Source: Clostridium sp. (GTDB taxonomy: Bacteria > Bacillota > Clostridia > Clostridiales > Clostridiaceae). From it: a stretch of DNA of 64,000 nucleotides. The notes below the pieces were generated by a model. It saw only the letters and a list, made by a program, of their open reading frames with translations, was not told the origin of the DNA and did not search any database. The stretch covers positions 2,171,958 to 2,235,957 of the forward strand of contig NZ_JAKVOI010000001.1 of the NCBI RefSeq assembly GCF_022482905.1, read 5' to 3'. Both the position numbers and the translations under genes were made by a program. Of this stretch, positions 1 to 64,000 are shown one piece after another. Position 1 is the first letter of the stretch; every line of letters starts with the position of its first letter.

Positions 1-1373
1 TTTATACTCTTGTCCAGCGGAAACAATATATTGAGGACATCCTCCTCACTGGCTCCCGGATAAAGACTGGTAATTCCCCTTTTGCTTATATATTCCCTGC
101 CAAATTTATCTAAATCCGGATTAAAGTACTTGCTGTACTGGTCGGAAGTCAGCTTCCCGGGCGATGAAAAGAGATTAGGATCATAACCAGGTCTGCTTGC
201 AAGTGCAATTACCCCGCCTGTCTTTACATCTATAACCACGGCTGCAGCCCTTGTTGCATTTGTAGTATCGGATCTTTCCTGCCCATAAGGATCGGACTGC
301 AATTGTTCCATTCTGCTATCAAGTGCTTTTTCTGCCGCTTCCTGAACATTTTTCTGTATCGTAAGCTGTACTGTATTTCCCGGAGAAGCTTTCTCTGTTC
401 CCATTTCCTCAATTATCTTTCCATTGCTGTTGAGCTTTACCCGTCTGCCTCCCTTTTTACCTTTGAGCTCATCCTCAAGTGCAGCTTCAATACCCGCCTG
501 TCCTACATAATCAGTATTTGGATCATAGCCCTTTGCCTTGTACTTATTGTAATCCGTACTGCTTATTTTGGATATATAACCCAGAACCGCAGAGGCCAGA
601 TCCTTGTTGGGATACGATCTCATAGGCTGGGTATTCACATCCACTCCTGGAAGATCATTGAGCATCTGGGAAAATTTCAATGCAGTAGCCTTGCTGATAT
701 TGGCTATTACAACCGGATCATATCCTGAAAAGCTGTGCATCTTTATAGTGTCCTTGATGATCATGAATCTTCTCTGTTCTTCAAGTGGATATTTATTGCT
801 TATTTGATACTGCTTCAATAAAAGCTTATATGTTTCTTCAGGTGAAATCTTAAGCAGTCTGTCATTTACCTGTTTTATAAGCTCATCCTCGGATATATTC
901 TCGTCCTTTTTCTTTATTTCTGATTCTATATCCTCATTCAATCCTCTGTCTCTCTTGAACTTTATCTCCAGATTTCTTCTCGTCTTTGGATCATCACTTC
1001 TGAATTCAAATTTAAAAGGATTTATTTTTAATTCAAAATCATCCTGCTGGTTTTCTCCATTTTTATCCAAAATTTCAAAAACCTTGTGCATCGTCTGAAA
1101 AAAGTGCTTGTCACTTTCATCCGTTTCATTATAAACCAGAGTATAGCTTTGGACACTTGTGGCAAGTACTTCTCCATTTCTATCCAGTATATCTCCCCGT
1201 GGAGCCTGATCAGATATCTCCCTTATAGACCTGTTGGTGGCGGTCTCTTTATATTGAGAACCCTTTACAACTTGAAGTGAAAAAAGCTTACCTATCATAA
1301 TACTGAAAATACTTACCATTATTATAACAAGTACAGTATATCTGGATAACTTCTCCTTTTCTTTCAGCTTCAT
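1..1373 (-). CDS. mrdA: Penicillin-binding protein 2 (elongasome transpeptidase), N-terminal part
   Basis: Class B penicillin-binding protein that cross-links peptidoglycan during cell elongation, in complex with MreBCD and RodA. The visible 457 residues start with a short cytoplasmic tail and one membrane anchor (about residues 10-30). The PBP dimerisation region follows, with APRGDILDRNGEVLA near residue 55 and YVGQAGIEAALEDELKG near 245. The transpeptidase domain has begun, but its SxxK serine lies beyond the window, so the gene is cut at the left edge and not broken. The ATG has an AAGGAATGGTGA ribosome-binding site and sits 15 bases after mreD. It is the last visible gene of the mre operon. 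An orthologous spoVD-type assignment is less likely given the mreBCD context. Confidence 0.93.
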   Translation of the reverse strand, partial: MKLKEKEKLSRYTVLVIIMVSIFSIMIGKLFSLQVVKGSQYKETATNRSIREISDQAPRGDILDRNGEVLATSVQSYTLVYNETDESDKHFFQTMHKVFEILDKNGENQQDDFELKINPFKFEFRSDDPKTRRNLEIKFKRDRGLNEDIESEIKKKDENISEDELIKQVNDRLLKISPEETYKLLLKQYQISNKYPLEEQRRFMIIKDTIKMHSFSGYDPVVIANISKATALKFSQMLNDLPGVDVNTQPMRSYPNKDLASAVLGYISKISSTDYNKYKAKGYDPNTDYVGQAGIEAALEDELKGKKGGRRVKLNSNGKIIEEMGTEKASPGNTVQLTIQKNVQEAAEKALDSRMEQLQSDPYGQERSDTTNATRAAAVVIDVKTGGVIALASRPGYDPNLFSSPGKLTSDQYSKYFNPDLDKFGREYISKRGITSLYPGASEEDVLNILFPLDKSI

Positions 1374-1388
1374 AAGATCACCATTCCT

Positions 1389-1880
1389 TTAAAATTTCCA
1401 TTCACTTATCATGTAACTCTTTCTGCAGAGTTTGTATACCATATTATACATAAATATACAAACGACCATATTATAAATACTTGTAAAAAATATATTTACC
1501 ATATTCACTTCGGCACCACTTAACCACAGTATGACAAAAAGCATCATTCCCTTTAATACTGATAAGAAAAAACAGGAAATTACAGGAATAAATTTCTTTT
1601 CTCTGAATATGTTGGATCCTATAAATCCTCCAATAACACATATTATCATGTTTACAAAAGAATTTATCCAGAATCCATCAATAAAATAAATGTCCTGAAG
1701 TATTCCAGTAAATACTCCCAGCCAAAGTCCTTCATAACTTCCGCTTATAATTGAATAAGATATGGCAAATACAAAGATCAGGCTGGGATATATTGTTTTT
1801 ATGGAGAAAAAAGGTACAACTGCATTGTCAAGTATAAAGAGTATTATAGATAGGGAAAATAATATTAATATCTTTTTCAT
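1389..1880 (-). CDS. mreD: Rod shape-determining protein MreD
   Basis: Small integral membrane component of the rod complex, 163 residues, the usual length for Firmicutes. It is almost entirely hydrophobic with about five membrane segments and carries the family-typical WLGVFTGILQDIYF stretch near residue 52. It lies between mreC and mrdA, with 11 bases to mreC. Its AAGGTGATGTGAT ribosome-binding site overlaps the mreC stop codon, suggesting translational coupling. The sequence is poorly conserved in this family, so the call rests largely on topology plus gene order. Confidence 0.92.
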   Translation of the reverse strand: MKKILILFSLSIILFILDNAVVPFFSIKTIYPSLIFVFAISYSIISGSYEGLWLGVFTGILQDIYFIDGFWINSFVNMIICVIGGFIGSNIFREKKFIPVISCFFLSVLKGMMLFVILWLSGAEVNMVNIFFTSIYNMVVCIFMYNMVYKLCRKSYMISEWKF

Positions 1881-1891
1881 ATCACATCACC

Positions 1892-2752
1892 TTAGTACTT
1901 CACATCTATTTGATTTTTTGGAACTACTATAAGTACCTCCTGAATTTTGTCAAAATCCACATAAGGTTTTATTACAGCATTTTTCATTACCTTGCCTTTA
2001 TCCAATTCCACACTTATGACACTTCCAATTCTTATCCCCTTTGGATAAGAATTATCAATTCCAGAGGTCAATATACTATCTCCCTTCTTAATTTTGGAAT
2101 CAACCGGAAGATAATATATTTTTGCAAGCAAATTATTGGATTTATCTCTATATCCTTTAACAATCCCCTGTCCATAAATTTCATCCGAATTTTCCTTTTT
2201 CTCAGGTTCACCACCTACAGCAAGGTTTTCATTTGCAAGGGACTGGACTATGGACCAGTTTTTTTCCACATGTGTTACCTGTCCTACAAGCCCATCAGAT
2301 GTAAGAGCAACCATCCGCCTTTTTATGCCGTCATTGCTTCCCCTGTTTATGGTAAATTGATCAAGAACATTGTTTCCGCCCTTGCCTATTATGTCACATC
2401 CTATATATTTATATTCAGCTCTTTCCTTTTTAAAGTCCAGTTCTTTCCTTAAACTGACATTTTCATTTTTTAGAGAATTATATTCTACAAGCTTATTTTC
2501 CAATTCACTATTTTTCTTAATAAGTTCTTCATTCTGGCTTTTCACAACAGAAAAGTTTATTATAAAACTCAGAAACTGTTTTATACCATTATTTAATTTG
2601 TAAACTCCGCCCTGTATAGAATTAAATGTAACTCCTGCAGTATTTCTCATAAAAAATACATTATTATTTTTTACACTAAAAGAAATTAAAATTAAAAATG
2701 TAACTGACAGTACGACTATAGTAACCGCCAGTTTATTTCTAAAGAATTTCAT
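1892..2752 (-). CDS. mreC: Rod shape-determining protein MreC
   Basis: Bitopic membrane protein of 286 residues that links cytoplasmic MreB filaments to extracytoplasmic PBP2. It has an N-terminal anchor (about residues 8-26) and a coiled-coil stretch (about 68-110, with ELIKKNSELENKLVEYNSL). The periplasm-facing beta-barrel core follows, with VGQVTHVEKNWSIVQSL and GDSILTSGIDNSYPKGIRIG. It starts 8 bases after mreB and has only a weak ribosome-binding site, so it is probably translated by coupling to mreB. Confidence 0.95.
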   Translation of the reverse strand: MKFFRNKLAVTIVVLSVTFLILISFSVKNNNVFFMRNTAGVTFNSIQGGVYKLNNGIKQFLSFIINFSVVKSQNEELIKKNSELENKLVEYNSLKNENVSLRKELDFKKERAEYKYIGCDIIGKGGNNVLDQFTINRGSNDGIKRRMVALTSDGLVGQVTHVEKNWSIVQSLANENLAVGGEPEKKENSDEIYGQGIVKGYRDKSNNLLAKIYYLPVDSKIKKGDSILTSGIDNSYPKGIRIGSVISVELDKGKVMKNAVIKPYVDFDKIQEVLIVVPKNQIDVKY

Positions 2753-2759
2753 AATACCG

Positions 2760-3770
<1,011 letters not shown>

Positions 3771-3790
3771 TTATATTTCTCCTTTCAATT

Positions 3791-4477
3791 TCACAATATT
3801 CCCTTTTCTTTCAAGCTTATATATTTTCCATTGCCTATTATCAAATGGTCAATGAGTTGTATTCCCAAAATTTCTCCACATTCATTCAATCTATATGTAA
3901 CCTTGATATCTTCGTTGCTTGGAGATGGATCCCCTGATGGATGATTGTGGCATACTATTATTGAGGCACTGCTCTTTTTAATGGCATCGTTGAAAACCTC
4001 CCTTGGATGTACTATGGAAGAATTCAAGCTGCCTATAAATACTCTCTTAACACCTATAACTATATTTTTCGTGTTTAGCATTATAACCACAAGATTCTCC
4101 TGTTTCAAGGATCTCATCTCTTTCATCACAAGCATGGCAGCATCTTTGGAATTACATATCTTATAACTATCACCATCTCTAAAAGATACAAATCTTTTTG
4201 AAAGTTCTACTACGGCCAAAAGTTTGGCGGCCTTTGCCTTTCCAATTCCATTTATGCTGACAAGCTCCTCCATTGTAGATTCCATGATTCCATTTAATCC
4301 ACCCTTATTATGTATAATCCTGCTGCTTAAAGACATTATATTTTCTCTCTTGCTTCCCGAGCCAAGGAGTACAGCCAAAAGTTCCACATTGGACAGTATT
4401 TCCGGGCCATATATGAAAAGTCTTTCCCTCGGTCTTTCATTTTCAGGTAAATCCTTGATTTTTAACATTCTATCCAT
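3791..4477 (-). CDS. radC: RadC family JAB-domain protein (UPF0758)
   Basis: 228-residue RadC-like protein. An N-terminal helix-hairpin-helix region (ELVSINGIGKAKAAKLLAV, about 70-88) suggests DNA binding. The C-terminal JAB/MPN domain has the metalloprotease-like signature VCHNHPSGDPSPSNED (about 175-190), with two histidines and an aspartate placed to bind zinc. The original link to radiation repair in E. coli was later withdrawn and the cellular role is unsettled. It sits between maf and mreB with 15-20 base gaps, the common clostridial arrangement. The ATG is set by an AGGGGATC site 7 bases upstream. Confidence 0.93.
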   Translation of the reverse strand: MDRMLKIKDLPENERPRERLFIYGPEILSNVELLAVLLGSGSKRENIMSLSSRIIHNKGGLNGIMESTMEELVSINGIGKAKAAKLLAVVELSKRFVSFRDGDSYKICNSKDAAMLVMKEMRSLKQENLVVIMLNTKNIVIGVKRVFIGSLNSSIVHPREVFNDAIKKSSASIIVCHNHPSGDPSPSNEDIKVTYRLNECGEILGIQLIDHLIIGNGKYISLKEKGIL

Positions 4478-4492
4478 ACAAGATCCCCTTAA

Positions 4493-5071
4493 CTATAGAT
4501 TTACCCCCATTCCCGTTAGCATTTCACGGAGCTTGTTAAGCGGAAGTCCTACTACATTATAATAGCATCCGTGAATTTTAGGTACAAATACTCCTCCATA
4601 TCCCTGAATTCCATATGCACCAGCCTTATCCTTATATTCTGATGTATTCAAGTATTTCTCTATCTGTTCATCCGATATATCAGAGAATCTAACAGTTGTT
4701 TTAACAAAATCCCTTTTTATAAGCCCTGAAGCTTTGTTTATAATTGCTACCCCGGAGTATACATCATGCTCATTTGCACTTAAAGATTTCAACATATTAA
4801 AGGCATCATCTCTGTCCCTTGGTTTACCAAGTATGTTTCCCCTGAAATATACAACAGTATCACACCCTATTATAATGGTATTCATTTCTCTCATCTTGCT
4901 GCATACATCCTGGGCCTTCCCCAAAGCCAAATTCATAACGTATTCGCCGCAATTTCCCCGGAAATCAATACTTTCTTCGCAGAAACTGCTTGCATATATA
5001 TCAAAATTATCTATTAGTTTCCCTAAAAGCTGTCTTCTCCTTATGGATGAGGAAGCCAACACAATTTTCAT
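4493..5071 (-). CDS. maf: Maf family nucleoside triphosphate pyrophosphatase
   Basis: 192-residue Maf/YhdE protein that hydrolyses non-canonical or surplus nucleoside triphosphates (dTTP, UTP and modified forms) to monophosphates. It shows the N-terminal ASSSIRRRQLL substrate loop, the GCDTVV metal-binding motif, GKPRDRDDAFNML, and the ending GCYYNVVGLPLNKL. A GTG three codons earlier is also possible, but the AGGGAA site is better spaced for the ATG chosen here. It is the second gene of the DUF4321-maf-radC-mre operon. Confidence 0.95.
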   Translation of the reverse strand: MKIVLASSSIRRRQLLGKLIDNFDIYASSFCEESIDFRGNCGEYVMNLALGKAQDVCSKMREMNTIIIGCDTVVYFRGNILGKPRDRDDAFNMLKSLSANEHDVYSGVAIINKASGLIKRDFVKTTVRFSDISDEQIEKYLNTSEYKDKAGAYGIQGYGGVFVPKIHGCYYNVVGLPLNKLREMLTGMGVNL

Positions 5072-5084
5072 ATTCTTCACTTCC

Positions 5085-5345
5085 CTAGTACCTTCTATAT
5101 AATATTATAGCCACAATTACGCCTATTATAGTCATTATATTGGCATTAAAATTTATTCCCAAAGTTATTGTCATAATTTTAAAACTCAATGAAAGAGGCT
5201 CCTTCATCCCTATTTCATATGAATTCTTTAAAAATTTCAAAACACTAAAGCTATTTCCCAATGCATCTCCTATAAGGCTTCCAGCTATTGCACCCAACAG
5301 TATAATAAACCATAAAAAAGCTGCATTTTTACCCGTCCCCTTCAC
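5085..5345 (-). CDS. DUF4321 family small membrane protein
   Basis: 86-residue hydrophobic protein with a membrane segment at about 10-25, an amphipathic middle that includes GMKEPLSLSFKIMTITLGI, and a second membrane segment at the C-terminus. It matches the DUF4321 family commonly found just upstream of maf in clostridia; its function is unknown. I choose the GTG at 5345 because an AGGGGG site lies 6 bases upstream. An ATG seven codons earlier has no ribosome-binding site. It is probably the first gene of the cell-shape operon. Confidence 0.75.
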   Translation of the reverse strand: MKGTGKNAAFLWFIILLGAIAGSLIGDALGNSFSVLKFLKNSYEIGMKEPLSLSFKIMTITLGINFNANIMTIIGVIVAIILYRRY

Positions 5346-5447
5346 GTAAATCCCCCTAATTAACAATATATCTAATATAGTTTATCATTTAATATAATTA
5401 TAAACAAGTGTATATATTATTGTTTAAAAAAATTTTTTATTTAATCA

Positions 5448-5494
5448 TAAAAGTGGCAGATATGATGTTAAATTACCCATACCAGCCACTTTTA
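5448..5494 (-). terminator. Imperfect hairpin terminator after the SPOR gene
   Basis: A 10-bp stem (TAAAAGTGGC with GCCACTTTTA) extended by a further imperfect stem, about 20 bases downstream of the SPOR gene stop codon. On the minus strand it is followed by an A/T-rich stretch with runs of T. It separates the SPOR gene from the maf-mre operon. Confidence 0.55.
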
Positions 5495-5516
5495 ATCATA
5501 CATACTTAAAAATAAT

Positions 5517-6245
5517 CTATTTTATTTTTTTGAGTATATTATATATATATATATAATTTTCTTCACAGTTATTCGGAGTAATGTTTCCCTGCATGCCTCC
5601 TATATGTTTTTTCAAATCATCCAGCAGGGCAAAATTTTTAGTGCTTCTATCTACATCCTTCAATGATGAACACCATTTTTTTAGATCATCGGTCTTTACA
5701 TATTCAACATCATTATCAGCAAACTTATTTAATATCTGCAGATAGGCACTTATTATTTCTACTATTTCAGTATTACACAAGCTATCCTTTTTTACAGTAA
5801 AGTTCATATTTGAGTTGTCAATTTTTTGTGCTGCAAGCGATTTTATTATATTCTTTGCATTGTCAGATGTATATATTCCAAGAAAAGTTCTTATCTTGCC
5901 ATTTTCTTCAACAAAAAATGGTGTTCCATATTTCAACAGCAGCTGTTTTTCTTTTGCTGCATTATTCTTGTCCTGATATATTCCTCCCTGCACTGCTGTA
6001 AATTTTACTTCTGTTCCATCTACCGCAGCCTTTTCATCACTTTTTCCTGTATCAGTGTTACTATGACTTATAGTTCTATCAGTATTATCCATGCTTTGGG
6101 AGGCCTCTTTGGAATCATAGCTGTTCATAAGCAGTTTAGACGCAGCAGTTCCTATAATAAACGCTGCAACAAGTATAATTGCTATCATAAATATAAAAGT
6201 TTTTGTACCTTTCTCCCTCTTGAGATCATATCGTGTGTAATTCAT
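5517..6245 (-). CDS. Membrane-anchored SPOR-domain protein
   Basis: 242 residues: a short basic cytoplasmic N-terminus, one membrane helix (about 17-38), a Ser/Asp/Lys-rich linker (about 40-75), then a SPOR-like fold at about 78-150. The SPOR region begins FTAVQGGIYQDKNNA and includes FVEENGKIRTFLGIYTSD. The remaining C-terminus is helical and unassigned. SPOR domains bind denuded glycan strands at division or sporulation septa, which fits its place next to the cell-shape operon. It has its own GAGGTG ribosome-binding site and is flanked by terminators, so it is probably monocistronic. Confidence 0.75.
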   Translation of the reverse strand: MNYTRYDLKREKGTKTFIFMIAIILVAAFIIGTAASKLLMNSYDSKEASQSMDNTDRTISHSNTDTGKSDEKAAVDGTEVKFTAVQGGIYQDKNNAAKEKQLLLKYGTPFFVEENGKIRTFLGIYTSDNAKNIIKSLAAQKIDNSNMNFTVKKDSLCNTEIVEIISAYLQILNKFADNDVEYVKTDDLKKWCSSLKDVDRSTKNFALLDDLKKHIGGMQGNITPNNCEENYIYIYNILKKIK

Positions 6246-6339
6246 TTTTTCACCTCATTTTTTCTAAATGTTTATACTATATTTATATATAAGTATCAGG
6301 TGAAAAAAATATTACCTTTTTAAGGCAATTTCATATAAA

Positions 6340-6378
6340 AAATCACTATCGATCTGTAAAATACTACAATAGTGATTT
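6340..6378 (-). terminator. Rho-independent terminator of the thr operon
   Basis: Perfect 10-bp stem AAATCACTAT/ATAGTGATTT, loop of about 19 bases, followed on the minus strand by a T-run (TTTTTTATATG). It lies 17 bases after the thrB stop. Confidence 0.8.
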
Positions 6379-6394
6379 AATTTCCTATATAAAT

Positions 6395-7297
6395 TTATTT
6401 CAAAAGCTTTACTCCATTCAAATCCGGTTCAAGCAAAATTACATTCCATTCATCTTCAAGTCCACTTAAAAACTTCTTAATTGAATTCATAAATTCACCT
6501 TTGTTCTCGTCAGCGATTACTGCCATTAACGTCGGCCCCGAACCACTTATAAATTCACCAACGGAACCCAGCTCTTTACATTCTTCAAAAATGAGTTCAC
6601 AATTTTTTATAAGATTTTTCCTATAAGGCTGATGAATTCTGTCCTGAAAACAGACCCTGAGTGTGTCAAGCTCACTGTTGTTCAAGGCATTTACAAGCAT
6701 TGCAGCCCTAGATACATTAAATATACAGTCTTCCTTTGAATAGGATTTAGGAAGAACCTTCCTTGAAAGTGCAGTATTTACTTCAAAAGAAGGAATCATC
6801 GCCACAAATTTCAACTGAAGTGGCAGGTTAACCCGTGAATAAGTTATTTTGTTATCTTCCTTTAGAGAGATTACCATGCCTCCCAATGCCGCAGGTGCTA
6901 CATTATCTGGATGGCCCTCTATTTCAGTAGCCAGCGAAATCAAGTCATCTATAGACATATTGCTGCCAATAATTGAATTTGCAGCTGCTATACCTCCAAC
7001 TATACAGGAAGAACTGCTGCCAAGCCCCCTTGACATTGGTATGTCACACTTTGTAACGTCTATTTTCACACCATCACAAAAATAATCCTGTCTTTCCATA
7101 GTAGTCTTTATACTCTTATATATTAAGTTATCTCTAAAATCTCCAGGAGCTCTAATTCCTTTATTGTATATCTCTGTTTCACCATTTATTTCCTCAACTT
7201 CAATTTCATTGTACAGATTTAGAGCCATTCCTAAAGTATCAAATCCCGATCCCATATTGGCAGTAGTGGCCGGTATTCTGACTTTAATTTTAGACAT
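6395..7297 (-). CDS. thrB: Homoserine kinase
   Basis: GHMP-family kinase of 300 residues that phosphorylates homoserine to O-phosphohomoserine, the substrate of threonine synthase. It shows the N-terminal PATTANMGSGFDTLGMAL, the GHMP ATP-binding loop MSRGLGSSSSCIVGGIAAAN (about 88-107), and the late GEFISGSGPTLMAVI motif. It has a strong GGGGAGG ribosome-binding site and lies 54 bases downstream of hom. The partner thrC is separate, at about 36-37 kb. Confidence 0.97.
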   Translation of the reverse strand: MSKIKVRIPATTANMGSGFDTLGMALNLYNEIEVEEINGETEIYNKGIRAPGDFRDNLIYKSIKTTMERQDYFCDGVKIDVTKCDIPMSRGLGSSSSCIVGGIAAANSIIGSNMSIDDLISLATEIEGHPDNVAPAALGGMVISLKEDNKITYSRVNLPLQLKFVAMIPSFEVNTALSRKVLPKSYSKEDCIFNVSRAAMLVNALNNSELDTLRVCFQDRIHQPYRKNLIKNCELIFEECKELGSVGEFISGSGPTLMAVIADENKGEFMNSIKKFLSGLEDEWNVILLEPDLNGVKLLK

Positions 7298-7351
7298 GTT
7301 ATATCCTCCCCTTTAACATTCAAGTTCATAAAATTCCAGCACGAAAAGAAA

Positions 7352-8593
7352 CTACTTGTCTAAAATCAACAATTTCTTTATGGATTCAACAAATTCACTT
7401 TGTTTTACAGCCTCCATGTATTTGTCAATTTCACATTCACTTTCCGCTTTTACAAAGGCAGCAACTTCATTTTCATCCTTTGAAACTGCATTGGAGAAAA
7501 TGTAACTGTTCCCAAAATTATCAGTAATGCTTTCAATAACCTTTATTCTGTCATTTGTCTTTACTCTGAGAAGCCATTTGCCTTCCGAGTCCCAGTTTTT
7601 ATTTACTTCTGCTTTTTCATCATTTAAGGAAATAACCTCATCTTTATGCATGATTATATCTGCAATATCAGCAAATACCGAACTTGCCGTAGGGAACATT
7701 CCCGCTCCTTTTCCAGAAAACATCACATCACCTACTGCATCGCCTTTCACTAAAATTGCATTGTACTCATCCTCAATTCTTCCAAGTACGGAATTTTCCT
7801 TTATCATAACAGGTCTCACAGATGCATATACACGGTCATTGTATTTTTTGCTGATTCCAAGAAGTTTTATGCTGCATCCTTCCATTTTTGCATATCTGAA
7901 ATCTTCCTGATCGATACAGGTAATTCCTTCTATTTTCATATCTTTCCAATACACTCTTTTATTATACGCTATAGTAGAAAGTATGGATAATTTTCTTGCC
8001 GCATCATAGCCCTTCACATCCGAATCAGGATTTGCCTCTGCAAATCCGAGTTTCTGAGCAAGCTTCAGCGCATCTTGATAATCCATATTTTCATGATTCA
8101 TTTTCGAAAGTATAAAATTAGTGGTACCATTTAATATGCACTCTATACTCTCTATTTCATTTCCAACAAGACAGTCATTCATTGATTTCAGTATAGGTAT
8201 TCCTCCTCCAACACTTGCTTCAAAATGAATTGTAACCCCATTCTGATTTGCCAGATTCAAAAGTTCATGCCCATATTCTGCTATCAAATCCTTATTGGCT
8301 GTAACAACATGTTTTTTCATTTTTAAAGCTCTCTTTACATATTCATAGGAGGGATTGAGCCCTCCCATAGCTTCTACAACTATATCAACTCTTTTTCTGA
8401 AAATATCCTCTATATTGTCGGTCAACAGGTTTTTATTCTTGCTGCCAACATGCTTTTCAATATTTCTAACTAAAATATTGGATATTTCAAGTTCCTCATT
8501 CAATCTGTTTTTAAATTTATCCTTATTTTTTGATATGAGTTCAGCTACCCCACTGCCTACAACCCCATATCCAAGCATAGCTATAACCGCCAT
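7352..8593 (-). CDS. hom: Homoserine dehydrogenase
   Basis: 413-residue NAD(P)-dependent enzyme that reduces aspartate semialdehyde to homoserine. It has an N-terminal Rossmann motif (MLGYGVVGSGVAEL), the VVTANKDLIAEYG and VGGGIPILKSM motifs, and the catalytic-domain signature LNGTTNFILSKM with GFAEANPDSDVKGYDAARK. A C-terminal ACT-like region (about 345-413) is suited to threonine feedback, as in the 430-residue Firmicute enzymes. Its start has an AAGGGAGG site. It lies downstream of the ACT-domain regulator and upstream of thrB. Confidence 0.97.
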   Translation of the reverse strand: MAVIAMLGYGVVGSGVAELISKNKDKFKNRLNEELEISNILVRNIEKHVGSKNKNLLTDNIEDIFRKRVDIVVEAMGGLNPSYEYVKRALKMKKHVVTANKDLIAEYGHELLNLANQNGVTIHFEASVGGGIPILKSMNDCLVGNEIESIECILNGTTNFILSKMNHENMDYQDALKLAQKLGFAEANPDSDVKGYDAARKLSILSTIAYNKRVYWKDMKIEGITCIDQEDFRYAKMEGCSIKLLGISKKYNDRVYASVRPVMIKENSVLGRIEDEYNAILVKGDAVGDVMFSGKGAGMFPTASSVFADIADIIMHKDEVISLNDEKAEVNKNWDSEGKWLLRVKTNDRIKVIESITDNFGNSYIFSNAVSKDENEVAAFVKAESECEIDKYMEAVKQSEFVESIKKLLILDK

Positions 8594-8622
8594 GTTTATA
8601 TGCCTCCCTTTTATTTATATAT

Positions 8623-8651
8623 AAAAATCCAGCCTTATTAAGGCAGATTTT
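8623..8651 (-). terminator. Hairpin between the ACT-domain gene and hom
   Basis: Stem AAAATC..GCCTT/AAGGC..GATTTT with one bulged position, followed on the minus strand by TTTTTATA. It lies directly after the ACT gene stop and before hom, so it may end some transcripts while letting others read into hom-thrB. Confidence 0.6.
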
Positions 8652-8654
8652 ATA

Positions 8655-9092
8655 TTACTCAACTGCTACAAGTCTCACACTTACTACACTGTCTATAGAT
8701 TCCAGTTCCTCAACCAGCTGGTTGGTGTCAACAGAAAGCTTTGACGCATCAAAAGTTATAGAAACACTGGCTGCATTGTTTATAGGTATATCCTGATTTA
8801 TAGTGAGTATGTTTCCATGATTTTGTGCTATCTTGTCAATTATCTTTGACAGCGTACCTGCTTTGTGCAAGATCATAAACCCAAGTGTAATCTTGTGCCC
8901 CACTGTACCTTCCGACATTGCAAACACTGAATCCTTGTATTTATAATAAGTGCTTCTGCTTATTCCAACCTCTTTCGTTCCCTGTGATATGTCCTTCACC
9001 TTTCCGGTCCTGAGAAGTTCCTTAACTTTCACAACTTTTAGAAATACGTCTGGAAGGATCTCCGAATCGATTATCAAAAATTTATTGTTCAT
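8655..9092 (-). CDS. UPF0735 ACT-domain protein (PheB-like)
   Basis: 145 residues: an N-terminal helix-turn-helix-like segment (VKDISQGTKEVGISRSTYYKYKD split around residues 32-54) and a C-terminal ACT domain (about 70-143, with GTLSKIIDKIAQNHGNILTINQD). It belongs to the UPF0735 family, called PheB in Bacillus, which sits next to homoserine or phenylalanine pathway genes. A likely role is an amino-acid-sensing regulator of hom-thrB, but that is inference. The AAGGAAG site just before the ATG supports the start. Confidence 0.85.
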   Translation of the reverse strand: MNNKFLIIDSEILPDVFLKVVKVKELLRTGKVKDISQGTKEVGISRSTYYKYKDSVFAMSEGTVGHKITLGFMILHKAGTLSKIIDKIAQNHGNILTINQDIPINNAASVSITFDASKLSVDTNQLVEELESIDSVVSVRLVAVE

Positions 9093-9115
9093 AGCTTCCT
9101 TTCTGTACGTCTTTC

Positions 9116-9131
9116 GCGTACAAATGTACGC
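9116..9131 (-). promoter_or_regulatory. Palindrome in the leader of the ACT-domain gene
   Basis: Perfect inverted repeat GCGTACA-AA-TGTACGC, about 25 bases upstream of the start codon, with another GTACG at 9105-9109. It could be an operator, possibly for autoregulation by the ACT/HTH protein, or an mRNA hairpin. It is otherwise uncharacterised. Confidence 0.4.
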
Positions 9132-9231
9132 TCTTGAAATTTATATTTTTTATATTAGCATATATTAGCTAAAAATTCAACATATTTTTCATCATGCCTG
9201 TCCCTTTGATATCACCATTTCTCCATGTATT

Positions 9232-9272
9232 AAAACGTTGACATTTATTATTATAATAAATGTCAACGTTTT
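9232..9272. repeat. Near-perfect 41-base palindrome
   Basis: The left arm AAAACGTTGACATTTATTA is exactly mirrored on the right around an AT-rich centre, giving a stem of about 20 bp. It lies between the kimA terminator and the ACT-domain gene and is not needed as a second terminator for a converging gene. It may be a tandem terminator or an operator. Confidence 0.6.
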
Positions 9273-9318
9273 ATATAATTAATATCTTATAAAACTGGCG
9301 CTATAATCACATTAATAC

Positions 9319-9360
9319 AAAAGATTGGACTTCAAAAATATTTTTGAAGTCCAATCTTTT
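9319..9360 (-). terminator. Terminator of the KimA-type transporter gene
   Basis: Perfect 21-bp palindrome with arms beginning AAAAGATTGGACTTC and ending GAAGTCCAATCTTTT, 10 bases after the stop codon and followed by T-rich sequence on the minus strand. Confidence 0.8.
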
Positions 9361-9370
9361 ATACAGAATC

Positions 9371-11221
9371 TTATTTCTCTACTATTATATATGGCACTGT
9401 AACTATAGCTATATTTCTCCTCTTGAGTAACATTGTCCTAATTATAAGAGATGTCTGGTTATGAAGTATATTTCCCCACCATTTTGTTACAACGAATTGC
9501 GGCAGAACTACAGTCACTGTATCTTTAGGCCCTGCAGAATACTCCTCTGATTCTATAAACTTGATGAGAGGTCCTACTATGCTCCTATAAGGGGATTTCT
9601 TTATTATTATAGGTATCCCAATGTCATATTCATTCCATCTTTTTAAAAGTCTATCTGTAGCTGCATCATTTACTGAAACATGAAATACTATTATATTGTC
9701 GGATATTGTTCTTGCATAGTTCAATGCCTTTAGAAAAGATTTGTTCAATGTATCTATAGGTACTATCACATATCGCTTCTGTTCTTCAAAGTTTATCTCT
9801 TTGGGCCTCTGATCTATAGACAATTTTAACTGCCTTGCAACCTCAGAATAATGTTTTTTTATAATGAGCATGAAGTACACAAGTAGAGGTATCAATATGA
9901 ACACAACCCACGCTCCATTTAAAAATTTTGTTATACCAAGTATGACCGCCGTTGCAAAAGTTACAAAAGCACCTATTCCATTTATCATTGATTTGTATTT
10001 CCAGCCGTTCTCCTTTTTTCTATTCCATCTTATAAACATTCCCAGCTGTGAAAGTGTAAATGATATAAATACTCCTACTGCATAAAGCGGCATTAAATAG
10101 TGAGTATCACTATCGAATATAATAACCAGTATAATTGATATAAATCCAAGTGCTACAATCCCATTTGAATATCCAAGCCTCTTCCCCCTCTTTGCAAACT
10201 GCCTTGGAGCAAACCCATCTTTGGCTATATACGCAAGGAGCATAGGAAGTCCTGCAAATGCGGTATTGCTTGCAAGTATGAGTATTATGGCAGTAGCAAT
10301 CTGGACTATATAGAAAAATATGTTTGTACCAAATACCTGCGATGCAATCTGGGCTACTACAGTTACCTGCGGATTTGGAACTGCATGATAAAGTGTCGCC
10401 AAATATGACAGTCCCCCGAATATCATAAATACAACCAGTGAAAGCATCCCAAGTACCTTCTTGGCATTTTTCTGCGAAGGTTCCTTAAAATTAGGTATTG
10501 CATTACTCACCGCTTCAATACCTGTCAGTGCCGTACATCCGGAAGAAAAAGCCCTCAAAAACAAGAATAGCGTTATATCTCCAGTAATTTCAGGAACCTT
10601 GTAAATTGGTGAGGGCACATACCCTAAAATTTTCACTTTAAAGATTCCCCAAATTATCATTATAAGTGTTACTATCATAAATATATAAGTTGGTACTCCG
10701 AAGGTTTTTGATGATTCTCTAAGTCCCCTCAGATTTCCTATAGTCATAATAACTATCAGCATTACGGTTATTGTAACTTTATAGGGCAAAATTTCCGGAA
10801 TAGCCGATGTTATAGCCGCCGTTCCTGCGGACGCACTAACGGCAACAGTGAGTATATATCCTACAGTAAGAGATGCACCTGCTACTAGCCCTGGAATTGT
10901 TCCAAGATTATCCTTGGCTACAATGTAGGATCCTCCGCCTCCGGGATATGCATCTATAGTTTGCCTGTACGAGAGAGTAACCAGAAACATTAAAAAGACA
11001 ATACACAGTGCTGCAAGAAACATGTATTTATATGATAATATTCCCAGTACAGGTATAAGCACCCATAGTATTTCCTCTCCTGCATAGGCTACTGATGAAA
11101 TTGCATCGCTTGATAGTATGGGCAGGCCCCAAAAAACATTGAGCTTCTCATCTTTTAATTCTTCCGTCTTAAGGCTTCGGCCAACTAGAGCATCTAAAAA
11201 TTTTCCCAACCTGAATATCAT
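9371..11221 (-). CDS. kimA: KimA-type potassium transporter (APC superfamily)
   Basis: 616 residues: about 12 membrane helices (residues 40-460) and a soluble C-terminal domain of about 150 residues beginning near IDQRPKEINFEEQKRYVIVPI. The N-terminal part matches the APC amino-acid/cation family, with WGLPILSSDAISSVAYAGEE and YPGGGGSYIVAKDNLG. Size and layout match Bacillus KimA (YdaO), a proton-coupled potassium importer inhibited by cyclic di-AMP, better than ordinary amino-acid permeases. I see no ydaO-type cyclic di-AMP riboswitch in the 260 bases upstream, unlike several Firmicute relatives. The start has an AGAGGTG site. Confidence 0.75.
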   Translation of the reverse strand: MIFRLGKFLDALVGRSLKTEELKDEKLNVFWGLPILSSDAISSVAYAGEEILWVLIPVLGILSYKYMFLAALCIVFLMFLVTLSYRQTIDAYPGGGGSYIVAKDNLGTIPGLVAGASLTVGYILTVAVSASAGTAAITSAIPEILPYKVTITVMLIVIMTIGNLRGLRESSKTFGVPTYIFMIVTLIMIIWGIFKVKILGYVPSPIYKVPEITGDITLFLFLRAFSSGCTALTGIEAVSNAIPNFKEPSQKNAKKVLGMLSLVVFMIFGGLSYLATLYHAVPNPQVTVVAQIASQVFGTNIFFYIVQIATAIILILASNTAFAGLPMLLAYIAKDGFAPRQFAKRGKRLGYSNGIVALGFISIILVIIFDSDTHYLMPLYAVGVFISFTLSQLGMFIRWNRKKENGWKYKSMINGIGAFVTFATAVILGITKFLNGAWVVFILIPLLVYFMLIIKKHYSEVARQLKLSIDQRPKEINFEEQKRYVIVPIDTLNKSFLKALNYARTISDNIIVFHVSVNDAATDRLLKRWNEYDIGIPIIIKKSPYRSIVGPLIKFIESEEYSAGPKDTVTVVLPQFVVTKWWGNILHNQTSLIIRTMLLKRRNIAIVTVPYIIVEK

Positions 11222-11482
11222 TTTTCAGCACCTCTAAATGTAAATTTTCAATTAATTTGATACTAAATGATTATATATTATTATTTTGTTTTGTCATAAC
11301 CTTATCCTAATTGTTTAAAGGGCATTTAAAAGCAAATTTCTGAATTTTTCTCCATATATAAATATTTTGGGCTGTTTTTTAATATAATTCTCAAACTTTT
11401 ATTGTCAATAGGGAAATGCTATACTTAGTATGAACATTTGTAACAACAACATACATTTAAATCTATAGCGAGGATGATATCT

Positions 11483-12901
11483 TTGAATAATTATAAAAAT
11501 ATTGATGCCGATGCAAATACATTGTATGAATGTGGTTGTAATATGCTGGAAAACAGCTTATTATCTCCTGTACTTCAAGCAATTCTCAATTCCGTATATG
11601 ACGGCATCATAATAGTTGATAAAAATCTGCTTATTAAAAAAGTAAATTCTACTATTTTAAAGATGTTCGAAATAGACGAGAAAACCATATATAAAATCCA
11701 TATAAATGAAATTTGCATGGAAAACTCACTGTACTCAATATTGTCCAAGGAACATCAAATTTTAGATGCAGATTACACCTTTTCAACAAATAATAAAAAA
11801 ATAAGATGTGTAGTCAATATAGTTCCTATAAAAGAAATCGGCAGTACATATGGATTCATATTTTCAATAAAGAATACAGAAAAGCTTCATAAGATAGTAA
11901 ATAATGTAGTTGGCTACAAGGCTTCCTTTACATTTGACGATATTATCACAAGATCTGAAAACATGAAGGGTATTATAAATCTTGCCAAAAAGGCTGCAAA
12001 AACAGACTGCAGCATATTAATTGAAGGTAACAGCGGAACAGGGAAAGAAGTATTTGCCCAGTCCATACACAATTACAGCAGAAGACATCCCGGTCCATTT
12101 GTAGCTATCAACTGTGCTGCAATCCCCAGAGAATTAGTTGAAAGTGAACTTTTTGGATATGAGAAAGGTGCTTTTACAGGGGCTTCAAAAGGTGGTTATC
12201 CAGGAAAATTTGAGCTTGCAGATGGAGGAACAGTATTTCTGGATGAAATAGGAGAACTTCCACTTGACGTTCAATCTAAATTATTGAGATTTCTGGATAA
12301 TCTGAAGCTAGTACGTGTTGGAGGCACTCATGAAAAATCTATAGATGTGAGAATTATAGCCGCCACAAACAAATTACTTGAAAAAGAAGTGGAAAACAAA
12401 AACTTCAGAGGCGATCTATATTATAGATTAAATGTCATGAAATTGAATTTGCCCCCACTTGAAAGGAGAATTGAAGATATAGAGCTTCTTGTAAGGTACT
12501 TTATAGACAAATTAAATATTAAAAATTCCTGCCATCCTAAATATGTAGATTATGAATATATTGAAAAACTGAAATTGCATAAATTCAATGGCAATATAAG
12601 AGAGTTGAGAAATATAGTTGAAAGGTCCTATTATCTGTGTGAAAATACAATTATAACAAGCAAGTATCTTGTTTATCGTGGTATAAACTCAGATAACGAA
12701 ATTCATTCCGGGAAAAACAAACCCATACTCCCACTGGATGAAATAGAAAAGCTCTATATACAGGATGCTCTGGAGCACTTTCACGGTAATGCACCAAAAG
12801 CTGCCGAGGCCTTAAAAATAGGAAAAGCAACAATATATCGCAAAATAAAAAAATTTAACATAGATTTAAATACGTTTAGTAAAGAAAATAATATGAATTA
12901 A
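11483..12901 (+). CDS. Sigma-54 dependent transcriptional activator (PAS-AAA-HTH)
   Basis: Enhancer-binding protein of about 472 residues. It has an N-terminal PAS-like sensor (about 28-130), a central sigma-54 AAA+ domain (about 155-385), and a Fis-type HTH at the end (APKAAEALKIGKATIYRKIKK). The AAA+ part has Walker A EGNSGTGKEVFAQSIH, the sigma-54 contact loop GAFTGA, and Walker B GGTVFLDEIGEL. The signal is unknown. I choose TTG at 11483 because the GAGG site lies 9 bases upstream; the ATG at 11474 touches that site. No adjacent gene shows a clear -24/-12 promoter, so its targets probably lie elsewhere. Confidence 0.9.
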   Translation: MNNYKNIDADANTLYECGCNMLENSLLSPVLQAILNSVYDGIIIVDKNLLIKKVNSTILKMFEIDEKTIYKIHINEICMENSLYSILSKEHQILDADYTFSTNNKKIRCVVNIVPIKEIGSTYGFIFSIKNTEKLHKIVNNVVGYKASFTFDDIITRSENMKGIINLAKKAAKTDCSILIEGNSGTGKEVFAQSIHNYSRRHPGPFVAINCAAIPRELVESELFGYEKGAFTGASKGGYPGKFELADGGTVFLDEIGELPLDVQSKLLRFLDNLKLVRVGGTHEKSIDVRIIAATNKLLEKEVENKNFRGDLYYRLNVMKLNLPPLERRIEDIELLVRYFIDKLNIKNSCHPKYVDYEYIEKLKLHKFNGNIRELRNIVERSYYLCENTIITSKYLVYRGINSDNEIHSGKNKPILPLDEIEKLYIQDALEHFHGNAPKAAEALKIGKATIYRKIKKFNIDLNTFSKENNMN

Positions 12902-12905
12902 ACAG

Positions 12906-12934
12906 TTGACAACCTGAATAAATGTAGTTATAAT
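12906..12934 (+). promoter_or_regulatory. Consensus sigma-A promoter of tRNA-Leu(GAG)
   Basis: TTGACA (12906-12911), a 17-base spacer, and TATAAT (12929-12934), 24 bases before the tRNA. It matches the sigma-A consensus at all 12 positions. Confidence 0.9.
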
Positions 12935-12958
12935 ACTAACTGTATTGATTGAGTCTGT

Positions 12959-13043
12959 GCGAGAGTGGCGGAATAGGCAGACGCGCACGTTTGAGGGGCG
13001 TGTGAGTAAAATCGTACGGGTTCAAGTCCCGTCTTTCGCACCA
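12959..13043 (+). tRNA. tRNA-Leu (anticodon GAG), CCA encoded
   Basis: 85 bases, class II tRNA with a long variable arm. Acceptor stem GCGAGAG/CTTTCGC (one G-U pair), discriminator A, CCA encoded. Anticodon stem CACGT/GCGTG with loop TTGAGGG gives GAG, reading CUC and CUU. The T-arm contains GGTTCAAGTCC. The discriminator A is relevant to the T-box at 24.5 kb. Confidence 0.95.
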
Positions 13044-13087
13044 TTGTTTGAGTAGTTCCGGCTTTTGAAAATGTTTGCAAAAGCTTG

Positions 13088-13116
13088 TTGACTTTATTCA
13101 ACGTAAGTTTTATAAT
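13088..13116 (+). promoter_or_regulatory. Sigma-A promoter of the 6S-like RNA
   Basis: TTGACT (13088-13093), a 17-base spacer, and TATAAT (13111-13116). A weak hairpin, GCTTTTG/CAAAAGC at 13061-13084, lies between the tRNA and this promoter. Confidence 0.85.
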
Positions 13117-13121
13117 ATGTC

Positions 13122-13350
13122 TTGTAGAAACTTTGGTTTCTGAAATATTCGTTAGGCTTTAATTTGAACCTACATTACTAAAAAGGGAGTTCAATATTTA
13201 GATACCTATATGTATCCTTTGAGACGTAGGAATTGATAGAAGTATCTGTGAGGGCACCCACCTGTCGAGAGATAGGTGTCAAATAGAGTTCAACGGTATT
13301 TTGGATATTGTTTTAAAAGATAAAGAGAGATGTAACAATCTCTCTTTTTT
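13122..13350 (+). ncRNA. ssrS: Probable 6S RNA
   Basis: Non-coding transcript of about 230 bases with its own consensus promoter and a strong terminator. It contains GGCACCCACCTGTCGAGAG, pairing back to form ACCTGTC-GAGA-GATAGGT, which resembles the 3' half of 6S RNA. The ends can close as a long imperfect stem (AAATATTCGTT near 13142 with AACGGTATTT near 13303) around a large internal loop, as expected for an RNA that mimics an open promoter and sequesters RNA polymerase holoenzyme. The boundaries are estimates. The alternative is an unrelated structured small RNA. Confidence 0.65.
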
Positions 13351-13351
13351 T
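13322..13351 (+). terminator. Terminator of the 6S-like RNA
   Basis: Stem AAAGAGAGA/TCTCTCTTT with a short loop, directly followed by a run of T. Confidence 0.85.
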
Positions 13352-13352
13352 A

Positions 13353-13404
13353 ATCTATATAACATAAATTGAAGTATATATACTTCAATTTATGTTATAT
13401 AGAT
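13353..13404 (-). terminator. Perfect 52-base palindrome at the 3' end of the transglycosylase gene
   Basis: Two exact 26-base arms (13353-13378 and 13379-13404) that start inside the last codons of the minus-strand gene and include its stop codon. It abuts the 6S terminator, so it can insulate the two converging transcripts. Confidence 0.7.
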
Positions 13405-13957
13405 ATTTATACACTTTATAGCTTACTTTTACCTTCTTCACATATTTATCCGTTTCCTTAAACGGTATATAGTGCAGATTCTTTCCGTCATAAGAATGTC
13501 CTGAGTCCTTGAGCCACTTCTGGACATTTCCCCTTCCACCATTGTAGGCCGCAAGCACGAGATCCATATTTCCGTTGAATTCATTCTTCAGGTTGTTCAT
13601 GTACCAGCACCCCATTTGTATATTAAACCTTGGATCATTGAGCATACTATCTTTAAAATCAGGTATATTCATTTTTTCTGCAGCCCAGCTGGCGGTGTCA
13701 GGAGTTATCTGCATAAGTCCTATTGCATTTTTGTTCGACCTAACATTTTCCTTGAATCCGCTTTCCGTTCTTATAACCGACATAACCAGATAAGGATCCA
13801 AATCATATTTTTGTGAGTATTCCTTTATGTAGTTAACATATTTTAAGGGATAAAAGTACCTTACTATATTTTTTGCGTTGACTACAATTAAAATCAAAAT
13901 CAATATAGTAATTATTCTCTTTATAAATTTCAATATTGAGTATGTCCTAAATATCAA
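13385..13957 (-). CDS. Membrane-anchored lytic transglycosylase (SLT domain)
   Basis: 190 residues: an N-terminal membrane anchor (about 13-30) and an SLT/goose-lysozyme-like domain (about 45-170) that cleaves peptidoglycan glycan strands. Visible motifs are the catalytic glutamate in RTESGFKENVRSN, then AIGLMQITPDTASWAA and LVLAAYNGGRGNVQKWL. The ORF overlaps coaE by 11 bases with a TTG start. A second TTG at 13933 has a nearer AGGA site, so the exact start is uncertain. It is the last gene of the polA-coaE group. Confidence 0.88.
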   Translation of the reverse strand: MIFRTYSILKFIKRIITILILILIVVNAKNIVRYFYPLKYVNYIKEYSQKYDLDPYLVMSVIRTESGFKENVRSNKNAIGLMQITPDTASWAAEKMNIPDFKDSMLNDPRFNIQMGCWYMNNLKNEFNGNMDLVLAAYNGGRGNVQKWLKDSGHSYDGKNLHYIPFKETDKYVKKVKVSYKVYKYLYNIN

Positions 13958-14576
13958 ATTTAGGACACTTCACCCCCTTGTATTTCATAGTTATTCTAAT
14001 AAATATATCCTTTAAATTTTGCCTGGTGCTGCAGATATCTCCGGAATTGTCCAATATAAAGGTGGCATATTTTTTCTTTTCATTCAATGTCATCTGTGAA
14101 TTAATTCTAAGCAATACTTGATTAGTAGTAAGCCTATCCCTCGTTTTCACCCTGTTTATCTGGGTATCAACGTCCACCCAAACAAGTATGATTTCATCCA
14201 TATATATATGAAATTTATTTTCTATAAGAGTCGCCCCATCCAGCACACAAACATCACTGCCATAATTTTTCAGTCTGTCTATCTCTGAAAATATATCTTT
14301 TTTTATGAAGGGCATAATTATATTTTCATATTTAGATTTTAAAATTTTCTCTGAAAATATATAGTCTCCAAATTTCTTTCTGTCAAGGTTACCCCTGCAA
14401 TCAAAGAAATTGCTTCCAAATACTATTCTTATACCATTTATTATTTCAGGATATCTACCCAATACATTTCTACTTATCACATCCGCATCTATCACGGAAA
14501 TCCTGTTATTCCTCAATATAGTAGATACAGTACTCTTTCCACTACCAATTCCTCCTGTAAGTCCTATCAATACCAT
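13947..14576 (-). CDS. coaE: Dephospho-CoA kinase
   Basis: 209-residue P-loop kinase catalysing the final step of coenzyme A synthesis. Its Walker A is GLTGGIGSGKSTVS at the N-terminus, followed by VIDADVISRNVL and the CVLDGATLIENKF and TRDRLTTNQ regions of the lid. It lies 23 bases downstream of polA, the usual Firmicute order. Confidence 0.95.
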   Translation of the reverse strand: MVLIGLTGGIGSGKSTVSTILRNNRISVIDADVISRNVLGRYPEIINGIRIVFGSNFFDCRGNLDRKKFGDYIFSEKILKSKYENIIMPFIKKDIFSEIDRLKNYGSDVCVLDGATLIENKFHIYMDEIILVWVDVDTQINRVKTRDRLTTNQVLLRINSQMTLNEKKKYATFILDNSGDICSTRQNLKDIFIRITMKYKGVKCPKFDI

Positions 14577-14599
14577 ACTATACCACCTTTTGATAAATA

Positions 14600-17233
14600 T
14601 TATTTTATTTCATACCAATTATTTCCCATATTCATGTCTACTTCAAGTGGAACTTTTAGAGAAACTGCATTTTCCATCTGGAATTTCAAAATATCCTTGA
14701 CCTCGTCAATTTCATCCTTGTATACATTCAAAATAAGTTCATCGTGCACTTGAAGTATCAATCTGCTCTTCAATTTTCTGGTGTTAAGCTCATTGTACAC
14801 ATTTATCATAGCCATTTTAATAATATCCGCAGCACTTCCCTGTATAGGCGTGTTCATTGCAAGTCTCTCCCCCAGGGACCTGACTACCTTGTTTGAGGAG
14901 TGCATTTCCTTTATGAATCTCCTCCTGTTCATTATAGTAGTTACGTATCCAGTCTCTTTTGCGCTTTTCACAATATCGTCCATATACCTTTTTACATTGG
15001 GATATCTTTTAAAATAGGTATCTATATAGTTTTTAGCCTCGCTTCTGGTTATATTGAGATCCTTTGACAGGCTAAAATCGCCAATACCATATATTATGCC
15101 AAAATTAACGGCTTTTGCATTGCTTCTCTGCCGTTTTGTAACTTCATCTATAGGTACATTGAACACCTCGGATGCCGTCTTTGTATGAATGTCGCTATGA
15201 TGTTTAAATGCATCTATTAAATTTTTATCGTCTGCAATATGTGCAAGTACCCTGAGTTCTATCTGTGAATAATCTGCAGACATTATAACACAATCACAAT
15301 TTTCAGGCACAAATACCTTCCTTATTTCCTTTCCCATCTCATATTTCACAGGTATATTTTGAAGATTTGGCTCCGTACTTGAAAGTCTGCCAGTGGCAGT
15401 TACAGTCTGGTTGAAATTGGAATGAATTTTTCCATCCCTGTCTATAACAGCACTTAAACCTTCCACATAGGTAGAATATATTTTTGATAGCTGCCTGTAA
15501 TAAACTATCTTTTCAATTACCGGATGTTTATCCATAAGCTTTTCCAGTACCTGAACATTTGTAGAATATCCCGTCTTGGTCTTTTTTATGACTGGAAGAT
15601 CCAATTTTTCAAAGAGTATTTTTCCAAGCTGTTTTGGAGAATTTATATTGAATTCTTCTTCTGCAAGTTCATATATCTCTTTTTGCACCCTGTCTATTTC
15701 CGCTTTGAATTTTACACCAAGTGACTGCAGTTTATCCTTATCTACTTTAAAGCCTTCACATTCCATTGAAGACAGTACATGAACGAGTGGAAGCTCCATC
15801 TCATACATGAGCTTCTCCATATCCGCCTCTTCTATTTTAGCCTTCAAACACTTATAGATATTCTCAAGCAGAGAAGTAGCCTTCTCCATAAATTTATCGT
15901 CTTCCTCCGGGATATCAAAACCTGCATACTTTTTTATTATACTTTTCAAGTCTAAATTATCTGACGGATTCAATATGTATGCGGCTATTTTGATATCAAA
16001 AATTACACTTTGAAGATCAATGCCCATTTTATATAATATACTGTAGGCGGTCTTAACATTATACCCGACCTTTTCTATATTGATTTTGCTAAATAGTTTA
16101 TGCAGCAGTTTCCCTGCAGATTTGTTATCCTCATCCAGTATGGATTTTATTGAAACTACATAATTGTGCCCAGAAAATCTTATAAATATTCTGTCGATAT
16201 AACTCTCCGAATAAATTTGTTCCTTCGATGTGGTGAAATTTATATATAGTATTTCATTTCCGCCGGCCTCCTCCACCAATCCTACAAGATTCCTGAATTT
16301 ATCAATATCATCTACATTTTCAACATTCACTTCTATTTTGCTACTTTTATCTTCCAGTTCCTTAAATCCAGGTATTTTGTTCATCAATGACTTGAACTGC
16401 AGTTTTTCAAACAAATCCCTGAGTCCCGGAACATTATAACTATCCTTTGATTTTATTGAATCCAGGTTTATTTCAATGGGAACATCCTTGACAATTGTAG
16501 CAAGTTTTTTGCTGAATACCGCCTGCTCACTATATTCCTTCAAATTTTCCTTCAATTTTTTCCCCTTTATATTGTCTATATTTTGAAGTACATTTTCAAG
16601 GTTTTTATACTCCTTTATAAGCTTGAAGGCAGTTTTCTCACCTATTCCGGGAACACCAGGTATATTATCGGAACTATCTCCCATAAGACCTTTCACATCT
16701 ATAAACTGATCTGGAGTTATTCCATAATCCTCAAGCATTCTATTCCTGTCATATATTTCTTTTTCCGTTATACCTTTTTTTGTTATTACTATATTTATTT
16801 TGTCGGAAGCAAGCTGAAGCAGATCCCTGTCACCAGTCACTATGTAAACTTCTATTCCTCTTCCTTCTGCAAACGAAGAGAGAGTTCCCATTATATCATC
16901 AGCTTCAAAACCATCTATTTCAAATGTATCTATGGACAAAAGTTTCAAAATCTCTTTTAAAACCGGGAATTGCTCTGACAGCTCAAGAGGCATTTTCTTT
17001 CTCCCTGCTTTATATTCTCCATATTTTTCATGTCTGAAGGTAGGTACACTCCTGTCAAAAGTACAAACTATATAATCAGGAGACATTTCCTCCTTCATTT
17101 TCAAAAGCATATTCACGAAACCATAAACTGCATTTGTATGAAGTCCCTCATCATTCGTAAGCTCTGGGAGCGCATAAAACGCCCTGTTCATCAAACTATG
17201 TCCATCCAATATCAATAATCTTTCGTCAGCCAT
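14600..17233 (-). CDS. polA: DNA polymerase I
   Basis: 877 residues acting in repair and Okazaki fragment maturation. The N-terminal 5'-3' exonuclease (about 1-290) shows ILDGHSLMNRAFYAL, DRDLLQLAS and GVPGIGEKTAFKLI. A middle domain with the 3'-5' exonuclease fold (about 300-480) lacks the DxE metal-binding motif, so proofreading is probably lost, as in other Gram-positive Pol I. The C-terminal polymerase has SADYSQIELRVLAHI (motif A), KRQRSNAKAVNFGIIYG (motif B) and LQVHDELI (motif C). It leads coaE and the transglycosylase. Confidence 0.98.
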   Translation of the reverse strand: MADERLLILDGHSLMNRAFYALPELTNDEGLHTNAVYGFVNMLLKMKEEMSPDYIVCTFDRSVPTFRHEKYGEYKAGRKKMPLELSEQFPVLKEILKLLSIDTFEIDGFEADDIMGTLSSFAEGRGIEVYIVTGDRDLLQLASDKINIVITKKGITEKEIYDRNRMLEDYGITPDQFIDVKGLMGDSSDNIPGVPGIGEKTAFKLIKEYKNLENVLQNIDNIKGKKLKENLKEYSEQAVFSKKLATIVKDVPIEINLDSIKSKDSYNVPGLRDLFEKLQFKSLMNKIPGFKELEDKSSKIEVNVENVDDIDKFRNLVGLVEEAGGNEILYINFTTSKEQIYSESYIDRIFIRFSGHNYVVSIKSILDEDNKSAGKLLHKLFSKINIEKVGYNVKTAYSILYKMGIDLQSVIFDIKIAAYILNPSDNLDLKSIIKKYAGFDIPEEDDKFMEKATSLLENIYKCLKAKIEEADMEKLMYEMELPLVHVLSSMECEGFKVDKDKLQSLGVKFKAEIDRVQKEIYELAEEEFNINSPKQLGKILFEKLDLPVIKKTKTGYSTNVQVLEKLMDKHPVIEKIVYYRQLSKIYSTYVEGLSAVIDRDGKIHSNFNQTVTATGRLSSTEPNLQNIPVKYEMGKEIRKVFVPENCDCVIMSADYSQIELRVLAHIADDKNLIDAFKHHSDIHTKTASEVFNVPIDEVTKRQRSNAKAVNFGIIYGIGDFSLSKDLNITRSEAKNYIDTYFKRYPNVKRYMDDIVKSAKETGYVTTIMNRRRFIKEMHSSNKVVRSLGERLAMNTPIQGSAADIIKMAMINVYNELNTRKLKSRLILQVHDELILNVYKDEIDEVKDILKFQMENAVSLKVPLEVDMNMGNNWYEIK

Positions 17234-17461
17234 TTAACTACTCCTTTTATCTTAATGCTTTACTAATATTCTATCACATTATTTTTTATTATAATATCAA
17301 TATCCACTATATATTGAATTTATGCTTTCTTGTACTATTTTACACAATATATACCTATAAACAAATAAAATCATAACTCTAATTATGTTTTTCATACCCC
17401 GTGTACATTTTAAAAATTTCTGGTAAAAGACTAAAATTACATTATAAGAGGGTTGATTTCC

Positions 17462-18106
17462 ATGATTTTAAATTATAATTTTTATAATAATATTCCAATA
17501 TTCAAGTGTACTTTATGCGGCCAATGTTCTGGAACGCTTGAATCTACTTCATATACCAATATCAAAAATAGAGGCTGCTGCTGGTATTTTCCTGAATACA
17601 GATTGATAGATATAAAGAACATCATAAACAGCGGTAATATGCACTTTATATTGAATCTGGCCTCCCTGTCAAATTCAATAATAAAGAAATACTCCATACT
17701 AGTAAAAGGTATATTCTTCAAAAATGAATATATGAATTTCATTAAAAGCCGAGTAAAAAATGTAGATTTCAACAGATCTCTTTTTTTTAAATTGTGTCCA
17801 TTTCTAGGGGACAACGGATGCAAATTAGACTTTCCATTAAGGCCTCACCCATGTAATCTATATCTGTGCAAAAATGTAATAAAATTATGCAGACAACATT
17901 ACTCACCTTACAGCAGGGAACGGAAAGACTATTACGCCTACTGCAATTATTGTAATGAGTGCATGAAGGAGGATCTGGAAAAAAATGGAGTAAATTTACT
18001 TGAAAATATAGAAAGATCTCTTCAAGTAATAAAGAAATCCAGTATACCAAATTTCTGTCCTCAAAATCCTAATCCAATACATTTTAGTCCTGCTCAAAAC
18101 TTTTAA
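17462..18106 (+). CDS. Cysteine-cluster protein (YkgJ-like metal-binding family)
   Basis: 214 residues, rich in cysteine: CTLCGQC near the N-terminus, GCCWYFPEY, LCPFLGDNGCKLDFPLRPHPC in the middle, and CNYCNECM near the C-terminus. The layout resembles the zinc- or iron-chelating YkgJ/CxxCxxCC proteins, whose roles are mostly unknown. Enough cysteines are present for one or more Fe-S or Zn sites. The start is the ATG 9 bases after a GAGGG site; an earlier TTG is too close to that site. It stands alone between polA (divergent) and the IscU-like gene. Confidence 0.65.
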   Translation: MILNYNFYNNIPIFKCTLCGQCSGTLESTSYTNIKNRGCCWYFPEYRLIDIKNIINSGNMHFILNLASLSNSIIKKYSILVKGIFFKNEYMNFIKSRVKNVDFNRSLFFKLCPFLGDNGCKLDFPLRPHPCNLYLCKNVIKLCRQHYSPYSRERKDYYAYCNYCNECMKEDLEKNGVNLLENIERSLQVIKKSSIPNFCPQNPNPIHFSPAQNF

Positions 18107-18251
18107 TAATTATCTATTGAGATAAAATTATATGTTTGATAGAATTATATTGATCGTAGTTATTTATGCTTTCATTGGGATTATTTTAGTCCCAGTGGGA
18201 TAGTTATAAAACCGCACAAAATATTTATAAGTGAAGAAAGGAGATAAATTT

Positions 18252-18944
18252 ATGATTTATTCAACAGAAGTGGACAGAATGTGCTGCGTAGCTAAGGGCC
18301 CAAATCATGGACCAGCCCCAATTCCAGAAGAGGGAAAATGGGTTCAGGCTAGAGAAATCAAAGATATATCGGGATTGACTCATGGTGTGGGCTGGTGTGC
18401 TCCACAGCAGGGTGCATGCAAGCTGACTTTGAATGTTAAAGATGGTATTATACAGGAGGCCCTGATTGAAACCATAGGCTGTTCAGGTATGACTCATTCA
18501 GCTGCTATGGCATCTGAAATACTGCCTGGAAAAACTATACTTGAGGCGCTGAATACCGACCTTGTATGTGATGCCATAAATGTGGCAATGAGAGAATTAT
18601 TCCTCCAGATAGTCTATGGAAGATCTCAGACTGCCTTTTCAGAAGGTGGCCTTCCAATAGGGGCAGGCCTTGAAGATTTAGGTAAAGGACTGAGAAGCCA
18701 GGTAGGCACAATGTATGGAACAAATGCAAAGGGTACAAGATACCTTGAAATGGCAGAAGGTTATGTAAATCACATAGCCCTCGATAAAAACAACCAGGTG
18801 ATTGGTTATGAGTTCATAAGCCTCGGTAAAATGATGGACATGATTAAAAAAGGTACCGATCCTGCTGAAGCTGTCAAAAAAGCTACAGGTACATACGGAA
18901 GGTATGCTGAAGCTGCAAAAATTATAGATCCGAGAGAAGAATAG
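18252..18944 (+). CDS. IscU/NifU-like Fe-S scaffold paired with GGGtGRT protein
   Basis: 230 residues. The middle resembles the NifU/IscU fold, with scaffold-type cysteines in VGWCAPQQGACKL and in ETIGCSGMTHSAAMASEIL. This family is annotated as an iron-sulfur assembly scaffold and is almost always followed by a GGGtGRT gene, as here 22 bases on. It is longer than classical IscU (about 130 residues), with extra N- and C-terminal segments. AAAGGAGAT sets the ATG. A small hairpin (ATTGGGA/TCCCAGT, 18174-18196) lies in the leader. The precise client is unknown. Confidence 0.75.
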   Translation: MIYSTEVDRMCCVAKGPNHGPAPIPEEGKWVQAREIKDISGLTHGVGWCAPQQGACKLTLNVKDGIIQEALIETIGCSGMTHSAAMASEILPGKTILEALNTDLVCDAINVAMRELFLQIVYGRSQTAFSEGGLPIGAGLEDLGKGLRSQVGTMYGTNAKGTRYLEMAEGYVNHIALDKNNQVIGYEFISLGKMMDMIKKGTDPAEAVKKATGTYGRYAEAAKIIDPREE

Positions 18945-18966
18945 AAGATAGGAGGAATAAATTATT

Positions 18967-19968
18967 ATGGCATTATTTGAAAGTTATGAAAGAAGAATAG
19001 ATCAGATCATACCCGTGTTAAAAAAATATGGTATCAATTCAATAGAAGAAGCCAAAGCTGTCTGTGATGAAAAAGGTATAGATGCTTACAATATAGTTAA
19101 GGGTGTTCAGCAGATTTGCTTTGAAAATGCCTGTTGGGCATATACAGTAGGTGCCGCAATAGCTATAAAGAAAGGCTGTACTAAAGCTGCCGAGGCCGCT
19201 GAAGCCATAGGAGAGGGACTTCAGGCATTTTGTATACCAGGATCTGTTGCAGATGACAGAAAAGTAGGATTAGGTCACGGAAATTTGGCTGCAATGCTTT
19301 TAAGAGAAAATACCAAGTGTTTTGCATTTCTTGCCGGACATGAATCCTTTGCTGCTGCCGAAGGTGCCATAGGTCTTGCAAATTCAGCCAACAAAGTAAG
19401 AAAAGAGCCTCTCAGGGTTATATTAAATGGACTTGGAAAGGATGCCGCTTTTATAATATCAAGAATTAACGGCTTTACCTACGTTCAGACTAAATTTGAC
19501 TATTACACCGGCAAACTCCAAATAGTCAAAGAAACAGCCTATTCAGACGGAGAAAGATCAAAAGTAAGATGTTATGGTGCAGATGATGTTAGAGAGGGTG
19601 TTGCAATAATGCATCATGAGGGTGTGGATGTATCCATAACCGGCAACTCAACCAACCCGACAAGATTTCAGCATCCAGTTGCAGCAACATATAAAAAGGA
19701 ATGTTTTGCCCTCGGCAAAAAATATTTTTCAGTTGCTTCAGGTGGTGGTACAGGCAGAACTCTTCATCCGGACAATATGGCTGCCGGCCCTGCTTCCTAT
19801 GGAATGACAGATACTATGGGAAGAATGCATTCCGATGCCCAATTTGCGGGATCATCATCGGTTCCAGCCCATGTTGAAATGATGGGACTCATAGGAATGG
19901 GCAACAATCCTATGGTTGGAGCTTCCGTTGCAGTAGCTGTTGCTGTCGAAGAAGCCATGTCAAAATAA
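18967..19968 (+). CDS. GGGtGRT family protein
   Basis: 333 residues. Named for its glycine-rich signature, here GGGTGRTLHPDNMAAGP near residue 258, followed by SYGMTDTMGRMHSDAQF. Other features are a cysteine/glycine-rich N-terminal half (VQQICFENACWAYTVGAA, IPGSVADDRKVGLGHG) and HHEGVDVSITGNSTNPTRF. It is strictly paired with the IscU-like gene upstream and shares its transcript (AGGAGG site). Its function is not established; the partnership suggests a metal- or Fe-S-linked enzyme of anaerobes. Confidence 0.75.
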   Translation: MALFESYERRIDQIIPVLKKYGINSIEEAKAVCDEKGIDAYNIVKGVQQICFENACWAYTVGAAIAIKKGCTKAAEAAEAIGEGLQAFCIPGSVADDRKVGLGHGNLAAMLLRENTKCFAFLAGHESFAAAEGAIGLANSANKVRKEPLRVILNGLGKDAAFIISRINGFTYVQTKFDYYTGKLQIVKETAYSDGERSKVRCYGADDVREGVAIMHHEGVDVSITGNSTNPTRFQHPVAATYKKECFALGKKYFSVASGGGTGRTLHPDNMAAGPASYGMTDTMGRMHSDAQFAGSSSVPAHVEMMGLIGMGNNPMVGASVAVAVAVEEAMSK

Positions 19969-19977
19969 TATTATATA

Positions 19978-20013
19978 AAAAAGTTCTGCATTATGTACCC
20001 TGCAGAACTTTTT
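19978..20013. terminator. Bidirectional terminator
   Basis: Stem AAAAAGTTCTGCA/TGCAGAACTTTTT with a 10-base loop, between the converging GGGtGRT and MEDS-like genes. Each side supplies a T-run to the other strand. Confidence 0.9.
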
Positions 20014-20021
20014 CATGAAAT

Positions 20022-20576
20022 TTAAACACCAAGCAATCCTTTAGAATTTACCAGCCTGTTCTTGTACAATCTATAAGAATGACTTTCATAGGATTTCTCC
20101 ATAATTTCATCATCTATAATTCTTTTCTCATCCAAATAATCTTCAAAATCGTATGTACATATCACAGATGTCCTTGTATTCGAAATAAGTCTTGTAATAT
20201 CAAAATCAATTTTCAGGAAATCTTCTTTAGATGTATGGGATATCAAATAAGCTACATCTATTATGAAACTCAACCCCTTAAATCCTCTCTTTACAATTTC
20301 ATTTTCACATTTCAAAAGTTTTTCCTTGATTTCATTTTTACTTAAGGAATTGTAGATATTAATCATCCTACAAACATCTGAAATTTGCAAGCTGTTGTTT
20401 TTATTTATTTCAGTAAAGCCCTTAATATTACTATATAATTTATCATCAACAATTAGGTATATAAAATTTCCTTCTTCTATACATAATTTTATATATTGGC
20501 ACATACTTACATATAGATGTTCCAATCCAAAATAGTAGAATGAAGAGTGACATCCAAAAACGTTTTTATTTCTCAT
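20022..20576 (-). CDS. MEDS/DcmR-like sensory domain protein
   Basis: 184 residues. Begins HSSFYYFGLEHLYVSMCQYIK split over about 9-29, then a RecA-like alternation of strands and helices (NFIYLIVDDKLYSN, LSFIIDVAYLISH, TSVICTYD). This pattern matches the MEDS domain, found in DcmR-type regulators and next to histidine kinases. There is no DNA-binding or kinase domain, so it may be a stand-alone signalling partner. The start is ambiguous among three codons; the ATG here has GAGG 9 bases upstream. It is monocistronic. Confidence 0.55.
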   Translation of the reverse strand: MRNKNVFGCHSSFYYFGLEHLYVSMCQYIKLCIEEGNFIYLIVDDKLYSNIKGFTEINKNNSLQISDVCRMINIYNSLSKNEIKEKLLKCENEIVKRGFKGLSFIIDVAYLISHTSKEDFLKIDFDITRLISNTRTSVICTYDFEDYLDEKRIIDDEIMEKSYESHSYRLYKNRLVNSKGLLGV

Positions 20577-20851
20577 AATCATTATCCTCACAATTAAATT
20601 TATTATTTATATTCTACATAATATTTAAATATTCCTCTTAATATTAATTAAATCCAATTAAAAATTTCTTTCATTTATCACTATATTATATTATTTTTAT
20701 CCTCTTTTAGAGCATATACTGTATATTTAGACATTTCACTGTAACAACATAATACTATATACTAATCAATATATGCATCTAATATAATTATACTACATAT
20801 TGCCATTAATTTCCATAAAAAATTTTTTTATAGGATATTTGGGATTATCAC
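20577..20851. other. AT-rich intergenic region, no gene seen
   Basis: About 275 bases between the MEDS-like gene and the tRNA promoter. It is very AT-rich, with no ORF preceded by a ribosome-binding site and no strong hairpin. It presumably holds the MEDS gene promoter. Confidence 0.6.
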
Positions 20852-20880
20852 TTGACGGAAAATGTCATCTATGATATTAT
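20852..20880 (+). promoter_or_regulatory. Sigma-A promoter of tRNA-Leu(CAA)
   Basis: TTGACG (20852-20857), a 17-base spacer, and TATTAT (20875-20880). Confidence 0.75.
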
Positions 20881-20916
20881 ACTTTTGTTGCTTGTTAAGA
20901 TGATTTAAACGATTAT

Positions 20917-21001
20917 GCCGATGTGATGGAATTGGCAGACTTGCTTGACTCAAAATCAAGTGTCTTCGGGCGTGTCGGTTCGAATCCGACCATCGGCACC
21001 A
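20917..21001 (+). tRNA. tRNA-Leu (anticodon CAA), CCA encoded
   Basis: 85 bases, class II. Acceptor GCCGATG/CATCGGC, discriminator A, CCA encoded. Anticodon arm CTTGA-CTCAAAA-TCAAG gives CAA, reading UUG. The T-arm contains GGTTCGAATCC. Confidence 0.95.
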
Positions 21002-21007
21002 AAAGTT

Positions 21008-21048
21008 AAAAACCCTTGAAGTCATTTATAAATGATTTCAAGGGTTTA
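21008..21048 (+). terminator. Terminator of tRNA-Leu(CAA)
   Basis: Stem AAACCCTTGAA/TTCAAGGGTTT with additional pairing inside the loop (TCATTTATAAATGA), shortly after the tRNA and followed by TATTGTTG. Confidence 0.75.
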
Positions 21049-21070
21049 TTGTTGTTATATATAAAATTAA

Positions 21071-21105
21071 AACCGCAGGACGGGTTGTTTTCCCATCTTG
21101 CAGTT
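21071..21105 (-). terminator. Terminator of the etf/FAD-dehydrogenase operon
   Basis: 14-bp stem (AACTGCAAGATGGG with CCCGTCCTGCGGTT on the minus strand, one mismatch), followed by TTTTAATTTTA. It begins 6 bases after the dehydrogenase stop codon. Confidence 0.85.
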
Positions 21106-21110
21106 AATGT

Positions 21111-22499
21111 CTAATCTAATATATCTCCAGAATTGAGGATTCCATTTGGATCAAAGACTTTCTTTATCCCATCCATAATTTCAATTTCCTTATTGCTGAA
21201 TTGAAGGTTCATATGTTTTTTTCTCGTCTTTCCTGTTCCGTGTTCGGCCGTAACAGTTCCTCCATATTTTATAGCAGTTTCATACATCTTCTCTTTGAGT
21301 TCTTCATAATAAGCAGGCAGCTGTCCATTATCACCCATGATAAAATTGTGAATATTTCCGTCTGCTATGTGTCCAAGAGATACTATGGAATTTTCATATT
21401 GCTCCGCAAACTCGGCCACATCATCAAGAAAATCAGGCACGGATGACGGCGGAACCGCTATATCAAGTGCATCTGCTATATTGTCCCTATATGGTCCATA
21501 GGCATTGCTCCTTATTTCCAATATATGCCTTTGTTCTTTAGGTGTCTCTGCTATAATACTGTCTACAGCACCATTTTTTTCACATATATCCACGATCTTC
21601 TCACTATTGGCATAGAGTTCATCTTCATTAGCTGCATCAATTATAAATATCAGATCCACGGAACCTTTTGAAGCGGGCCAGACAGTATCCAGCTGCTCTG
21701 CAGATTTATTGGCAATAATTCTGTCCATATACTCTACTGCCAGCGGTGTAATCCCTTCCTGTATTACATCAGGTACTGAATCACAAGCTTCTCTCCTCGT
21801 GTTGAATGAAACTATAAGTGTACCTGAATACTGGCTTCTAGCATAAAGCCTCAATGTAACTTCAGTTACAATTCCAAGAGTACCTTCACTTGAAATTATC
21901 ATATTGAGCAGATCATATCCCATATTGTTCTTAAGAAGCTTTCCACCGGCCTTTATTATTTCTCCCGTAGGAAGAACTACCTCCAGTTCCTTGATATGAT
22001 TCCTCATGACTCCGTGTTTTACAGCTCTTGTACCTCCGGCATTGGTTACTACCATTCCTCCAACCTGTGCACCTTCATCTCCAGGATGTATAGGAAAGAA
22101 TAGTTTTCCCTGCTTGTTGAGAACTTCGAGAAGCTGTGCAAGAGTAACCCCTGCCTGGACAGTAATCATCAAATTCTTTTCATCCAGATCAACAACTTTG
22201 TTTAATCTCTCCAATGATAAAATTATGGAAGGCTTGGTAGGTATGGCTCCACCGACAACTCCCGTACCTCCACCTCTTACAGTTACAGGTACAAGTGCTT
22301 CATTAGCATACTTGAGTATATCCGATATCTGCCCTGCTGATTCAGGCTTGACCACTATACAGTTTTCCGATGCACTCGGTCGGAGAAGTGGTTCAGTCTC
22401 ATCATAAAGATATCCTTGAATATGAGACAGATCACTTGTAACCCAATCATCTCCCACAATTTTCTTTAGATTATTTTCAACTACATTAATTTCCAACAT
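21111..22499 (-). CDS. FAD-linked 2-hydroxyacid dehydrogenase (GlcD/LctD family)
   Basis: 462 residues. An N-terminal PCMH-type FAD-binding domain shows VPVTVRGGGTGVVGGAIPT, FFPIHPGDEGAQVGGMV and ISSEGTLGIVTEVTL. The C-terminal FAD oxidase domain has GHIADGNIHNF and TAEHGTGKTRKKHM. With EtfB and EtfA in the same operon it matches the lactate dehydrogenase/Etf complex of Acetobacterium, in which NAD-dependent lactate oxidation is driven by co-oxidising ferredoxin. The family also oxidises glycolate, 2-hydroxyglutarate and other 2-hydroxy acids, so the substrate is open. The upstream T-box argues for a link to amino-acid, probably leucine, metabolism. No lactate permease gene is adjacent. Confidence 0.88.
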   Translation of the reverse strand: MLEINVVENNLKKIVGDDWVTSDLSHIQGYLYDETEPLLRPSASENCIVVKPESAGQISDILKYANEALVPVTVRGGGTGVVGGAIPTKPSIILSLERLNKVVDLDEKNLMITVQAGVTLAQLLEVLNKQGKLFFPIHPGDEGAQVGGMVVTNAGGTRAVKHGVMRNHIKELEVVLPTGEIIKAGGKLLKNNMGYDLLNMIISSEGTLGIVTEVTLRLYARSQYSGTLIVSFNTRREACDSVPDVIQEGITPLAVEYMDRIIANKSAEQLDTVWPASKGSVDLIFIIDAANEDELYANSEKIVDICEKNGAVDSIIAETPKEQRHILEIRSNAYGPYRDNIADALDIAVPPSSVPDFLDDVAEFAEQYENSIVSLGHIADGNIHNFIMGDNGQLPAYYEELKEKMYETAIKYGGTVTAEHGTGKTRKKHMNLQFSNKEIEIMDGIKKVFDPNGILNSGDILD

Positions 22500-22511
22500 T
22501 TACACTCCAAT

Positions 22512-23510
22512 CTAACAGTTGCTTATTTGTAAACTGCCTTGCTTTATTTTATTTATTAAATCAGGAATAACCTTGTATATATCATCTACTATTCCATAAT
22601 CAGCTACATTGAATATTGGAGCTGATGGATCCGTATTGATTGCCACTATGAAATCAGATTCTTTCATTCCTGCAATATGCTGCGGAGCTCCAGAAATTCC
22701 ACAAGCTATATATACTTTTGGTTTAACCCTGTTTCCACTGTATCCGACCTGGAACTCCTTGGATATGAATCCATCATCCACGATTTCCCGGGTAGCACCA
22801 ACCAACCCGCCCAGCAGATCTGCCAATTCCTTGATCATGCTCATATCTTCAGCCTTTTTCAATCCTTTTCCTGCCGCAACAACTACATTGGCATCGGATA
22901 TATCCACATCCTGTGCCTTCAGTTCATCCAATACCTCCACAAGCCTGTTTCCCGATTTTATTGGCTCTATAGAAACAACCTCACCCTTGTTTTCATCATT
23001 TCTAGGGCTTTCATCGAACTCCTTATACCTCACCGTAGCCATCTGCGGATAGGTGTCTGTCTTTATATGGGCCAGTATATTTTCACTGAAAGCAGGTCTT
23101 ATCTGAACAAGTTTTCCATCCTCATCTATTTCCAATCCTGTACAATCTGCCGTCAATCCGGTTTTCAGGGCTGCTGCCAGCCTGGGTGCTATAGATCTTC
23201 CAAGGGTTGTTGCACCAATAAGACATATTTCAGGTTTGATCTTTTTTATGAGATCTTCCAAATTTGCTTCATAAATCAGCTCTTCCGGCTGGTTAAATGC
23301 ATCATCAGCTGAATAAAATACCTTGTCGGCACCTCTGTATATCAGCTCCTCGGGTTTCATGCCTTCAGGTCCCAAAAGCACACTGTAAACAGGAGAATTC
23401 AATTTATCTGCAAGCTGTCTTGCCTTGCCAATTAATTCATAGCTTACCTTATGGATTTTTCCCTTTTTCTGCTCAGCAAACACGAGTATACCTTTATATT
23501 CTTTATTCAT
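22512..23510 (-). CDS. etfA: Electron transfer flavoprotein, alpha subunit
   Basis: 332 residues. The C-terminal FAD-binding domain is intact: GYSGNRVKPKVYIACGISG, QHIAGMKESDFIVAINTD and PIFNVADYGIVDD. It passes electrons between EtfB and the FAD dehydrogenase encoded next. It lacks the N-terminal ferredoxin-like extension that some lactate-type EtfA proteins carry, which distinguishes it from the longer LctC form. It lies 1 base after etfB, with the ribosome-binding site inside the etfB end. Confidence 0.95.
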   Translation of the reverse strand: MNKEYKGILVFAEQKKGKIHKVSYELIGKARQLADKLNSPVYSVLLGPEGMKPEELIYRGADKVFYSADDAFNQPEELIYEANLEDLIKKIKPEICLIGATTLGRSIAPRLAAALKTGLTADCTGLEIDEDGKLVQIRPAFSENILAHIKTDTYPQMATVRYKEFDESPRNDENKGEVVSIEPIKSGNRLVEVLDELKAQDVDISDANVVVAAGKGLKKAEDMSMIKELADLLGGLVGATREIVDDGFISKEFQVGYSGNRVKPKVYIACGISGAPQHIAGMKESDFIVAINTDPSAPIFNVADYGIVDDIYKVIPDLINKIKQGSLQISNC

Positions 23511-23511
23511 G

Positions 23512-24321
23512 TTAAACCTCCACCTCCAAAATCTTCTTTTTCATAAACAAACTTATAAGTTCTTCCTCTGCCCTTTCAGAGTCCTGCTGCCTGTATATTT
23601 TACCCTGTCTCTTTTCTATCTGAGGCACTTCTATTTTCTTGACTTTTGTAGGTGAACCCTTGAATCCAACAGTATCATTATCCAGATATTCCTTTAAATC
23701 CTCAAACTTTATAACTTTTATTTCCGCTTTTCTTGCTTTCATTTTATCTTTGAATGAAGGCAGTCTTGGTTGATTTATGTCCTTTGTAACTGTAATCAGC
23801 CCGGGCAGTTTTATATTTTTCAAATAGGTTCCTTCCCATATTTCCGAGCAGACCTTTATACTGCCCTCACCTACATCTGTAATTTTGCTTATATAGCTTG
23901 CATGCGGTACGTCTAAAAATTCAGCAACTTCTGGTCCAATCTGTCCTGTGTCACCATCTACGGTTTTCTCTCCAGCAATTATCAAACTGCAGTTGCCAAT
24001 TTTCTTAATGGCGCTTGCCAGTATAAATGACGTAGCTTTTGTATCCGATCCTCCAAATTTTGCATCGCTGACCAATATTCCCTCATCAGCTCCCCTTGCA
24101 ATACATTCCTTCAAAGCCTGTTCTGCATTTGGTGGTCCCATACTTATGGCTGTAACTTTAGCATCAATTTTTTCACTTATTTGAACTGCAGCTTCAAGTG
24201 CATTCAAGTCAAATGGATTGATTTCTGTTCCGGCAGACTTTCTGTCCACCACTCCCTTTTCTCTATCAAATTTTACTCTTTCCATATCTGGAACTTGTTT
24301 AATCAAGACCACAATATTCAT
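23512..24321 (-). CDS. etfB: Electron transfer flavoprotein, beta subunit
   Basis: 269 residues, first gene of the operon. It shows IVVLIKQVPDMERVKFD, NPFDLNALEAAVQ and the AGEKTVDGDTGQIGPEVAEFL loop, whose DGDTGQ form is typical of Etfs able to bind NAD(H) and bifurcate electrons. The ATG is chosen because AGGTGA lies 7 bases upstream; a TTG one codon earlier is also possible. The 110 bases before it hold only a small hairpin (GGTATG/CATACC, 24357-24372) after the T-box terminator. Confidence 0.95.
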   Translation of the reverse strand: MNIVVLIKQVPDMERVKFDREKGVVDRKSAGTEINPFDLNALEAAVQISEKIDAKVTAISMGPPNAEQALKECIARGADEGILVSDAKFGGSDTKATSFILASAIKKIGNCSLIIAGEKTVDGDTGQIGPEVAEFLDVPHASYISKITDVGEGSIKVCSEIWEGTYLKNIKLPGLITVTKDINQPRLPSFKDKMKARKAEIKVIKFEDLKEYLDNDTVGFKGSPTKVKKIEVPQIEKRQGKIYRQQDSERAEEELISLFMKKKILEVEV

Positions 24322-24439
24322 CAACTATTCACCTATCCCTTTTATGAATTTGAATTGGTATGCTATCATACCTCTCTTCTATATTATAAATACAAGTTCT
24401 CATCTTAATTTTATGAATTCATCTCCTAAAATTGGGTAT

Positions 24440-24674
24440 AAAAAAAACAGATTCTTTTCGCTGGGGCGAAAAATCTGCCGCGGTACCACCCAATTTTTTA
24501 CTTAATTAACATAACGGCTCTCTACAGCCGGCACAGTCTACTTACAATTCAACCTGCAGTTCCAGGATGAGTTTCAATACGCGTACCTACAGGGCTTGCA
24601 CCATTTTCCTGCTCTCTTCAAAGTATGTCACATATCTACTTGATCCTGTCATAACCTCTATCTTTATTTATTAA
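24440..24674 (-). promoter_or_regulatory. T-box leader of the etfBA/FAD-dehydrogenase operon (probably Leu)
   Basis: On the minus strand the T-box core GGGTGGTACCGCG lies at 24479-24491. It is followed by the terminator CAGATT/AATCTG with internal TTCGC-CCCA-GCGAA and eight T. Stem I is visible: bottom helix CAGGAT/ATCCTG (24643-24648 with 24563-24568), an AGTAG/GAA loop-E pair, and an upper helix ATATGTG/CGCGTAT. Next to the bottom helix the specifier reads CTC (Leu) at 24569-24571, followed by A. Counting from the GAA instead gives ACT (Thr). The bulge TGGT matches discriminator A, as in both tRNA-Leu genes of this window, favouring Leu. Uncharged tRNA should switch the operon on. Confidence 0.92.
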
Positions 24675-24679
24675 AAACA

Positions 24680-24708
24680 AGTCTACTATAAATTTAAATC
24701 AATGTCAA
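24680..24708 (-). promoter_or_regulatory. Promoter of the T-box operon
   Basis: On the minus strand TTGACA (24703-24708), a 17-base spacer, and TAGACT (24680-24685), just upstream of the T-box transcript. Confidence 0.8.
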
Positions 24709-24726
24709 TAAATATTCACAAATTTT

Positions 24727-25410
24727 TCAAAAATTCATCTTTTTTACACTGCCCATCTGGAAATGGCTTCCTATTTTAGTTTCACCGAGACAATATGAGC
24801 ATATTGAAGAAGGCATGGTAAATCTCAGACGTTTCCCATTAAAATTCTCAATTTCCGGATAATATTTTAAATTCATTCCCAATTCAAAAGAACCCTGGCC
24901 TGTTATTCCATTTACGAATATAATCTTAGCTCTCGGATTTGCCTGTTTTACGTGAAAGGAAAACACCTCCCTCTCAGCCTGTGAAACTATATCTCCCTTG
25001 GTTATAACTACAATGTCTGCAAATTTAAGCATGGGTCCTATTTTCTTCGGTGTATTTATTCCGGATAGGCAGTCTATGACACAAACCGAAGGAATCTCTT
25101 TGATATGTGGCGAACATCTATTGCACAGACCGGCACTTTCAGTTATGAGATAATCAAATTTTTTGTCAAATCCCCATTTTACACAGTCTTCTATATTACT
25201 TACATAAAAGTGATCCGGACATAATCCACCGGAAATTCCGACTTTAACGTCAACTTCGGCCTTTCTGTACAGGTCATCATCATAGGTAGAAAGGCAGTCG
25301 AATTTTACTACGCCTACATTGAATTTCATATGTTTCAAATTGTCTATAGTTTTTAAAATAACCGATGTTTTTCCAGAAGAAGGCGGTCCCGCAACTGTTA
25401 TCAATTTCAA
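24727..25410 (-). CDS. HypB/UreG-like SIMIBI GTPase, substrate unknown
   Basis: 227 residues. Walker A is GPPSSGKTSVILKT at the N-terminus, a switch-I-like aspartate lies in VVKFDCLSTYDDD, and the guanine-specificity region is VVITKGD. The switch II region carries a CxxC pair (ESAGLCNRCSPH), and the C-terminus has SSICSYCLGETKIGSHFQMG. HypB, UreG and CooC relatives load nickel into enzymes, so metal delivery is a reasonable guess. No nickel enzyme adjoins it, however. It is encoded 16 bases after the ABC ATPase with a TTG start, and the two probably act together. Confidence 0.7.
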   Translation of the reverse strand: MKLITVAGPPSSGKTSVILKTIDNLKHMKFNVGVVKFDCLSTYDDDLYRKAEVDVKVGISGGLCPDHFYVSNIEDCVKWGFDKKFDYLITESAGLCNRCSPHIKEIPSVCVIDCLSGINTPKKIGPMLKFADIVVITKGDIVSQAEREVFSFHVKQANPRAKIIFVNGITGQGSFELGMNLKYYPEIENFNGKRLRFTMPSSICSYCLGETKIGSHFQMGSVKKMNF

Positions 25411-25426
25411 CTGTATCTCTTCCCTT

Positions 25427-26467
25427 CTAATTTTTATATTTAAAATACTTTCCTATATCAAAGTCTATTATTTCTCCATCCCTCAGCCTATTCCTTATTT
25501 CCAGTAATTTATTGTCAATGTATTCAAGCGGCACTAAATTTTTTTTCTCATCTTTTCCTATTTTTATAACCTTGTATATACCTCCATTTTTTATTACGAT
25601 TCTAGTATTTCCCATAAGTGCCAGAATAGGATCATGAGTGGACATGAAAATAATTTTATCCTTTTTTAGGAGCGTTTCAATTGCCTTTTTGCGATCAATT
25701 CCCGCATTTTCTATCTCATCAATCAATATTATTGGTGACCTGCTTAGCAGTGCCGTATCGGCAATCATAAGAGCTCTCGACTGACCACCGCTCAGCTGTG
25801 TTACCGCAGCATCCTTTGAAAACTTCTCTCCTGCAAGGTCATTTGCACACTCTATTATGGATTCTACAGTCTCACCGGCATTGTATATCATCCGGCTTTC
25901 TGCATGCATTTTAATAAATTCTTCCACAGTAACATCCATTATGAAATTCATATTCTGAGATAGCTGTGCAACTATTTTATTGTCCATGCAGAACCTGTCC
26001 TTCTCTTCAGGTACTTTCCCGTTTACAAGTATTTGTCTTCCTGTAGGTGTATCCCTTTGTGCAAGGCACTCTATGTCTTCCAACAATCTGCTCTTTCCAG
26101 ATCCCGTACGTCCAACTATACAAACTACCTGCCCACATTCAAATGTCAACTCCAGTTCTTCTCTTTTCCCCGATTTGTCGTGTCCTCCTATTACGGTTAG
26201 AGATCTGATATTGAAGTTGTTCATGTATTTTATTTCATTCATTTTTTGGACAAAATCAGTAAAGTAGTATAAGATCTGACTTCTGCTGTAACCCATGTTT
26301 TCCAGATATATTTCATTCAAACCTTCCGATATCTCCCTGGCTGTCATTGAAATATCAATATTGTCAACCCCTATGGATGTAAAAAAATCTTTTATATTGG
26401 GATACTCACCCAGAAGATCTTCTATTTTGACATCGATTATATAATTTTTATCAATTAGATCCTTCAT
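25427..26467 (-). CDS. Soluble ABC ATPase with an N-terminal DUF1858-like domain
   Basis: 346 residues. Residues about 8-75 (VKIEDLLGEYPNIKDFFTS, EISEGLNEIYLENMGYSR) resemble the DUF1858 fold. An ABC nucleotide-binding domain follows: Walker A GRTGSGKSRLLE, Q-loop VAQLSQNM, signature LSGGQSRALM, Walker B PIILIDEIENAG, switch histidine FMSTHDP. There are no membrane segments and no permease gene nearby, so this is not an ordinary importer. It is co-transcribed with the GTPase. A role in metallo-enzyme maturation or repair is possible but unproven. Confidence 0.7.
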   Translation of the reverse strand: MKDLIDKNYIIDVKIEDLLGEYPNIKDFFTSIGVDNIDISMTAREISEGLNEIYLENMGYSRSQILYYFTDFVQKMNEIKYMNNFNIRSLTVIGGHDKSGKREELELTFECGQVVCIVGRTGSGKSRLLEDIECLAQRDTPTGRQILVNGKVPEEKDRFCMDNKIVAQLSQNMNFIMDVTVEEFIKMHAESRMIYNAGETVESIIECANDLAGEKFSKDAAVTQLSGGQSRALMIADTALLSRSPIILIDEIENAGIDRKKAIETLLKKDKIIFMSTHDPILALMGNTRIVIKNGGIYKVIKIGKDEKKNLVPLEYIDNKLLEIRNRLRDGEIIDFDIGKYFKYKN

Positions 26468-26661
26468 GAAATCTCCACCTTGGAATCAATAATTTATACA
26501 TTATTATACTATTAAATTGTACTAATTGAAAGTATGTATGAGAAACATTCGTAAAATATCCTATATTTTTTTGATAAAGTTTCATTTTATACATAACATC
26601 AATACTGTACACATAAAAATATATGGTATAAAATTAATTTTCGAATTTGGAGATGATATTA

Positions 26662-27126
26662 TTGGAATCAACTACAATTCTTGTCATAATATTGGCAATT
26701 TCAGTTCTGGGAAAGGCAAATTCCGTAGCCATTGCAAGCTGCATACTCCTGATTTTAAAACTTCTTAATATAGATAAGTATGTATTTCCCACCCTTCAAC
26801 AGAATGGATTGACATTTGGATTGATACTATTGCTCATGTCTATCTTGATACCTATAGCAAACGGAGATATAAGGTATACGGCCATAAGAAGTGTATTCAC
26901 TTCATGGCTTGGAATATTTGCCCTCTTGATTTCGCTCTTCACAACTTACCTGAGTGGATTGGGGATGCAGTATCTCACCCTTCAAGGGCACAGTGAAATC
27001 ATGCCCTCCCTCATACTCGGCGCAGTAGCTGCTGCAGCTTTTCTCGGAGGTGTCCCTGTAGGCCCCATGATAACTTCCGGTATGATAGCTCTCGGTATAA
27101 AAATCTTTCATAAAATGGGACTTTAA
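26662..27126 (+). CDS. UPF0756 (DUF441) membrane protein
   Basis: 154 residues with about four membrane segments. Visible blocks are LGKANSVAIASCILLILKLL, ILIPIANGDI and AAFLGGVPVGPMITSGM, matching the UPF0756/DUF441 family of unknown function. I choose TTG at 26662, 9 bases after GGAG, which gives the family's usual length. The ATG at 26653 is too close to that site. Monocistronic. Confidence 0.8.
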   Translation: MESTTILVIILAISVLGKANSVAIASCILLILKLLNIDKYVFPTLQQNGLTFGLILLLMSILIPIANGDIRYTAIRSVFTSWLGIFALLISLFTTYLSGLGMQYLTLQGHSEIMPSLILGAVAAAAFLGGVPVGPMITSGMIALGIKIFHKMGL

Positions 27127-27180
27127 ATATAAGTTGCAAATTTATCTATTTGTAGTAGAATTAATAATAACATAATAAAT

Positions 27181-27215
27181 AGTGTATTGCTTCTTCAGCA
27201 GTACACTTTTTATTT
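27181..27215 (+). terminator. Terminator after the UPF0756 gene
   Basis: Stem AGTGTATTGC/GCAGTACACT (one G-U pair), 7-base loop, followed by TTTTTATTTT. Confidence 0.85.
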
Positions 27216-27247
27216 TAAATTTATTATGAAAGACCGAGGTGATTGAA

Positions 27248-28051
27248 ATGAAAAAAGTATTGACTATTGCCGGCTCTGATAGTTCAGGGGGTGCCGGAAT
27301 ACAGGCTGATTTAAAAACAATGAGTGCCCTGGGTGTATTTGGCATGAGTGTTGTTACAGCCATAACGGCTCAGAATACAGTCGGTGTACAGAATGTAATG
27401 GAAGCATCTCCTGAAATCGTTGAATCCCAGATTAGATCAATATTCGATGACATAGAAGTTGATGCTGTAAAAATAGGCATGGTATCAAACAGCAAGAACA
27501 TATCGGTAATAGACAGACTGTTAAAAGAATATAGAGTTAAAAATATAGTACTTGACCCAGTAATGATATCAAAAAGCGGTTATTTTCTATTAAAAGAAGA
27601 AGCACAGGAGCAATTAAAACACCTGATAGGTACAGCAGACCTGGTAACTCCAAATATACCTGAAGCGGAAGTCATATCCGGAATAAAAATATCTGACAAA
27701 GAGGACATGATAAAAGCTGCTTTCAAAATAAAAGAGCTTGGTTGTAAAAACGTGCTTGTAAAAGGAGGCCACAGAGAGAAGGATGCAAATGATGTATTAT
27801 TATTCAACAACAATATATCTTATATGGAATGCAGCAGAATAAACACCAACAATACCCATGGAACCGGATGCACCTTATCTTCTGCCATAGCCTCATACAT
27901 AGCCAGGGGACTTGATTTGGAACAGGCAGTCCTGAATTCAAAAAAATATATAACAAAAGCCATAGAAAATTCCTTTTCCATAGGGCATGGAGTAGGTCCT
28001 GTAGGCCACTTTGTAGAGCTATACAAACAGGCAGGAATTTCTTACAATTAA
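27248..28051 (+). CDS. thiD: Hydroxymethylpyrimidine/phosphomethylpyrimidine kinase
   Basis: 267-residue ribokinase-fold enzyme that phosphorylates HMP and HMP-P for thiamine synthesis or salvage. It shows TIAGSDSSGGAGIQADLKTM at the N-terminus, VLVKGGHREKDANDVLL and the anion-hole motif NTHGTGCTLSSAIAS. The ATG lies 9 bases after GAGGTG. First gene of thiD-thiM-thiE. No TPP riboswitch is visible in the 120 bases upstream. Confidence 0.95.
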   Translation: MKKVLTIAGSDSSGGAGIQADLKTMSALGVFGMSVVTAITAQNTVGVQNVMEASPEIVESQIRSIFDDIEVDAVKIGMVSNSKNISVIDRLLKEYRVKNIVLDPVMISKSGYFLLKEEAQEQLKHLIGTADLVTPNIPEAEVISGIKISDKEDMIKAAFKIKELGCKNVLVKGGHREKDANDVLLFNNNISYMECSRINTNNTHGTGCTLSSAIASYIARGLDLEQAVLNSKKYITKAIENSFSIGHGVGPVGHFVELYKQAGISYN

Positions 28052-28092
28052 AATATAAAATTTTTGATCTATACAAACAGGAGGGAAATATA

Positions 28093-28902
28093 ATGAATGG
28101 TTCAAATTTGGACAGAGTCTTAAACGTATTGCCCCGAGTAAGGGAGAAAGTTCCACTTGTTCACTGCATTACAAATCATGTTACAATCAATGACTGCGCA
28201 AACATACTTCTCTCGTATGGTGCCTCTCCTGCCATGTGCGAAGCATATGACGAAGTATTTGATTTTGTAAAAATATCTCAGGCTCTTTACATAAATCTTG
28301 GCACCTTGAACAAAGAGCAGGAAGCTTCTGTAGTTCTTGCAGCCCAATCTGCAAAGATAAACAACATTCCAGTAATTCTTGATCCCGTGGCATGTGCTGC
28401 GATTCCCAAAAAAGTTCAGGTAATAAACAGAATTTTTGAAGTCGGCAAAGTGGATATTATAAAGGGGAATATAGGAGAAATAAATTTTCTTGCAGGAAAA
28501 TCTTCAAAGGTAAAAGGCGTGGATTCCCTGGATAGTTCAGAAGGAGCACTGGAAAGCTGTATAACATTGTCCAAAAAGTATAATTGCACTGTAGCTGCAA
28601 CAGGCAAAGAGGACTTTATAACAAATGGCAGAGAAAGTGCAATAGTACAAAACGGCACGGATATGCTGACCAAAATAACAGGTGCAGGATGTATGCTCGG
28701 CGCACTCTGCGGCGCAGCAGCAGGGGCGTGTGATGACAATTTTATAGCTGCAACTGCCGCTATACTGTCAATGAATATAGCTGCCGAAGAAGCTTTTAAA
28801 CAGGCAAAGGCTCCTGGAAGCTTCAGGGTGAAATTGATCGATTCAATATATGAGTTGAATTATGACAAATTAAAGGAAGGTGAAAAAATAATATGGAAGT
28901 AG
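28093..28902 (+). CDS. thiM: Hydroxyethylthiazole kinase
   Basis: 269 residues. Phosphorylates salvaged hydroxyethylthiazole. It shows [46 protein letters not shown] and [19 protein letters not shown]. It follows thiD by about 40 bases and overlaps thiE by 10 bases. Confidence 0.96.
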
Positions 28903-29510
28903 ATTATAGTTTGTATCTTGTAACAGACAGGAGATTTATTGGATCAAAACCTTTGAAAAAAGCAGTTGAAGAGGCAATATTAGGTGGGGTTACCCTAGTT
29001 CAGATAAGGGAAAAGAATGCATCTTCAAGAGAATTTTACAGCACGGCACTTGAAGTCAAGGAAATTACCCAATATTATAAAATTCCCATCATAATAGATG
29101 ACAGGATAGATATAGCCCAGGCCGTTGAAGCTGATGGAGTACATTTAGGTCAAACCGATATTCCACTTGTCACAGCAAGAAAAATACTCGGAGACAACAA
29201 AATAATAGGCATATCCGTTGGAAACATTAAAGAAGCCATTGAAGCTGAAAAGGGCGGTGCAGATTATCTCGGCATAGGTACAATATTCAATACCGGAACG
29301 AAGAAAGACATAAATAAACTTATAGGAATAGATGGCCTTCGTAAGATTTATGACAGCATAAACATACCCGCAGTTGCCATAGGAGGAATAGGTCCGGATA
29401 ATTTCAAGGAAGTACTTTCCACGGGTGTAGATGGCATAGCTGTTGTATCTGCAATACTTGGAAGTAAAGACATAACTTCCGCAGCAAAGCAGTTAACAGC
29501 TATACATTAA
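28893..29510 (+). CDS. thiE: Thiamine phosphate synthase
   Basis: 205-residue TIM barrel joining HMP-PP and thiazole phosphate into thiamine phosphate. Motifs are [54 protein letters not shown] and [10 protein letters not shown]. Its start overlaps the end of thiM. With thiD and thiM it forms a complete salvage set; thiC and thiazole-synthesis genes are absent here. Confidence 0.96.
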
Positions 29511-29536
29511 ATATTCTAATAAATGGACATCTTTAA

Positions 29537-29575
29537 CGGACTCTGTTATTTCCTACCAGCAGAGTCCGATTTTTC
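29537..29575 (+). terminator. Terminator of the thi operon
   Basis: Stem CGGACTCTG/CAGAGTCCG with a 14-base loop, followed by ATTTTTC. Its sequence overlaps the 3' end of a possible small gene on the other strand. Confidence 0.88.
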
Positions 29576-29659
29576 TTCCCTGTTTTCCTCACTGTCTTCC
29601 ATACACTCTTTAAGACATTCTTCTATTACATCTTCTGTTATTATAAAATTACTTTTCAA
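29546..29659 (-). CDS. Possible small acidic protein (37 residues)
   Basis: On the minus strand a GGGGG site lies 8 bases before a TTG that opens 37 codons: hydrophobic-acidic start (SNFIITEDVIEECLKECMED) then a charged tail ending SDSAGRK. Two cysteines lie four residues apart. It ends inside the loop of the thi terminator. I recognise no family. It fills the otherwise unexplained 245 bases between thiE and pepT. Confidence 0.4.
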   Translation of the reverse strand: MKSNFIITEDVIEECLKECMEDSEENREEKSDSAGRK

Positions 29660-29756
29660 TTCATGTTCCCCCTTTTGTAGTGCTCATATGAATATTAAGT
29701 CTAACTTTAATATTATATGTAGTTCATACAAAAATTATTCCATGAATTTTTGTAAA

Positions 29757-30983
29757 TTATAATTTTGCCGTCAATTTTATTATATTTACTATAACCTCAA
29801 TGGCCTTTTCCATTGCAAATACAGGAATATACTCATATCTTCCATGAAAATTATGTCCTCCTGTAAATATATTTGGAGTTGGAAGTCCTTCAAAAGAAAG
29901 TCTTGCTCCATCGGTACCGCCTCTGATTGCAGATATTTTTGGTTCTACATCTGCCATATTCATAGCCTCAGCTGCAATATCTACTATATACTTAACAGGT
30001 TCTATCTTCTCTCTCATATTGCTGTACTGATCTTCTACATTAATTTTCACTATGTTCCTTCCATACTTTTTACAGATAATCTCCCCACAATTTTGAATAA
30101 ATTTTTTCCTTTTTTCAAAATTATCTCTGTCAAAGTCCCTTATTATATAAGATAAACGCGTTTGCTCTACTCCACCTTTTATAGAAACAATATGGTAAAA
30201 GCCCTGATATCCTTCCGTAGTTTCCGGAGTTTCATCTGCAGGAAGCATATCCATGAATTCACTGGCAACAAGCATGGAATTTATCATCTTTCCCTTTGCA
30301 GATCCCGGATGCACATTTCTTCCCCCGATCTTTATTTCTGCGGAAGCCGCATTGAAGTTTTCAAATTCCAGTTCCCCAATTTCGCCTCCATCTACCGTGT
30401 AGGCAAATTGAGCATTGAATTTTTTAATATCAAAATGATCAGCTCCCTGCCCAACCTCTTCATCAGGAGTGAAAGCTATTTTGATATCTCCATGCTGTAT
30501 TTCAGGATGCCTTATAATATATTCTGCGGCAGCCATTATTTCTGCTATACCAGCTTTGTCATCCGCCCCAAGTAATGTATTTCCATCTGTAGTTATCAGG
30601 GTTTTCCCTTTATATCTTTCAATTTCCGGAAAATCTTCAGTCTTCAATACTATATTGTCTTTTTCATTGAGGACTATATCCTTTCCATCATAATTCTCAA
30701 TTATTTTGGGATTTACATTGCTCCCCGAGATTTCAGGACTTGTATCCATATGGGAAATAAGCCCTAGGCATGGCACTTTTCCATCTATATTGCCTTCTAT
30801 TGAAGCCATTACATATCCGTTTTTATCCAGAGACACATCTGTGAGTCCTATATCATTCAATTCTTCTGAAAGTTGTTCTGCAAGCTTCAGCTGCTTTTCA
30901 GTAGTGGGAATTCTGTCAGATTCTTCACTTGATCTTGTATCAAATCCGACGTATCTTAAAAATTTATCAACAACTCTTTCCAT
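29757..30983 (-). CDS. pepT: Peptidase T (tripeptide aminopeptidase)
   Basis: 408-residue M20-family zinc peptidase that removes the N-terminal residue of tripeptides in the cytoplasm. It shows LGLISHMDTSPEISG (metal His and catalytic Asp), GADDKAGIAEIMAA (bridging Asp), TPDEEVGQGADHFD (catalytic Glu and metal Glu), and GGTDGARLSFEGLPTPNIFTG split near the C-terminus. The ATG is set by GGGGAGG. It lies 19 bases downstream of addA. Confidence 0.96.
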   Translation of the reverse strand: MERVVDKFLRYVGFDTRSSEESDRIPTTEKQLKLAEQLSEELNDIGLTDVSLDKNGYVMASIEGNIDGKVPCLGLISHMDTSPEISGSNVNPKIIENYDGKDIVLNEKDNIVLKTEDFPEIERYKGKTLITTDGNTLLGADDKAGIAEIMAAAEYIIRHPEIQHGDIKIAFTPDEEVGQGADHFDIKKFNAQFAYTVDGGEIGELEFENFNAASAEIKIGGRNVHPGSAKGKMINSMLVASEFMDMLPADETPETTEGYQGFYHIVSIKGGVEQTRLSYIIRDFDRDNFEKRKKFIQNCGEIICKKYGRNIVKINVEDQYSNMREKIEPVKYIVDIAAEAMNMADVEPKISAIRGGTDGARLSFEGLPTPNIFTGGHNFHGRYEYIPVFAMEKAIEVIVNIIKLTAKL

Positions 30984-31002
30984 TTGAACTTCCTCCCCAA
31001 AA

Positions 31003-34000
31003 TTAAATCTCAAGCTGAGTATTTTTGTGGAACAAGTACAAGTACCTTTCTTTGACTTTCATACCTGTCATCTTTTCAATGGCTCTCGAATAATAGTCAA
31101 TCTGTATTTTATACCTGTTTCTCACAGCTTCAAGGTCTTCTACATAATCAGTCTTGTAGTCCAAAAGTACAATTCCGTCTTTCTCTTTAAAATAACAGTC
31201 AATTATACCCTGTATAAGTACTTTTTCGTTTTTGCCTATATATTCAGGTAAATTCCCATATATATCCCCGCTGTCTATTTGCATATAAAATGGAATCTCC
31301 CTGTATACATTGCGGACTTTTCTCATTCTCATTCCCAGATCGGAACTAAAAAACCTGAATATTTTATGTGGAAAAATTACTCTGCTTTCCTTTTCCGTAA
31401 TAAATTTTCTAGATACAAGCTCCTGTACCTGCTCCCTTATATCATTTTCCGAGTCGACCTTGCTGATATCCATATGCTGCATTACGAGATGAACAAGCGT
31501 CCCCCTTTGAGATGGTGATATTCTGCTTTTTTCATCGATGAAATGAGGCTTTTTGAGATTTACATTTTCCACGAACTCACTACTTTCTTCCCTGTCAATA
31601 ATATCAAATTTCCTCTTCAATTCCGATACTGAAAATTTGGCTGGGATTTCAGAAGCCTCATAATATCTGTACTTCCAGTCAAGCCTTCTCGCTATTTCTT
31701 CATAATACCTGCTCTTCTCCTGATTTGAAGCTGTTTGCCTTATATAATCTATAATATCATATTCAGAGTTATCCTTCCGCTCCCTGAAAAGACTTTCTCT
31801 CTTCCATAAATTAATGGTCCATTTTGAACAATCATCAGATAAAATATTATCATCCGTCTCGTAAGATCCTGCTTTCCTGAGAGTTTCACCATCTCTATGC
31901 CTTACCAGTGCCTCTCCTATCCAGTCAAGATAATTTTTAGCACCGGCAAGTGCATATTCAGGTACCTTGTGTTCATCTACAATTGATTCTTCACACCATC
32001 TTCTGCAGTTTTTTTCAACGTTGCTTATCATTCCCGTTATGATGAGTTTTTCCTTTGCCCTTGTAAATGCTACGTAAAGTATCCTCATCTCCTCTGAAAT
32101 AGTTTCAATTTTAATCCTTCTCTTCAATATCTGTTTTATTATAGTAGGATACCGTATTCTTCTCTCAGAATCCACATAATCAGGTCCAAGGCCCAGTTGT
32201 TCATTGAAAAGCACGGGCTTACCCATATCCATCATATTGAAATTCTTGCCTGCTCCCGCAAAAATAACTACGGGAAACTCCAGTCCTTTGCTCTTGTGTA
32301 CACTCATTATTCTGACTACATTTTCATCTTCACCTAATATTCTGGCACTTCCCATGTCCCCACTGCTGCTTCTAAGTTTACCTATGAAATTTATAAAATT
32401 AAACAATCCTTTATAGCTGCTGTTTTCATACTGTTCGGCCTTTTGAAACAGCATTCTCAAGTTTGCCTGTCTCTGGACACCGCCAGGCATTGCCCCTACA
32501 AATCCATAGTATCCCGTATCCATGTATAAATACCACAGGAACTCGTCTATGGGCATATAGATAACTTTTTTTCTCCAGTTGTTCAATTGAATTATAAAAT
32601 TATTCACTTTGCTTCTCAAATTGTCATCTATGTTATCTACAGAATAACCATCAGAAGACTTCAGCGTGCAATTCTTGAGTGCCTCATAAAATGGAACATC
32701 TTTATTTACCATTCTTATATCTATAAGTTCCTCCGGTGAAAATGACTCTATTGGTGAACGAAGTACCGATATGAGAGGTATGTCCTGGATAGGATTATCT
32801 ATTATCTGAAGCAGACTCATAATTGTCCTTATCTCGATAGTTTCAAAATAGCCTGTTGATGCGTCTGCAAAAACTGGTATTCTCAGATTATTTAACTCTT
32901 CTACCACTGCAGGTGACCAATTTTTTGTAGCACGCATTAGAATAACTATGTCCTTATACATTATCGGCCTGTAGGCATTTATATTTCTGTCATATACCTT
33001 TTTTCTAAAACCATCCTGTGTATTTACAAGTGCATTTATTTTATTCGCTATGAGCCTTGCTTCAATTCGGATATCATCATCTAAATCCTCTTCACTTTCT
33101 TCTCCGGCAACCTTGTCTATAATATGGAGTTCTATGCTCTCACCTTCAAAAATGTCCCTGTCATCTGAAAACTGCGGGTATACTGCCCCACTTTTAAGCT
33201 CTTCCTCCGTGTCATATTCAAGCTCACCTACTTCCCTGCACATTATCTGCTTGAATATAAAATTTACTCCATCTATTATTTCAGGCCTGCTTCTAAAGTT
33301 TTTAAACAATTTTATTCTTCTATTCATTTCATCTTCATCGTCAGAGTAACTATTGTATTTTTCCATAAACAGCTCCGGTTTTGCCTGTCTGAACCTGTAT
33401 ATGCTCTGCTTTACATCCCCGACCATAAATAGATTTGAAGCTTCATCCTTCCTGCCTATCATGTTTATTATAGTCTCCTGAACCAAATTACTGTCCTGAT
33501 ATTCGTCTATAAATATTTCCTCGAAAAAGTTTCTATAATAAATTGCAGTATCGGAAGTCACAACTTTTCCACCACTATCTTTGTTATGTGTCAATATATC
33601 CAAGCATAAATGTTCTATGTCACTAAAGTCTACTATGTCTCTCTCTTTCTTTTTGGATGAATACTTATTATCAAAATCATTTACCAGATCAACCAGAGAT
33701 CTCATAAGAGGATACATATCTTTGATGCTTTTCCCGATATCCTCTGTATATCCAAATATATTATCCTGTATTTGCTTTATCGACTTTTTTACATCATTTC
33801 GCATTTTGACTACTCTTTGTTTTATTTCATCATTGGAGTTTTTATTTTTGACTGGAGCAAGCTTGCCGAACTTGAAGCTGTTGATTTCCCTCATCAACTC
33901 TCTCCATTGCTCCAGGCCAAGCAGCTCTTCAAAATTGTGAATATCTTCATAAAAGGTATTTTCATATGCCTGAAGTCCTGTATCACTATGTATCAGTTCC

Positions 34001-34701
34001 ACTGCACTTTTAAGCTTATATATCAATCCCCTGATCTCCTGTTTCAAGTTCGCAATAATTGTATATGCCCACTTTGAAACTTCAAAATTAAAATTACTGT
34101 CAAGATTAAAATTCTCAGCAGCCCAATCAAGCCATTTTTCAGGCCACGGAACACTCCGGGAAAATTCATATAGATCCAAAACCATCTTTTTTACTTTGGA
34201 ATCATCTTTATCACCATAGGAATCCACAAGAAGAATAAAATTCTTATCATTGCAGTCGTACTTTTCTTCAAAAAGCTCCAGAACTGAATCCTGCTTCAAA
34301 AGTATAATCTCTTCATTATTTGCCACCCTGAAATTAGGATCGATATCCACAAGATGAAAATTATCCCTTATGACTTTAAGGCAGAAAGAATGCATAGTCA
34401 TAATGTTCGACTGATTCAAAAGTGTAAGCTGTCTTTGAAGCTTTTTTGACTGGAAATTTTCTTCCAGGCTCTTTTGGATCTCTTCACCTATTCTCTCCTT
34501 CATCTCGGAAGCCGCTGCATTTGTATAAGTTACAACTAGTAATCTGTCTATATCAATATCTGAATTTTCACCTATTATCTTTTGTATTATCCTGTTTACA
34601 AGAACTGCAGTTTTACCAGCTCCCGCCCCTGCAGCTACCAGAATATTAGCCTTTTCAGAAAATATTGCCCTTTTCTGTTCATCTGTCCATTTTGTACTCA
34701 C
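31003..34701 (-). CDS. addA: ATP-dependent helicase/nuclease subunit A (AddA)
   Basis: About 1232 residues. UvrD-type helicase motifs: ILVAAGAGAGKTAVLVNRI (Walker A), IFIDEYQDSNLVQE (Walker B), GDVKQSIYRFRQAKPELF, MSVHKSKGLEFPVVI and LYVAFTRAKEKLII. The C-terminal RecB-type nuclease has GIVLLDYKTDYV. It should process double-strand breaks with AddB. GTG at 34701 is preferred (AAGGTG 6 bases upstream). Unlike the usual addB-addA pair, the gene just upstream is a diguanylate cyclase and addB is not in this window. Confidence 0.95.
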   Translation of the reverse strand: MSTKWTDEQKRAIFSEKANILVAAGAGAGKTAVLVNRIIQKIIGENSDIDIDRLLVVTYTNAAASEMKERIGEEIQKSLEENFQSKKLQRQLTLLNQSNIMTMHSFCLKVIRDNFHLVDIDPNFRVANNEEIILLKQDSVLELFEEKYDCNDKNFILLVDSYGDKDDSKVKKMVLDLYEFSRSVPWPEKWLDWAAENFNLDSNFNFEVSKWAYTIIANLKQEIRGLIYKLKSAVELIHSDTGLQAYENTFYEDIHNFEELLGLEQWRELMREINSFKFGKLAPVKNKNSNDEIKQRVVKMRNDVKKSIKQIQDNIFGYTEDIGKSIKDMYPLMRSLVDLVNDFDNKYSSKKKERDIVDFSDIEHLCLDILTHNKDSGGKVVTSDTAIYYRNFFEEIFIDEYQDSNLVQETIINMIGRKDEASNLFMVGDVKQSIYRFRQAKPELFMEKYNSYSDDEDEMNRRIKLFKNFRSRPEIIDGVNFIFKQIMCREVGELEYDTEEELKSGAVYPQFSDDRDIFEGESIELHIIDKVAGEESEEDLDDDIRIEARLIANKINALVNTQDGFRKKVYDRNINAYRPIMYKDIVILMRATKNWSPAVVEELNNLRIPVFADASTGYFETIEIRTIMSLLQIIDNPIQDIPLISVLRSPIESFSPEELIDIRMVNKDVPFYEALKNCTLKSSDGYSVDNIDDNLRSKVNNFIIQLNNWRKKVIYMPIDEFLWYLYMDTGYYGFVGAMPGGVQRQANLRMLFQKAEQYENSSYKGLFNFINFIGKLRSSSGDMGSARILGEDENVVRIMSVHKSKGLEFPVVIFAGAGKNFNMMDMGKPVLFNEQLGLGPDYVDSERRIRYPTIIKQILKRRIKIETISEEMRILYVAFTRAKEKLIITGMISNVEKNCRRWCEESIVDEHKVPEYALAGAKNYLDWIGEALVRHRDGETLRKAGSYETDDNILSDDCSKWTINLWKRESLFRERKDNSEYDIIDYIRQTASNQEKSRYYEEIARRLDWKYRYYEASEIPAKFSVSELKRKFDIIDREESSEFVENVNLKKPHFIDEKSRISPSQRGTLVHLVMQHMDISKVDSENDIREQVQELVSRKFITEKESRVIFPHKIFRFFSSDLGMRMRKVRNVYREIPFYMQIDSGDIYGNLPEYIGKNEKVLIQGIIDCYFKEKDGIVLLDYKTDYVEDLEAVRNRYKIQIDYYSRAIEKMTGMKVKERYLYLFHKNTQLEI

Positions 34702-34714
34702 AACTATCACCTTT

Positions 34715-35782
34715 TTACATAATCACTCTGTTTTTACCAGAATTCTTTGCCCTATATAGATTTACATCCGCTTCCCTTATCATCTTTTCTACATCGTCAC
34801 TGCTGTTATGTGATACACTGATACCTATTGAAACAGTTACATGAGAAGAAATCTCTCCATAATCTATAGATGTATTCATTATTTTCATCTTTATGCTGCA
34901 CATTCTATGGTATACATCCTCTTCTCTCTTTACATCATACATATACACTATAATTTCTTCTCCACCATACCTGGCAACTATATCTTCATTTCTGAGATTG
35001 CTCTTGATTATACTGCTTACCTGTCTCAGCACCTTGTCTCCATACTGATGTCCAAAAGTATCATTGCATTTCTTGAAATCATCTATATCTATCATTATAA
35101 TTGCAAAACCATTTTCACAATTTTTCACCTTGTCATTTATTACGGAGAAAAAATAATTTCTGTTGAAAAGTCCTGTTAAAAAATCCCTTTGCGAATTTTC
35201 CTTTATTTGATTATAAAGGCGGTTGTTTTCTATGCACATGGCAATTTGATTGCTGACAGCATTTAATAGTTTTATGTGCTCCATATTTAGGTAATTGTAT
35301 ATATTATGTTCAACTACAATGGCACCTAAAAGGTCATCCTGCAGATATATGGGAATAAATATGGCTGAATGAATTTCCACATCTTCCCTTCCAAGGTATA
35401 TATTGCTTTTGGAATTTGTCAGACTTATTTTGGGTTTGGAAACATTTCCTAGATTGAATTTATATACGCTGGAATGATGCCGTGTATTTTCCAGATTTGA
35501 TACTTTCAGCTTCAATTTTCTATTTTCAACCAGGTATATACTTGAATAAGTTACTCCCAAAATTCCAATCATTATATCATTTACAGTAGAAACTATCTCC
35601 TCATCTTCAAGATACTTGTTAACATATTGGCTTATTTCAACTATCAACGACATCATATCCAATTTCTTGTCCAGTTCCATAATTTTTCTGCTCTGTTTTT
35701 GCATAATATCTTCAGCCATTTTCTGATAGTCTTCATACTCTTTTTTCAATTGATTATACTTTTCCAATAATGACATAAACAT
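34715..35782 (-). CDS. GAF-GGDEF diguanylate cyclase
   Basis: 355 residues: an N-terminal coiled coil (about 3-45), a GAF-like sensor (about 50-185), and a GGDEF domain (about 195-355) with DFLTGLFNRNYFF, DIDDFKKCNDTFGHQYGD and active-site RYGGEEI. An RxxD inhibitory site (RNED) lies five residues before GGEE, so product inhibition is likely. It should make cyclic di-GMP in response to an unknown cytoplasmic ligand. It lies 13 bases upstream of addA and probably shares its transcript, which is unusual. Confidence 0.92.
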   Translation of the reverse strand: MFMSLLEKYNQLKKEYEDYQKMAEDIMQKQSRKIMELDKKLDMMSLIVEISQYVNKYLEDEEIVSTVNDIMIGILGVTYSSIYLVENRKLKLKVSNLENTRHHSSVYKFNLGNVSKPKISLTNSKSNIYLGREDVEIHSAIFIPIYLQDDLLGAIVVEHNIYNYLNMEHIKLLNAVSNQIAMCIENNRLYNQIKENSQRDFLTGLFNRNYFFSVINDKVKNCENGFAIIMIDIDDFKKCNDTFGHQYGDKVLRQVSSIIKSNLRNEDIVARYGGEEIIVYMYDVKREEDVYHRMCSIKMKIMNTSIDYGEISSHVTVSIGISVSHNSSDDVEKMIREADVNLYRAKNSGKNRVIM

Positions 35783-35885
35783 AAAACTTCTTCTCCTCTA
35801 TTATAAAAACACTATCCATATTTCATGAAAAATACATCCATAAAAGATATAACATAAACTTAAGAAGAGACAACCAGACCATTTA

Positions 35886-37379
35886 TCAACAAGTTAAGAG
35901 GAACTTTATAATTTCATCCTTCATATTCTGTTTTTTACATATACTTTTGTGTACAATACTGCCTTTTTTTAAATCTTTTAAAACAGCAGGAACCTGCAGA
36001 CCTGAAACTTTGCTCATAATATCAACAAGTTCCATATCATCAAAGCTGCTGTATTTATCATCCAGTGCAGTCATAACTGATCTTGTAAATTTATATGGAC
36101 TTGCAGTTGAAACTATTATCGTCTTGGTCTCATCACCAGTATCATTAACATATTTCTCATATACCGAATGGGCCACAGCAGTATGTGTATCAATTAAGTA
36201 TTTGTAATTTTCGAAATTATATTTTATAGAATCCATTGTATCCTTTTCGCTTGCAAATCCTCCATAAAATAATTTTAGTTGATCTTTCATATCATCGGTA
36301 ATGGTATATTTCCCTTCACTATTTAAATCACCCATCAATTTCCTGATTAAATTGGTATTTTTGGAACTTATGTCATATATAAGTCTTTCAAGATTACTCG
36401 ATACGAGTATATCCATGGATGGTGATATTGTAACAATAAAATCCCTCATCTTATCATATGTACCTGTAGATAAAAAGTCGAATAAAACCTTATTGTCATT
36501 TGATGCACATATTAATCTATTTACAGGCAATCCCATCTTTTTTGCATAGTAGGCAGCTAGTATATTACCAAAATTTCCCGTAGGAACATCGAAATTTATT
36601 TTGTCACCAAGTTCTATCTCGCCTCTCCTAACCAGTTCCAAGTATCCATAAAAGTAATAGACTACCTGTGGAATAAGCCTGCCTATATTTATGGAATTTG
36701 CAGAAGAAAACATATATCCGTTTTCATTCAGTTTGTTTCTCAACTCATCTTCATTAAAAATTTTCTTCACTTCACCCTGGGCATCATCAAAATTCCCATC
36801 TATACCAATTACCTTGGTATTTTCGCCTTTCTGGGTTATCATCTGCATTCTCTGTATTTCACTTACCCCGTCTTTAGGGAAGAATACAATTATCTTTGTA
36901 CCTTCAACATCAGCAAATCCCTGAAGAGCAGCTTTACCTGTATCTCCGGAAGTGGCAGTAAGTATAACTATTTCTTTTTCCAGTTTCTGTATTTTTGCTG
37001 AAACCTTCATTAAATATGGGAGAAGGCAAAGTGCCATATCCTTGAATGCCAAAGTGGGGCCATGATATAATTCCATGTAAAAAGCTTCTTTGGTCTTTTT
37101 CAGTGGAACTATTTCATCAAATTCGAATTTATTGTCATATGCTTTATCTATACAACTGGAAAGTTCTTTTTCATCTATATCTGTAAAGAATTTACTTATA
37201 ATGAACAAGGCCAGTTCTTTATAACCCATATGTATACATTTATCCAATTTATTTCCTACAAACGGTATCTGATCCGGTACGAAAAGGCCCCCGTCTTTCG
37301 AAATTCCATTTAATATGGCCTGCGATGCAGATAAATTTTGTTGCAGCCCCCTTGTACTATTATAACAAATTTTTGCCAA
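35886..37379 (-). CDS. thrC: Threonine synthase
   Basis: 497-residue fold-II PLP enzyme of the long form; converts O-phosphohomoserine to threonine. It shows YHGPTLAFKDMALCLLPYLM (PLP lysine), TATSGDTGKAALQGF, VPTGNFGNILAAYYAKKMGL and a C-terminal STASPYKFTRSVM. TTG start with AGGGAGTG upstream. It lies about 27 kb from hom-thrB and stands alone. Confidence 0.96.
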   Translation of the reverse strand: MAKICYNSTRGLQQNLSASQAILNGISKDGGLFVPDQIPFVGNKLDKCIHMGYKELALFIISKFFTDIDEKELSSCIDKAYDNKFEFDEIVPLKKTKEAFYMELYHGPTLAFKDMALCLLPYLMKVSAKIQKLEKEIVILTATSGDTGKAALQGFADVEGTKIIVFFPKDGVSEIQRMQMITQKGENTKVIGIDGNFDDAQGEVKKIFNEDELRNKLNENGYMFSSANSINIGRLIPQVVYYFYGYLELVRRGEIELGDKINFDVPTGNFGNILAAYYAKKMGLPVNRLICASNDNKVLFDFLSTGTYDKMRDFIVTISPSMDILVSSNLERLIYDISSKNTNLIRKLMGDLNSEGKYTITDDMKDQLKLFYGGFASEKDTMDSIKYNFENYKYLIDTHTAVAHSVYEKYVNDTGDETKTIIVSTASPYKFTRSVMTALDDKYSSFDDMELVDIMSKVSGLQVPAVLKDLKKGSIVHKSICKKQNMKDEIIKFLLTC

Positions 37380-37526
37380 TTATATCACTCCCTATATAAT
37401 AATCGTAAAGTCTTATTTAAATATATAATAACATAGTAATATGCAACTTGAAAATAGAAGATGTTACATAAAAAGTTTTTCACCTTGAGATTTAATAGTA
37501 TAATAAATAGCAAAGGAGTGAATGAT

Positions 37527-38672
37527 TTGGGAATATATTTAGACAATGCAGCCACATCATATCCAAAACCAGATGCAGTTATAGATAGAATGTATGATTT
37601 TATGAAAAATATAGGTGCAACTGCGGGGAGAGGAGCATATAAATCCGAAATAGCGGCTGACAGATTAGTACATGACTGCAGGAACAACCTTTGCAGACTT
37701 TTTAACTTTGATAAACCATCCAATGTAATTTTTACATGCAATATCACCGAGGCATTGAATCTTGCCATAAATGGAATTCTGAAACATGGAGATCATGTGA
37801 TCACAAGCAGTATTGAACACAACTCCGTTACAAGACCTTTAAAAATACTTGAAAAAAATAAACACATACATATATCCACAATTTCCTGCAGCAGTACTGG
37901 AATACCAAACATAAGCGAAATAGAATCATCAATAAGGCCAAATACAAAATTAATTATTTTCAGTCATGCATCCAATGTACTTGGTACAGTACAGCCAATA
38001 TCACAGATTGGAGCACTGGCAAGAAGGCATGGAATACCGTTTCTAGTTGACAGTGCACAGACAGCCGGTGCCTATCCCATAGATATAAAAAATGACAATA
38101 TAGATTTACTGGCCTTTACAGGACATAAAAGTCTTTTAGGCCCAACGGGCACCGGAGGACTTATCATAAATTGCGATAAAAATATTGCTCCATTAAAAGC
38201 CGGTGGTACGGGAATTGACTCTAAATATCCATACCAGCCTGATTATCTTCCAAATAAATTTGAAGCTGGTACCCTGAACGTAGTAGGCATAGCCGGTCTT
38301 TTGGAAGGAGTCAAGTACATAAACAAGATAGGTTTATCATCAATCAGAGAGAAGGAAACTGACCTCATAAAATATTCACTGGATAAATTGTCCGGCATAC
38401 CCGATATAAAAATATATGGTCCAAAAGATCCTGAAAAGATAGTTGGTGTAATTTCCTTCAATATAAAAGATGTTCCATGTGATGAAATAGGCTTTGAGCT
38501 GGATAAAAAATATAATATCATGGTACGGGTTGGATTTCACTGTGCACCTACAGCACACAAAATCATGGGTACTTACAATACCGGGGCAGTTAGAATAGGC
38601 CTGGGGTTCTTCAATGAAAAAAAGGACATCGACATATTAACCGATGCTTTAAGATCATTCCATAAAAACTGA
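37527..38672 (+). CDS. Cysteine desulfurase-like class V aminotransferase
   Basis: 381 residues. PLP fold-I enzyme: YLDNAATSYPKP at the N-terminus, SSIEHNSVTRPLK, VDSAQTAGAYPIDI, the PLP lysine in FTGHKSLLGPTGTGGL, and late RVGFHCAPTAH with the candidate sulfur-relay cysteine. It best fits the EF2568-type cysteine desulfurase family, distinct from IscS/NifS. TTG start, 8 bases after AAAGGAG. It is monocistronic with no scaffold protein adjacent, so the sulfur acceptor is unknown. Confidence 0.88.
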   Translation: MGIYLDNAATSYPKPDAVIDRMYDFMKNIGATAGRGAYKSEIAADRLVHDCRNNLCRLFNFDKPSNVIFTCNITEALNLAINGILKHGDHVITSSIEHNSVTRPLKILEKNKHIHISTISCSSTGIPNISEIESSIRPNTKLIIFSHASNVLGTVQPISQIGALARRHGIPFLVDSAQTAGAYPIDIKNDNIDLLAFTGHKSLLGPTGTGGLIINCDKNIAPLKAGGTGIDSKYPYQPDYLPNKFEAGTLNVVGIAGLLEGVKYINKIGLSSIREKETDLIKYSLDKLSGIPDIKIYGPKDPEKIVGVISFNIKDVPCDEIGFELDKKYNIMVRVGFHCAPTAHKIMGTYNTGAVRIGLGFFNEKKDIDILTDALRSFHKN

Positions 38673-38700
38673 GGAGGAGATACACATGTGCACCTCCCCC
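38673..38700 (-). terminator. Terminator of cbiM
   Basis: On the minus strand a 13-bp stem with several G-U pairs (GGGGGAGGTGCAC with GTGTATCTCCTCC), followed by TCAGTTTTTA. It begins directly after the aminotransferase stop codon on the other strand. Confidence 0.7.
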
Positions 38701-38708
38701 TTGGCTTT

Positions 38709-39680
38709 TCAAGAATTATTGTTTTCTTTTCTCGATGAAGACAATAACTTAACCAATATGAGTATAATTGCCACCCCACCTACAGCCGATATAATGTATC
38801 CTGCAATATCATTTATTCCAGATATGGCATAATCTGATGCCAGTGCATTATAATTGAATCCATTTTTGAATGCTTCAGGAATATATCCTACAATTCCCTT
38901 TATTTCTTCTGACCCCCATTCACCCCATGCTGTTCCTTGCGCAAGCAGCCCAATTGGACATAACAATATAAGAAGGATTAAAAGCCCGTATAAAGGTTTT
39001 CTAGCTGAAGGCTTATTTTCATATACTGCTCCAGGTGATACTTTCCTGACATAAGCAAGTACCGCCGCTGTAATACCTCCTTCTATAAGTCCAATTAGAA
39101 GATGCGGCAGCACCATGGCCGGTATTGATACGTTCAATCCATAGGGACAGTAAAGCGCTGCACCGTTTACATCCCTGAAGAGCATTGGCTGTATGCCAAA
39201 TTCTATGGATGCTATTAAAGCCGCTGTTACAATTCCCACATAAGCACCTATAAAAGCCGGTATGTAATCTCCTTTAGCACTTTTCATTCTTGACTTTATA
39301 AAGCTGTAAACTGTATATCCCACAAATGGCATTACAAATGCCATATTGAAGGTATTGGCACCAAATGCAAGTATACCTCCATCACCAAAGAAAAGAGCCT
39401 GAATTAACAATGCTATTGTTACACAGATCACCGCCGCATAAGGCCCAAGCAATATAGCCGCCAGTGTGGCTCCTACTGCATGACCGGTTGTACCTCCAGG
39501 CAGCGGTACATTAAACATCATTATCAAAAATGAAAAAGCCGAGCATACGCCGAGTACGGGCAGTTTTTTCTTGGTTATCTCCTTTTTTACTTTTTTTGAA
39601 GCCCTCATCCATACCGGAACCATAACTGCAAACATGACAGCACAGGTAGACGGGCTCAAATAATTATCTGGAATATGCAT
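38709..39680 (-). CDS. cbiM: CbiM/NikM-type cobalt or nickel transport protein with C-terminal extension
   Basis: 323 residues. The first residues MHIPDNYLSP carry the Met1/His2 metal-binding N-terminus of ECF-type S-components. About seven membrane helices include VPLPGGTTGHAVGATLAAIL and FGDGGILAFGANTFNMAF. After about residue 225 there is an extra region with AWGEWGSEEIKGIVGYIPE and a final membrane helix, equivalent to a fused CbiN/NikN (PDGLE-like) part. The transmembrane and ATPase partners (CbiQ, CbiO) are not adjacent, so it must share modules encoded elsewhere. Cobalt versus nickel cannot be decided from sequence alone. Confidence 0.9.
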   Translation of the reverse strand: MHIPDNYLSPSTCAVMFAVMVPVWMRASKKVKKEITKKKLPVLGVCSAFSFLIMMFNVPLPGGTTGHAVGATLAAILLGPYAAVICVTIALLIQALFFGDGGILAFGANTFNMAFVMPFVGYTVYSFIKSRMKSAKGDYIPAFIGAYVGIVTAALIASIEFGIQPMLFRDVNGAALYCPYGLNVSIPAMVLPHLLIGLIEGGITAAVLAYVRKVSPGAVYENKPSARKPLYGLLILLILLCPIGLLAQGTAWGEWGSEEIKGIVGYIPEAFKNGFNYNALASDYAISGINDIAGYIISAVGGVAIILILVKLLSSSRKENNNS

Positions 39681-39774
39681 AATAATTCCCCCTCCATTAA
39701 ATTATATTATAAAAAAGATTAAAGCAAAACTCATACCAAACATCGAGATCCCATTTTATCTGAACTTATAAAAA

Positions 39775-39820
39775 GAATATTATCAAAATGATATAATTCG
39801 GTATCATTTTGATAATATTC
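39775..39820 (-). terminator. Terminator of the CWB2 amidase gene
   Basis: Long stem with arms GAATATTATCAAAATGATA and TATCATTTTGATAATATTC, an 8-base loop, followed on the minus strand by TTTTTATAAG. It lies about 37 bases after the amidase stop. Confidence 0.85.
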
Positions 39821-39856
39821 CAGATTTATAGTTTCACATTAAGACTACATGGTATT

Positions 39857-41392
39857 TCAATTGTCCTGTTGAATCTTCTGCACTATTCCTTTTGCTATAC
39901 CACTTGCAACCTTGTTTTGAAAATCATCACTGTTTAAAAGCCTCTCCTCCTGGGGATTGCTTATAAAGCCTACTTCTACAAGCACCGCCGGTGCAGCAGT
40001 GTTTTTTATAACATAGTAGTTGGCTGTCTTTATCCCCCTGTCTACAGAAGCTATAGCTTGTACAAGAGAGGACTGTATATACTGTGCCAGTTCCCTTCCC
40101 TCTTTGCTGGAACTGTAGTAATAGGTCTCCGTTCCCCTCGCTTCGGCTCCAGCACTGTTCATGTGTATGGATACAAAATAATCCGAACCGGCAGCATCAG
40201 ATATTTCGCATCTTTTCTGCAGATCTTCGCTTACATTTGATGGCCAGGATACTCTGTCACTTGTTCTGGTGTATACTACATTTATTCCACTTTGCTGAAT
40301 AATTTTTCCGATTTTCAACGCTACAGGCAAGGTTATATTTTTTTCCATGGTTCCTCCATAACCTACAGCTCCAGGATCATATCCACCATGTCCCGGGTCC
40401 AGTGTTACCACTATATTAGTTCCATTTATGAGTCTTTGTACTGCGGCATCACTTACTGCACCTTTACCGCCAATTATTTTTATTGAAGTGACTGAGGATA
40501 TATTCGATTTTACTATGTTCTGCTGATTTATGCTGTTATTGTTAACAATAACAATCGGGGAGCTCGTCTGGGCTGCCGCTGCAGAACCGGAAAGGGCATC
40601 CGGAAACCCGGAACCGCTTGCCACATAGACTGTATCCATATTTATATATCCCTTGTTCAAAAATGCTTTTATAACTGCTGTATTTGTCTCATATCTGTTG
40701 ATTCCGGCAAATCTTTCACAGTCTCCTATATAACCTTCAATCGAGCTCGATACTGCTCCTTCCCCTCCAATGATATATAATCTCTTTCCTCTGTTTTGAT
40801 CTATAAATTGCTTTGCAGAGTCCGACAGTGTTTTTGAACTTGTAAGAATTATAGGTATCTGTCTTGCCCCTGCAACAGGTGCCATTGAAAGTGCATCTGC
40901 GAAATTTTCACCGGAAGCTATTGCTATACCATTACTGATTCCTATACTTTTTGCTACCTGGACACTAGTATCATACCTGTCATGTCCTCCAATTCTTGTA
41001 ACAAGTACATTGATTTTTTCCAGTTGGTTCCTTACTGCATTGGATATTGCTCCTTCACCACCTACTATTATCGCATTTTTGGCTCCCAGTCTCTCTATTT
41101 CTGAAATAACATCATCATCCAGTCGGTTCTTTTGCGACAAAAGTATGGGAGCCTTGTTTTTTCCTGCAAGTGCCGTTGAAGAAAGTGCATCTGCAAAATC
41201 TTCTCCTGAAACTACTATTACACAATCGGCATGGGTAAAATTTTCCCTGGATACATTTACAGCTGTATCATACCTGTCTTTCCCCTCATACCTTGCTGTA
41301 TCAGCTTGTGCAGCATATGCCCTGAAGCTGAATATGAAAACCAGGCACACAATTCCAAGCAATGCAAATATAATCTTTTTCCCTGTATTCAT
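39857..41392 (-). CDS. Secreted N-acetylmuramoyl-L-alanine amidase with three CWB2 repeats
   Basis: 511 residues. Sec signal peptide (about 1-27, ending FRAYAA). Three cell wall-binding type 2 repeats follow (about 32-120, 130-220, 225-325), each with a RYDT/RYET segment, an ADALS/PDALS segment and an IIGGEGA/IIGGKGA segment; these bind the anionic wall polymer. The C-terminal Amidase_3 domain (about 333-507) shows TLDPGHGGYDPGAVG, the glutamate in TMEKNI, SIHMNS and catalytic VLVEVGF. It hydrolyses the glycan-peptide amide bond during wall turnover, separation or sporulation. Monocistronic, AGGAGG site. Confidence 0.95.
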   Translation of the reverse strand: MNTGKKIIFALLGIVCLVFIFSFRAYAAQADTARYEGKDRYDTAVNVSRENFTHADCVIVVSGEDFADALSSTALAGKNKAPILLSQKNRLDDDVISEIERLGAKNAIIVGGEGAISNAVRNQLEKINVLVTRIGGHDRYDTSVQVAKSIGISNGIAIASGENFADALSMAPVAGARQIPIILTSSKTLSDSAKQFIDQNRGKRLYIIGGEGAVSSSIEGYIGDCERFAGINRYETNTAVIKAFLNKGYINMDTVYVASGSGFPDALSGSAAAAQTSSPIVIVNNNSINQQNIVKSNISSVTSIKIIGGKGAVSDAAVQRLINGTNIVVTLDPGHGGYDPGAVGYGGTMEKNITLPVALKIGKIIQQSGINVVYTRTSDRVSWPSNVSEDLQKRCEISDAAGSDYFVSIHMNSAGAEARGTETYYYSSSKEGRELAQYIQSSLVQAIASVDRGIKTANYYVIKNTAAPAVLVEVGFISNPQEERLLNSDDFQNKVASGIAKGIVQKIQQDN

Positions 41393-41595
41393 TCCTTCCT
41401 CCTTATATAACTAAAATATAACGCTGAATAATATATATTCATATTATAATTTTCCTTACACAATAAAAGACGTTATAAAACTGAATATCGCTCTCAAAAC
41501 AATATTTAATAATTTTACCAGTCAATTAAAATTGTATATATGCTATAATATGTTATAATGTAATGAGTTTCTATTTAACAAGGGGGAATTTTTAT

Positions 41596-42948
41596 ATGGA
41601 CAGTGGTCCGAGTAGCATTCTAATTGATCTTTTTTTAATCTTTATACTCATAATGCTGAACGCTTTTTTTTCAGCTGCGGAGATTGCAATAGTTTCAGTA
41701 AACAAATCAAGAATAAGAATACTTGCAGATAAAGGTAACAAAAAGGCTCAATTGCTGCTTGATCTCATGAAAGAACCGAACAGATTTTTAGCAACTATAC
41801 AGGATATAATAACCCTGGCAGGCTTCCTTGCCAGCGCACTTTCTGCTACATCGCTTTCTAAACCTTTAGCTGTAATATTAAACAAATTCAATGTACCTTC
41901 AAGCAATGAAATTGCAATAGTACTTGGTACTATAATTTTATCTTATTTCACTCTGGTTTTCGGAGAACTTTTTCCAAAGCAGCTGGCTCTCCAAAACTCT
42001 GAAAAAATGGCACTGTTCGTGGTAAAGCCACTTTTATGGACATCAAAGATAACTTTTCCTTTTGATAAGATATTGACTCTATCACTTAATATACTTTCAA
42101 AAGTGACAAAGATTAAAAGCACAAATATAAAAAATAATGTTTCCATAGAAGAAATACAGCTTATGATAGATGCAGGAGAGGAAACAGGCATAATAAATGA
42201 AACAGAAAAAGAAATGATAAATGGCGTATTCAAATTCGATGATACACTGGCAAAAAATATAATGACGCCAAAGGTAAATGTTTTTGCCCTAGATGTAAAT
42301 ACTCCTCTTAAGGAAATCTTAAGTGAGGTGGCCAGGCATCAGTATTCTCGAATTCCGGTATATGAAGATGCAATTGACAATATAATCGGTATTTTGTACA
42401 TGAAAGATTTGTTTATAGAGTTTCACAGCGGAACATTGGATCATAAATCCATAAAGGATCTCATAAGAGATGCTTATTTTGTTCCTGAGACTAAAAATAT
42501 AGATGAATTATTTGAAGAAATGCAGCTTACCAACAATCATATGTCAATTTTAATAGATGAATATGGTGACTTTACAGGTATTGTAACTATAGATGACTTA
42601 ATAGAAGAAGTAATGGGTAACATTCCAGATGAACACGACAAATATGATACAAGTGATGAATCTATAAAAAAAATAAGTCCAAATACCTATATAGTAGATG
42701 GTCTTGTTCCAATAGATGATATAAATGAAGAATTAAATATAGATCTTCCCTGCGATATTTTTGATACCGTTGGTGGTTTTGTAATAGACCTTCTAGGCCA
42801 TATTCCAAAACATAATGAACATATCCCTTTAAAATACAACAACTTGATCTTTAAAATAAAAAATGTGAAAGAGAAGAGAATAGATAAAGTTGAAATAATT
42901 ATAGAAGACAACCTCCAGATAAATCAAGCTGAAAATGGCATTGAGTAG
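41596..42948 (+). CDS. CNNM/CorC-HlyC family transporter-associated protein
   Basis: 450 residues: an N-terminal DUF21 membrane domain (about 8-190, four helices, with LNAFFSAAEIAIVSVNKSR), a CBS pair (about 215-335, with NIMTPKVNVFALD and HMSILIDEYGDFTGIVTIDD), and a C-terminal CorC_HlyC domain (about 350-435). The family is linked to magnesium or other divalent-cation export and homeostasis; haemolysin is a historical label. The start is the ATG 8 bases after AAGGGGGA. Two overlapping TATAAT-like boxes (about 41530-41560) precede it. Confidence 0.93.
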   Translation: MDSGPSSILIDLFLIFILIMLNAFFSAAEIAIVSVNKSRIRILADKGNKKAQLLLDLMKEPNRFLATIQDIITLAGFLASALSATSLSKPLAVILNKFNVPSSNEIAIVLGTIILSYFTLVFGELFPKQLALQNSEKMALFVVKPLLWTSKITFPFDKILTLSLNILSKVTKIKSTNIKNNVSIEEIQLMIDAGEETGIINETEKEMINGVFKFDDTLAKNIMTPKVNVFALDVNTPLKEILSEVARHQYSRIPVYEDAIDNIIGILYMKDLFIEFHSGTLDHKSIKDLIRDAYFVPETKNIDELFEEMQLTNNHMSILIDEYGDFTGIVTIDDLIEEVMGNIPDEHDKYDTSDESIKKISPNTYIVDGLVPIDDINEELNIDLPCDIFDTVGGFVIDLLGHIPKHNEHIPLKYNNLIFKIKNVKEKRIDKVEIIIEDNLQINQAENGIE

Positions 42949-42969
42949 GGACAATTTCTATGATTTAAT

Positions 42970-43008
42970 AAAAACTGGTATAGTTATAAAAAACTATATC
43001 AGTTTTTT
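42970..43008 (+). terminator. Terminator of the CorC/HlyC gene
   Basis: Stem AAAAACTGGTATAGTT/AACTATATCAGTTTTT with a small loop, followed by T residues. Confidence 0.85.
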
Positions 43009-43037
43009 ATAACCAGTTTTCATTTTCATAATAAAAA

Positions 43038-43583
43038 CTAATAGGTAGTTATATGAAGTGTATTTTTTCTTTTGATCTCTGCATGGGACAGCATTTCATG
43101 CACTATATCCAAATATTTCTGGGATACTTTTGGACATTTTCTTAATATACTGTCAATTATAAAATCAATATTGTCATCAGTAACCTCTTTTGCATTTATA
43201 TTACTTTCTGTATTTTCATTTTCACTTACTGCAATTTCATTTGTGTCGAGAGAGTCATATATATAATCCACTATTTCACATTTCATATCATCCTTTGTAT
43301 CCTGAAAGTCTTTGGAAAAATATAACTTTCCATCTACGACTGCAAATTTTCCATAAATATATTCTCTTTTTACACCGGAAAATTCACTTGTTTCAGATGA
43401 GTCGTATTTCAAATGTTCCACATGCTTTACATCTACTATATAATTGCTATCTCTCCTTGTTAAAACACATCTTATATCAATATCCATCATTCTCTTTTTT
43501 ATGTGTTCTGAAAAATTTTCTCCCAATTCCGAAATAAACATTTTTACAGATATGGTTTTTTTCATTTTATAATTTTTCTTCAC
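43038..43583 (-). CDS. Hypothetical protein, 181 residues
   Basis: No family recognised. Basic N-terminus (KKNYKMKKTISVKMF), then an acidic mixed alpha/beta region with KREYIYGKFAVVDGKLYFSKDF. A low-complexity Asn/Glu stretch (about 115-130) and a helical C-terminus (DDNIDFIIDSILRKCPKVSQ) follow. No signal peptide or membrane helix is visible. GTG start with AAGGAG 10 bases upstream. It lies alone between a terminator and the cold-shock gene and looks lineage-specific. Confidence 0.7.
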   Translation of the reverse strand: MKKNYKMKKTISVKMFISELGENFSEHIKKRMMDIDIRCVLTRRDSNYIVDVKHVEHLKYDSSETSEFSGVKREYIYGKFAVVDGKLYFSKDFQDTKDDMKCEIVDYIYDSLDTNEIAVSENENTESNINAKEVTDDNIDFIIDSILRKCPKVSQKYLDIVHEMLSHAEIKRKNTLHITTY

Positions 43584-43625
43584 AATAAATCCACTCCTTA
43601 ATTTTACTTGAAATCACCTTGTAAT

Positions 43626-43651
43626 AAAAAACCACCTTCTTAAAAGGTGGT
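43626..43651 (-). terminator. Terminator of the cold-shock gene
   Basis: Stem ACCACCTT/AAGGTGGT, 5-base loop, followed on the minus strand by TTTTTTATTAC. Confidence 0.85.
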
Positions 43652-43703
43652 AAAACACTTGATTGATGCTTATATCAACGTTCAATTCAATAATGTAAAA
43701 TTA

Positions 43704-43907
43704 TTAAAGTTTTATAACATTAGCAGCTTGAAGTCCCTTTGGTCCTTCTTCTACATCAAATTGAACTTTTTGGCCTTCTTCAAGATTTCTTCTTGGTTCA
43801 TCACTCTGTATTGCAGTGAAGTGTACGAAAACATCGTTTTCCCCTGGAACTTCAATGAACCCAAATCCTTTCTCTGAGTTAAACCATTTTACTGTACCTG
43901 TTTTCAT
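43704..43907 (-). CDS. cspA: Cold-shock protein (CSD family)
   Basis: 67-residue OB-fold RNA chaperone. Both RNA-binding motifs are present: KGFGFI (RNP1) and VFVHF (RNP2), in the context [16 protein letters not shown]. Strong AGGAGG site. The roughly 140 bases upstream are very AT-rich and may form the long 5' leader typical of cold-shock mRNAs. Confidence 0.97.
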
Positions 43908-44080
43908 TTATTATCCTCCTAAAGATAAAACACTTATAATTGATATATCTTGATTTTGTATATCGGTGTTTATTAAATTATAATAACACAAACATATAAA
44001 ATTAACAAATAGAGTTTTGTCAATTAAATATTTGTTGTTTAATTCATTATACAATAATTTTTCAAGATAATCAAATTGTA

Positions 44081-44109
44081 TTGACATTATATCAATATTT
44101 AATTAACAT
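44081..44109 (+). promoter_or_regulatory. Putative promoter of the MFS gene
   Basis: TTGACA (44081-44086), a 17-base spacer, and TAACAT (44104-44109), about 30 bases before the ATG. The -10 box matches only partly. Confidence 0.5.
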
Positions 44110-44140
44110 ACGAATTATAAAGACCAAAGGAGGCTACCAT

Positions 44141-45322
44141 ATGTATAAAAATACCATTTCGCCCAATAAAATAAGTCATGGACTTCTAGTCATAATGTCC
44201 TTAATCTGCTGTATTACAGTTGCCAATTTATACTATAATCAACCACTCCTCGGAGATATTGCAAGAAGCTTTAATGCATCAAGCAGGGACATAGGACTTG
44301 TATCCACATTAACCCAGATCGGCTACGGAACAGGAATGCTATTTATAATTCCTCTCGGAGATATAAAAGAAAGGCGTAATCTGATTTTAAAATTACTGAT
44401 AATCTTATCAGTGTTTCTCGCACTATTCTCACTATCCCCAAATATAACATGTCTTATCATCACAAGCTTTATGATAGGATTTACAACAGTAATACCACAG
44501 CTTATAATACCTTTTGCCGCTGAACTCTCCAATCCTGAAGAAAGGGGAAAAATACTGGGCAGTGTATTCAGCGGACTATTTGCAGGTATACTTCTGGCAC
44601 GCACTATAAGTGGTTTTATAGGTTCTCTTTGGGGATGGAAAGCCATGTACTACATAGCCTCAATATGCACAATTATATTATTTTTGATAGTTGCCAGATT
44701 TCTTCCAAGAAGCTACCCAAAATCAGAAAAATCCTATACACAGACAATGTTTTCACTGATAAACTTAATAAAGAATCAACCTGTATTGAGAGAAGCTTCT
44801 CTAAACGGTGCCATGATGTTCGGCACCTTCAGCATATTCTGGACTACTCTTATATTTTTTTTGGAGTCACCCGCTTACCACTTAGGCAGCAAATCCGTAG
44901 GATTGTTTGCTCTTCTTGGAATATCAAGCATCATAGCCTCACCTATTGTCGGCCGTATAAGTGATAAAAAGGGGGCAAAATTTATCGTTGGAATTTCCAC
45001 CATGTTATCAATTCTTGCATTTATAATATTACTGATATTGGGCTACAAACTCTGGGGAATTGCATTAGGATTGATACTTTTAGACCTTGGAACCCAATCA
45101 GCTCAGGTTGGAAATCAAACTCGTGTACAAAGTCTTTCACCAGAATTCCGGAACAGATTAAATACAATTTTTATGGTATCGTATTTTCTTGGAGGTGCTC
45201 TTGGTTCTTTTATAGGCACATACAGCTGGACTGTTTTTAAATGGAACGGTGTCTGTATATCAGGGCTTGTATTTTTGACGATAGCTATTTTACATCACAT
45301 ATTTACAATAAGGAAAATTTAA
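44141..45322 (+). CDS. MFS transporter (DHA1-like drug/metabolite exporter)
   Basis: 393 residues, about 12 membrane helices. The conserved loop 2-3 motif appears as GTGMLFIIPLGDIKERRNLI, and PIVGRISDKKGAKFIVG is the equivalent in the second half. The closest fit is the drug:H+ antiporter-1 group with YNQPLLGDIARSFNAS near the N-terminus. The substrate is unknown. AAAGGAGG sets the ATG. Monocistronic. Confidence 0.9.
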   Translation: MYKNTISPNKISHGLLVIMSLICCITVANLYYNQPLLGDIARSFNASSRDIGLVSTLTQIGYGTGMLFIIPLGDIKERRNLILKLLIILSVFLALFSLSPNITCLIITSFMIGFTTVIPQLIIPFAAELSNPEERGKILGSVFSGLFAGILLARTISGFIGSLWGWKAMYYIASICTIILFLIVARFLPRSYPKSEKSYTQTMFSLINLIKNQPVLREASLNGAMMFGTFSIFWTTLIFFLESPAYHLGSKSVGLFALLGISSIIASPIVGRISDKKGAKFIVGISTMLSILAFIILLILGYKLWGIALGLILLDLGTQSAQVGNQTRVQSLSPEFRNRLNTIFMVSYFLGGALGSFIGTYSWTVFKWNGVCISGLVFLTIAILHHIFTIRKI

Positions 45323-45339
45323 TTTTCCTTATTGTAAAT
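45301..45339. terminator. Bidirectional terminator overlapping the MFS stop codon
   Basis: Perfect 18-bp arms (ATTTACAATAAGGAAAAT with ATTTTCCTTATTGTAAAT) around TTA, between two converging genes. The MFS stop codon lies in the hairpin centre. Confidence 0.85.
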
Positions 45340-45348
45340 TCCATCCCA

Positions 45349-46308
45349 TCAGTCCGAACATCCTGTGCAGGATGAACACGGATAATTAATATTAAGTGAT
45401 AAAGTCTTTATATTAAAATCATATTCGTCAATTGTATATTCAGATAAAAACTTGTGCATGAATCCATTGCTGAATTTAACTTTATTTTTTTGAAATTCAA
45501 TGTTAAGAGGTATTACTTCCATACTGTTCTCATTGATTATACTCTGTTTCAACATTGGTCTGTATACCTGTTTCTCACCAGTCTTTTTATTGGTGACTTC
45601 TATTCTGTCCGTAGAAGTTATAAGTGACTCCACTTCACCTTCTCTGGAAAATGACAATGAATTCAAATCACCATGAATTCCCAAAGCAGCTGTATTATAA
45701 GCTTTTATAGTACCTATTTTTGTCTTTACAGCTATATTCGTACCAGGCTCAGCGGATTTTATCTTCCCATCCTCATAAAATGCCACACCTATTCTGGATG
45801 GCACGTCGCCTACCGGTGTGTGTATCTTTATATTGTTTCCACGCCAAAAAGTTATACTCTTTACGGAACCCCCCTCATAAAAATATATTCCTATAACTTT
45901 TTGCTTCAATTTACCTATAGAAAGATCGAATTCCAATTCCTCTGCCAGATTATACTCATCTTGTTCCGTCCAATAAGCAGTTATTTTACCATTCAACGGG
46001 AATATCCTCTTTATATCTCCATTTTCGTAAAATGTCATGAATTCAGCAGGTACAATCCCAATAGAAGTATTGACATGAATTTGCTTTTGCAGATAAATGC
46101 TCTTCAAGCCGCCATTTTTATAAAATGACAGCGACTCAATATGCTTTCTTCTAATTCCTCCATCTTCATACTGAGGCACAAGAGTTCCATAAGAACTATT
46201 TAACCTGTTTAAAGAATTTAAGGTACACTCCTTTATGCTTCCATCTTCATAATAATCTATTCTTGATATTCCATTGAGTATTCCATATCTGGTATTCAAT
46301 TCTTCCAT
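45349..46308 (-). CDS. YwqK/MORN_2-like repeat protein with C-terminal cysteine motif
   Basis: 319 residues. Seven copies of a short beta motif of the form FYE(D/N)GxIK are visible (for example YYEDGSIKE, FYKNGGLKS, FYENGDIKR, FYEGGSVKS, FYEDGKIKS), as in toxin-antitoxin YwqK/MORN_2 repeat proteins. It has no signal peptide and ends PCSSCTGCSD, a possible metal site. Function unknown. The ATG is 8 bases after AGGAG. It sits downstream of mop with a terminator between, so it is probably transcribed separately. Confidence 0.65.
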   Translation of the reverse strand: MEELNTRYGILNGISRIDYYEDGSIKECTLNSLNRLNSSYGTLVPQYEDGGIRRKHIESLSFYKNGGLKSIYLQKQIHVNTSIGIVPAEFMTFYENGDIKRIFPLNGKITAYWTEQDEYNLAEELEFDLSIGKLKQKVIGIYFYEGGSVKSITFWRGNNIKIHTPVGDVPSRIGVAFYEDGKIKSAEPGTNIAVKTKIGTIKAYNTAALGIHGDLNSLSFSREGEVESLITSTDRIEVTNKKTGEKQVYRPMLKQSIINENSMEVIPLNIEFQKNKVKFSNGFMHKFLSEYTIDEYDFNIKTLSLNINYPCSSCTGCSD

Positions 46309-46369
46309 ACTATTCACTCCTGGATTATTTATTTTACATTAATATATCATAATACTAAAAAAATATCTA

Positions 46370-46411
46370 CAAAAATATGCCTTTCTATTAATTTAGAAAG
46401 GCATATTTTTG
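46370..46411 (-). terminator. Terminator of the first mop gene
   Basis: 18-bp stem with arms CAAAAATATGCCTTTCTA and TAGAAAGGCATATTTTTG around a short loop, about 20 bases after the mop stop. Confidence 0.85.
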
Positions 46412-46432
46412 TAATTTGACAATTTCTATAAT

Positions 46433-46639
46433 TTAAACCATAATCATTACATTTGAAGCTTTGATTACTGCTGTAGCCTCGGATCCAACTTTCAATCCCA
46501 AGCTCTTGAGTGAATCCATTGTAATAATAGAACATACTGATTTGCCTTCACCTAAATCTATTATCACTTCTGCATTTACAGCCCCTTCTTTTATGTCGGT
46601 AATTTTCCCCTTCAACTGATTTCTTGCACTAATTTTCAT
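46433..46639 (-). CDS. Mop-type molybdate/tungstate-binding protein
   Basis: 68 residues, a single TOBE/MOP domain beginning [19 protein letters not shown] and ending [15 protein letters not shown]. Such molbindins assemble as hexamers that store or buffer molybdate or tungstate oxyanions in the cytoplasm. It follows modC on the same strand with a 147-base gap. That gap contains an inverted repeat AGTAAAT/ATTTACT (46697-46717), so it may have its own regulated promoter. It is a close paralogue of the gene at 49780. Confidence 0.93.
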
Positions 46640-46786
46640 AATTGACTACCGTGCTAAACGGTTCTCAACTCCTTTTTCATATATTTGACCATAAAGAGTA
46701 AATTTATACTATTTACTTGTAATTTAACATATTATAGTGGATTATGCAATATTTTTTTGCACTTAATATGTCCAAATATATAAAAA

Positions 46787-47851
46787 TCACTTAATTAAAA
46801 AAACTTTTTCCGGATTGATATACACGTTCCACGGCTGTTCTACATTCTTTAAATTATTCCATATTTCCTTTTCAATTTCACACTCCAGATACTTTGTTCT
46901 CCTATATGGTTTGTCATCAATAATATTCAAATGAATCATAACAGTAAAAGGACTCTCTACAATACTGTCAACACGACATTTAAAAACATTGTCATCACTA
47001 TCGTCATCTACTATATCCACATAATGTGCCCTTATACCTATATATTGCGGAGTGCCTTCAATTTTATTCTTCAATTTAATAGTGCATCCCCACTCTAAAG
47101 CTTCAACAGTCTTTTCGTTTAATATGTCAATTTTTGATATATTTTTGCATCCGGTAAGCTGTGCAGCTGCCATAGTCGGCGGTTTTGAAAATATATAATT
47201 TCTGTCTCCATAGGCATCAATATTTCCATTGTCGATTACCGCGATACTGTTGCAGATACGATATATTTCATCTCTGTTATGGGATACAAACACAGCAGTT
47301 CCTCTATATCTGGACAATATATCTACAATCTCCCGTTCCATCCTGTTTCTAAGATGACTATCCAAGGCGGAAAAAGGTTCATCCAAAAGCAATACCTCCG
47401 GATCAATAGCCAATGCCCTTGCTATTGCAACCCTCTGCTGCTGACCACCTGAAAGCTGGCTTGGGAATCTTTTTTCCAAGCCTTCAAGATTCATCATCTT
47501 TATTTTTTCCTCAACTATTTTCTGTCGATCCTCTTTTGGAATATTTTCCAGTGCAAAGCCTATATTTTGAATTACTGTCATATTCGGAAACAAGGCGTAG
47601 TTTTGGAATAAAAATCCCACCCTTCTTTTCCTAATTGGAACATTTATTCTTCTCTCTGAGTCAAATAAGACTTTTTTATTGAGAACTATACTTCCCTGAT
47701 CCGGTGTAACAAGTCCTGAAATACACTTTAATGTCATACTTTTTCCTGATCCTGATGCCCCCAGAAGACCCATTATATTATTTTCCGTTTCAAATTTAAT
47801 TTTCAGATCAAATCCTCTGAAGTGTTTTTTTATATCAACATAAAGTCCCAT
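46787..47851 (-). CDS. modC: Molybdate ABC transporter ATP-binding protein
   Basis: 354 residues. ABC domain: Walker A GASGSGKSMTLK, Q-loop FLFQNYALFPNMT, signature LSGGQQQRVAIARALA, Walker B VLLLDEPFSALD, switch histidine VFVSHNRDEIY. The C-terminal TOBE-like region (about 235-354) can bind the oxyanion for feedback inhibition. It lies 1 base after modB. Confidence 0.95.
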   Translation of the reverse strand: MGLYVDIKKHFRGFDLKIKFETENNIMGLLGASGSGKSMTLKCISGLVTPDQGSIVLNKKVLFDSERRINVPIRKRRVGFLFQNYALFPNMTVIQNIGFALENIPKEDRQKIVEEKIKMMNLEGLEKRFPSQLSGGQQQRVAIARALAIDPEVLLLDEPFSALDSHLRNRMEREIVDILSRYRGTAVFVSHNRDEIYRICNSIAVIDNGNIDAYGDRNYIFSKPPTMAAAQLTGCKNISKIDILNEKTVEALEWGCTIKLKNKIEGTPQYIGIRAHYVDIVDDDSDDNVFKCRVDSIVESPFTVMIHLNIIDDKPYRRTKYLECEIEKEIWNNLKNVEQPWNVYINPEKVFLIK

Positions 47852-47852
47852 C

Positions 47853-48539
47853 CTACTTTCTCCTTATTCCATAAATGTTTCCCTGCTGATGTTCATTCCA
47901 GTAATTCATTAAAAAAATTACTACAGTTGAAATTACAACAATCAGTATAACCCATATAAGAGCTATATCCATTTCTCCATTTTCAGCTGCAAAATAAATT
48001 GCCATAGGAATAGTCTGAGTTTTATGTGGTATATTCCCCGCCACCATAAGAGTTGCCCCGAATTCTCCAAGAGCTCTCGCAAAGGAAAGCACTGTAGCCG
48101 CCGCAATTCCAGGCCATGCCATTGGAATCATCACCCTCCAGAAAATTTTTCTATTGGATACACCAAGAGTCCTTGCGGCATTCACAACATTCCCATCTAT
48201 CTGTTCAAATGCACCTTTAGTTGTACGATACATCAATGGAAATGCAACAATGGTAGCCGCCACAACTGTAGCCGACCATGAAAAAATCAGGGTTTTTCCA
48301 ATTTTTAAGAGTAGTATTCCAAGAGGTCCATTTTTTCCGAAAAACAGCAGTATGAAAAAACCAACCACTGTAGGAGGAAGCACAAGGGGCAGTGTAAATA
48401 CAGTATCCAGAATATTTCTCAATTTTCCATTGTAGTTTGTCATCCAGTAAGCAGTGCCTATTCCAGCAAAGAACGTTATTACAGTAGCCAGAAAAACAGT
48501 CTTTATTGAAATCAATCCTGGTGAAATATCAAATCCCAA
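47853..48539 (-). CDS. modB: Molybdate ABC transporter permease
   Basis: 228 residues with about five to six membrane helices and the permease EAA-type loop AARTLGVSNRKIFWRVMIPMA. It also shows PLVLPPTVVGFFILLFFG and FARALGEFGATLMVAGNIP, typical of ModB. TTG start with GGAGGGG upstream. It lies in the modA-modB-modC operon. Confidence 0.95.
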   Translation of the reverse strand: MGFDISPGLISIKTVFLATVITFFAGIGTAYWMTNYNGKLRNILDTVFTLPLVLPPTVVGFFILLFFGKNGPLGILLLKIGKTLIFSWSATVVAATIVAFPLMYRTTKGAFEQIDGNVVNAARTLGVSNRKIFWRVMIPMAWPGIAAATVLSFARALGEFGATLMVAGNIPHKTQTIPMAIYFAAENGEMDIALIWVILIVVISTVVIFLMNYWNEHQQGNIYGIRRK

Positions 48540-48585
48540 ACTACATCCCCTCCTGCATCAATAAGATATCAAATAAATTAACTAT

Positions 48586-49407
48586 CTATTTTCCAACTTT
48601 GAATCCATATTTTTCAAATACCTTCTGTGCCTCATCACCTGATAGATACTCAAGAAATTTTTTGGCTGCATCCTGATTTTTGCTTGCTTTTACTACAGCC
48701 GCAGGATATATTACATCCTTATGGGAATCTGCCGGTGCAGCAGCTATAACTTTAACTTTATCCGATACCAGTGCATCTGTCTTGTATACAATTCCTGCAT
48801 CGACATTTCCTGTTTCAACCCACGTCAGAACTTCCTTAACATCTTTTCCATAAACAGCCTTGGGACTTACTTTATCCATGAGTTTTAGATTTTTAAGTAT
48901 CTCCTGTGAATATTGTCCTACCGGCACGCTTTTGATTTCACCAAGTGCTATCTTTTTAACCTTGTCACTTGCAAGATCCTGAAAACTTGTTACATTGGAT
49001 GATGCCTTTGGAGCTATAAGTACCACATCATTTTTCAGCAAATCCTTGATAGTGTCATTTACAAGCAGATTCTTGCTTTTGAGGGCATCCATCTGTTTAG
49101 TTGCTGCAGACATGAATATATCTGCAGGCGCGCCCTGTTCTATTTGCTGCTGAAGGGAACCTGATGATCCGAAATTATATGTGATAGTTACATTTGGATG
49201 TTCTTTAGTATACAATTGTTTTATTTCATTCATAGAATCCTTCAGACTTGCAGCTGCAGATACCGTCAATGTTACAGCCTCGTCCTTTTTGGAAGCTGAA
49301 TCAGATTGCTGATTACTTGAATCTTTGCTTGTAGTACCGCACCCAACCGATAAAATTGTAATAAGCAGAAACAACACAACCGATAAAATTCTTTTCGACT
49401 TTTTCAT
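48586..49407 (-). CDS. modA: Molybdate-binding lipoprotein
   Basis: 273 residues. Lipoprotein signal with lipobox LSVGC at about residue 20, then a periplasmic-binding fold typical of ModA: TVSAAASLKDSMNEI, YNFGSSGSLQQQIEQGAPAD and GNVDAGIVYKTDAL. It binds molybdate, and probably tungstate, outside the cell for ModBC. The ATG is set by GGGGAGG; an upstream in-frame ORF start lacks a site. Confidence 0.95.
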   Translation of the reverse strand: MKKSKRILSVVLFLLITILSVGCGTTSKDSSNQQSDSASKKDEAVTLTVSAAASLKDSMNEIKQLYTKEHPNVTITYNFGSSGSLQQQIEQGAPADIFMSAATKQMDALKSKNLLVNDTIKDLLKNDVVLIAPKASSNVTSFQDLASDKVKKIALGEIKSVPVGQYSQEILKNLKLMDKVSPKAVYGKDVKEVLTWVETGNVDAGIVYKTDALVSDKVKVIAAAPADSHKDVIYPAAVVKASKNQDAAKKFLEYLSGDEAQKVFEKYGFKVGK

Positions 49408-49467
49408 TATAATACCTCCCCAAGATTTTAAATTTATATTTGAAATTATCATAGAAAACGTTATATA

Positions 49468-49491
49468 AAGTTACATCAAGTTACATAACTT
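49468..49491. promoter_or_regulatory. Candidate modABC operator
   Basis: Direct repeat AAGTTACAT at 49468-49476 and 49478-49486; the second copy extends into the palindrome AAGTT-ACAT-AACTT. It lies about 70 bases upstream of modA. Role inferred from position only. Confidence 0.4.
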
Positions 49492-49717
49492 CTTGTAATA
49501 TTAATATATATTATATTCTTGAAATGTTATATTATACATTATATATAAAACGTGCTAATTAATCAATATTCTTTTAATAATTTCTTAATTTTTAGCAGAT
49601 TTAATTATATAATTATCAAATAATGTAATGTTTAGGTACTAAACTTCATGTTATGTATATTTTTAACCACTTTTTAATATTCTTTTACTTATAGAGAGAA
49701 ATTTTAATTTATGTATA

Positions 49718-49737
49718 TTTACATTACATGATGTAAA
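49718..49737. promoter_or_regulatory. Candidate operator of the second mop gene
   Basis: Inverted repeat TTTACAT-N6-ATGTAAA about 45 bases upstream of the mop start. Role inferred from position only. Confidence 0.4.
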
Positions 49738-49779
49738 TAATAATATCATAGATCAAATTGAAGGAAGGATATGCAATAG

Positions 49780-49986
49780 ATGAATATCAGTGCAAGAAAT
49801 CAATTAAAAGGAAAAATAGTAGATATTAAAAGAGGATCTGTAAATGGTGAAGTCATACTGGATGTAGGTGACGGGAAACAGATATGTTCCATTATAACAC
49901 TGGATGCAATAAACAGTCTCGGTTTAAAAGTCGGCTCAGAGGCTACTGCAGTAATTAAAGCATCCAATGTTATGGTCATGGCTTAA
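49780..49986 (+). CDS. Second Mop-type molybdate/tungstate-binding protein
   Basis: 68-residue molbindin ([19 protein letters not shown] at the start, [15 protein letters not shown] at the end), closely similar to the paralogue at 46433 and divergent from modA. AAGGAAGG site upstream. Two Mop proteins flanking one modABC suggest different storage needs, for example molybdate versus tungstate, but nothing in the sequence separates their ligands. Confidence 0.93.
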   Translation: MNISARNQLKGKIVDIKRGSVNGEVILDVGDGKQICSIITLDAINSLGLKVGSEATAVIKASNVMVMA

Positions 49987-50006
49987 TTTACAGATCAATA
50001 GACAAT

Positions 50007-50100
50007 AAAAAAAGAACTGTCAATTGAACTGACCCCAATAAGTTAGGCCTAAAAATCTAACTTATTGGGGTCACATCATAAATTAAAACAGTTCTTTTTT
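50007..50100. repeat. Nested inverted repeat: bidirectional terminator containing a fused IS-end-like palindrome
   Basis: The outer arms AAAAAAGAACTGT and ACAGTTCTTTTTT (to 50020 and from 50088) form a bidirectional terminator between converging genes. Inside its loop is a second perfect repeat, TGACCCCAATAAGTTAG at 50030-50046 and its complement at 50057-50073. TGACCCCAA-type ends are characteristic of some IS3-family elements. It looks like two element ends joined head to head, inserted in the terminator loop. Confidence 0.7.
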
Positions 50101-50112
50101 ATATCTATTTTT

Positions 50113-51237
50113 TTAAAGACTTACAGCAGTTATTACAATTACAATAAATAGTATCATTCCTATATAAACAGCCATTCCAACAGGTCTTCCCGCGTTTATG
50201 GTCCACCCTATTCCAAATCTTTTTTCAATAAATACAGATGGATCATCTGTATTATAATATATGGTATTCCCGAATTTCCAGTAAATATCATCATCTCTGT
50301 TTTCTTTTGAAAATTTATTTTTGTTCTTTTCGTCAGCAAGTATTATATTGGCTCCACCTTGGCCTAATTTTATAGACAGTATAATAACGCTGCCGAAGAT
50401 TAAAATGAGAAATACAACAATTACAATTATGAGAAATCCATTCCCTATGTCAAATACCCTAAATATCTGAATAGTTCCCATTGTAAGCAGGAGATTGATA
50501 AGGATACAATATACAATCATGTATATTGACCATACTCTCCTAAATATCCTGTTTTTTTCTGCAGAAGCCATTGGATTGGAGGAATTTATTTGCTGTTTTG
50601 ACCAGCCTATCCCTTTATAAACTATAAAAAATATAACAGTACAAACAATTTGTCCCAGAGGGATTTCCCATATCAACAGCTTTGATTTACTCTGATATCC
50701 ATTGATGTTTCCCGAAAAGTCCCAGTGGGTTGCCACCTTGTCAGACAATAAGTCATAATATGAATACCCTAAAATTATATTAATTGCAATTATTATTATA
50801 GGAATTATAAATAACCACGGTGATACAATAGACTTTATTCTATTTTTTGAAAAATCCGTATCAATAATTACAGACTGTTTCCTGCCCTTGAACCATTTTT
50901 CCCTTTCTTTTAACCTTTTTACTTCCCTGTTCGACATTAAATATACAAGGAAACCTATAAATATAAAACCAAATGTAGTAAACAGTATCACGCCGATACC
51001 GGATAAAATATAATTCATAAGACTGAATAAAATTATAAATGGAATTCCTATAAGCAAATTATTTCTTATATACTTTTTCTTTATATCTACAATTTTCTCT
51101 GAGTCTACTTTATCATAAGGCACCCTTACACCAAATACAATTTCCTTTCTAGTAAATCTCGGGGTGAGTATTTCCATAATTAATACTATTAAAAATATAA
51201 AAAGCATGTATAAAGACATATACAAATTTTCTCTCAT
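50113..51237 (-). CDS. DUF1648/DUF5808 membrane protein
   Basis: 374 residues, about nine membrane segments. A DUF1648 segment (HWDFSGNINGYQSKSKLLIWEIP, spanning about 172-194) and a C-terminal cytoplasmic DUF5808-like part (about 305-350, with DDDIYWKFGNTIYYNTDDP and FGIGWTINAGRPVG) identify it. Such proteins, related to SdpI, sit beside YtrA-type GntR regulators and are thought to respond to envelope stress or peptide antibiotics. It lies 13 bases downstream of the GntR gene in one operon. Confidence 0.8.
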   Translation of the reverse strand: MRENLYMSLYMLFIFLIVLIMEILTPRFTRKEIVFGVRVPYDKVDSEKIVDIKKKYIRNNLLIGIPFIILFSLMNYILSGIGVILFTTFGFIFIGFLVYLMSNREVKRLKEREKWFKGRKQSVIIDTDFSKNRIKSIVSPWLFIIPIIIIAINIILGYSYYDLLSDKVATHWDFSGNINGYQSKSKLLIWEIPLGQIVCTVIFFIVYKGIGWSKQQINSSNPMASAEKNRIFRRVWSIYMIVYCILINLLLTMGTIQIFRVFDIGNGFLIIVIVVFLILIFGSVIILSIKLGQGGANIILADEKNKNKFSKENRDDDIYWKFGNTIYYNTDDPSVFIEKRFGIGWTINAGRPVGMAVYIGMILFIVIVITAVSL

Positions 51238-51250
51238 GATCTTTGCCTCC

Positions 51251-51628
51251 CTATGATTTTAAATTTTTAAACATTTCACGGCAATACCCGGAAAATTCTT
51301 CCTGGTTTATACCCCTAAGATACGCTTCTGACACCAGGTAAACAAGTTCATTTTTAAGTCTATCCCTGAATTCTTGCGTAACATCAGGGAGTTTGAGGCT
51401 TACCACCGCACCTTTTCTTCTATCTATATTTAAATATCCTTCCGACTTCAACTCATTATAGGCCTTATTCACAGTATGAAGATTTATGCCTATATCCTCC
51501 GCCATATGTCTTACTGAGGGCAGACTTTCCCCTTTCTTCAAATTTCCCAATGCTATAGCCTGTATTATCTGCCTCTTTATTTGCTCGTAAATCGGTTTTT
51601 CAGATTCAAAATCAATCTCTATCAGCAT
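51251..51628 (-). CDS. GntR-family regulator, YtrA subfamily
   Basis: 125 residues: a winged HTH (about 1-75, with PIYEQIKRQIIQAIALGNL and LPSVRHMAEDIGINLHTVNK) and a short helical dimerisation tail, as in YtrA-type repressors. It probably represses its own operon through the palindrome at 51650-51670. AGGGGG site, ATG start. Confidence 0.92.
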   Translation of the reverse strand: MLIEIDFESEKPIYEQIKRQIIQAIALGNLKKGESLPSVRHMAEDIGINLHTVNKAYNELKSEGYLNIDRRKGAVVSLKLPDVTQEFRDRLKNELVYLVSEAYLRGINQEEFSGYCREMFKNLKS

Positions 51629-51649
51629 CCATTAGCCCCCTATGCTATT

Positions 51650-51670
51650 TGTTATATATATAATATAACA
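51650..51670 (-). promoter_or_regulatory. Likely GntR/YtrA operator
   Basis: Perfect inverted repeat TGTTATAT-N5-ATATAACA overlapping the -10 box, about 22 bases upstream of the gntR start. Ideally placed for autorepression. Confidence 0.65.
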
Positions 51671-51688
51671 GTTGCGTGCATATGTCAA
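51660..51688 (-). promoter_or_regulatory. Promoter of the gntR-DUF1648 operon
   Basis: On the minus strand TTGACA (51683-51688), a 17-base spacer, and TATTAT (51660-51665). Confidence 0.8.
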
Positions 51689-51701
51689 TACAAACAGATT
51701 T

Positions 51702-52136
51702 CTAGACAGACAGCCCCGCTGATAATAAAAATATCATGACAACCGGGATACCAGCACATAAAATCCACATTAACACAAGCAAAAACATATTTAATTTTCC
51801 AAATCCATTATAAATATATAAAATTACATTGTATATAAAAAACAAATTTGTAATTATAAAAAGCAGCAGTATAGGAACAGGGTTAGTCATTCCATATGCA
51901 AGCAATATATGCAATATAACAACCATAATCAAAACTGTGGCTAAAAATGAAAATATTTTTAATCCATCTCTATTTTTAATGTACTTAAATATCTTAAGTC
52001 CGGCATATATACACATGATCACAGGCACAACAGCTATATATTCCAGCCAGTCGATAAAAAAATATGCTGATATTATAAACGCAGTAAAACACACTATTTC
52101 CAATACAAAGTTTAAACTTTTATTTTTTACATTCAT
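51702..52136 (-). CDS. Small multispanning membrane protein, unknown
   Basis: 144 residues with four to five membrane helices covering nearly its whole length (for example VVPVIMCIYAGLKIF and VPILLLFIITNLFFIYNV). No motif recognised. AAGGAG site. It lies upstream of gntR on the same strand, but gntR has its own promoter. It could belong to the same envelope-stress module. Confidence 0.7.
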   Translation of the reverse strand: MNVKNKSLNFVLEIVCFTAFIISAYFFIDWLEYIAVVPVIMCIYAGLKIFKYIKNRDGLKIFSFLATVLIMVVILHILLAYGMTNPVPILLLFIITNLFFIYNVILYIYNGFGKLNMFLLVLMWILCAGIPVVMIFLLSAGLSV

Positions 52137-52207
52137 CTATATTGTCTCCTTAAAATATATATTCAATTATATATTACCATATAGTTGCTGAATTTTTTCA
52201 TAAAAAA

Positions 52208-52242
52208 ATTTGATATTGAAATCAATACTCTCAATATCAAAT
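52208..52242 (-). terminator. Terminator of the SAM-riboswitch operon
   Basis: Stem ATTTGATATTGA/TCAATATCAAAT, 11-base loop, followed on the minus strand by TTTTTTTA, directly after the LarA-family stop codon. Confidence 0.9.
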
Positions 52243-52248
52243 CTTCTT

Positions 52249-53520
52249 TTATATGGGTAGCGTGCTGGCACCATATGGCATAAGTACAACGTCCGGATTG
52301 TCACTGCTCAATGTGTATGCAGTCTCAACTGCTTCATCAAGTGACTTCACTGGAATGAAGCCAAATTTACGTACAACCTCATCTTCAAGAGATGACAAGA
52401 AAAGAACCTTTCTATTTTTTGCAGTATACAAGGTTTTATAAGCTGCATAACCAGGAACTGTAAAATTTCTCTTCAAAGCTTTCTCCATATCTTCAAGAGT
52501 CTCATATTGGAACCATTTCATAAATTCATCTGCACCCAGTCCTTCTATACACTGTGCAGCTATAACCAACACGCTGTCCTGCTTTCCTGCATACAGGGCA
52601 TTATCAATTGTTTTAACCGTCTGGTACAGATTTATGTCTTTGGGGTATCCACCTGAAGATACAACAGTAATATCCGCCTTGTTCTTAATTTTCACTCCAT
52701 AAAGCTGTCTGGTTATGTTACATCCTTCAAGCCAGGCCTTTTCGAAATCTCCGGCTACAAATTTGACGAATTTTCCATCGGTATCAAGTACTGCATTGAC
52801 TAAAAAATCCGTTGAAATCTTTCTGCATATTTCTGTAATGTCTTCACGCATAGGATTCCCCTTAATCTTATTTGGCCCTGCACTGAGGTTGAGTCCGGAA
52901 TTTTCTCCGCTGTTAAAAACCAGTCTATGATTACTTTGAATGGTTTGGAAACCTGCAACACCCGGAACAACACTTTTAGCCCCACCGCCAAAGCCTGCAA
53001 AAAGATGAAATGTGATGCCTCCTGTAAGTATAACCCTGTCTGCCTCAATCACTTTTCTGTTTAAGTATACAGGAGTACCAAAGCTCGATACTCCCATGTA
53101 CCTAAGTTCATCTTCATTTTTGCTGTCATGGTTGTATACTTTTATTCTGCGGTACAATTTCTCCCCCACAATATCTCTCTTTTCGTCTTCTGAGGCAGCC
53201 CTGTGAGTACCCGTTGCAACTATGGCCGAAATATCCTCATCCTTTATTCCAAAAGAATTCAGATAATTAACTATATAGATAAGGAACTCTGCAGTTTTTA
53301 TCCATGACCTGGTTATGTCCGAAACTACAAATATGACCTTTTCCCCCGGTATTACTATCTGCCTCAACGGCTTTGAATTTATTGGATTTTCAAGAGATGC
53401 AACAATTTCTGCCTCTACATCCTGAACATGTCCGGCCTTGCCTGGAAGTACATTGTCTATTTTCCCTTCCATATTTATTTCAAGTATATCATTTCCATAT
53501 TTAAAATTATACAAACTCAT
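52249..53520 (-). CDS. LarA-family nickel-dependent 2-hydroxyacid racemase
   Basis: 423 residues. Key LarA residues are conserved: Asp and Arg in VSDITRSW (about 68 and 71), His in ATGTHR (about 106), and FHLFAGFGGGAKSVVPG with the catalytic His (172) and the lysine (182) that carries the nickel-pincer cofactor. A late SNHRLV adds another histidine. The superfamily racemises lactate, malate, 2-hydroxyglutarate, phenyllactate and others. Here the gene is third in a SAM-riboswitch operon with an aminotransferase and MetQ, which points to a methionine-related hydroxy acid. larB, larC and larE are not in the window. The start is set by AGAGG 8 bases upstream. Confidence 0.85.
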   Translation of the reverse strand: MSLYNFKYGNDILEINMEGKIDNVLPGKAGHVQDVEAEIVASLENPINSKPLRQIVIPGEKVIFVVSDITRSWIKTAEFLIYIVNYLNSFGIKDEDISAIVATGTHRAASEDEKRDIVGEKLYRRIKVYNHDSKNEDELRYMGVSSFGTPVYLNRKVIEADRVILTGGITFHLFAGFGGGAKSVVPGVAGFQTIQSNHRLVFNSGENSGLNLSAGPNKIKGNPMREDITEICRKISTDFLVNAVLDTDGKFVKFVAGDFEKAWLEGCNITRQLYGVKIKNKADITVVSSGGYPKDINLYQTVKTIDNALYAGKQDSVLVIAAQCIEGLGADEFMKWFQYETLEDMEKALKRNFTVPGYAAYKTLYTAKNRKVLFLSSLEDEVVRKFGFIPVKSLDEAVETAYTLSSDNPDVVLMPYGASTLPI

Positions 53521-53531
53521 CTGCATCACCT

Positions 53532-54344
53532 CTAAAATGCTGCTATAACAGAGCCCTTGAAATGCTCATCTATGTATTTCTTAACTTCGTCTGACTGATA
53601 GATTTTGATCAATTTCTTTACATTTTCCGCATCTTTGTTGTCAGGTCTTGCAGCTATAATATTAATCCAGGGAGAATCCTTCGGCTCCTTGAATATGGCA
53701 TCCTTATTTGGATCGAGTTTGGCCTGTATTGCATAATTGGTATTTATCGCCGCAACCGCCACATCACTTAACGAACGCGGAACCATCGGAGCTTCAAGCT
53801 CAAGAAACTGGATATGTTTAGGGTTTTCAGCTATGTCCTTTATGGTAGCCTTTAAGCTTACGCCACTTTTCAACTTTATAACCTTCCCTTTTTCAAGAAG
53901 CATAAGTGCTCTTGCTTCATTAGTAGGATCATTCGGCAGTGAAATCTTATCCCCATCCTTCAGTTGAGCCAGAGATTTCAGTTTACTGGAATATATGCCC
54001 ATAGGAAAAGTTACTGCATTGGCAACCTTTACTAGATTCATATTGTGATCCTTGTTGAACTGCTTCAAGTATGGTTCATGCTGATATATATTTACATCCA
54101 GCTGTTTTTCATTTAACTGCGTATTAGGCTGAACATAATCATTAAAACTAGTATACTCCACATTCATCCCTTGCTTTTTTGCAACTTCTTTAACCTTTTG
54201 TATTATTTCCTCGTGAGGTCCTGCTGTAACTCCTACTTTTATGGTATTGGCTTCAGAATCTGATTTCTGTGATGTACTTCCACAACCTGAAAATACAACT
54301 GTTGTTAATAATACCGACAATAAAATACTTCCAATTTTTTTCAT
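53532..54344 (-). CDS. metQ: Methionine-binding lipoprotein (MetQ/NlpA family)
   Basis: 270 residues. Lipoprotein signal with FSGC at about residue 20, then an NlpA fold: IKVGVTAGPHEEIIQKVKE, NIYQHEPYLKQFNKDHN and ISLPNDPTNEARALMLLE. It captures methionine or an analogue for the MetNP transporter. No metN or metP is adjacent, so it either feeds a distant transporter or has a variant ligand. It lies 23 bases after the aminotransferase gene, under the SAM riboswitch. Confidence 0.9.
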   Translation of the reverse strand: MKKIGSILLSVLLTTVVFSGCGSTSQKSDSEANTIKVGVTAGPHEEIIQKVKEVAKKQGMNVEYTSFNDYVQPNTQLNEKQLDVNIYQHEPYLKQFNKDHNMNLVKVANAVTFPMGIYSSKLKSLAQLKDGDKISLPNDPTNEARALMLLEKGKVIKLKSGVSLKATIKDIAENPKHIQFLELEAPMVPRSLSDVAVAAINTNYAIQAKLDPNKDAIFKEPKDSPWINIIAARPDNKDAENVKKLIKIYQSDEVKKYIDEHFKGSVIAAF

Positions 54345-54367
54345 AATAGTCTCCTTTTAACATAAAT

Positions 54368-55540
54368 TTATTCACTATAAAATTCAGCTTTTTCTTTAAG
54401 TGTTTTCAACTTTTCAATGGCTTCCAGAAGAGTATCGTCCTTTTTTGCATAATGAAGCCTTATAAAATTATTCACATTTTTCTTAAAAAAACTTGAACCT
54501 GGTACTGCACCTATTTTAACTTCTTTAGCCAGCCATTCACAAAATTTCAAGTCATTTTTTACATTGAACTCCGATACATCTATCATTACATAATAAGCTC
54601 CATTGGGTTTTACATACTTTAGGCCAGCTTCATCCAATCCAGCTAGGAAAAGATCCCTTTTTTTCATATACATGTTTTTCAGCCAGTCATAATATTCATC
54701 AGGCATTTTAAGTCCTGCAATTGCTGCTTCCTGAAGAGGTGCAGCCGCTCCAACCGTCAAAAAATCATGCACCTTTCTAACATTTTCTATTATCCTTTCA
54801 TCTGCTATAACATATCCCAACCTCCATCCTGTTATGGAATATGTCTTGGAAAGAGAACTGCAACTCAAAGTCCTGTTAAACATTCCTGGAAGTGAAGCAA
54901 AATAAACATGTTTATATGGATCCATAACAATATGCTCGTACACTTCATCCGTTATTACAAATGTGTCATATTTTTCAGCCAGACTCGCAATATACTGGAG
55001 CTCTTCCAAAGTAAAAACCTTACCTGTAGGATTTGATGGATTGCACAGTATAAGAGCTTTAGGTTTCTGCCTGAATGCATCCTCCAATTCTTTTCTATCA
55101 AACGAAAACTCCGGCGGATAAAGAGATACATGTATTGGATCTGCCCCACTCAATATTGCATCTGCAGCATAGTTTTCATAAAACGGAGAGAATACTATAA
55201 CCTTGTCACCTGGATCACACACCGTCATGACAGATGCCATCATGGCCTCGGTACTACCGCAGGTAACAGCAATTTGTGTTTCAGGATCTATATCAATCCC
55301 CATAAATTTCTTCTGCTTTTCTGCAAGTGCCTCTCTAAAGTTTTGTGCACCCCAGGTAATTGCATATTGATGAGGTCCTTTGTCCGCAGCAGCTTTAAGT
55401 GCCTCTTTTATTTCTTTTGGAGGATCAAAATCAGGAAAACCCTGTGATAAATTAATAGCCCTATATTTATTTGATATCCTTGTCATTCTTCTTATAACAG
55501 AATCTGTAAAATTAACCAACTTACTGCTTAGTTCGGGCAA
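54368..55540 (-). CDS. Class I/II PLP aminotransferase (methionine-regulated)
   Basis: About 390 residues, fold-I aminotransferase: INLSQGFPDFDPP, LILCNPSNPTGKVFTLEEL, TDEVYEHIVMD, PLP lysine in CSSLSKTYSITGWRLGYVI, and the C-terminal arginine in NNFIRLHYAKK. It resembles the methionine/aromatic/glutamine aminotransferases of the YbdL/MtnE/PatA type. First gene behind the SAM-I riboswitch, so a role in making methionine from 4-methylthio-2-oxobutanoate, or the reverse, is likely. TTG at 55540 is favoured, 10 bases after AAAGGAT; a GTG three codons earlier is too close. Confidence 0.9.
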   Translation of the reverse strand: MPELSSKLVNFTDSVIRRMTRISNKYRAINLSQGFPDFDPPKEIKEALKAAADKGPHQYAITWGAQNFREALAEKQKKFMGIDIDPETQIAVTCGSTEAMMASVMTVCDPGDKVIVFSPFYENYAADAILSGADPIHVSLYPPEFSFDRKELEDAFRQKPKALILCNPSNPTGKVFTLEELQYIASLAEKYDTFVITDEVYEHIVMDPYKHVYFASLPGMFNRTLSCSSLSKTYSITGWRLGYVIADERIIENVRKVHDFLTVGAAAPLQEAAIAGLKMPDEYYDWLKNMYMKKRDLFLAGLDEAGLKYVKPNGAYYVMIDVSEFNVKNDLKFCEWLAKEVKIGAVPGSSFFKKNVNNFIRLHYAKKDDTLLEAIEKLKTLKEKAEFYSE

Positions 55541-55593
55541 GAAAAACACATCCTTTCAAAATTTTATTGATATATAAAATCTATTCTTTAAAC

Positions 55594-55725
55594 TAAAAAA
55601 ACCTCTTTACGATAAAAGAGGTATCTTCCTCTTATCTTTCAGTTAAAACTGCAGGAATTAGCACCTGGCAATAATTGCTGGCTGCTGGGTTTCATTGGGC
55701 CTTTCCCTCCGCCTCTCTAGATAAG
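55594..55725 (-). promoter_or_regulatory. SAM-I (S-box) riboswitch with transcription terminator
   Basis: On the minus strand the aptamer runs from CTTATCTAGAGAGGCGGAGG (55706-55725) through GGCCCAATGAAACC and AGGTGCTAATTCCTGCAG to the closing AGATAAG (55631-55637), all hallmark S-box elements. The expression platform follows: terminator ACCTCTTT/AAAGAGGT with a T-run (55594-55622), and a competing antiterminator, GATAAGAGG with CCTCTTTTATC. High SAM should turn the aminotransferase-metQ-larA operon off. Confidence 0.97.
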
Positions 55726-55750
55726 ATAAACCTATTAAATTACAGGTATG

Positions 55751-55779
55751 ATTATATTATTTACATAGAACAAAGTCAA
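55751..55779 (-). promoter_or_regulatory. Promoter of the SAM-riboswitch operon
   Basis: On the minus strand TTGACT (55774-55779), a 17-base spacer, and TATAAT (55751-55756). The -35 box contains the stop codon of the lysR gene. Confidence 0.88.
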
Positions 55780-56654
55780 GCCCTTTCTATATCTGAAATC
55801 ACATTTAAAAAGTTTCTGGAAGCGGCAGACATATACCTGTCCTTTACACATATTGCAGCTATACTCGTTTCTAAGCTTGACTCATGAATTACTCTATAAG
55901 TTAAACCGGATGCCTTTACTATATCCAGAGCAGTCATTGGAACCAAGGCAATCCCAATACCGGATTCCGCCCATAGCAGTGTAGTTCTTGCATCATCACT
56001 CTTGCATATTATCTCGGGCATAAAATCCATATTATGGCATGCCTCAAATATGATTTTTTCAAACCTTCTATATATGATAAGCGGTTTACCCATAAGCTCC
56101 TTTAGAGTTATTGATTTTCTATCCGGGAAATAGTCCAGATCATCTCTAAAAACTGATATCATAGGCTCTCTGGAAAGAATTTTTATGCTTAGTCCTTCCT
56201 TGTTAAACGGTGTTCTGACTATCCCTATATCTATCACTCCACTGTTCAATATTTCAAGTATTCTATATGTATTTCCCTCCCATACCTCAAAGTTTACTTT
56301 TGGATATATACTATGAAATCTTTCTATTATATTTGGAAACAGTGTAGCTCCTGAAGATGAAACAGTTCCAATTGACAATGTTCCTTTGATGCCTTCGTTG
56401 AAATCTTTCAATTCTTTTATGGTGGAATCCACCAATTCCAATATCTGTTCAGCCCTGTTCTTTAATATTTCCCCTGCATCCGTCAGATGAATTTTTTTAT
56501 TTCCCCTATCCATGAGTTTAGTTCCCAGCTCCTCTTCCAAAAGCTTCAAGTGATAACTGAGAGGCGGCTGTGCTATATTCAGTTTTTTAGCCGCTCCTGT
56601 TATCTTCCCTTCTTCTGCAATTGTAAGAAAATACCTAAGCTGCTTAATATCCAT
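55776..56654 (-). CDS. LysR-family transcriptional regulator
   Basis: 292 residues. N-terminal winged HTH (MDIKQLRYFLTIAEEGKITG, AAKKLNIAQPPLSYHLKLLE) and a C-terminal periplasmic-binding-like effector domain (about 90-290). Divergent from the TSUP/DUF1634 pair, which it probably controls from the 150-base gap; a perfect ATAAGCTTAT palindrome lies there at 56738-56747. The effector is unknown. The ATG is about 11 bases after GAGGTGA. Confidence 0.93.
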   Translation of the reverse strand: MDIKQLRYFLTIAEEGKITGAAKKLNIAQPPLSYHLKLLEEELGTKLMDRGNKKIHLTDAGEILKNRAEQILELVDSTIKELKDFNEGIKGTLSIGTVSSSGATLFPNIIERFHSIYPKVNFEVWEGNTYRILEILNSGVIDIGIVRTPFNKEGLSIKILSREPMISVFRDDLDYFPDRKSITLKELMGKPLIIYRRFEKIIFEACHNMDFMPEIICKSDDARTTLLWAESGIGIALVPMTALDIVKASGLTYRVIHESSLETSIAAICVKDRYMSAASRNFLNVISDIERA

Positions 56655-56803
56655 GAAGAATATCACCTCGATAATTAAATAATAAAAGTAATTATACAAT
56701 TTTTATATACACATAATAGATAATAAATATTTTTAATATAAGCTTATCATTGATATAATAATACTTGAAAATCAAATTTTGTTCAATACAGGGAGATGAT
56801 ATT

Positions 56804-57640
56804 TTGTCACTGATAGTACTGGAAATCTTGTTGATATCTGTTGTGGCAGGCATAGCCGGATCTATTCTTGGCCTGGGCGGGGGAACAGTAATTACTCCAG
56901 CATTGACACTTATATTTGGAATTGATATAAGATATGCCATAGGAGCAAGCATAATTTCAGTAATAGCAACCTCAAGCGGTGCTGCTATAGCTTATGTGCG
57001 GGATGAAATGACCAACATAAGAGTTGCCATGTTTCTTGAAATAGCAACAACAGTCGGAGCTATAACCGGTGCCTTTCTAGGTGGAATCATAAATGCCAAC
57101 TACCTCTATGTGTTATTCGGACTACTTCTTCTATATTCCGCTTTTGCAATGTTCAAAAATGGCAAGACTGAATTGCCTGATAACGTTATAGAGCATCCAC
57201 TTGCACAAAAACTTAAATTAAACGGCCAATATTATGACGATGTTTTAAAACAACCCGTTGATTATAAAGTTGCAAACGTGCCGAGTGGATTCGGTGTAAT
57301 GTATGGTGCAGGAATTATATCAGGGCTTCTTGGTATAGGAAGTGGGAGCTTCAAGGTTATGGCCATGGATCTGTTTATGAAACTTCCAATGAAGATATCA
57401 AGTGCCACAAGTAATTTTATGATGGGAGTCACCGGTGCCGCCAGTGCCGGAGTGTTTTTCCTGAGGGGTGATATAGATCCCAAAATTGCAGGTCCGGTAG
57501 CACTTGGTGTACTTGCAGGTGCTACCATTGGGGCACGTATTATGAAGCGAATGAAAAACAAGACTATAAGAAAGATATTCATACCCTTTCTCGTATATAT
57601 AGCACTTCAAATGATGTATAAAGGAGTGATTGCATTATAA
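56804..57640 (+). CDS. TSUP (TauE/SafE) family membrane transporter
   Basis: 278 residues, about eight membrane helices with the internal duplication of the family: GSILGLGGGTVITPALTLIF in the first half and GIISGLLGIGSGSFKVMAMD in the second. Family members export sulfite, sulfonates or other organic anions. It is translationally coupled to the DUF1634 gene (TAATG overlap) and divergent from lysR. TTG start 9-10 bases after GGGAG. Confidence 0.9.
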   Translation: MSLIVLEILLISVVAGIAGSILGLGGGTVITPALTLIFGIDIRYAIGASIISVIATSSGAAIAYVRDEMTNIRVAMFLEIATTVGAITGAFLGGIINANYLYVLFGLLLLYSAFAMFKNGKTELPDNVIEHPLAQKLKLNGQYYDDVLKQPVDYKVANVPSGFGVMYGAGIISGLLGIGSGSFKVMAMDLFMKLPMKISSATSNFMMGVTGAASAGVFFLRGDIDPKIAGPVALGVLAGATIGARIMKRMKNKTIRKIFIPFLVYIALQMMYKGVIAL

Positions 57641-58008
57641 TGAATGATAAAAAATTGAAAGAAAATACAAGAGAGATGGAAAAGATAATAAGCACGTTTT
57701 TATTTGTAGGAGTCCTGACAAGCTCTGCCGTTATAATAATAGGACTTATAATGTTTCTAATCTCTGGAAGCAGCGGGTATCCCGGCAACTTTTATCCGAC
57801 TTATCCCTTTGAGATACTCCATGGATGCATGGCCTTGAAACCTTACTCCATAATACTCTTAGGACTTATGCTGTTGATAGCCATACCAATATTCAGAGTT
57901 GGTATTTCCATATTAGTATTTTTTAAGGAAAAGGATTTTCTGTATGTAAAGATCACAGCTGTTGTATTCATAATATTGATAATAAGTTTGTTCATGGGCA
58001 AAAATTGA
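57640..58008 (+). CDS. DUF1634 membrane protein
   Basis: 122 residues with three membrane helices. The family member is recognisable from FLFVGVLTSSAVIIIGLIMF and KPYSIILLGLMLLIAIPIFR. DUF1634 proteins are usually encoded next to TSUP transporters and probably form part of the same membrane unit. Start overlaps the TSUP stop by one base. Confidence 0.88.
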   Translation: MNDKKLKENTREMEKIISTFLFVGVLTSSAVIIIGLIMFLISGSSGYPGNFYPTYPFEILHGCMALKPYSIILLGLMLLIAIPIFRVGISILVFFKEKDFLYVKITAVVFIILIISLFMGKN

Positions 58009-58035
58009 AGGTTGTGCCTTTAAGGCACAACCTTC
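58007..58035 (-). terminator. Terminator of the metal-chelate ABC operon
   Basis: Perfect 12-bp stem GAAGGTTGTGCC/GGCACAACCTTC, 5-base loop, followed on the minus strand by AATTTTTG. It overlaps the DUF1634 stop codon and may act in both directions. Confidence 0.85.
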
Positions 58036-58052
58036 ATAAAGGGGAACTTCCA

Positions 58053-59144
58053 CTAATCCGGATTTTGTGCATTCAAAATCTTCAAGGCATCATCGGCAGT
58101 AAGATCATAGTTCAGAAATTCTTTATAGAACTTCTGAGTTTCTTTCACCATGTCAAGATTTTTAAATTCATCAGGATGAAGAAGCTTTGCCAGCCACTGA
58201 AATTGTAGTGCCGACTCCATACCATATCTATCCCACAGAAAAACTCCCATTGGATTTACATACACCTTTTTGTTTTTAACCGCATTTACCTGACTCCACT
58301 GTGGATTGCTGTACAATTGATCAAGTGTTTTTATAGGGCTGTTTTTATCATTCAATACACTTTTTCCCATAATTATTATATCAGGATTCCATTTGAGCAC
58401 CTGCTCCATGGAAGCAGGTTTCTTGTTTCCTTCTATCTCGGCGGCATCTTTACCACCGGCAGCCTGTATCCAGTCATCTACTATTGTTTTTTGTCCATCA
58501 ATTGTAAGGGGCTTAAAAGATTCAATATGCAGTATTTTGGGTTTTTGAGAGTCGGGTATTTTGGAAGTTACCTCTTTTACTGCTTTAAGTCTTTCGTCCA
58601 GATAGGAATTGTACTTATCTGCTTTATCCTTGGCATCTCCACCTAAAACCTGTGCAGTTGTATTGACAACCTTTTTCAAATCGTCATAATTCTGAAATAT
58701 CAGCTGTACAGTAGGAATTCCGAGTTCCTTTGTCTTTGCAAGTAATTTTGATTCAGTAGGCATGAACAATACATCCGGTTTTAATTGTGCAAGAGTTTCT
58801 GTATTGACCGTTGTATTTGTGAATATAGTCTTAGCTTTGTCCATGTCTGGAAATACTTTATACAGCCAGGGGTATGCTTTTTTCGAATCAATAGTTGCAA
58901 CTATTTTATCAGATCCGCCAAGCATAGCCACTATTTCATTGTGTGCCGGCCATGCATCTGCTATTTTGTTGATCTTCTCGGGAACAGTTACCTTTGCACC
59001 AGTTGAATCTGTAATCACATTTCCCTTGCTCTCCTGAGCAGTATTTCCAGAATTCGTACTGGTCTTACCACATCCGGCAAACAAAAACACTGCAGAGAAG
59101 ATAATAATAAGCAAATTCCTTACATTGTTGAATTTTTTTCTCAT
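58053..59144 (-). CDS. Iron/corrinoid-type ABC transporter substrate-binding lipoprotein
   Basis: 363 residues. Lipoprotein signal with LFAGC at about residue 26, then a BtuF/FhuD-like class III binding fold: ITDSTGAKVTVPEKINKIA, VNTETLAQLKPDVLFMPTES and QVNAVKNKKVYVNPMGVFLW. The ligand could be ferric siderophore, cobalamin, haem or another metal chelate; sequence alone does not decide. No cobalamin riboswitch is seen upstream of the operon. The ATG is 10 bases after AAGGA. Confidence 0.88.
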   Translation of the reverse strand: MRKKFNNVRNLLIIIFSAVFLFAGCGKTSTNSGNTAQESKGNVITDSTGAKVTVPEKINKIADAWPAHNEIVAMLGGSDKIVATIDSKKAYPWLYKVFPDMDKAKTIFTNTTVNTETLAQLKPDVLFMPTESKLLAKTKELGIPTVQLIFQNYDDLKKVVNTTAQVLGGDAKDKADKYNSYLDERLKAVKEVTSKIPDSQKPKILHIESFKPLTIDGQKTIVDDWIQAAGGKDAAEIEGNKKPASMEQVLKWNPDIIIMGKSVLNDKNSPIKTLDQLYSNPQWSQVNAVKNKKVYVNPMGVFLWDRYGMESALQFQWLAKLLHPDEFKNLDMVKETQKFYKEFLNYDLTADDALKILNAQNPD

Positions 59145-59178
59145 AAGTTTCACATCCTTAATTTAAAATAATTATTGA

Positions 59179-59964
59179 CTAAATTAGTGGAACACAGGAT
59201 TTAATCTTATTTCCACCTTCAATGGCTGTATCTATAATTTTCACATTTATTCCATAGGCATTCTTCAGGTTTTCTTCAGTAACAATATCATCTGGAGCTC
59301 CAACCATAAATTTATTATTTTTGTCCAGAAGGGCTACCTTGGTAGAACATAGAAAAGCATGATCAGGAAAATGTGATGTCATTACAATAGCCAGTCCTTC
59401 TTTAGAAAGTTTTAAAATCTGCCTCAGAACTCTTATCTGATTTCCAAAATCCAGATTGGAAGTAGGTTCATCCATAATAAGTATATCCGGCTCCTGAGTA
59501 AGAGCTCTTGCAATAAGCACCATCTGCCTCTCTCCACCACTTATTTCCGTATAGATTTTGCCTTTTAGGTAACTTATCCCAATTGTCTTCATATTGTTTT
59601 GTGCAATTTTCATATCCATGCGGCCTGGAGAACTCATTGTACCAAGATGGGATGTTCTTCCCATAACAACTACATCTTCCACTGTAAATGGAAACGGGGT
59701 ATTATGTGTTTGCGGTACATATCCCATAGTCCTTGCCATTCTCTTTCTATCCCATTTGCTTATATCCTCATCGTCTATATATATTTCACCTGATTTCAAT
59801 TTCAGAAATCCCAGTATAGTTTTGAACAAAGTCGTTTTTCCTGCCCCATTTGGACCAAGAATACATAGTATTTCCCCTGACTTTACAGTTAAAGATATAT
59901 TTCTCAATATAATTTTTCTGCCATAGCCACAGCATATATTTTTTATATCCATGATCAAATCCAT
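59179..59964 (-). CDS. FecE/BtuD-type ABC transporter ATP-binding protein
   Basis: 261 residues. Walker A GPNGAGKTTLFKTILG, Q-loop MGYVPQTHNTPFPF, signature EISGGERQMVLIARAL, Walker B ILIMDEPTSNLD, switch histidine VMTSHFPDHAF. Energises the permease encoded upstream, which it overlaps by 10 bases, and the binding protein downstream. Confidence 0.95.
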   Translation of the reverse strand: MDLIMDIKNICCGYGRKIILRNISLTVKSGEILCILGPNGAGKTTLFKTILGFLKLKSGEIYIDDEDISKWDRKRMARTMGYVPQTHNTPFPFTVEDVVVMGRTSHLGTMSSPGRMDMKIAQNNMKTIGISYLKGKIYTEISGGERQMVLIARALTQEPDILIMDEPTSNLDFGNQIRVLRQILKLSKEGLAIVMTSHFPDHAFLCSTKVALLDKNNKFMVGAPDDIVTEENLKNAYGINVKIIDTAIEGGNKIKSCVPLI

Positions 59965-61028
59965 CCCCTCCTCCCTTTCAAAAGCAAATATATAAAGAAT
60001 GGAGCACCAATCAATGAAGTCAATATTCCAAGGGGAATTTCAACTGTAAATATACCCCTGGCTATATCATCTACCAAAAGCAAATATATACTTCCGATGA
60101 GCATTGATGCAGGAAGTGCAGTTTTATAGTTGGGACCTACAATCATTCTTGCAAGATGCGGTATGATAAGACCCACCCAGCCAATTATGCCTCCTATTGA
60201 TACTGATGCTGCTGTAATCAAAGTTGAACAAACTATCACAACAGCCTTCATCCTGTAGGTATTAACACCAAGTGACCTTGCCTCCTCGTCTCCAAAAGAC
60301 AGTACATTTAAATTCCACCTTAAGACAAAAAGTGGAATTGTCCCAATAAGTACGGGAAAAATCATAATTATAATATCTCTGGTCGTCACAGTTGAAAGCC
60401 CTCCCATAAGCCAGAAAGTTATTTCAGGAAGCTTGTCCTCTGGATCACCTACATATTTGATTACAGATATAAAAGACTGCATTAGACTTGATATAACCAT
60501 TCCTGTAAGTATGAGACTGAGTACAGACCCCTCCCTTCCGTGATTTATTGCTGAATTGATTCCAAACGTCAAAAGCACCGCTGCAAGTCCGAATATAAAT
60601 GACATGATTTGAACTTCCAGGGAACCTAGAGAAAGTAAAAGCCCCATAGCTGCTCCCAGGCCGGCCCCTCCAGATGCTCCAAGTATATCAGGTGCCACCA
60701 TTGGATTTCTAAATAATCCCTGATAGGCAGAACCGGCTCCTGAAAGAGAGCAACCTATAATCAACGCCGCAAAAATTCGCGGCATCCTAACTTTGAATAT
60801 TACATTTTCCACATTCGTGCCATAATAAGAAGCTGTTCCTGCTATCTTAGAATGAAATACATTTATAATTTCAGAAAGTGGCAAATGGTAACTTCCCACA
60901 GTAAAAGAAAATAAAAATACACATAAAAGTATAACTGAAAATATCCAATTGGCATAAAATCTTTTATTTTTATCCAATCCACCAATAGTCTCTGATGGAA
61001 TATCAAGATTTGCTCTCACTTGTATCAT
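59955..61028 (-). CDS. FecCD-family ABC transporter permease
   Basis: 357 residues, about ten membrane helices. FecCD signatures are GCSLSGAGSAYQGLFRNPMV (approximately), APDILGASGGAGLGAAMGLL and GGIIGWVGLIIPHLARMIVG. A single permease gene implies a homodimer. First gene of the operon. The ATG is chosen 5 bases after AAGG; a GTG two codons earlier is possible. Confidence 0.94.
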   Translation of the reverse strand: MIQVRANLDIPSETIGGLDKNKRFYANWIFSVILLCVFLFSFTVGSYHLPLSEIINVFHSKIAGTASYYGTNVENVIFKVRMPRIFAALIIGCSLSGAGSAYQGLFRNPMVAPDILGASGGAGLGAAMGLLLSLGSLEVQIMSFIFGLAAVLLTFGINSAINHGREGSVLSLILTGMVISSLMQSFISVIKYVGDPEDKLPEITFWLMGGLSTVTTRDIIIMIFPVLIGTIPLFVLRWNLNVLSFGDEEARSLGVNTYRMKAVVIVCSTLITAASVSIGGIIGWVGLIIPHLARMIVGPNYKTALPASMLIGSIYLLLVDDIARGIFTVEIPLGILTSLIGAPFFIYLLLKGRRGWI

Positions 61029-61334
61029 CACCACCTTTTTGCTGCATTATATATTATTACGACGTATTATAAATGTACATACTGAAAATTATCTTTCATA
61101 TTTTGTTATGTTTTATCATATTTATTGTGGTATTATTAATATAGTAATACCTATAGCATAAAATTGCAATATCAATAATTAATTAATATCATATTTGCCA
61201 TAATTCTAAAGATTAATCAATCTTTAACACATTTATTACGTTTACTTTGATAAATATAAATAATTTATCAAAATATTCAAAAGAAAAAGGTAAATTCATT
61301 TTAGAATTTACCAAATAAAATTAAATAATATTAT
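61029..61334. other. AT-rich leader region of the ABC operon
   Basis: About 300 bases with no ORF. It contains a candidate operator, GGTATTA-N9-TAATACC at 61129-61151, about 100 bases upstream of the permease. No riboswitch motif was recognised. A metal-dependent repressor would be a natural candidate, but this is inference. Confidence 0.45.
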
Positions 61335-61610
61335 TCACATGTCATCCCAGTGAATTTTTTCCTGGTTTTCATCTACCACAGCAGATTTGTCGAATATTTT
61401 TATGAATATCACTGCAAGAGCAAATGCAACTATCCCTCCAATAATCTGTCCCGTTTTAATTGATGATCCTGCAGATCTTCCAATATATCCTCCGGCAAAG
61501 ACTCCTATAAAGACTGTGACTATTGGAAAAATAAAGAGCATAAAAGCAGCTGCTACCATATTCGTAGTTTTTACATCTTTATCATTTTCATTCACTTTAC
61601 ACATCACCAT
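61335..61610 (-). CDS. Small membrane protein resembling the RseC/MucC membrane domain
   Basis: 91 residues. A short charged N-terminus, two membrane helices (AAAFMLFIFPIVTVFIGVFA and GQIIGGIVAFALAVIFIKIF) and a charged tail (DKSAVVDENQEKIHWDDM). The helix pair with proline and glycine-rich loop resembles the C-terminal half of RseC/MucC, but the N-terminal domain is missing. The exact start among ATG/GTG codons is unclear because no strong ribosome-binding site is seen. Confidence 0.55.
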   Translation of the reverse strand: MVMCKVNENDKDVKTTNMVAAAFMLFIFPIVTVFIGVFAGGYIGRSAGSSIKTGQIIGGIVAFALAVIFIKIFDKSAVVDENQEKIHWDDM

Positions 61611-61726
61611 CCATTTTTATTATAACGTGTCGAATACATATTATAAAGGATTTTTTATATAAAAATTGAAATATGCATACACAACAAATAAAATATAATT
61701 ATATGAATCCATCAGGAGGCTTTACG

Positions 61727-62263
61727 ATGATTAAAATAGGTAAAAAGATGATACTAATAAAAAAGGGCAATATAACGAAGGAAACCAGTGATGCCATAGT
61801 CAATCCTGCAAATAGCTCAATGCAGCACGGTGGCGGTGCTGCCCTTGCCATATCAAGGGCAGGTGGACCACAAATACAAGCTGACAGCAACATACTCATA
61901 GGGGAAATAGGCCCCTTACCTGTAGGGAAGGCTGTAATAGCATACGGCCACAATTTACCTTCCAAATTTGTCATTCATACTGTAGGTCCAATAATGGGAG
62001 AAGGCAGCGAGGAAAGAAAATTAAAAAAGGCTGTCATGAGTGTATTGAATCTTGCAGAATCCTATAATCTGAAGTCCATATCAATACCGGCCATAAGTTC
62101 AGGTATTTTTGGATTTCCAAAAGGTAGATGTGCTGAAATACTTCTTGAAACCTCCGCGAAATTTTTCAAAATAGATGATATTGATTTGGAAACTATTGTA
62201 ATGTGCAATTACGATGATGAAACCTATAACATATTCTTGGATAAGGAAAAGAAGTACAATTAA
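61727..62263 (+). CDS. Macro-domain (ADP-ribose-binding) protein
   Basis: 178 residues. Macro domain of the Appr-1''-p/YmdB type: KGNITKETSDAIVNPANSSM, GGGAALAISRAGG, VIHTVGPIMGEG and ISIPAISSGIFGFPKGRCAE. It binds ADP-ribose or removes it from proteins or O-acetyl-ADP-ribose. AGGAGG 8 bases before the ATG fixes the start. Monocistronic. Confidence 0.93.
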   Translation: MIKIGKKMILIKKGNITKETSDAIVNPANSSMQHGGGAALAISRAGGPQIQADSNILIGEIGPLPVGKAVIAYGHNLPSKFVIHTVGPIMGEGSEERKLKKAVMSVLNLAESYNLKSISIPAISSGIFGFPKGRCAEILLETSAKFFKIDDIDLETIVMCNYDDETYNIFLDKEKKYN

Positions 62264-62274
62264 AATTGGACTAA

Positions 62275-62308
62275 AAAACCGTATCAGAGACATCTCCAAT
62301 ACGGTTTT
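62275..62308. terminator. Terminator between macro-domain and YopX genes
   Basis: Stem AAAACCGTAT/ATACGGTTTT with a loop of about 13 bases, followed on the plus strand by CTCTTTTC. Convergent genes on both sides. Confidence 0.82.
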
Positions 62309-62315
62309 CTCTTTT

Positions 62316-62678
62316 CTATTGATTAAAAATATTTCCTGCTACAATTACATTTTCTTTAAGCATCTGAACATACAAGTATTCATTTTCCACATAGAATCCA
62401 TATAACTCTGTTTTTTCACTAACTTCACCGCATTCACCTATGAACTTATCAAAGGAATATCTCCCAAATTTCACAGGTAACTTTACAGAGCTGCTCTCAT
62501 TGTTTATACCTATAATGTCCCCTTCAAAAATTTCCTTTCCACTTCTATCCTTCAATCCGGTAAATTCAGTTACCACAAATCTTTCCTTTTCTTCCAGCAA
62601 GTACTCAGGATAAGGATTTCTACTTATATAAAAGTCTCCATTTTTTTTATCCCAAATTCTAAATTTAAATTGTCTCAT
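62316..62678 (-). CDS. YopX-family protein
   Basis: 120 residues. YopX fold: starts RQFKFRIWDKKNGDFY, then TEFTGLKDRSGKEIFEGDII and ENVIVAGNIFNQ at the end. The family is mostly found in phages and prophages; its function is unknown. No other phage gene is near, so it is an isolated remnant or a captured gene. CGGAG ribosome-binding site. Confidence 0.85.
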   Translation of the reverse strand: MRQFKFRIWDKKNGDFYISRNPYPEYLLEEKERFVVTEFTGLKDRSGKEIFEGDIIGINNESSSVKLPVKFGRYSFDKFIGECGEVSEKTELYGFYVENEYLYVQMLKENVIVAGNIFNQ

Positions 62679-62679
62679 A

Positions 62680-63291
62680 TCATTTCTCCGACCTCATTAT
62701 AAAATTATCAACAGCATATGCAATTCCTGAATCGTTATTTGACGTGGTTATATATTTTGCAATTTTCTTTACATCATCCACTGAATTTCCCATTGCTATC
62801 GGCATGCCGACACTTTTAAGCATATCAATATCATTATAGTTGTCCCCAAAAGCAATAAAGTTCCTCAAATCTACATTTAATTTTTCAGATAAAATTTTAA
62901 GTGCACCACCCTTGGAAACATTAGCTGCCATAATATCAAGAACACATCTCAATGGACATACCACAGTAAGTGAATCAATCTTTGAAAAACATTTCTCCAG
63001 CAAATTGACATCATCTTCATTATCACAAGCCAACAAAAATTTCAAAATATCCATGGTATCTATTTTCCCTGTAATTCCGTTGTCCGTAAATTTAATGGGA
63101 AATCTTAATTCCTGTGGAAGATTCTCACAAAATTTATAGTACTCTTTTCCTCTGGGATTTTCTTTGGTGGAATATATCATATTACTTGTATAAAAAGGTA
63201 AACATCCAAAATAATGTTTACCCCCATAATTCCATATAAAATTATTTTCCCAAATTAGCCAATTCAATTGTCTTTTTGATACTCCCTGCAC
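62680..63291 (-). pseudogene. 5'-truncated Cof-type HAD hydrolase
   Basis: Only the cap and C-terminal half of a Cof/YidA-like phosphatase are present: the C-terminal motifs SKGGALKILSEKL (motif III lysine) and FIAFGDNYNDIDMLKSVG (motif IV aspartates) are intact. The N-terminal 70-90 residues with the nucleophile DxDGT are missing. The ORF begins inside ldh (50-base overlap) with no ribosome-binding site, so a deletion probably removed the 5' end and joined it to ldh. Translation from an internal start is conceivable but would give an inactive phosphatase. Confidence 0.7.
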
Positions 63292-64000
63292 TCTTTCTGA
63301 GCTTTTCTATTTCTTCATCCAGAAGAGGCACTTCAATTCTTCTCTCGACACCTTCTGAAGTTATTATTGAAGGAAGACTCAGAGCAACCTCTGTCAATCC
63401 ATATTCTCCTTCAAGAGTAGTGGATACAGGCTGAACCGTATGCTCGTTCAAAACAACAGCTCTTGCCAACCTGCAGGCAGCCATAGCTATTCCATCATTT
63501 GTCCATCTTTTTAGGTTAAGTACATCAAAGGCAACCTGTACCACTTCCTTTGCAACTTTATCCCTGTCAAGAGGTTCTTTCGGAAGAAAGTATTTATCAA
63601 GCTTGTCATACGAAATTCCTGCAATATTCAAACGGCTCCATGCAGGAAATGCAGAATTCCCATGTTCACCAAGCATATATCCCTGAACACTTTTTGGATC
63701 CACGTTGTACTTGTTTGCAATAATTCTTCTAAATCGTGCAGAGTCAAGGCTTGTTCCTGTTCCAAATACCTTATTTTTAGGATATCCAAAGAAATTCTGT
63801 GCATAGTAAACCATGACATCAAGTGGATTGGTTATTATTATGATAACTGCATCTTTAGTATATTTAGCTATGGAACTCATTACATCTTTTATTACAGGGA
63901 CATTCTTTTCCACAAGGATAAGTCTGTCGGCTTTGTCTTCAGGCATTATACTCGGACCTGCAGCTATTATAATTACGTCAGCATCCCTGCATTCCTCATA
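63242..64000 (-). CDS. ldh: L-lactate dehydrogenase, C-terminal part
   Basis: The visible 252 residues cover the second part of an LDH/MDH fold: ITNPLDVMVYYAQNFFG, GTGTSLDSARFRRIIANKY (substrate arginine), LGEHGNSAFPAWSRLNIAG (catalytic histidine) and the C-terminal helix. GTSLDSARFR and YAQNFFG fit lactate rather than malate dehydrogenase, but the specificity loop lies outside the window. The motif reads GEHGNS where most LDHs have GEHGDS. The N-terminus runs off the right edge. It interconverts pyruvate and L-lactate with NADH. Confidence 0.85.
   Translation of the reverse strand, partial: YEECRDADVIIIAAGPSIMPEDKADRLILVEKNVPVIKDVMSSIAKYTKDAVIIIITNPLDVMVYYAQNFFGYPKNKVFGTGTSLDSARFRRIIANKYNVDPKSVQGYMLGEHGNSAFPAWSRLNIAGISYDKLDKYFLPKEPLDRDKVAKEVVQVAFDVLNLKRWTNDGIAMAACRLARAVVLNEHTVQPVSTTLEGEYGLTEVALSLPSIITSEGVERRIEVPLLDEEIEKLRKSAGSIKKTIELANLGK

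Follow-up and report, generated by a model that had tools for sequence, protein, structure and literature searches.

In the 64,000-nucleotide stretch of Clostridium sp. DNA analysed here (the window), a SAM-I riboswitch, an aminotransferase gene, metQ and larA follow one another in that order on the minus strand, bearing out the original prediction of a SAM-I operon of these three genes. The riboswitch aptamer (S-box; 55629..55727, minus strand) matches RF00162 well above the gathering score (83.3 vs 44.4 bits), and scores 97.0 bits against our own model, this S-box being itself among the 24 from which that model was built. A sigma-70-like promoter, TTGACT-17-TATAAT (55751..55779, minus strand), proposed from a consensus match only (11 of 12 positions), lies about 24 nt 5′ of the aptamer, and a putative intrinsic terminator (55601..55622, minus strand; a terminator-like hairpin, also present in the fold) would form the expression platform. 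Both sites count by position only, since neither kind exceeds its shuffle frequency in 52000-56000 (10 promoter-like sites against a shuffle mean of 14.1; terminator-like hairpins no commoner than in shuffles). In the minimum free energy fold of the riboswitch region (-41.3 kcal/mol, z -2.1) both P1 and the terminator hairpin form; SAM binding and regulation by this riboswitch are predictions. The longest-ORF starts of the operon genes are probably a few codons too long. Directly 3′ of larA, an A/T-rich inverted repeat with a T run (52202..52241, minus strand), recognised by eye and not called by our terminator scan, which requires three G-C pairs, is a possible transcript end; larA would presumably be co-transcribed with the S-box.

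The first gene encodes a class I PLP aminotransferase (54368..55549, minus strand; start probably the TTG at 55540) whose nearest solved relative by sequence is YbdL (1u08). It scores 350.9 bits against the NCBIfam methionine aminotransferase model NF006569, below the cut-off of 420, and the suggestion that it works like a methionine aminotransferase comes only from the YbdL relationship and S-box control. An S-box lies within 1.5 kb upstream at 16 of 30 loci of its orthologues, three of those 16 being LarA operons. The second gene, metQ (53532..54344, minus strand), was identified by family profiles as encoding a MetQ/NlpA substrate-binding lipoprotein, which exceeds the cut-off of TIGR00363 (278.9 vs 228.85) and falls short of that of the narrower PRK11063 model (288.5 vs 374). 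Six of the seven residues that contact methionine in N. meningitidis MetQ, as given in PMC6739813, are identical in the window protein, the seventh being changed from F to Y; since the methionine-binding residues are kept, this MetQ may carry methionine, its hydroxy analogue, or both. A MetQ altered to shut out the alpha-amino group was rejected, as all three residues contacting that group are retained.

The last gene, larA (52249..53529, minus strand; start probably 53520 rather than the longest-ORF start), encodes a LarA-family nickel-pincer 2-hydroxyacid racemase. Its product has the domains of the LarA superfamily (PF09861, Lar_N, 228.8 bits; PF21113, LarA_C, 75.9 bits) and scores 580.5 bits against the NCBIfam LarAH10 model NF052525 (cut-off 540). 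The earlier statement that all key residues are present holds: R74, H109, H175, K185 and H201 correspond to LarA1 R75, H108, H174, K184 and H200, and the catalytic His pair and the NPN-binding Arg/Lys/His are invariant in all 15 rows of the clade described below. At the position of LarA1 W358 the window protein has Y361, and the clade 14 Y and one F; F or Y here is the rule for hydrophobic 2-hydroxyacid racemases (HHRs) in section 6 of PMC11770544, and HHR-type activity, the racemisation of hydrophobic 2-hydroxy acids, is a plausible prediction for this enzyme. Identity as a lactate racemase was rejected, because signature and cut-off both fail (pocket quartet L-F-Y-A, not F-F-W-E/Q; 297.2 against an equivalog cut-off of 460 bits) and because a second, canonical LarA is encoded in the genome. 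This other protein has the quartet F-F-W-E, and its gene, at 1270 kb, has as neighbours a permease gene, Etf genes (assigned by eye) and the gene of a GlcD-type dehydrogenase; an S-box at 1278 kb stands in front of metNI-like genes and is separated from canonical larA by further genes and a long gap. A metNI-like pair is encoded elsewhere in this genome, outside the larA operon. LarC was found in 13 of the 15 clade genomes, this one included; no LarC turned up in G805 (a single contig, 98% complete) or G985, both of which carry the operon.

The window LarA and 14 others at 57-73% identity to it form a clade of 15, all others examined being at most 44% identical; the C. algifaecis LarA is one of its members. 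At 12 of the 15 clade loci, spread over five family-level groups, an S-box lies upstream on the larA strand, each confirmed by Rfam, against none of 102 other LarAH10-like loci (95 of them with at least 3 kb of upstream sequence). LarA homologues behind S-boxes in other genomes, the search for which had been put forward as a check, do exist, and the recurrence of riboswitch plus larA at 12 of the 15 loci confirms that their pairing exceeds chance. Gene neighbourhoods were retrieved for 64 of the 68 family-level hits that score about 386 bits or more, with weaker lactate-racemase-like hits left out, and, beside the window, for 37 of 45 phylum-level hits; L038 and L040, which repeat L005 and L006, were dropped before counting, and L091, whose larA is broken, counts towards the 102 loci of the S-box survey but not towards the tree or the quartet count. 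In a 117-row tree made by a quick method the clade has an SH-aLRT support of 100 and the S-box state needs two changes; as all 12 S-box LarAs fall in this one clade, they are not 12 independent events. An S-box beside larA as a chance neighbour was rejected, the S-boxes of other LarA loci (L065, L066, L082, L085, L086, L260) lying on the strand opposite larA.

The conserved core of these operons is riboswitch, MetQ and LarA: metQ abuts larA in 11 of the 12 S-box loci, and in the twelfth, L180, the riboswitch stands directly before larA. The metNI-like genes precede in 4/12; metNI was assigned by family scan in L281 (MetN 392 vs 500 bits, MetI 211 vs 212, both under cut-off) and L243 (MetI 215 vs 212 bits), and by similarity or by eye in L282, L283 and L121. 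The predicted operon is real and conserved, but the aminotransferase is not part of its conserved core: it is present in only six of the 12 operons, its orthologues carry S-boxes without LarA elsewhere, and we rejected it as a core partner. A terminator-like hairpin follows the aptamer at all 12 loci (by a permissive script run without a shuffle control); in L243 and L283 the first gene, read from its longest-ORF start, overlaps the terminator and probably begins farther downstream. Three close LarAs of the clade (G133, BL-3, G1092) lack an S-box. In BL-3, larA is preceded by genes for an NlpA-MetNI-like importer, a sugar-acid-dehydratase-like protein, a CoA ligase and an enoyl-CoA hydratase, neighbours which suggest that it serves another use there.

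The quartet L-F-Y-A is found at all 12 S-box loci, 11 of them 57-73% identical to the window LarA, and in none of 102 other aligned rows (101 LarAH10-like proteins and this genome's canonical LarA). It is predicted to form a hydrophobic pocket carrying the HHR-linked Y/F, unlike the signatures that PMC11770544 gives for lactate, malate, 2-hydroxyglutarate and gluconate enzymes. The quartet as a full substrate read-out was rejected: LLFI is common to the LarA behind a Phe T-box and two behind Ile T-boxes, and the quartet alone therefore does not read out the substrate.

Such T-box leaders bear on a further point of the original prediction, that methionine control departs from the usual context of LarA. 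At 10 loci a T-box operon ends in, or runs into, a LarAH10-family racemase. Specifier codons in such leaders read Ile (with IlvE), Phe (with a symporter) or Trp (with TrpP), and leader type tracks neighbour: MetQ/MetNI-like genes come with an S-box, TrpP with a Trp T-box and IlvE with an Ile T-box. Methionine control is instead one instance of control by amino-acid-specific leaders in the LarAH10 family and, since other operons of the family follow Ile, Phe and Trp T-box leaders, the wiring of the family to single amino acids looks general. A T-box core motif scan (at most one mismatch, 2.5 kb upstream, all 102 loci) found eight, and Rfam alone added the T-boxes of L039 and L041; as Rfam was applied to 31 of the 102 non-clade loci, picked partly for showing a T-box core, the 10 loci are no rate. 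The core in L250, without an Rfam match in 801 bases and so either a 3′ half or a chance match, was not counted, nor was the T-box of L053, which heads a 2-oxoacid oxidoreductase set, an ORF on the other strand preceding larA. A fifth IlvE-larA locus, L065, has no T-box over the gathering score.

Beyond the computed riboswitch, gene order, family membership, recurrence and clade-specific pocket signature, we think it reasonably probable that this is a methionine-scavenging operon in which LarA equilibrates D- and L-2-hydroxy-4-methylthiobutanoate (HMTB, also MTHB). At low SAM the operon would be switched on; MetQ, with the metNI-like pair from elsewhere in the genome, would take up methionine and/or HMTB; LarA with its nickel-pincer nucleotide would interconvert D-HMTB and L-HMTB, opening the whole pool to one stereospecific enzyme; a stereospecific 2-hydroxyacid dehydrogenase, a candidate step not encoded in the operons, would yield 2-oxo-4-methylthiobutanoate; and the operon aminotransferase would convert this to methionine. 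For the uptake of HMTB by MetQ and the direction of the reactions, we infer rather than observe. The salvage route as first drawn, from aminotransferase and racemase, lacks an oxidation step, since a racemase does not oxidise and none of the 12 S-box operons was seen to include a dehydrogenase; a first candidate for that enzyme is the Leu-T-box EtfBA-GlcD set in the window. As to substrate, the best-fitting kind is a methionine-related hydrophobic 2-hydroxy acid, and HMTB itself is plausible. HMTB is a linear isostere of 2-hydroxycaproate. With this linear chain it fits the preference of three characterised HHRs for linear over branched aliphatic chains (PMC11770544). The best reported substrates of characterised relatives, D-mannonate for LarAH10 and 2-hydroxy-4-oxo-4-phenylbutyrate for LarAH52, are others, which we count against HMTB. 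The compound is a natural intermediate of DMSP synthesis, made by algae and bacteria (PMC10989797). The words ‘methylthio’, ‘riboswitch’ and ‘T-box’ do not occur in the main texts of the two LarA family papers (PMC7583248, PMC11770544), and ‘MetQ’ is absent from the main text of the latter, while Table S1 (gene contexts) of the former could mention metQ; its authors remarked in 2020 that genomic context is not always helpful for LarA activity (PMC7583248).

It is possible, though unlikely, that LarA racemises hydrophobic 2-hydroxy acids broadly, with an acid other than HMTB as its main substrate (e.g. 2-hydroxycaproate or 2-hydroxyisocaproate), the S-box signalling a general amino-acid need. 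The characterised HHRs are indeed promiscuous, and Ile- and Phe-controlled relatives share LLFI, but the match of leader type to neighbour and the fixation of L-F-Y-A despite the divergence of the S-box LarAs argue against this. A repair role, LarA recapturing HMTB made in the cell by side reduction of 2-oxo-4-methylthiobutanoate rather than imported HMTB, would suit both the S-box aminotransferases that stand without LarA and the S-box-larA of L180, which has no adjacent importer gene; with metQ adjoining larA in the remaining 11 of the 12 operons, we consider it quite improbable.

Racemisation of D-methionine, imported by MetNIQ, would make LarA the first nickel-pincer amino-acid racemase, and could draw on the import of both L- and D-methionine by E. 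coli MetNI-Q (PMC12357092) and on the operons that lack the aminotransferase. That E. coli MetQ favours L-Met 1000-fold (PMC12357092), that the LarA substrates given in PMC7583248 and PMC11770544 are 2-hydroxy acids, and that a protonated amine should, on chemical grounds, be a poor hydride-transfer substrate make this very improbable. Equally hard to credit is a passenger larA that happened to land behind metQ in a single ancestor and has persisted with no role related to methionine: a single clade does allow one founding event, but the pairing outlives both sequence divergence (down to 57-60% identity) and rearrangement of the operon, which may or may not include metNI, the aminotransferase or metQ, and in L180 the riboswitch serves larA alone.

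Returning to HMTB racemisation, we see an even chance that anaerobic Firmicutes hold a family of amino-acid-specific hydroxy-acid salvage modules, with S-boxes for Met and T-boxes for Ile, Phe and Trp, the window being the methionine module with a dedicated HMTB racemase. In such modules a leader RNA would turn on a nickel-pincer racemase and the matching amino-acid transporter or aminotransferase, and both enantiomers of each amino acid's 2-hydroxy analogue would become a source of that amino acid. The window LarA would then, to our knowledge, be the first case of a nickel-pincer enzyme linked to methionine homeostasis, a member of a known family in a new regulatory and metabolic setting. HMTB is fed to livestock as the racemate, and the reading, if true, shows how anaerobes can use this methionine hydroxy analogue and points to enzymes useful for single-enantiomer production. 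The standard methionine salvage pathway uses oxygen (PMC6302742) and is therefore no option for anaerobes. According to PMC11770544, the true substrates of LarAH52 and LarAH66 may have escaped identification; leader RNAs offer codon-level substrate predictions for members of the family, namely HMTB, 2-hydroxy-3-methylvalerate, phenyllactate and indole-3-lactate.

Among known systems, the HHRs (LarAH10, LarAH52, LarAH66) resemble the window LarA in the LarAH10 model score over cut-off, the catalytic His pair, the NPN residues and Y at the W358 position, whereas the window clade differs in its quartet and in its distance from the LarAH10-like proteins fetched outside it. The lactate racemases of lar/lct-type operons share its domains and cofactor residues but have F-F-W-E where it has L-F-Y-A. 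The S-box metNIQ uptake operons and S-box aminotransferases of Firmicutes have the SAM-I attenuator, MetQ, MetNI-like genes and YbdL-like aminotransferase in common with it, but the last gene of the window operon is a nickel racemase. T-box operons of amino-acid transport and synthesis are alike in that a starvation-specific leader RNA selects one amino acid, the 10 loci described here differing from them in ending in, or running into, a LarAH10-family racemase.

The SAM-I riboswitch (S-box) at 55629-55727 on the minus strand of the window (83.3 bits) lies about 24 nt behind a promoter match at 11 of 12 positions and is followed immediately by a terminator-like hairpin (site scan, with a computed fold). 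Behind it, on the same strand, come genes for a class I PLP aminotransferase, a MetQ/NlpA lipoprotein and a LarA-family protein; riboswitch score, gene order and family scans all bear out the original prediction of this arrangement. The longest ORFs leave 2 nt between metQ and larA, and because a ribosome-binding-like stretch overlaps the metQ stop, the sequence suggests a larA start at 53520. Directly upstream of the S-box are a LysR gene and a divergent TauE/SafE permease gene (55776-58008), an arrangement also kept in C. algifaecis; at another larA locus, L042, larA still adjoins the TauE gene, without LysR, S-box, aminotransferase or metQ.

The riboswitch-linked LarA is not an oddity of one genome. 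Family members were sought at four taxonomic levels (206 genomes at the family level, 391 at the class level, 398 at the phylum level and 225 at the order level); these samples overlap, and those for class and phylum were drawn evenly from larger groups. Groups around three outlying matches (17, 5, 20 and 257 genomes) were then added. The 118 fetched loci comprise 15 of one clade, 102 other LarAH10-like loci and the canonical LarA of the window's genome; identity to the window LarA is 57-73% for 14 loci and at most 44% for all others, and in a 117-row tree the 15 proteins group as a single clade (SH-aLRT support 100). With a covariance model trained on the 24 S-boxes in the genome that holds the window, we found an S-box upstream of larA, on the same strand, at 12 of the 15 clade loci, all 12 also confirmed by Rfam; none was found at the clade loci of BL-3 (L006), L042 and L288, or upstream on the larA strand at any of 102 other loci, 95 of them with at least 3 kb of upstream sequence. 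The S-box state needs two changes on the tree, and a terminator-like hairpin and T run follow the aptamer at all 12 loci (at L253, each of the two aptamers).

These operons vary in layout. The S-box leads aminotransferase-metQ-larA in the window, C. algifaecis (L005), L037 and L253, the last with a tandem pair of S-box attenuators, each with its own terminator-like hairpin (163-480); metN-metI-aminotransferase-metQ-larA in L243 and L283; metN-metI-metQ-larA in L281 and L282; metQ-larA in L285, L286 and L287; and larA alone in L180. Thus metQ immediately precedes larA in 11 of the 12 (gaps of at most 23 nt by longest ORF), while metNI-like genes are part of four and the aminotransferase of six. 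Among 30 loci of aminotransferase orthologues (1.5 kb flanks), 16 have an S-box, and LarA operons account for three of the 16 (window, C. algifaecis and genome G114). Genome G149 carries an S-box-metNI-aminotransferase-metQ row with no larA in it. From these layouts and the G149 row, the racemase was either added to an operon for methionine import or retained in one. Elsewhere in the window's genome, S-boxes precede metNI-like genes without metQ (1277 kb) and a MetQ-like gene (265 kb; 218.8 versus 228.85 bits).

The window LarA scores above the NCBIfam cut-off for LarAH10 (580.5 versus 540) and below those of the lactate and malate racemases; of the solved chains, the malate racemase Mar2 matches it best (261 bits). 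Alignments place all catalytic and cofactor residues of LarA in it. In the available portions of the 2024 family paper (PMC11770544), LarAH10, LarAH52 and LarAH66 are named hydrophobic 2-hydroxyacid racemases, active on many hydrophobic 2-hydroxy acids with linear chains preferred over branched; LarAH10 is best on D-mannonate/D-gluconate, and the true substrate of LarAH52 and LarAH66 may have escaped detection so far. The same portions tie specificity to four positions (F175, F176, W358 and T359 of LarA1), which we mapped onto the clade via alignments to solved LarAs. The quartet is L-F-Y-A in all 12 S-box LarAs and in BL-3, V-F-F-V in L042 and I-F-Y-A in L288, both without an S-box, and L-F-Y-A occurs in none of the 102 other aligned rows (101 LarAH10-like and one canonical LarA). 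Judged from its residues this pocket is hydrophobic, and it lacks those given there for lactate, malate, 2-hydroxyglutarate and gluconate enzymes; common ancestry accounts for part of its constancy.

S-boxes leave expression on when SAM is low, so the S-box-larA operon would serve to gather methionine. The constant pairing of MetQ with LarA points to uptake of a compound for which the configuration at C2 is important, and since LarA enzymes of known activity act on 2-hydroxy acids, the methionine hydroxy analogue 2-hydroxy-4-methylthiobutanoate (HMTB) is the best candidate substrate. Because a racemase leaves the oxidation state unchanged, a 2-hydroxyacid dehydrogenase would have to supply a 2-oxo acid usable by the aminotransferase; none was found in the 12 operons. 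A T-box with Leu specifier CTC (24459-24661, minus strand) leads genes for EtfB, EtfA and a GlcD-type FAD 2-hydroxyacid dehydrogenase in the window (row at 21111-24661, minus), which suggests that the host places 2-hydroxyacid oxidation under amino-acid control, though leucine by codon; from this row we predict leucine-starvation control of 2-hydroxyisocaproate oxidation.

Several observations weigh against HMTB. LarC, a protein of nickel-pincer cofactor synthesis, was not found in two genomes with the operon (G805 and G985). (The window's genome has a full LarC at 2826935 and a second, partial match with an in-frame stop at G000:C1:1945773-1946207.) In BL-3, larA closes a row without an S-box (L006, 553-8275), behind genes for an NlpA-MetNI-like importer (MetQ-like lipoprotein, MetN-like and MetI-like proteins), a sugar-acid-dehydratase-like enolase-superfamily protein and CoA-dependent enzymes (PaaK-like CoA ligase, enoyl-CoA hydratase), so clade members can serve other ends. 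The ligand residues of the operon MetQ, when compared, give no sign that amino-acid binding was given up; the best substrates of characterised hydrophobic 2-hydroxyacid racemases, as far as the available text of PMC11770544 reports them, are not HMTB-like, and the authors of the 2020 family paper caution, in the part available, that gene context is not always a help in determining LarA activity (PMC7583248). The riboswitch-linked subfamily is real and conserved, and most probably it serves salvage by racemising the methionine hydroxy analogue.

Methionine-linked genes also turned up at other loci. In seven loci of one other genus (L082-L088), a distant LarA adjoins larE, which was identified by family scan in L085 and by clustering at the remaining six. 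Three of the seven carry the window-type aminotransferase in divergent orientation to that LarA, and in a fourth it is broken; at three loci larE comes after an S-box OAH sulfhydrylase gene. In the window's genome (L124, 6068-19501; 1.090-1.103 Mb), S-boxes precede nitrogenase-like component-1 gene clusters, of which the two component-1 genes scanned with NCBIfam fell under all nif cut-offs; also present are a NifH-type protein that exceeds its cut-off, a radical SAM/FeMo-co protein and a gene read by eye as OAH-sulfhydrylase-like. We take the set to resemble the methylthio-alkane reductase systems by which methionine is salvaged anaerobically.

T-box leaders open other LarAH10-family operons, at 10 loci over the Rfam gathering score. 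The T-box specifier is the triplet preceding a conserved purine, a rule tried on six T-boxes whose downstream genes hint at the amino acid: ACC before thrS, AGA before argS, CTC before leuS (named by eye), ATC and GTA before two BrnQ carriers, and ATC before a 2-oxoacid oxidoreductase set (by eye). By this rule the specifier is ATC (Ile) before an IlvE-type transaminase and larA in L048, L063, L066 and L081; TTC (Phe) before an SSS-like symporter (under the family cut-off) and larA in L051, L064 and L070 and, less surely given a one-base spacing difference, in L039 and L041; and TGG (Trp) before TrpP and larA in L254. At 8 of 102 non-clade loci (250 kb) the 2.5 kb preceding larA contain the core motif on larA's strand (at most one mismatch), versus 6 loci in 2.48 Mb elsewhere. 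At L250 (3462-8971), where the row is GlcD-GlcF-LarA-symporter, the stretch separating a HisC-like gene from GlcD yielded a T-box core and a hairpin but no stem I. Leader and partner point to one amino acid and, by inference, so would the racemase substrate. The quartet LLFI is common to the Phe loci and two Ile loci, so either regulation shifts faster than the four pocket residues or these enzymes are promiscuous; the quartet is no complete substrate code. The words 'riboswitch' and 'methylthio' have no match in the main texts of the two family papers (PMC7583248, PMC11770544). The LarA family itself is already known, and the S-box wiring and predicted substrate are new as far as the literature searched, in the portions available, shows; the Trp T-box with TrpP and the Ile T-box with IlvE parallel the S-box with MetQ.
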